Positions 1 through 20,250 of a DNA stretch of 20,250 nucleotides are shown piece by piece. Below the pieces are notes generated by a model, which made no database searches, had not been told where the DNA came from, and saw only the letters and a list, made by a program, of their open reading frames with translations. Each line of letters begins with the position of its first letter. Within the stretch, counting starts at the first letter, position 1. The stretch is from the NCBI GenBank assembly GCA_001275005.1, contig JWZX01002970.1:1-20250 (forward strand), read 5' to 3'. A program made the position numbers and the translations under genes. The stretch comes from Chrysochromulina tobinii. Lineage: Eukaryota > Haptophyta > Prymnesiales > Chrysochromulinaceae.

Positions 1-138
1 AGAGGGCGGCGGCGGCGAAGGCGGCGGCGATGGAGGCGGGCTCGGAGGTGGCGGGAAAGGTGGCGGCGATGGAGGCGGGATCGGCGGCGGTGGAGATGGC
101 GGCGGCGGCGACGGCCGAGGCGGCTTAGGCGGCGACGG
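1..138 (-). repeat. Low-complexity Pro/Ser-coding tract
   Basis: The plus strand is a run of GGC/GGA/GAT-type triplets; on the minus strand it reads as an extended Pro/Ser tract with occasional Lys, Arg, Ile and Phe. It directly follows the Cys-rich module in the same frame, which supports it being coding. Confidence 0.7.
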
Positions 139-594
139 CGGCGGCCTGCATCTTGCACCGCAGTCGGCACAATCGGACCCTAAGGCACATGAGTCGTAGG
201 AGGCCGTCGGGCCTCCGTCGTCGCAGAGGTTGTCACGGGCATATTGACACGTATTGGCGCACCGGCACCCGTTCGCGTCCGTCGACTGTGTGCGTCGAGC
301 CACGGCTTTCCTGAGAGTCGGGCTACTTGATGATGATGCAGGTGGCGGCAGCGCTGGCTCGAGAGGTGGTGGTCTCAACACCACTGGCGATGCGAGCACG
401 ACAGGACAGAAGAGTGCCAGCGCAGTTATGCCATTTGTCACGACGAGGAAGAGAAGGCGGGCAAGCCGAGTCGTGGACTCGGAACAGCCCGATCTGCGAC
501 TGGGCTGGATCCCGACGTTCACTGCGGCATGGACGTATCGAGTGGAGGGTGCTTGCATGGACGTCGAGGCCGGCCGGCCGGGGGTCGCGGCCAT
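1..594 (-). CDS. Cys-rich (LNR-like) and Pro/Ser-rich secreted or membrane-anchored protein, 3' end beyond window
   Basis: On the minus strand an open frame runs from about 717 to base 1 with no stop, so the C-terminus lies outside the window. In-frame ATG codons are at 702, 594 and 558; I list 594, but a spliced N-terminus is possible. Seen: a basic n-region followed by a long hydrophobic stretch (about residues 44-69 from 594, nt 465-388), which fits a signal peptide or signal anchor. Next comes a linker, then eight cysteines at nt 261-139 with spacing C-x-C-x3-C-x7-C-x11-C-x5-C-x2-C-x3-C, including CDDGG and DCADCG. From nt 138 to the edge it is almost purely Pro/Ser (PPPSPPP type). I remember this Cys module next to Pro/Ser linkers in haptophyte and prasinophyte predicted proteins; it resembles Lin12/Notch repeats. 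Such Pro/Ser stretches are typical of hydroxyproline-rich cell-surface proteins. The function is unknown. It is divergent from the channel gene. Confidence 0.62.
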   Translation of the reverse strand, partial: MAATPGRPASTSMQAPSTRYVHAAVNVGIQPSRRSGCSESTTRLARLLFLVVTNGITALALFCPVVLASPVVLRPPPLEPALPPPASSSSSPTLRKAVARRTQSTDANGCRCANTCQYARDNLCDDGGPTASYDSCALGSDCADCGARCRPPPSPPKPPRPSPPPPSPPPPIPPPSPPPFPPPPSPPPSPPPSPPPPS

Positions 595-782
595 CGCGGG
601 GTGCTTTGGAAAAAAAAAAACCTGGACGGGCACTGTTTGGAATACGGTTACAAAACGGATGCATGCAAGTTTCTTTTCTATCTGCGGAGCCAAATTGCAC
701 ATGGTCAGAGACGATGTTCAGCAGCTGCCGGAAGCTAGAGTCTGAGGAAAGCACTGCTTCGCCACCGGAGCGGTGCAAGCCC
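595..782. promoter_or_regulatory. Probable divergent promoter and 5' leader region
   Basis: This short interval lies between the minus-strand Cys-rich gene and the plus-strand channel gene. It contains a run of ten A at 610-619. The plus-strand frame of the channel is open through here, but the residues it would encode are antisense to the Cys-rich gene and look unlike protein, so I treat the stretch as regulatory or leader sequence. No clear TATA element is seen. Confidence 0.35.
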
Positions 783-3700
783 ATGCGCAGGCCGGCCGTG
801 GAGCGGTACGAAACGTTCAACTTCAAGAGCATCGACGACCTGCGCAAAGTGGGCTTCACGCGTGCTCAAGCCGAGGGCGTGATCATTTCGCGCAATCAGA
901 CGTCGACCCGCTCAACGAAGTCATCCGCGCTCAAGACAGAGGCATACGAGGCAACCGACCTACGAGATGCTGGCTTCACGCCGGACCAGCTGCGCGCGGC
1001 GGGCTTTGGCGTCGATGTAGTTGTCGAGGCAGGCTTCGAGCCCGCGGTGCTCGCAGGTTCGATGGACCCGACATCGATAGAGATCCTATCGAAGGCGGGG
1101 TATACGGCAGCCGAGCTCATCGGGACGGGCTTCACGCCCAAGCAGCTGCGCGCGGCCGGCTACACCATCGACACGCTGCGCCGGGAGGCGAAACTAAGCG
1201 TGACCGAACTGCGCGTCGCAGGCTTCATAGCGGCCCAGCTCAAGGATGCGGGCTTCAGCGGACGCGACCTCAAGGAGGCGGGTTACAGCCTGGCCGCCAT
1301 GCGTAAGGCCGGCTTCACCGCCGCACAGCTCGGCAAGAGGTCGGGCTTCACTCTGGAAGAGCTCAAGGAGGCTGGCTACATGGCGGTCGACCTGCGTCCA
1401 GCGGGCTTCTCTCCGCAGACGCTGCTCAGTGTGGGCTTCAGCCAGATCGAGGTGGGCAAGGCGGGCTTCACGCACTCGGAGCTCGAGGGCAAGCCTACGG
1501 AAGCCACCAAGCAACCCGTGGATGTGCTCGCTGCAGCGCGCAAGCTCCGCCAGCAACATCAGCAGTACGGCTCGTCGCGCCGGCAGTACGGCGACGGCAG
1601 CGCGGCCCCGTCTGCGCTGCCTGGCGCCGACGAGCCGCTGCCCGACCTGGGTGGACTGCTGCAACGGCCAGCCGCAACAGCGGTGATCGGGCCCAGTGGG
1701 CGAGTGTACCGCGGCGCCTCGCTGCTGCCGTGCCTGCGGCCCGGCACTGAGCCCCGTCGTACGGCCATCTTTCTCGTCGAGTCGAGTCTCTTTGAGCCGA
1801 TGGTGCTGACGGCGATCCTGCTCAACGTGCTCACCATGGCATGGGAGTCGCCACTCGACCCGCCGGGCACGCCCAAGGCCGCGCTGCTCGCGCTATGTGA
1901 GAGCACGTTCCTCGGCGTGTATACTGTCGAGCTGCTCGTCAAGGTGCTCGCGTTCGGTTTTCTGACATCCGAGGGCGCGTATCTCCGCGACCCGTGGTGC
2001 CAGCTCGACTTTGCAGTCGTTTCGCTCGCGTGGGTTCCCATCCTCTTCCCCAACAATACGCTACCAAACCTCTCCGTCGTGCGCTCCGTGCGCGCGCTGC
2101 GGCCACTACGCACGTTACGCTTCGTTCCGGGAATGCCGGTGCTCGTGCGCACCATCCTCGACGCGATCCCGAAGATGGCCAACGTGGGGCTGCTCTGCGC
2201 TTTCTTACTGCTCGTCTTCGGCATCTTCGGCATGCAAGTGTACCACGGACAGCTCCACTACCGGTGCGCGCTTCCTGGCTACGCCGCCACACTCGACCCG
2301 GTGACGGGCCGCTCGAGCCTGCTGCCTGAGGCCCAGCGGAACTACGACACGGAGGTGCCGTGCAGCCTCGCCGACGTCGCGAGTTGCGCGGGGGTCCACG
2401 AGGACGGCGAGACGGCGTGCGCATACTTCAGCGCGAACCCGGGCGGAGGCCTGCTCTCCTTCGACAACTTTGGCGAGGCGTGCGTCGTGATGCTGATGGC
2501 ATTCACCTTCGATGATTGGGCGACACCCATGTACCTCCTGATGAAGTCGGGAGAGCCGCTAGCATGGATCTACTTTGTGCTTGTGGTGGTACTCGGAGGC
2601 TTCTTTGTGTCGAACTTGTTCCTCGCCGTCATCTTTGACGCCTTCGTCGCCGAGAAGGTCGCTGACGAAGTCGTCGACGAAGTCGCCGCACGAACCGTCG
2701 GTGGAGGTACGGGTAACGCCGCCGTCGCCCCGGACCTGACCGACATGATCGATGACCCGGCGCCAGAAAACCACTTGCTGCGAGCCCCACCGAAGCGCCC
2801 GCAGCGACTCGGCGCCATCCCCGAGGAGAACCGCCCGAACGTGAAACTGCTTGCTCCGGGGATGGTGCACTCGGACTCGTTGTTCGAGGAGCCTCCGTTC
2901 AGGAATCAACTGCGGATGCACTCGACACGCGCCGAGCTGCTCAGGGATCGGCTGGTACTGGCGGCAAGCGACTCGGACCGTCGCTCCGAGGCCGTGCACC
3001 TTCTCGAGCTCCGGCTCGTCGACACAGGGCGGAGGGAGCCATGGTCACATCTGCTGTGCAGCTGCGCACGCTTCAAGTGTTGTCGCCCTGAGGGCGAGAG
3101 CGAGGGCGCAGGCTGCTCACTTGAGGCCCTGGCCACGTCGAGCGCTCTCGCGAGCTTCTCGACGGCCCTCGTCCTCGTCGATATGCTCATCATGTGCCTG
3201 CCGTACGAAGGCATGCCGCCTAGCTACGCCGAGGCGCTCGAGCTCGCCTGCACGGCCATCACAGGGCTCTTTGTGCTCGAGATGGCGCTCAAGCTCTGCG
3301 GGCTCGGCTGCCTCGGCTACTGGTCGGACAACTGGAATGTTCTCGATGGGTTGATTGTGATCGAGTCGGTCGTTGACGTGCTGCTGACGGACTTTTTCAT
3401 TGTCTTCGGTGACGGCACTGACGTGCCCAAGCTCTCGTTCCTGCGCGTGCTGCGGATGCTGCGGGTGGTGCGCGTGCTGAAGCTGATGCGCAGCTGGAGC
3501 GGGCTGTACAAGATCATCGTCACATTTGGGGCCGCGATCTCGCAGATCTCCAACCTGTTCGTGCTCATGTCGCTCGTGATCATCATCTTCTCCCTCATAG
3601 GCATGCAGCTTTTCGGCGGCCTGTACAATCCATCGACGGGCTACTCGAGCTTGCCGTGCCCGGGCGGCGTGTGTCCCGACCCTGAGCTCCAGGAGCTGCC

Positions 3701-6700
3701 TCACTATCACTTCGACTACTTCGCAGCGGCGCTCCAGACCGTCTTCATCCTCATGACCGGCGCGTGGGTCGACCCGATGAGTCCGGCCACGGACGTGCTC
3801 GGTCCGATAGCTTGCTTGTACTTCATCGTCGCCGTCATTATCGGGCGCTACTTGATCATGAACCTCTTTGTCGGAATCCTACTGAACTCGTTCTCGGACG
3901 TGGATGCATCCGACGAAACCGGCAAAAGCTCCTCGCCTCCCACCCCGCCCACAACCGACCGCGCGCTCCTCGTGCTCCCTGAGGACGGCTCGCCAGCGCC
4001 CACGGCGGCGCCTCAGAGCAGCCTGAGCGACTCGGCGCGGCTAACGGCTCTCTTCAAACGGCGTCGAGAGAGCTATGAGGAGTTCGAGCCCAAGCCGCCG
4101 CTCGACGCGCTTGGGCTGCAAATCCTCGAAGAGGATGGCAGCCATCTCAGTGACGAGGGATGGCCTAACGGGCACGCTCTGCTCTGCTTCGGCCCGCGCA
4201 ACCCGCTCCGTCGCACCCTCTATCGCGTGGTGCAGCACCCTCTCTTCGACAGCTTCACCATCGTGATCGTGCTCGCCTCGTCGGTTGCTCTCACGCTCGA
4301 CTCGCCGCGGCTCGAGCCGGACGAGCCACTGGCCCAGCTGCTGCACACGCTTGACTATGTGTGGATGGCCATCTTTGTCCTGGAGCTGCTCGCCAAGAGC
4401 ATCGCGTTTGGCTTCCTCAACGGCCGGCGTGCGTACCTGCGCTCTGTTTGGAACCAACTCGACGGCCTCATCGTGCTCGCATCGTTGCTCGTGATGCTCG
4501 CGGAGTCCTTCCCCGTGCTGTTGCCGCTCAAGGCGCTGCGCATATTGCGAGTGCTCCGGCCGCTCCGGATTATCTCACGCGCTCCTGCGATGAAGCTGAT
4601 CGTCACGTCCCTCGCCAAGGCACTGCCTGCCGCCTCGAATGCCTTCGGCCTCCTGCTCGCGATCCAGAGCGTCTTCGCGATTCTGGGTATGCAGCTATTC
4701 ATGGGCGATTTTGCGTCGTGCTCAGACCCCTCTATCCTAACCGCCGCCGAGTGCGTCGGTGATAGCAGCCGCCACCACCACCACCACCCCATCCCCCACA
4801 ACCACAGGCAGCTGCGCGGCGGCAGCGGCAGTAGCCAGAATCCTGGCGGGGTGCTCAGGTGGGCGAGCCCGACCCTGGGCTCCTTTGACGATTTCGGGAG
4901 CGCCATGAGGCTGTTGTATGTCATGAGCACGGGGGATAATTGGGAGGCGCCCATGTACATGATGATGGCTGCGACCGAGCCGGGCCACGCGCCCGTGCGC
5001 AATGACTACTCGCCCGCCGCCTTCTTCTCGATCCTATGGATGTTCGTTGGCTCCTTTTTTGCGCTCAACCTCTTCGTCGGCGTCATTTGCGACTCGTTCA
5101 ACAAGATCAAGCGCGAGACTAACCAATCCGCGACTATGACGCAAGAGCAGCAGCAGTGGGTGGACACGATGCGCGCCGCCGCCAAGCTCAAGCCGAGCAG
5201 CGGCGCGCGCCCGCCAGCAGGGGGCGTGCACCGGAAGATCTTTGACATGGTTCAGTCACCACCGTGGGAAGCGGGGATCACCATCGTGATCCTCGCCAAC
5301 GTCTCGCTCATGGCTTGCGACTACTGGGACATGGACACGCAGCCCGAGGTGCTCGCCGCCTTCAACGCGACGCTCCGTGGCTTTGGGTACATCTACTACG
5401 CCGAGGCATGCATCAAACTGCTCGCACTTGGGCCCGCGGGCTACTTTGGCGACGGTTGGTGCCGCTTCGACTTCTTCCTCGTCTGCGCGTCCCTCATCGA
5501 AGAGTTCGCGTCCGGCATCTTCGAGGGGCCCATGCCGCCGTTTGTGCTGCGCTTCCTGCGACTGCTGCGCATCCTGCGCATCCTGCGGCTGCTCAGGGGG
5601 GCGCGCGAGCTGCGCGATCTCGTCATGACGATGGTACTCTCTGTCCCGGCGCTGATCAACGTGAGCTCGCTCCTCGCGCTCGTCGTCTTCATGTACGCGG
5701 TGCTTGGCGTCTTCCTCTTCACCTTCCTCGCGCCGCAGCAGAACATCAACGAGGAGCGCAACTTTGTCAACCTGCGCTCGACGAGCCTGCTGCTCTTCCA
5801 GGTGCTCACGGGCGACGCGTGGTCAGGCCTCATGACCGACGCAATGCTCGACGAGGCGAGCGGCCTGTGCGAGCCGGCCCGGTCTGCCGGCAACGGCTAC
5901 GGCACGTGTGGCGGCACAGTGTCCATCCCCTACTTTATCTCGTTCATGTTCCTTGGATCATTCGTCTTCCTCAACCTGATCGTCGCCGTGATCCTGGAGA
6001 ACTTCTCGACCCTCAGCTCTCAGCGCGCCGACCTCGTCGCGCCCGGCGACATCGACAACTTCAAAGAGGCTTGGACGATCCTCGACCCGGACGCGGACAA
6101 CTTCATTCCTTCGAAGGACCTGCTGTCCCTCGTGCTCGCGCTCCCGCCGCCGCTCGGCCTCAAGGGCACGCCACGCGCCACCGAAGCGCATGCGAAGCGC
6201 ATGTGCCTGAAGCTCAACGTGGCGCAGTCGCAGGGCCATGTGTCGTTCCACGACGTGCTCCACGCGCTCGTCAAGTACTCGTACCAGGCGGCGCCGGGGG
6301 TGCTCGACGCCGAAAACCTCGAGAGCCTGCACAACAAGGTGTATGACGAGGGTGTGGAGCAGCCAGGCTCGCCCGAGCTCCCGCAGAGCAAGACGAGAGC
6401 GGCGCTACTGTCCGAGGCCGCGCTCAACCCCAAGCTGAAGCGTCGAATGAATGTCGACGAGCGCCTCAAGCTCGAGGCGGAGGAGTTTGCGCTCGACTTG
6501 CCCTCGGCTCGGCGCGTGTTTGCCATGTCGATCATTGCCTCACACGCTATTCGCTGGGTGCGCCGACATGAGCAAAAGCGGCGTGCGAAGGCGACACTTC
6601 TGGCCAAGGCGGATCCAAAGCGCCAGCCGCAGACCCCTCCAAGGACTCCAACGCGCGGCCGCGAGCGCACGCGACATCCGTCTGCCTCGGCTCGTGAGAG

Positions 6701-6788
6701 TACAGCGAAGCCTCCTCTGCCGACGAAGCTCGCCGCCCTCGCCGGGACGAGCCGCCCTGCACTCCTTCAGTACACAGGGCCCCGGTGA
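783..6788 (+). CDS. Four-domain voltage-gated cation channel (CaV/NaV superfamily) with N-terminal AGF repeats
   Basis: Pore-forming alpha subunit, 2001 residues from the ATG at 783, for voltage-gated Ca2+ or Na+ entry. The frame is open upstream (other ATGs at 714 and 327), but that part overlaps the minus-strand Cys-rich gene. Residues 19-236 are about ten-residue AGF/AGY repeats. Four six-helix domains follow at about 333-620, 786-1040, 1150-1445 and 1488-1744. The S4 segments carry charges every third residue: R434-R446, R888-R903, K1250-R1262, R1590-R1608. Pore loops read TFDDW (D577), TGAW (A994), TGDNW (D1385) and TGDAW (D1678), so the filter ring is D/A/D/D, not the animal CaV EEEE or NaV DEKA. 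The III-IV linker has MTQEQ (1452-1456), resembling the NaV linker MTEEQ. The tail has an EF-hand loop (D1768, D1770, D1772, D1779) and an IQ-like basic helix near 1910-1935. The family is certain; ion selectivity is not. Confidence 0.95.
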   Translation: MRRPAVERYETFNFKSIDDLRKVGFTRAQAEGVIISRNQTSTRSTKSSALKTEAYEATDLRDAGFTPDQLRAAGFGVDVVVEAGFEPAVLAGSMDPTSIEILSKAGYTAAELIGTGFTPKQLRAAGYTIDTLRREAKLSVTELRVAGFIAAQLKDAGFSGRDLKEAGYSLAAMRKAGFTAAQLGKRSGFTLEELKEAGYMAVDLRPAGFSPQTLLSVGFSQIEVGKAGFTHSELEGKPTEATKQPVDVLAAARKLRQQHQQYGSSRRQYGDGSAAPSALPGADEPLPDLGGLLQRPAATAVIGPSGRVYRGASLLPCLRPGTEPRRTAIFLVESSLFEPMVLTAILLNVLTMAWESPLDPPGTPKAALLALCESTFLGVYTVELLVKVLAFGFLTSEGAYLRDPWCQLDFAVVSLAWVPILFPNNTLPNLSVVRSVRALRPLRTLRFVPGMPVLVRTILDAIPKMANVGLLCAFLLLVFGIFGMQVYHGQLHYRCALPGYAATLDPVTGRSSLLPEAQRNYDTEVPCSLADVASCAGVHEDGETACAYFSANPGGGLLSFDNFGEACVVMLMAFTFDDWATPMYLLMKSGEPLAWIYFVLVVVLGGFFVSNLFLAVIFDAFVAEKVADEVVDEVAARTVGGGTGNAAVAPDLTDMIDDPAPENHLLRAPPKRPQRLGAIPEENRPNVKLLAPGMVHSDSLFEEPPFRNQLRMHSTRAELLRDRLVLAASDSDRRSEAVHLLELRLVDTGRREPWSHLLCSCARFKCCRPEGESEGAGCSLEALATSSALASFSTALVLVDMLIMCLPYEGMPPSYAEALELACTAITGLFVLEMALKLCGLGCLGYWSDNWNVLDGLIVIESVVDVLLTDFFIVFGDGTDVPKLSFLRVLRMLRVVRVLKLMRSWSGLYKIIVTFGAAISQISNLFVLMSLVIIIFSLIGMQLFGGLYNPSTGYSSLPCPGGVCPDPELQELPHYHFDYFAAALQTVFILMTGAWVDPMSPATDVLGPIACLYFIVAVIIGRYLIMNLFVGILLNSFSDVDASDETGKSSSPPTPPTTDRALLVLPEDGSPAPTAAPQSSLSDSARLTALFKRRRESYEEFEPKPPLDALGLQILEEDGSHLSDEGWPNGHALLCFGPRNPLRRTLYRVVQHPLFDSFTIVIVLASSVALTLDSPRLEPDEPLAQLLHTLDYVWMAIFVLELLAKSIAFGFLNGRRAYLRSVWNQLDGLIVLASLLVMLAESFPVLLPLKALRILRVLRPLRIISRAPAMKLIVTSLAKALPAASNAFGLLLAIQSVFAILGMQLFMGDFASCSDPSILTAAECVGDSSRHHHHHPIPHNHRQLRGGSGSSQNPGGVLRWASPTLGSFDDFGSAMRLLYVMSTGDNWEAPMYMMMAATEPGHAPVRNDYSPAAFFSILWMFVGSFFALNLFVGVICDSFNKIKRETNQSATMTQEQQQWVDTMRAAAKLKPSSGARPPAGGVHRKIFDMVQSPPWEAGITIVILANVSLMACDYWDMDTQPEVLAAFNATLRGFGYIYYAEACIKLLALGPAGYFGDGWCRFDFFLVCASLIEEFASGIFEGPMPPFVLRFLRLLRILRILRLLRGARELRDLVMTMVLSVPALINVSSLLALVVFMYAVLGVFLFTFLAPQQNINEERNFVNLRSTSLLLFQVLTGDAWSGLMTDAMLDEASGLCEPARSAGNGYGTCGGTVSIPYFISFMFLGSFVFLNLIVAVILENFSTLSSQRADLVAPGDIDNFKEAWTILDPDADNFIPSKDLLSLVLALPPPLGLKGTPRATEAHAKRMCLKLNVAQSQGHVSFHDVLHALVKYSYQAAPGVLDAENLESLHNKVYDEGVEQPGSPELPQSKTRAALLSEAALNPKLKRRMNVDERLKLEAEEFALDLPSARRVFAMSIIASHAIRWVRRHEQKRRAKATLLAKADPKRQPQTPPRTPTRGRERTRHPSASARESTAKPPLPTKLAALAGTSRPALLQYTGPR
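837..1490 (+). repeat. Coding decapeptide-like AGF/AGY repeat region
   Basis: About twenty degenerate units of roughly ten residues with consensus LxxAGFTxxxLxxAGY, such as DLRDAGFTPDQLRAAGF and DLKEAGYSLAAMRKAGF, form the cytosolic N-terminus of the channel. The Gly-Phe/Tyr and Leu positions recur while the rest varies, so the repeat is old at the DNA level. I remember similar AGF repeats from algal and other protist proteins, but no function. A short solenoid or a protein-binding scaffold is inference. Confidence 0.85.
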
Positions 6789-6878
6789 CACAAACATCAC
6801 CGAGCTCACACAATCGACTCACACAACACCCGCATGCTAACACATACAATCCGCGCGCTTATAACCCGGCACGTTACT

Positions 6879-6900
6879 GGCATGTGTAATCTCACATGCC
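6879..6900. repeat. Inverted repeat, 8-bp arms with 6-nt loop
   Basis: GGCATGTG-taatct-CACATGCC has perfect arms, 90-112 bases after the channel stop codon. In RNA it would form a small hairpin in the 3' UTR; as DNA it could be a palindromic protein site. Its role is unknown. Confidence 0.6.
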
Positions 6901-7309
6901 TATGTTACACTCTCGTCTGGAACGTGCATGTAAACGGTGTCGGCGCCGCGATCGCATGTATGGCACATGAGCAATGACTCGTTTTCCCTGTGCCGGCTGT
7001 CGTGTGTATCGCGTCTCGTGCCTCACACGTGTGTAAGCGGTTGCTTTCCTTTCTCAACCCGCTCTCTCAGCAGAGCACTCCCCTCCACGGGCCCAAAACA
7101 GGCCACCTAGGCACCTTCGCATAAGGCAACGACCCAACGTGTCCGGTCGCTGGCGCCTGCCCGGACCTTTTATCCTGCACTCAATCCGTCGCAAATCTCA
7201 ATTCTGGGGCGCCGGCCCACTCTTGGTCTTGCGGAGTCTGTCCGTTACTTATCGGTTCGAGTGATGGGGATGTGCTTGTCGTGAGTTTTGTTCAGGGCGG
7301 GGGCTCAAA

Positions 7310-7408
7310 ATGACCGTGAGTTGTGTGAGCTGTGGAAGTATACCTCTCGCAACATACATCGCGGCCGGGCGATGCGAACACCGCCCCACCAAGAACTGCA
7401 GGCGATGA
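7310..7408 (+). other. Possible upstream ORF (32 codons) before the PqiA-like gene
   Basis: An ATG in an A-rich context (tcaaaATGacc) opens a 32-residue frame that ends with TGA at 7406-7408, 117 bases before the ATG at 7526. The peptide has five cysteines, two of them as CVSC. It could be a translational-control uORF if the transcript starts upstream, or chance. No splice signal was established that would join it to the main frame. Confidence 0.2.
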
Positions 7409-7525
7409 CAAACCGGCGACGGCGACGGCAAGCGCAGGCCGTCCGTCGCCACAACGACAACCATAAGTTCCCGGGCCGTCCTGAACTTCTAACTTATCGG
7501 CGAAGCCGAAACTTGGGCCCCGAAC

Positions 7526-9640
7526 ATGGGGAACACCTCTATCAATCCCTCTATCGCCGTCGCCGCCTCGGGACGTGTCACATGTGTGCTCGTCAGCACC
7601 ATCTTCATCATCAGCCACGCCCTCTTTGCGGTCGCACAGCTATCGTCGGCCTTGGAAGACTGCCCGACCCTGCCGGGGCTCTCCAACTGGACAGCCGACT
7701 GCACCGCCGACGATGACTGGATGCTTGCGCGCGTGAGTCTGGATGCATCCATCAGCTTCGAAGCGACGGGCCTCATGTCTCTCGTCATCGGATCATTCGC
7801 CAGCAGCGCTTGCGACGCTAGCTGCACGCCAGCCGGAGCGCAGAATAGCAGCACGCGTTGCAGCCTGATGGAATGCGACCAGTGCCTCGCACTGGGAGGG
7901 TTGGTTTTATCGCAATCTTGCTCCACCGATGTGCACCAAACCCTTCTGACCGTGTCCACCTATGGTGGAGTCTACATGCTGTGGTATCAAGACACGTCGC
8001 CATTGTGCCTGAGCGGCCACGAGCCGGTGTGTACAGGCGTGCACCCGTACTTTTGGGTCGGGTGCGTGTTTTTCGCCGTGTCCGTCTGCTGGCCACACCT
8101 CAAGCTGCTCCTGCTGCACGTGTGCTTTTACGCGCCCATGCGCACCGCGCGCCGGCGCAACGCGCTCTACTGGCTCACCTTTGGGGGTAAGTATACACTC
8201 ATGGACGCTCTCTCAATGGTCGTACTTCTGGGCTTATACCGCATCCAGATACCGATCCGGTTCTCGGACGCCTTTGCGCTACTCGGGGGCGAGTGCAAGC
8301 CCATCTGCGAGGCGCTCACCAACAGTACCGGCGACTGCACCCACGCCTGCGCCGCCATCGAGCAGGCGACGAACCACGCGCGGCTGCCAAAGGGTACCAT
8401 CGACGCACAGCTCGCAATGGAAGGGCTGGTCGCTATGGTCTGCTTCTGCTGCGCCGTTCTCCTCTCAATCTTGGCGAGCGTCGTCGTCGACTCACTCGAG
8501 GAGTCCCAGCGCCTCGAGCACGCGCAAGCCAAGCGTCGCAAGTCCGCAACCGCCGGGGCCATCGACGCCGCCTGCGCGCCCGACGACAGAATCGCCCTCA
8601 CACTTGGAGACGCAGTGGATACGAACGGTGTCGCCGCAGCCGAGGAGACAGATGCTGCGGCGCACGAGCGCCGACTCCGGATCGCCGCGTCCTTCTTCGA
8701 GGATGCAAACAAGCTGCTCGCGAGTGGAGTAAGGGGACCTACCCCCTCGAGGGGAGGCTCGCCAATTGGCTCGACAATTGGCTCGCCTCTCAACTCAAGG
8801 CTTCGCGGAGGCTCCCCGAATTCGCACCTCGCACGAGCCATGCGTGAACTCGAGGTTACGCCTGCGCGGACGCACTTGTTGCTCGAATCTCCACGAGCGG
8901 CGACGCCGCCGACGCTCGTCGAGGAGCACAGACGCGGGCGCGACCGCAGCCTCCACCGTGGGCGCCTTCGAGCCCATGGGACGAGATGCCGGCTGGCAGC
9001 CCATATCGGGTCGCTCCTCATCCAAGAGACCCTCGCGCTGTGTGCCGTGAGCACCCCGTTCTTCACACAACAGCTCTCAGGCAGCGCGATTGCCCTCGTG
9101 CTGGACGCGATGGGCGCGAAGACGCTCGACCGCTCCTTCTCGCTCATCGAGCTTGTGGGGCTCATGCCGGCTGGGCTGCAGCCGGCCCTCATCAACACGC
9201 TCACCTTCTGCTTCTTCATTGTCGTGTGTCCGCTCCTACAGCCGCTGCTGGGTGCGTGCGTGCTCGCAGGCTACGCCGCCGGATGGCCCGCCGGCTTACT
9301 GCGCCGGCTCCACCGCCTGGCCACCTACCTCACTTACGCCTCAGGTCTCGAGGTAACGGTCCTCGTGGTCGTGCTGATACAGAACTCGCAGTTCTCAGGT
9401 AAGGGCACGCAGTCGCTCCTCAACGACGAGGTGCTTCCCGCATGCGATGGGCTCGCCCAACTGTACCCCGACGAGGGCCATTGCTTCCAGATGGACCTAG
9501 GCGTCTCCACCGGCTTCTGGTTCGCCATCGCGGCCTCGATCGCCTTCTTCGTCTCCGGCGTTGCCGGCTCCAGCACGCATCGTCTTACGCACCAACTGCT
9601 CTTTCCCGCCGATGAAGACCCCCTCCCACCCCACTGTTAA
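7526..9640 (+). CDS. Multi-pass membrane protein resembling PqiA (paraquat-inducible protein A), two half-domains
   Basis: 704 residues, one uninterrupted frame from ATG 7526. Hydrophobic helices are seen at about 17-39 (signal anchor), 172-200, 224-245, 300-322, 491-511, 561-585, 606-620 and 661-680. A Cys-rich luminal or extracellular segment spans 40-170, with NWT and NST glycosylation sequons. A polar linker (about 323-490) holds a Gly/Ser/Pro stretch (411-432). Two parts look alike: a hydrophobic helix with basic residues, then a short loop and a helix beginning LMDALS, and later LTYASGLEVTVLVVVLIQ. This fits the PqiA pattern as I remember it in bacteria and in algal or oomycete homologues. 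Bacterial PqiA proteins are about 400 residues, work with MCE-domain PqiB and are linked to membrane lipid handling; transfer of that role here is inference. It lacks the N-terminal zinc ribbon of bacterial PqiA. Confidence 0.6.
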   Translation: MGNTSINPSIAVAASGRVTCVLVSTIFIISHALFAVAQLSSALEDCPTLPGLSNWTADCTADDDWMLARVSLDASISFEATGLMSLVIGSFASSACDASCTPAGAQNSSTRCSLMECDQCLALGGLVLSQSCSTDVHQTLLTVSTYGGVYMLWYQDTSPLCLSGHEPVCTGVHPYFWVGCVFFAVSVCWPHLKLLLLHVCFYAPMRTARRRNALYWLTFGGKYTLMDALSMVVLLGLYRIQIPIRFSDAFALLGGECKPICEALTNSTGDCTHACAAIEQATNHARLPKGTIDAQLAMEGLVAMVCFCCAVLLSILASVVVDSLEESQRLEHAQAKRRKSATAGAIDAACAPDDRIALTLGDAVDTNGVAAAEETDAAAHERRLRIAASFFEDANKLLASGVRGPTPSRGGSPIGSTIGSPLNSRLRGGSPNSHLARAMRELEVTPARTHLLLESPRAATPPTLVEEHRRGRDRSLHRGRLRAHGTRCRLAAHIGSLLIQETLALCAVSTPFFTQQLSGSAIALVLDAMGAKTLDRSFSLIELVGLMPAGLQPALINTLTFCFFIVVCPLLQPLLGACVLAGYAAGWPAGLLRRLHRLATYLTYASGLEVTVLVVVLIQNSQFSGKGTQSLLNDEVLPACDGLAQLYPDEGHCFQMDLGVSTGFWFAIAASIAFFVSGVAGSSTHRLTHQLLFPADEDPLPPHC

Positions 9641-9808
9641 ACGTGGGTTTGACAATTTCACGTTCACACCTGAGTGTGGTGCGGTCGGGCCGCCGGCAAG
9701 TTCACACTCCAACTTCAAAAAATGCATTTGCGTCAAGCGGTCTCGCTTCGCTCTCTCCGCGGCCGCCGTCAGGCTGCTGCGCTGATATTTTAATTCTAAC
9801 CCTTCTTG

Positions 9809-10495
9809 ATGGTTACGGGCGTCTGGTCCAAGCAAATCAAGGAGGCTAACGAGCGGCGTGGCGGCGACCTCAACTCGCCGGCCATGGCAGGCGCCTGCCT
9901 CGTCCTCGTCGCCGTCTGCGGACTCGGTTTCCGGCTGAAGCTCCAGATGATCCGGGAGTTTGGCCGAGAGGTGCTTTGGCACGTACACGGTGCGCGCGTG
10001 GCTGCAGCGGAGGAAGCGGTGCGACGTGGCGCCAAAGGGCGTGGCTTCGATCCGAGCGCAGGCAGTGGCTTCGGCCCGCGTTCGGCCGGCTGGGATGAGT
10101 ACATGCGCTCGTCGGCCGCGGGCGGCGATGATGGCGCGGGCGTGCACGGGCCGAGTGGTCAAACGCGTTGGCAAGACGAGTGGTTTGGCGAGGACGCGCG
10201 AAGCGGTCGGACAGCCGAAGAGAATCATCGACGAGCGCAGGCGCGTGGCTTTCAAGCGCGAGAGGATGCGCGACGGCGGGCGGCTGATCGCCGCAGTGTT
10301 GGTGAGGATGCGGAGGCGGAGGACTACCGAGCTCTGCTTGGCGTCGGGCCTGGCGCAACCAAAGCGGAGCTCAAACGGGCCTACTATCAGGCGGCAAAGC
10401 GGCACCACCCGGATGCCAATGTACAGGCGAACACGCAGAGCTTTACGCAGCTCAAGGTGGCCTTTGACCGTCTGTCGCAGCGAGCTTCCAGGTGA
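9809..10495 (+). CDS. Membrane-anchored J-domain (DnaJ-like) co-chaperone
   Basis: 228 residues from the ATG at 9809. The frame is open at the preceding TTG, but ATG is the sensible start. Seen: a hydrophobic segment at about 25-41, a long charged Gly/Arg/Ala linker (about 50-168), and a C-terminal J domain at 171-224 starting EDYRALLGV, with the HPD triad H200-P201-D202 that is needed to stimulate Hsp70 ATPase. Most type III J proteins carry the J domain elsewhere; N-terminal helix plus C-terminal J domain is the Pam18/Tim14 topology, although that protein is shorter and its J domain is more divergent. The target membrane is therefore open (mitochondrion, plastid or ER). It starts 168 bases after the PqiA-like gene, and its stop is 67 bases from the stop of the convergent kinase gene. 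Confidence 0.85.
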   Translation: MVTGVWSKQIKEANERRGGDLNSPAMAGACLVLVAVCGLGFRLKLQMIREFGREVLWHVHGARVAAAEEAVRRGAKGRGFDPSAGSGFGPRSAGWDEYMRSSAAGGDDGAGVHGPSGQTRWQDEWFGEDARSGRTAEENHRRAQARGFQAREDARRRAADRRSVGEDAEAEDYRALLGVGPGATKAELKRAYYQAAKRHHPDANVQANTQSFTQLKVAFDRLSQRASR

Positions 10496-10562
10496 GTCGA
10501 CCCAGACGAGAGACCGTGCTTGATGTGCACGACAGTAAGTTTTTGCGTTGCTTCACACACGA

Positions 10563-12218
10563 TTAAAGAATCTGCAGCAATCTGCACATCTCATCTGCTT
10601 TCGTATCTTTTGATTCCGCCGGGTGCTCTCGTCTGTACGCCTCGGTGAGCTCCTCTTCGAAGACCTTGTTCGAGACGAAGTCGAAACTTCGAAAAACTGC
10701 CTGGTCCGATGCGTTGAGCGGCCACGTGGAGCGCATCGACATCGACGTTTGCATGTAGTCGACCTTGGTGCAGAAGTAGTCGATCTGCGAGGTGCCCGTT
10801 GGGATATTCTCGCGCTTGGTCGGCTCATAATCGAGGTCAGGCTCAAAAGGGACGGCCATCTCCTGCGCCATCAACTGTTCCCAGTCGATGGGCTTGAAGA
10901 AAGGATGCTCCTTGATCTCTGCAGGGCCATTCGCGCCGCAGCCAAGGCGCTGGGTCGCGTCGCGGTTTAGGAGAGCGAGCGAGCAGCTCCTACTTGATGC
11001 TTGCATGCTTGACGGCAGAGCGTTTGTCAAGTCCATGTGCTTCGCGAGATGCTCTGACTCCTTGCGGTTGCTGCCGCGCAGAGGGTTATCCCCCGTGAGC
11101 ATCTCGATGATCAAGATACCTACGGTCCACCAATCGGCTGGCTTTCCGTAGTTTCGCTCGTACACCTCGGGCGCACGGTAGCCATGTGTGCCCGTGATCG
11201 ACATGCGCCGGCCCTTGGACAGGTCGACTGGCTTGGCCGTGCACGGTGCGCTCGCCGTCGCTTGTTCTCCGCCCCTGATGGTACCATCGTCGCTAACACC
11301 GCGCGCGGCGCCCATGTCGGCCAGCCTGCAGTTGCCGTTGAGCGTGAGCAGCACGTTGTCGGGCTTCAGGTCGCGGTACAAGATGTCGAGCTCGTGCAGG
11401 TGCTGCATCGCGAGCACGATCTCGGCCGCGTAAAACATGGCGCGTTCATGCGTGTATGGGCCACGCATGAGGTCCGTGTACATGTTCCCACCCTCGATGA
11501 AGTCGAGCACGAGGCAAAGGTGGTCTTCCGTCTGGAAGCCGTAGCGCAGCGCGACGACGAAGGGGTGCTCGACGCATGCGAGCACCTCCTTCTCACGGAA
11601 GATGGAGTGCGTCTGGTTCTGCGACAACAGGATGCGTTTATCCATAACCTTCATCGCGTAGAAGCGCCCCGTGTCCTTCTTCTGCGCCAGCAGCACCATG
11701 CCAAAGCCGCCTGCGCCCAGGAAGTGGTAGAGGTCGAACTCATCCATGTCGACCACCTTGCGCTGTTCGAACTTCAATTCGACCAGTGCATCGTACCCAT
11801 CCGACTCGACGAAGCGCGGAAAGATGTCCATTTTCATCGAGAGCATCACCTCGCTGCGCAGCTCGTCAAAAAGCGTCAGAGATGGAAGATCCGTGAGAAG
11901 CGCTGGCGAGACCTTCTTACGCGTTGCCGCCTTGACTGCTATCTCCATTTTCGTGCCCTCGGCGCAGTACTTTCGAAAGATCTTCTTGGCGACGTGCCTA
12001 CGGTATTCTGGCGCCTCGGCGGTCCGGTAGTCGGCCGTCTCCAGCCAGAAGAGCAGATTCTCCACCGAGCGCTCCTGCACGCAGAAGGACTTGAAGACCT
12101 TCAGATTGACCGGATCGTACAGGATCTGCTCGAGCGACATGGGGCCTTTACCCCGAATTGAGGAGCGCGATACCTGGTCCTTGTATTGAGAGTACATGCC
12201 GCTGTCCTTGGCCGCCAT
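10563..12218 (-). CDS. RGS domain-AGC protein kinase, GRK-like
   Basis: 551 residues, single frame. An RGS-type helical domain (about 27-148, LEQILYDPVNLKVFKSF onward) is followed by a Ser/Thr kinase domain (161-441) and an AGC C-tail (about 442-525, with FEPDLDYEP and FRSFDFV). Catalytic elements are complete: glycine loop G168-x-G170-x2-G173, Lys190, Glu209 or Glu211, YRD 281-283, metal-binding Asp301 in DMG and APE 349-351. RGS plus AGC kinase is the architecture of G-protein-coupled receptor kinases, which phosphorylate active receptors. GRKs also replace DFG, usually with DLG, and have GTxGYMAPE like GTHGYRAPE here. The activation loop has an insert of roughly 25-30 residues ending RRMS (337-340), a PKA-type site. 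No PH domain or obvious lipidation tail is visible, so the mode of membrane recruitment is unknown. Confidence 0.92.
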   Translation of the reverse strand: MAAKDSGMYSQYKDQVSRSSIRGKGPMSLEQILYDPVNLKVFKSFCVQERSVENLLFWLETADYRTAEAPEYRRHVAKKIFRKYCAEGTKMEIAVKAATRKKVSPALLTDLPSLTLFDELRSEVMLSMKMDIFPRFVESDGYDALVELKFEQRKVVDMDEFDLYHFLGAGGFGMVLLAQKKDTGRFYAMKVMDKRILLSQNQTHSIFREKEVLACVEHPFVVALRYGFQTEDHLCLVLDFIEGGNMYTDLMRGPYTHERAMFYAAEIVLAMQHLHELDILYRDLKPDNVLLTLNGNCRLADMGAARGVSDDGTIRGGEQATASAPCTAKPVDLSKGRRMSITGTHGYRAPEVYERNYGKPADWWTVGILIIEMLTGDNPLRGSNRKESEHLAKHMDLTNALPSSMQASSRSCSLALLNRDATQRLGCGANGPAEIKEHPFFKPIDWEQLMAQEMAVPFEPDLDYEPTKRENIPTGTSQIDYFCTKVDYMQTSMSMRSTWPLNASDQAVFRSFDFVSNKVFEEELTEAYRREHPAESKDTKADEMCRLLQIL

Positions 12219-12627
12219 CCCGCCGCCTGGCGTCGACGCAGGGCGGTGGGATAGCAGCGTGACCAGAGCGGGAAAAGCGATCCTCTCGTCTCACAGCTGA
12301 GTGGCAACCTAGGAGAAGAGTTGCAAGATGTGGACAAGTTTGGCTCGGCGCGAAGCGGCCTTATCGCCCCCTGTCCCTAAGCAGGGTAAACATTAATGCG
12401 CTGAACAAAAGGTCGGTTTCGCACTGTGCGAAATTGTGTGAGGGTCCTTCCCGAAGTTCTGCACTTTCGCCGTAACGGCTCGCCGGAGTTTACAGCTGCT
12501 AGCTAGAAGGTGACCAAATTCCAGTGCGTCCGTGTTGTCAGTCGATAAAAAAGGAAACTATCCATTCGTTTGCTCTGAGCTCGCTCTTCCGGGTCTCGCA
12601 CGTCTGGCGCACTCGCAGGCATTTTGC
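12219..12627. promoter_or_regulatory. Divergent intergenic region between kinase and unknown gene
   Basis: 409 bases separating two divergently oriented genes, so promoters for both are expected here. It holds a 17-bp palindrome at 12417-12433 and a small inverted repeat CCCTG...CAGGG at about 12370-12386. No clear TATA box and no RNA gene were found. Confidence 0.5.
12417..12433. promoter_or_regulatory. 17-bp perfect palindrome, candidate regulatory site
   Basis: TTTCGCAC-T-GTGCGAAA has 8-bp perfect arms around one central base. It lies about 200 bases from both flanking start codons in a divergent promoter region, where a dimeric transcription factor site could serve both genes. No known factor is identified. 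Confidence 0.45.
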
Positions 12628-13761
12628 ATGCGCTCCTGCTCCGTCCGACTGCTTCTCGTCGCCATGCTCGCCACCCATCACACCGACTTCGAATCCTTTA
12701 CCAATGCGCTCGGTACCCTTCCGAATCATCCGCCCGTGCCGATGGCGTGCGAGCCGTCGCCGAGTCCCATCGATGTGGACACCAAAGCCATTGTGCAGCA
12801 AGTGGTCGATGTGCTGCTTAAGCACAGCCCTTCGCCCGCGGTGCATCTCGAGGTTCTCGGCCGTCGATGGCTCGCGCTCGCTCGCAACGAATCCGTGACC
12901 AACCTCACGAGCACGCTCTCGCCTGCCAAGGTCCCTGCCATGAACAAGCGAGACAAACGAGCCCGCGCGGTCCTCGAGCTCATGCCTGTGACGCGAGACT
13001 GCCCCCAGGCGACGATCGCGCTCCTCATGAGCCATGCGAGCACCCATCGGTCGGCCGCGGACATCAAAGTCCTGCGGCGCTGCGGCGCTCAGGCTGTGAA
13101 GCTCGCCGAGGCCGGCCTCAAGCAGCCCACGTCGGCCACGAGTAAGGTCGTGCCAGCAGAAACAATCAAGGCGCTCGACGCGCATCGCGCTGCTGAGGCA
13201 CAAAAGAAAGGCGAAAAATGTGCGTGGATGCGTACCGAGGACGTCGCACTTCTCGAGCTGCACGCGGGAGACTTGCCGATGTCGAGCCATCATCCAGCCC
13301 TCGCCAATCGATCTCACAGCGCACGCCGAAATCGGATGCTCAGATTGCAAAAGCACGTGGGTGGGCTCGTGCGGGCCACCTTCTCAAAGTCGATCACCAA
13401 CCAAGCAGGCCCGCTCCTCGAGCTGCACTACGACCGATGGACGCGTCTCGCTCCGGACCTCGCCCTTCCCGGAAATGCTCAGGTGGACTGGCTGAATGGT
13501 GTCGCTCGGGCTCCCGCCGCGTGGGACTTGCAGCTCGACCCAGATTCCATCGTGCTCTTCGATGCCGCGCGTGATGAATGGATCGATCTCGACTCGTCCG
13601 ACCTCTTCATGCTGCCCGACGTTCGGCGAACCATGACGCTCCACCAGATCATGAATCACGTCGAAAACTGGATGCAAACGAGCAAACCAAAGCGTCGCCC
13701 GGGCTGCCCGAGCGCATCAACTTCAAGGATCTGCGCTTCGCATTCCTTCCATCAGACCTGA
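12628..13761 (+). CDS. Hypothetical protein, first part of a frame-split gene
   Basis: Not recognised. The frame is open from 12532 (GTG); the first ATG is 12628 and another is 12664. From 12628 the product is 377 residues, but the last 25 or so (from about nt 13690) look non-coding, because the plausible protein continues in another frame (next entry). Visible features: a short hydrophobic start (VRLLLVAMLA), a basic Ala-rich helical middle (KRDKRARAVLEL; VLRRCGAQAVKLAEAGL), and a well-ordered region around nt 13330-13680 with LLELHYDRW, DWLNGVARAPAAWDLQLDPDS and VLFDAARDEWIDLDSSDLF that looks like a folded domain rich in Trp and Asp. No catalytic motif, transmembrane segment or mobile-element signature was recognised. 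Confidence refers to coding status, not function. Confidence 0.6.
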   Translation: MRSCSVRLLLVAMLATHHTDFESFTNALGTLPNHPPVPMACEPSPSPIDVDTKAIVQQVVDVLLKHSPSPAVHLEVLGRRWLALARNESVTNLTSTLSPAKVPAMNKRDKRARAVLELMPVTRDCPQATIALLMSHASTHRSAADIKVLRRCGAQAVKLAEAGLKQPTSATSKVVPAETIKALDAHRAAEAQKKGEKCAWMRTEDVALLELHAGDLPMSSHHPALANRSHSARRNRMLRLQKHVGGLVRATFSKSITNQAGPLLELHYDRWTRLAPDLALPGNAQVDWLNGVARAPAAWDLQLDPDSIVLFDAARDEWIDLDSSDLFMLPDVRRTMTLHQIMNHVENWMQTSKPKRRPGCPSASTSRICASHSFHQT

Positions 13762-14465
13762 AGCAGCCATCACCGTTCGAGGAAGCTGTGGCCGCAGCTG
13801 CTCCTTCTGCAGGTCAGTCTGTACTCTATCATCGCGCCGACGGGAGCACCGCCCTTGCCAGTGTCAAGACCGTCAACGTGCCGCCGCCGCCACCGCCGCC
13901 CGTGGCCGCGCCTCACGCACGGCAGGGACTGCCGCTTCGGCACGAAGAGAGCCCGGCGGTCCAGCCGACGACGTTCACCATCGTGGTCGAGGATGGCACA
14001 GAGGTCTGCACCGTGCGCGAGCGCCTGTCGCGTGACGTCTCGGCACGGGCTCAAGGCCAAGGTGCGACCTCTTCCTCGAGCTTGCCGCCGTACGACAATG
14101 TGACGTTCCCAGATCCACATAGCACCGTCGAAGCTGTCGACCTGTACAACCAAAAACGCCGTCTCATCGTTACCAACGTGCGCAACCTGAATTCCGGAGA
14201 CCGAGACGTGCGCAACTACTGGGCGGAGCGACGGCGCAATGCGGAGCACGTCCACAACGCCCGGCCTCGTGCTGTCGAGCACCTCACGATGCTCAACAAC
14301 CTCACGGCTCAGGCTCACAATCACGGGGTCGACACGCATCTTCCAAATAGCAGCCGGCCGGACGAGAGCCCGCGGTGCCCTCAGCTTTCCACAGAACAGT
14401 CGGCCGCGAGGAGCGGTCGGCTCCGGGGCTGCGGCCGTTGTAGCGGAGCCTGGGAATACGTGTGA
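13578..14465 (+). CDS. Hypothetical protein, continuation of the upstream gene in another frame
   Basis: Not recognised. The open frame starts with ATG 13578, but its first 35 or so residues are antiphase with the better-looking upstream frame. Credible protein begins at about nt 13690 (ASPGLPERINFKDLRFAFLP) and runs to the stop at 14463. It contains a seven-Pro run with flanks (VPPPPPPPVAAP, about nt 13880-13910), a beta-rich stretch (TTFTIVVEDGTEVCTV) and a basic helical stretch (RDVRNYWAERRRNAEHVHNARPRAVEHL). The frame step is equivalent to one missing base near 13680-13695. I see no slippery heptamer and no GT-AG intron of sensible length there, so a sequence error or a real frameshift mutation is more likely than programmed frameshifting. 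It could also be a separate overlapping gene. Confidence 0.5.
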   Translation: MDRSRLVRPLHAARRSANHDAPPDHESRRKLDANEQTKASPGLPERINFKDLRFAFLPSDLKQPSPFEEAVAAAAPSAGQSVLYHRADGSTALASVKTVNVPPPPPPPVAAPHARQGLPLRHEESPAVQPTTFTIVVEDGTEVCTVRERLSRDVSARAQGQGATSSSSLPPYDNVTFPDPHSTVEAVDLYNQKRRLIVTNVRNLNSGDRDVRNYWAERRRNAEHVHNARPRAVEHLTMLNNLTAQAHNHGVDTHLPNSSRPDESPRCPQLSTEQSAARSGRLRGCGRCSGAWEYV

Positions 14466-14820
14466 GTCGTGAGTGCGCGCCGGAGCACAGCTCACCGGCT
14501 CAGCGGCCCTCACGGCAGCGGAGAGGAGTGGGCATAGATCGGGTATTTGCAAGGGGCGACCTCACACTTATATCTGAGTCGGCCGCTGGGTTGGCGCCAC
14601 ATGGCACGGCACCTCCTGGTACATGGCCTGGACTTGCGCGTCCGTCGGTGAGTCGCGGTTTGGTTGTGAGGTTCGTCTGTGTTCCGTGTGACTTGTGTTT
14701 GTCCCGGATGGTCTTGAACTTGAAGTCTTGAACATGACGAACTTGACTTGACTTGACTTGACTCGACTTGATGAGGAAGTACCGGGTACGAAGAACAAAA
14801 CACAGCACATCCGCCGCGGC
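14466..14820. other. Intergenic region upstream of the glycosyltransferase
   Basis: 355 bases. It contains a good 5' splice-site-like GTGAGT at 14648-14653 preceded by an ATG at 14600 in an open frame (MARHLLVHGLDL...), so a small 5' exon of the glycosyltransferase is possible but unproven. A pentanucleotide repeat (ACTTG) lies at 14741-14770, just before the accepted start. Confidence 0.4.
14741..14770. repeat. ACTTG pentanucleotide tandem repeat
   Basis: Four perfect ACTTG units, one ACTCG unit and a final ACTTG. Related TTGAAC/TTGAAG words precede it (14712-14735). It is a simple-sequence repeat in the probable 5' leader or an intron of the downstream gene. Confidence 0.85.
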
Positions 14821-16125
14821 ATGGGTCTTCGCGCGCCGCCAAACCTCCCGGCCGAATTCGCCGAATCGCTCCAGGCGTGCGCCGCGACCTGGACGAACGA
14901 TGAGGACTTCGATCTGGCGCGTTATCGCACCGCCGCAGCCGCGATGGACGCCTACGCGGCCTTCCACGCCAGCGCGCTGCGCAGCGGCAAGGGCCGCTCG
15001 CTGCTCTTCGTGCCCAATCAGTATGGCCTGGGCAACCGGCTGCGCGCGATGAAGTCGACCCTGCTCCTCGCTATGCTCACAGGACGTGTCTTCCACGTGC
15101 GCTGGGAGGAGCCCTTCCCGCTCGCCTCCCTCGTGCGGCCCGAGCGCATTGACTGGCGTGAGCCCGAGGGCGCGCCACTGCCACGCGCAGTCCCGAAGCG
15201 CTTGGAGCCCGGCCAGCCGACTAAGGCCCATGTGCTGTGCCTGCCCTATGCCACGGCACCGCCCGGGGGCGATTGCGCTCGCGGGCAGAGCGATCTCTCG
15301 AACGCCGACCTCCGTGCGGCGTACGCATCCGTCGACACGCTCGAGGTACACACGTTCACCGACCTATATATCTTCCTCTCAACGAATCCGCACTACGCGG
15401 CGCTGCTCGCGCGGCTCGAACCGAGCTGCCCCAAGCGCATGGGCTGCCTCTACAAATTCCTCTTCTCGCCACAGCCCGTCGTGGCACAACGCCTGAACGC
15501 ACTGCTCATGGGCGCCGGGACGGGCAGGCCGGCCGTCGCGGGCGCGATCGACACCCAGGGCACCACGGCGACGGTTGCCGCTGAGGAGGACGCGAGTGGT
15601 GCATCAGCCGGCTTCGTGGGCGTGCAGGTGCGCAGCCGGCTCTGGCGGATCGAGGGCAACCCGTTCGCACCGCCGACCGGGGCGCGCATTCTCGCGTGTA
15701 TGGACTTTTGGGTGCCGCCACACGCGCGCGTGTACTTCACGGCGGACGACGACACGCTGTACGCGCACGCGCGCAAGCTTTGGGGTGTGCGGCTCCTCGC
15801 TGACCAAAGGGGGACGGTCTTTCAACCGTGGTCTACTGGGGGCAAGGTCGACGCCGCCACCTTAGGCGCAGACGACGAGGCCGCGATGGTCAAGGCATTC
15901 GTGGACTGGTTCGCGCTGCAGGCGGCGTCGCGTGTCGTGTATACTCACCAGTCGTCCTTTGGCAAGACGGCCGCCGAGTCGAACGACGCGCCCAACGTCG
16001 ACGTTAACCACACGCGCTGCAGTCAGGTGGAGGCAGAGGGTCAACCGTGGCAGGAGCTCTGGGAAGTGGCACGCACGAGTACGATCACGTACGACACGAG
16101 CAAAGTGCCCGGAGCGAGGCAGTAG
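14821..16125 (+). CDS. GDP-fucose-type glycosyltransferase (fucosyltransferase-like superfamily)
   Basis: 434 residues from ATG 14821; the frame is open to a TTG at 14758. Motifs fit the GT-B fucosyltransferase-like group (NodZ, GT37 xyloglucan fucosyltransferase, O-fucosyltransferases): QYGLGNRLRAMKS (67-79), then LLTGRVFHVRW (about 85-95) and a PL..LVRPERIDW pattern; VGVQVRS (266-272), whose Arg is the expected GDP-binding residue; VYFTADDD (304-311); and YTHQSSFGKTAAE (384-396). Known members transfer fucose from GDP-fucose to glycans or proteins in the Golgi or ER. Here no signal anchor is visible after the ATG, so either a 5' exon is missing (a GTGAGT lies at 14648) or the enzyme is soluble. 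An Ala/Gly/Thr-rich insert (about 231-262) precedes the second motif. Donor and acceptor are not determined. Confidence 0.68.
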   Translation: MGLRAPPNLPAEFAESLQACAATWTNDEDFDLARYRTAAAAMDAYAAFHASALRSGKGRSLLFVPNQYGLGNRLRAMKSTLLLAMLTGRVFHVRWEEPFPLASLVRPERIDWREPEGAPLPRAVPKRLEPGQPTKAHVLCLPYATAPPGGDCARGQSDLSNADLRAAYASVDTLEVHTFTDLYIFLSTNPHYAALLARLEPSCPKRMGCLYKFLFSPQPVVAQRLNALLMGAGTGRPAVAGAIDTQGTTATVAAEEDASGASAGFVGVQVRSRLWRIEGNPFAPPTGARILACMDFWVPPHARVYFTADDDTLYAHARKLWGVRLLADQRGTVFQPWSTGGKVDAATLGADDEAAMVKAFVDWFALQAASRVVYTHQSSFGKTAAESNDAPNVDVNHTRCSQVEAEGQPWQELWEVARTSTITYDTSKVPGARQ

Positions 16126-16421
16126 CGTTCGGTTAGATAGCCATAAGACATCAGAAAGCAGGGTTGACTTTGAACCGCTTCGATGTCCCGACAACCACAG
16201 CACGCAGGCACATACGATACCTTAATACTACTTCTAACACCGACACAGCTATGAATCACTTTTTATACCCTGTTCGCGAGCGGAAGGCCACGGCGGCGCG
16301 CGCGTACGTCTTCCTTCACAACTGTTTTTCACAGCCAATCTTCACAGCAAAAGGTTTCGCACAAAGACAACGCGGTCGCGGTCGTGCAGCGCACTGGGCT
16401 CACTGGTTCGCGTCGAGCAAA
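16126..16421. other. Intergenic region or 5' extension of the parvulin gene
   Basis: 296 bases between the glycosyltransferase stop and the preferred parvulin ATG. The parvulin frame is open back to at least 16164 (TTG) with an ATG at 16251. The encoded extension is basic and has no acidic run, so it may be a transit peptide rather than untranslated leader. Nothing else is evident. Confidence 0.4.
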
Positions 16422-16832
16422 ATGGGCAAAGATAGGCGTAAGGAGAAGCAAATAGAGGATGAGGCCCTTGGCAAGCAGGCCGACAAGTTCGGCAAGAAGG
16501 GCGACGGAAAGTTGAGGCCCGAGGAGCAGGTCAAGTCGTTTTCACATCAAGAGTGCCGTCACATTCTTGTCGAGAAGCAAGGCGAGGCTCTGCGCATCAG
16601 CGAGGACATCCATAATGGCAAGATCACCTTCAACGAGGCTGCTTTCCAATTTTCGCAGGACAAAGCAGGAGCGCACGGGCTCTTGGGCTGGAAGGCGCAG
16701 CACGAGCTGGACCAGGACTTTTGGGCGGCAGCCCTCACGTGCAAGGAAGGCGACTGGCTGAGGGAGCCGGTCAAAACACAATGGGGCTGGCATCTGATCA
16801 TGGTGCAAGGGCGGAAAACCTTGAAGAAGTAG
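16422..16832 (+). CDS. PIN4: Parvulin-type peptidyl-prolyl cis-trans isomerase, PIN4/Par14-like
   Basis: 136 residues from ATG 16422. A lysine-rich N-terminus (MGKDRRKEKQ...GKKGDGK, 1-32) is followed by one rotamase domain (about 40-132): CRHILVEKQGEALR, FNEAAFQFSQDKA, GLLGWK and the closing VKTQWGWHLIMVQGRK, which matches the Par14 signature VKTKFGYHIIMVEGRK closely. Par14 is about 131 residues and acts in ribosome biogenesis and chromatin or DNA binding through its basic tail; it lacks the WW domain and phospho-binding loop of Pin1, as here. An alternative in-frame ATG at 16251 would add 57 residues (193 in total) with a basic, hydroxylated composition that could target an organelle. Upstream residues at the junction read FASSKMGK. 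The enzyme family is secure; the start is not. Confidence 0.9.
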   Translation: MGKDRRKEKQIEDEALGKQADKFGKKGDGKLRPEEQVKSFSHQECRHILVEKQGEALRISEDIHNGKITFNEAAFQFSQDKAGAHGLLGWKAQHELDQDFWAAALTCKEGDWLREPVKTQWGWHLIMVQGRKTLKK

Positions 16833-17207
16833 TTCCGCGATTGCGTGACGCCGTTGACCGTGAGACAGGCGACAGGCTCGTGTACCAGCTCTCACTGTGG
16901 GCGGCTGTGGACGAAATTGGCGGAGTGTTGACGAAGACTCGCCCAATCATAGTACATACTAGTGTATGAAAGGAAGACCGGATGGGACGCGCACGAAGCA
17001 TGTTGAGTTGTACATTTGACCTTTCAAAATAATCTGATCTATGAGAGCGCAACGCGGTAACGCGGTTTCTCGACGTGGCCTCCATTTTGGTGATTCCCCC
17101 ATTCAATCAGTGATTGCGTCCGGTCGAGAGCGAACTAGAGAGGGCGGAAGGAAAGGAAACAGAGGAAGCAGTGCTCGCACTGTCCTGGTCGGCCGAGGTG
17201 TTCGTAG
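16833..17207. other. Convergent intergenic region
   Basis: 375 bases between the parvulin and the repeat-rich gene, both ending here. It contains a perfect tandem 8-mer AACGCGGT at 17051-17066 and an ACTAGT palindrome at about 16957. I see no coding frame, RNA gene or clear terminator. Confidence 0.4.
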
Positions 17208-20200
17208 TTAAGCGTAAGGGCCGAGCATGCCGCCGACGCGCACCGCCGAGCGCAGCGCCGCGCCGTGCGCCGTGAGCGGCTGCCAGTCCGCACGTGCCAC
17301 GCGCTGCTGGAAGGTTCGTGCCGCATGCGCGAAGGACTCGTTGGGCTCGGGGGTGCTGGCCGCAGCAAGATCGAGCGGCGGCAAGAGCTGCCGGCCGCTG
17401 CCGAGGGCGCCACCCATGCCCATGACAGCGCTCATGACCGCGCTGCTGCGGGCCGCCAGACCCCCAGCGAGCGGAGCCCCGATCGCCGTGAACAGTCCCG
17501 ACGCCGCTGTGAATGGTCCCGACGCCGCAGCCCCACTGCATTCTGCCCATGCCTCTCGCCGAGCGTCGGCGCGCCCGTAAGCAGCGTCTCTGTGGCGCTC
17601 GGTACGGCGCTCGGTGCGTGGCTCGTACGCAGTGTCGGCTCTGTGGCGCTCGGTACGGCGCTCGGTGCGTGGCTCGTACGCCGTGTCGGCTCTGTGGCGC
17701 TCGGTACGGCGCTCGGTGCGTGGCTCATACGCCGTGTCGGGCGGGCCGTCGGGTCGGGCGCCGTACTGGGCGCGCAACGGAGCGACACCGCCGTCCTGGG
17801 CGCGCAACGGGGCGACGATGCCGTACTGGGCGCTCGACGGGGCGGCGGCGGCCTCACGCGTGCTCTGAGCTGCGGCCAGCGCACTCTGCGGCCGACGGGT
17901 GCGCGGCGGCGGAGGAGGCAGCAACGGCTGCTGCGGCAATGGCTGCTGCGGCGGCGGCTGCTGCGGCGGCGTCGACGACTGTGCCGATGCGGCAGCAGCT
18001 TCTGCCGCCACGGTGGTGGCGCCGTGTGGCGGGGCGGCGAGGGACGTCGGCGAAGAGGCGGCTGGCGGATAGCCGTAGACTGTGGAAGCGAATGGTGCGG
18101 AGGGCGCACCCCTCGTACCCGTCGTACAATGTGCGGCGGCCGGAGGCGGTAGGGGCGCGGGCTGTGCGTGCGGAGCCGGCGCGGGCGCGGGGTGTGCTGA
18201 GGGCATGCCATACGAGACGAGAAGGGCGGCGAGGGTCGGCGGCATCAGCGCAGAGGGGGGTTGCGAAGGGGACGCCCACGAGGGGGGGTGCGACGACGGC
18301 GGCAGTGGGCCGCACGACGGCGGCAATGCGTACAGCCAATCTCCCCCGAGCTCTGCCCCCAATCTCCCCCAATCTCCACCGAGCTCTGCCCCCAATCTCC
18401 CCCAATCTCCACCGAGCTCTGCCCCCGCAGCGGCAGCTGGCGCGGCGGTCGACTTGTACGAGAGCGGAAGGGAACCAAGGTAGCCTGGGCTGGTTGACGA
18501 GGGGAACGAAGGGCAGGCGCCGTCGCCAGCCGCCTTCCGATGCGCGAGACGGTCGACGAGCTCCGCCGCGAGGTCCACCTCGGCCAGGACGCGCGCCATC
18601 TCGGGCGCCATCTCGGTTCGCTGCCTGCTGGGCGAGCTCGGGGCGCTCGGTACGGCGCCCGGTGCGTCGGCTACATGCGTCGGATTCGCCATCACCGCGT
18701 ATCGCGCCACCATCGGCGGCGACGTGCCCAGCGTGGTGAGCCAGGGCGACGTCGGCTCGGCAGTGAGCAACGCGGCGTGGGCAGTACCAGTGACCACACT
18801 GCTCGTCGATGGCCGGGCTCTGCCGGGCAGGCTGTTCGGGTACATGGGAGCCATTGCATCTTCGAGGAGCTGCATCGACTCATCTAGCGTGCGCTGGCTG
18901 GCTAGACGGAGAGCCTTCGCGACCTCCTCGTCGACACGCCGACGGCGCTCGATGGCACGCCGGCACAGCTTGCGACCGAACTTTTGGATGCGCAACGCCG
19001 CACTCCACTGACCATCCACGGCGGCGCGCACCCGGCGCATCATCTTGGTGTACTCGATCGTATCTGACGAATTGCACGCCACCTCCGCCTCAAGCGCCGC
19101 CACCTCCGCCTCCACCTGCTTCTGCAGCAGCGCCTCCATCTCGGCCAGTTGGCGAGGTTCCATCTCGGCCAGTTGGCGAGGTTCCATCTCGGCCAGTTGG
19201 CGAGGTTCCATCTCGGCCAAAGGGCGTGGCTCGTTGGCGGCCCGATAGTACCGAGATTCCAGATCAGCCAGTTGGCGAGATTCCATCTCGTTGGCGGCCC
19301 GCTGCTTGTACCGCCGTTGGATGATGTTTGCCGCCGCATCGTACTCATACGCTGTTGGCTCCTGCTGCATCCGGCTGAGTTCGGCTCGTAGGCTGTCGAC
19401 CTCATTCTGCTCCTGCTGCATCCGACTGAGTTCGGCTCGTAGGCTGTCGACCTCATTCTGCTCCTGCTGCATCCGACTGAGTTCGGCGCGTAGGCTGTCG
19501 ACCTCATTCTGCTCCTGCTGCATCCGACTGAGTTCGGCGCGATACTGCTGCACCAACGCTGCCTCGCCCTCTGCTCCGGAGCTCTCCACCTCGTCCTGCT
19601 GCTGCTGCTGCTGCTGCGTTCGGCTCAGCTCGGCGCGATTGTGCCTCACCAACGCTGTCTCGCCCTCTCTAGTTTCTGCTGCGGTCTGATGATGGGTTGG
19701 CCCGCGCGCCCCTTCGCTCCGTAGCCGTGCCATCGCCTCCTTGTAGAAAGCTTCGAGCTCGGCCTCGAGATTGTCCTCGAGCTCGCCCTCGAGCTCGGCC
19801 TCGAGATTGCCCTCGAGATTGTCCTCGAGCTCGACCGGCAGCTGTTTCGCCTCCTGTTGCATGTGTGCCATCGCCTCCTTATAGAAAGCTTCGAGCTCCA
19901 TGTACTCAGCCTCCTGTTGCATGCGTGCCATTAGGGTGCGGTAATGGGCCACACGCTCCGCCGCCACCTCGGCCGCCGCCCAGGGCGCATCCTCCGTCGC
20001 CTCATCTTCTCGGATGGTGCCGAGGACGCGTGGCTGATGGCGCCCCTCATCTTCTCGGATGGTGCCGAGGACGCGTGGCTCCGGGCGCCCGCTCCGCTGG
20101 CGTGCTCGCTTTTGGATCAGCTCGGCAGCGCTCTCCATCTCCTCGCGTCTCGCCGCCTCCCGCCACGCCTCCTCCTGCTCCTCCGCCAGTGCCTCGCTCA

Positions 20201-20250
20201 GAGCTTGATCGTCGTCTGCCCAGGACAGCCCTCGCCGTGCCGAGCGCGGC
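17208..20250 (-). CDS. Large repeat-rich coiled-coil protein with IQ-like motifs, N-terminus beyond window
   Basis: The minus-strand frame ends with TAA at 17208-17210 and stays open to base 20250. An ATG at 20138 would give 976 residues, but the upstream codons (ADDDQALSEALAEEQEEAW...) continue the same acidic helical character, so the true start is probably outside. Numbering from that ATG: IQ-like basic helices at about 4-18 (AAELIQKRARQRSGR), 265-281 (AAANIIQRRYKQRAA) and 377-398 (SAALRIQKFGRKLCRRA); Glu/Gln-rich coiled coil over roughly 1-450; a Pro/Ala/Ser/Gln-rich disordered region (about 560-800); an Arg/Glu repeat (about 795-850); and an Ala/Gly-rich C-terminus. Six families of in-frame tandem repeats are listed separately. 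IQ motifs bind calmodulin or calmodulin-like chains; a cytoskeletal or scaffold role is inference. I do not recognise an orthologue. Confidence 0.75.
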   Translation of the reverse strand, partial: PRSARRGLSWADDDQALSEALAEEQEEAWREAARREEMESAAELIQKRARQRSGRPEPRVLGTIREDEGRHQPRVLGTIREDEATEDAPWAAAEVAAERVAHYRTLMARMQQEAEYMELEAFYKEAMAHMQQEAKQLPVELEDNLEGNLEAELEGELEDNLEAELEAFYKEAMARLRSEGARGPTHHQTAAETREGETALVRHNRAELSRTQQQQQQQDEVESSGAEGEAALVQQYRAELSRMQQEQNEVDSLRAELSRMQQEQNEVDSLRAELSRMQQEQNEVDSLRAELSRMQQEPTAYEYDAAANIIQRRYKQRAANEMESRQLADLESRYYRAANEPRPLAEMEPRQLAEMEPRQLAEMEPRQLAEMEALLQKQVEAEVAALEAEVACNSSDTIEYTKMMRRVRAAVDGQWSAALRIQKFGRKLCRRAIERRRRVDEEVAKALRLASQRTLDESMQLLEDAMAPMYPNSLPGRARPSTSSVVTGTAHAALLTAEPTSPWLTTLGTSPPMVARYAVMANPTHVADAPGAVPSAPSSPSRQRTEMAPEMARVLAEVDLAAELVDRLAHRKAAGDGACPSFPSSTSPGYLGSLPLSYKSTAAPAAAAGAELGGDWGRLGAELGGDWGRLGAELGGDWLYALPPSCGPLPPSSHPPSWASPSQPPSALMPPTLAALLVSYGMPSAHPAPAPAPHAQPAPLPPPAAAHCTTGTRGAPSAPFASTVYGYPPAASSPTSLAAPPHGATTVAAEAAAASAQSSTPPQQPPPQQPLPQQPLLPPPPPRTRRPQSALAAAQSTREAAAAPSSAQYGIVAPLRAQDGGVAPLRAQYGARPDGPPDTAYEPRTERRTERHRADTAYEPRTERRTERHRADTAYEPRTERRTERHRDAAYGRADARREAWAECSGAAASGPFTAASGLFTAIGAPLAGGLAARSSAVMSAVMGMGGALGSGRQLLPPLDLAAASTPEPNESFAHAARTFQQRVARADWQPLTAHGAALRSAVRVGGMLGPYA
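17589..17741. repeat. Tandem repeat, three units of 51 bp
   Basis: Units start at 17589, 17640 and 17691 and differ at only one or two bases. They encode three copies of a 17-residue Arg/Glu unit (YEPRTERRTERHRADTA) in the large minus-strand gene. The low divergence points to recent expansion. Confidence 0.95.
18336..18427. repeat. Tandem repeat, 33-bp unit
   Basis: Units start at 18346, 18379 and 18412, with a partial copy before them. They encode the 11-residue unit AELGGDWGRLG on the minus strand and are almost identical. Confidence 0.93.
19136..19231. repeat. Tandem repeat, four units of 24 bp
   Basis: Units start at 19136, 19160, 19184 and 19208; the last is degenerate. They encode the 8-residue unit EPRQLAEM on the minus strand within the coiled-coil part. 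Confidence 0.93.
19359..19542. repeat. Tandem repeat, 51-bp unit, nearly four copies
   Basis: Units start at 19359, 19410, 19461 and 19512. They encode the 17-residue unit AELSRMQQEQNEVDSLR on the minus strand. The unit length equals that of the unrelated repeat at 17589. Its helical, heptad-like composition fits coiled coil. Confidence 0.95.
19596..19616. repeat. CTG/CAG microsatellite (seven units)
   Basis: Seven perfect CTG triplets on the plus strand read as a seven-residue Gln tract on the minus strand inside the coiled-coil region. It is likely to vary in length between strains. Confidence 0.95.
19729..19899. repeat. Dispersed direct repeat encoding ELEAFYKEAMA
   Basis: A block of about 32 bp at 19729-19760 recurs at 19868-19899 with one difference (TTGTAG versus TTATAG). 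Between them are shorter repeats of the type CTCGAGCTCG/CTCGAGATTG encoding LEAELE and LEDNLE units. All are in frame with the minus-strand gene. Confidence 0.85.
20001..20080. repeat. Direct repeat, 45-bp period, two copies
   Basis: A 35-bp identical block starts at 20001 and again at 20046. It encodes two copies of PRVLGTIREDE near the visible N-terminal end of the large minus-strand gene. Confidence 0.9.

Follow-up and report, generated by a model that had tools for sequence, protein, structure and literature searches.

The window, i.e., the whole stretch of 20,250 nucleotides from the haptophyte Chrysochromulina tobinii that was analyzed here, carries on its forward strand a gene whose product joins an N-terminal arm of repeats to a four-domain channel. 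Read from the N-terminus, the protein comprises a short tail, an isolated repeat unit with a helix, about 18 further units, a linker and a conserved pre-pore stretch; the four Ion_trans domains follow, and beyond them come a GPHH region and a stretch of basic residues toward the C-terminus. This anatomy can be regarded as near certain. The features, each with its basis in parentheses, are as follows:

783..6788, + strand: whole gene, repeat arm and four-domain channel, 2001 residues (ORF and Pfam scan)
828..902, + strand: first isolated unit and following helix, SIDDLRKVGFTRAQAEGVIISRN (alignment; model helices 17-22 and 27-40)
948..1490, + strand: main decapeptide array of about 18 units, PF25296, predicted alpha-solenoid (Pfam, motif count, AlphaFold2)
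1173..1199, + strand: off-register unit TLRREAKLS with an 11-residue step (unit alignment)
1329..1349, + strand: second off-register unit LGKRSGF, often LxKKxG, with an 11-residue step (unit alignment)
1491..1643, + strand: linker from array to channel (identity to relatives; AlphaFold2 confidence)
1644..1772, + strand: conserved stretch ahead of domain I, with GPSGRVY and CLRPxxEPRRxAI (alignment)
1785..2657, + strand: domain I, Ion_trans; filter TFDDW at 2505-2519 (profile and alignment)
3144..3908, + strand: domain II, Ion_trans; filter MTGAW at 3753-3767 (profile and alignment)
4236..5120, + strand: domain III, Ion_trans; filter TGDNW at 4929-4943 (profile and alignment)
5124..5159, + strand: domain III-IV linker motif QSATMTQEQQQW, aligned to the sodium-channel IFM gate (alignment)
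5259..6026, + strand: domain IV, Ion_trans; filter TGDAW at 5808-5822 (profile and alignment)
6057..6206, + strand: GPHH (pre-IQ) region (28.7 bits, cut-off 26.8)
6507..6590, + strand: candidate basic stretch where an IQ-like calmodulin site is expected (by eye)

In the translation of the window an uninterrupted open frame spans 327 to 6788, which bears out the claim of the preliminary description that the repeats lie in one frame with the pore domains. The start proposed there, at 837, falls within the first repeat unit; the likely start of translation is instead the ATG at 783, because P0002 and P0246 share this first residue and because third-position G+C drops upstream of it (0.81 for the repeats and 0.84 for the channel, against 0.58 in the same frame at 327-782). 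P0002 is a distinct sequence, 99% identical, from a cluster of 91 members, and its limits are identical to 783..6788.

A decapeptide array with a predicted helical fold

The motif [LMVIF]xxxG[FYIVL] occurs 15 times in residues 1-240, as against a mean of 1.56 and a maximum of 8 in 10,000 letter shuffles, and pairs of motifs at a spacing of exactly 10 occur 10 times, as against 0.008 (maximum 1) in the shuffles; the repetition is thus well past what letter shuffling would lead one to expect. Drawn from 81 units that a regular expression picked out of six proteins, a few matches outside the arrays included, the consensus of the unit is [ST]-P-x-[EQ]-L-[KR]-x-A-G-[FY]. Against the Pfam family PF25296 ("Decapeptide"; cut-off 45 bits) the N-terminus scores 170.9 bits and the whole protein 155 bits. 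The label of an algal module given earlier is hence too narrow, since Pfam already describes the repeat as a family and it is common in proteins of the DotG/IcmE type, among others: among 120 long repeat proteins listed, at least 61 carry PF03743 (several being named DotG/IcmE), at least nine EF-hands and at least two Ion_trans. The source genome by itself yielded at least 168 matches to the decapeptide repeat. What is new is therefore not the repeat family, which was already known, but the channel-repeat combination as a domain architecture of two known families; in the open-licence literature, judged by title, no decapeptide-repeat/channel fusion was found described.

The main array spans residues 56-236. 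The isolated unit ahead of it has an aligned counterpart in nine of 13 fused relatives, the other four having no residues there. Within the array, the first off-register unit lacks Gly-Phe in all 12 rows shown, its letters differing among rows, and the second keeps its position in the same number of rows (12/12).

A prediction of the fold, which the preliminary description had called for, gave a helical array in both AlphaFold2 runs, which agree that each unit forms a single helix some six residues long, predicted to be closed by Gly-Phe/Tyr. The model has 20 helices in residues 17-234, of which 18 lie in 57-234, so that the earlier count of about twenty repeats is a fair one. Block pLDDT is 83-94 across residues 101-230 and lower ahead of residue 101, in models built on 7 and 14 sequences with pTM of 0.46 and 0.54, respectively. 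The consensus fits a helix capping box with a Gly C-cap, and the unit looks like a capped short helix, about 18 of which are predicted to stack as an alpha-solenoid. Structure searches with the array model returned no clear PDB match.

Pentapeptide repeats form a right-handed quadrilateral beta-helix, and a beta-solenoid of this kind was considered for the array. It is not our main reading because PF13599 reaches only 19.2 bits (cut-off 38), 43% of the 81 units have a charged or polar residue at L-2 (42% a small one), Pro stands mostly at position 2 and both AlphaFold2 models are helical. Chains named beta1 and their variants, which we take to be designed pentapeptide-type beta-solenoids, match the array weakly (E 2.7e-5 to 0.018).

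The channel and its link to the array

The linker has pLDDT below 50 at residues 237-247 and 259-287 (AlphaFold2), and the conserved stretch that follows it is also found in repeat-free channels. A Pfam scan places PF00520 on four stretches with 673 bits (cut-off 25), and segments assigned by eye as S4, namely RSVRALRPLRTLRF, RVLRMLRVVRVLKLMRSW, KALRILRVLRPLRIISRAP and RFLRLLRILRILRLLRGAREL, are rich in Arg/Lys. The four filter positions read D/A/D/D in the window protein and P0124; the remaining four of the six fused rows have Glu at the domain II position and read D/E/D/D. The domain II loop is of the shorter kind that the sodium-channel rows of the alignment also have. A filter of either kind would point to a cation channel that is divalent-permeable or poorly selective.

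The position of the IFM motif is occupied by ATM in six of six fused rows. This may weaken inactivation of the lid type and raises an alternative in which the N-terminal module governs gating, as an inactivation particle or docking element that replaces the hinged lid; a precedent from an excerpt of PMC9114117 is NaVEh, a single-domain sodium channel of Emiliania huxleyi, which inactivates via an N-terminal helix. However, ATM is not tied to the repeats, since 25 of the 36 unfused rows in the clade to which the fused rows belong have it as well; where the first unit is present, the stretch ahead of it is unconserved, ranging from about 10 residues (P0127) to more than 100 (P0241); and a folded array of such size would be unlikely to enter the pore. 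A gating role is on these grounds unlikely. The filter and the ATM motif by themselves give no confident prediction of selectivity or inactivation.

Recurrence and origin of the fusion

At least 10 clusters in the protein database hold both the repeat and Ion_trans domains among the matches listed: P0002, P0114, P0122, P0123, P0124 and P0127 (6/120 matches listed; 2/120 in the repeat-based listing), joined by P0240, P0241, P0242 and P0244 from a later search (4/120 matches listed). Four N-terminal pieces, P0246, P0251, P0276 and P0312, run from repeats through linker to S1, two of the four continuing through S2; their similarity ends at differing points from S1 to the end of S2, possibly on account of introns. 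Thus, at least 14 protein clusters, gathered partly via their repeats, have repeats, linker and domain I in that order. A second gene in the same genome, on contig C1479, has the first unit, the repeats and the channel in order on one strand in several open frames; it is cut by the contig end, and taking these frames as exons is an interpretation. The preliminary description had held that the fusion would be refuted by orthologues that all lack the repeats, which does not apply because the fusion recurs in related sequences. On contig C1970 a channel and a decapeptide gene lie on opposite strands and hence do not form a fusion.

These occurrences bear on whether the fusion might be an artefact of assembly or gene modeling that united two genes. 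In its favor, no named transcript with both domains appears among the matches listed (120 each, about 8,000 candidates scored), transcript-derived P0103 having repeats and no channel and transcript-derived P0150 a channel that begins inside domain I. Against this stand the separate sequence P0002, the 14 clusters with the same order of parts and the second gene, and we consider an artefact very improbable.

In a tree of the channel parts the seven fused rows form a single clade (SH-aLRT 99), requiring one change, a pattern that none of 500 shuffles on the 64-row tree matched or bettered. On this tree, the fusion seems to have arisen once. The tree was built by a "quick" method with SH-aLRT only and a midpoint root; its rows are 63 proteins plus the C1479 gene, out of 120 candidates of which 88 span more than 70% of the channel, with 25 covering and 32 short rows excluded and P0002 set aside as a near-copy. 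It predates the later finds P0240, P0241, P0242, P0244, P0246, P0251, P0276 and P0312, and its C1479 row is partial, may contain some intron sequence and drew a flag for unusual composition. The fused clade is nested in a 43-row clade with the C. tobinii proteins P0126 and P0163, and no repeats are seen in those neighboring groups whose N-terminus is visible (P0125, P0126, P0131, P0140 and P0144). Among the 36 unfused rows of the larger clade, 23 have a repeat-free N-terminus, which in some of them is only about 50 residues long and may therefore lack an upstream exon; the other 13 begin within domain I or beyond it.

Conservation of the array

Identity to the window protein in array, linker and S1-S2, respectively, is 91%, 98% and 95% in P0246; 81%, 54% and 82% in P0251; 66%, 51% and 58% in P0276, the last figure being low because its S2 is missing; and 48%, 14% and 60% in P0312. 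The linker is thus little conserved, the nearest relative P0246 excepted. Judged by these identities, the array is kept about as firmly as S1-S2 and above the linker in P0251 and P0276; it is not so held in P0246, where the linker is more alike, nor over long times, for in nine farther relatives array identity is down to 32-41% while S1-S2 keeps 56-69%, the array being the faster to change.

A unit-by-unit comparison of eight of the 13 relatives found the unit at the same position to be the best or joint best match for 17 of 17 units in P0246, P0251 and P0276, and therefore there has been no homogenisation of units among close relatives. The corresponding figures are 10/17 in P0312, 8/17 in P0242, 7/17 in P0114, 5/17 in P0127 and 3/17 in P0124; in distant relatives the individual units, as far as such alignments can tell, are often no longer distinguishable.

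These patterns bear on the alternative of a neutral passenger, in which a promiscuous repeat was captured through fusion and has drifted since. The abundance of decapeptide matches in the genome, the many unrelated domains that the repeat accompanies and the faster change of the array in the nine farther relatives would all be in keeping with it. However, array identity lies close to S1-S2 identity in P0251 and P0276, the off-register units stand at identical places in every row shown, and repeats are present in all 14 clusters down to 32% identity (with the caveat on how these were gathered), so that mere drift appears distinctly unlikely.

A possible role for the array

On balance, we lean toward the repeats being a binding arm in the cytosol whose role is to position or scaffold the channel. 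The solenoid would be tied to domain I through some 50 residues of flexible linker and would hold the channel at a site or keep a partner close to the pore; such a partner might be a cytoskeletal, membrane-contact or signaling protein. If the filter is indeed divalent-permeable or poorly selective, the arm would localize a Ca2+ or cation signal. A scaffolding or linking function, as had been suggested from the start, would accord with the solenoid prediction and with how well P0251 and P0276 conserve the array.

A parallel might also be struck with NOMPC-type TRP channels, wherein a chain of ankyrin repeats serves as a spring or tether passing force to the pore. The long solenoid predicted at the N-terminus of the present channel would suit a similar transmission of force, but a linker of about 50 residues, modeled with low confidence and mostly poorly conserved, would give slack. 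A direct mechanical pull on the pore is unlikely because of the flexible linker that intervenes, and the chances that the array acts as a spring are accordingly slim.

A bolder form of the binding-arm reading, which we put forward tentatively and deem rather unlikely, would make this a so far unrecognised class of voltage-gated channel, in which an unusual solenoid with one helix per ten residues, possibly among the shortest helical repeats, serves as a cytosolic arm with a fixed number of units by which a channel of Ca2+ type is anchored to one particular structure, e.g., the flagella or haptonema. The rapid coiling of the haptonema in haptophytes is reported to need Ca-dependent microtubule changes. 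Were the binding arm to prove real, a protist voltage-gated channel would bear a conserved binding arm within its own chain, providing a direct handle on how a unicellular alga positions electrical and Ca2+ signals in the cell.

Comparison with known systems

The window protein resembles the four-domain channels covered by an excerpt of PMC5824947 in its four Ion_trans domains, Arg/Lys-rich S4 (by eye), acidic filter, GPHH region and Nav-like III-IV linker; it differs from them in its decapeptide N-terminus, in combining D/A/D/D with a domain II loop of Nav length and in having ATM for IFM. The term "n-termin" has 0 occurrences in the main text of that paper as excerpted. Neither the D/E/K/A filter nor the IFM inactivation motif of metazoan Nav channels is matched, and the same holds for the E/E/E/E filter of high-voltage-activated Cav channels.

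On the repeat side, large decapeptide proteins with EF-hands, fibronectin-III, RCC1, RRM or kinase-ankyrin domains present the same repeat in a mixed-domain setting, with no Ion_trans among the matches listed. Pentapeptide repeat proteins bear a weak likeness (PF13599 and beta1-type designs), although the window array is predicted to be helical, not beta. Repeat unit and spacing are shared with Legionella DotG/IcmE (array against DotG chains, E 6.5e-82), whose gene, according to an excerpt of a 2008 report (PMC2639597), carries 30-bp repeats in 18 and 7 copies. DotG-like proteins have PF03743 at the C-terminus, which a Pfam scan with E up to 1 did not find in the window protein, and the repeats of the latter stand ahead of a channel. 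The best repeat match on DotG lies at 590-668, and later DotG entries, 9ngv and 9ngw, are among the matches listed. In the 2021 cryo-EM work on the Legionella system, as excerpted from PMC8486379, DotG is modeled at 791-824, with a homology model for about 857-1046. Both stretches lie apart from the repeat match at 590-668, and the array of the window protein would offer a small, probably soluble source for the decapeptide fold.

Decapeptide repeats in other proteins

Among the matches listed, EF-hands and decapeptide repeats occur together in the large database proteins P0033, P0034, P0041, P0074, P0084, P0091, P0096, P0098 and P0120. These proteins may constitute a second link between the decapeptide repeat and Ca2+. 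One study reports pentapeptide motifs in six coccolith-associated proteins of Emiliania huxleyi (PMC10290126); some of these might be decapeptide repeats.

On C1970 (L040), another contig of the source genome, a long decapeptide array lies near Ion_trans domains on the opposite strand.

Other frames in the window

Further domain-bearing frames (Pfam)
9806-10495, + strand: DnaJ domain, C-terminal (5.7e-11)
16164-16832, + strand: parvulin-type prolyl isomerase domain (7.5e-13)

At the window's end, a low-complexity long open frame (17208-20249, - strand) includes several 24-51-base tandem repeats that are almost perfect, and a Pfam search of it at E 0.01 returned no match. The frame at 10563-12218 (- strand) encodes a protein with an RGS domain (Pfam E 1.6e-22) N-terminal to a protein kinase domain (Pkinase, E 4.2e-51), a layout known from G-protein-coupled receptor kinases.
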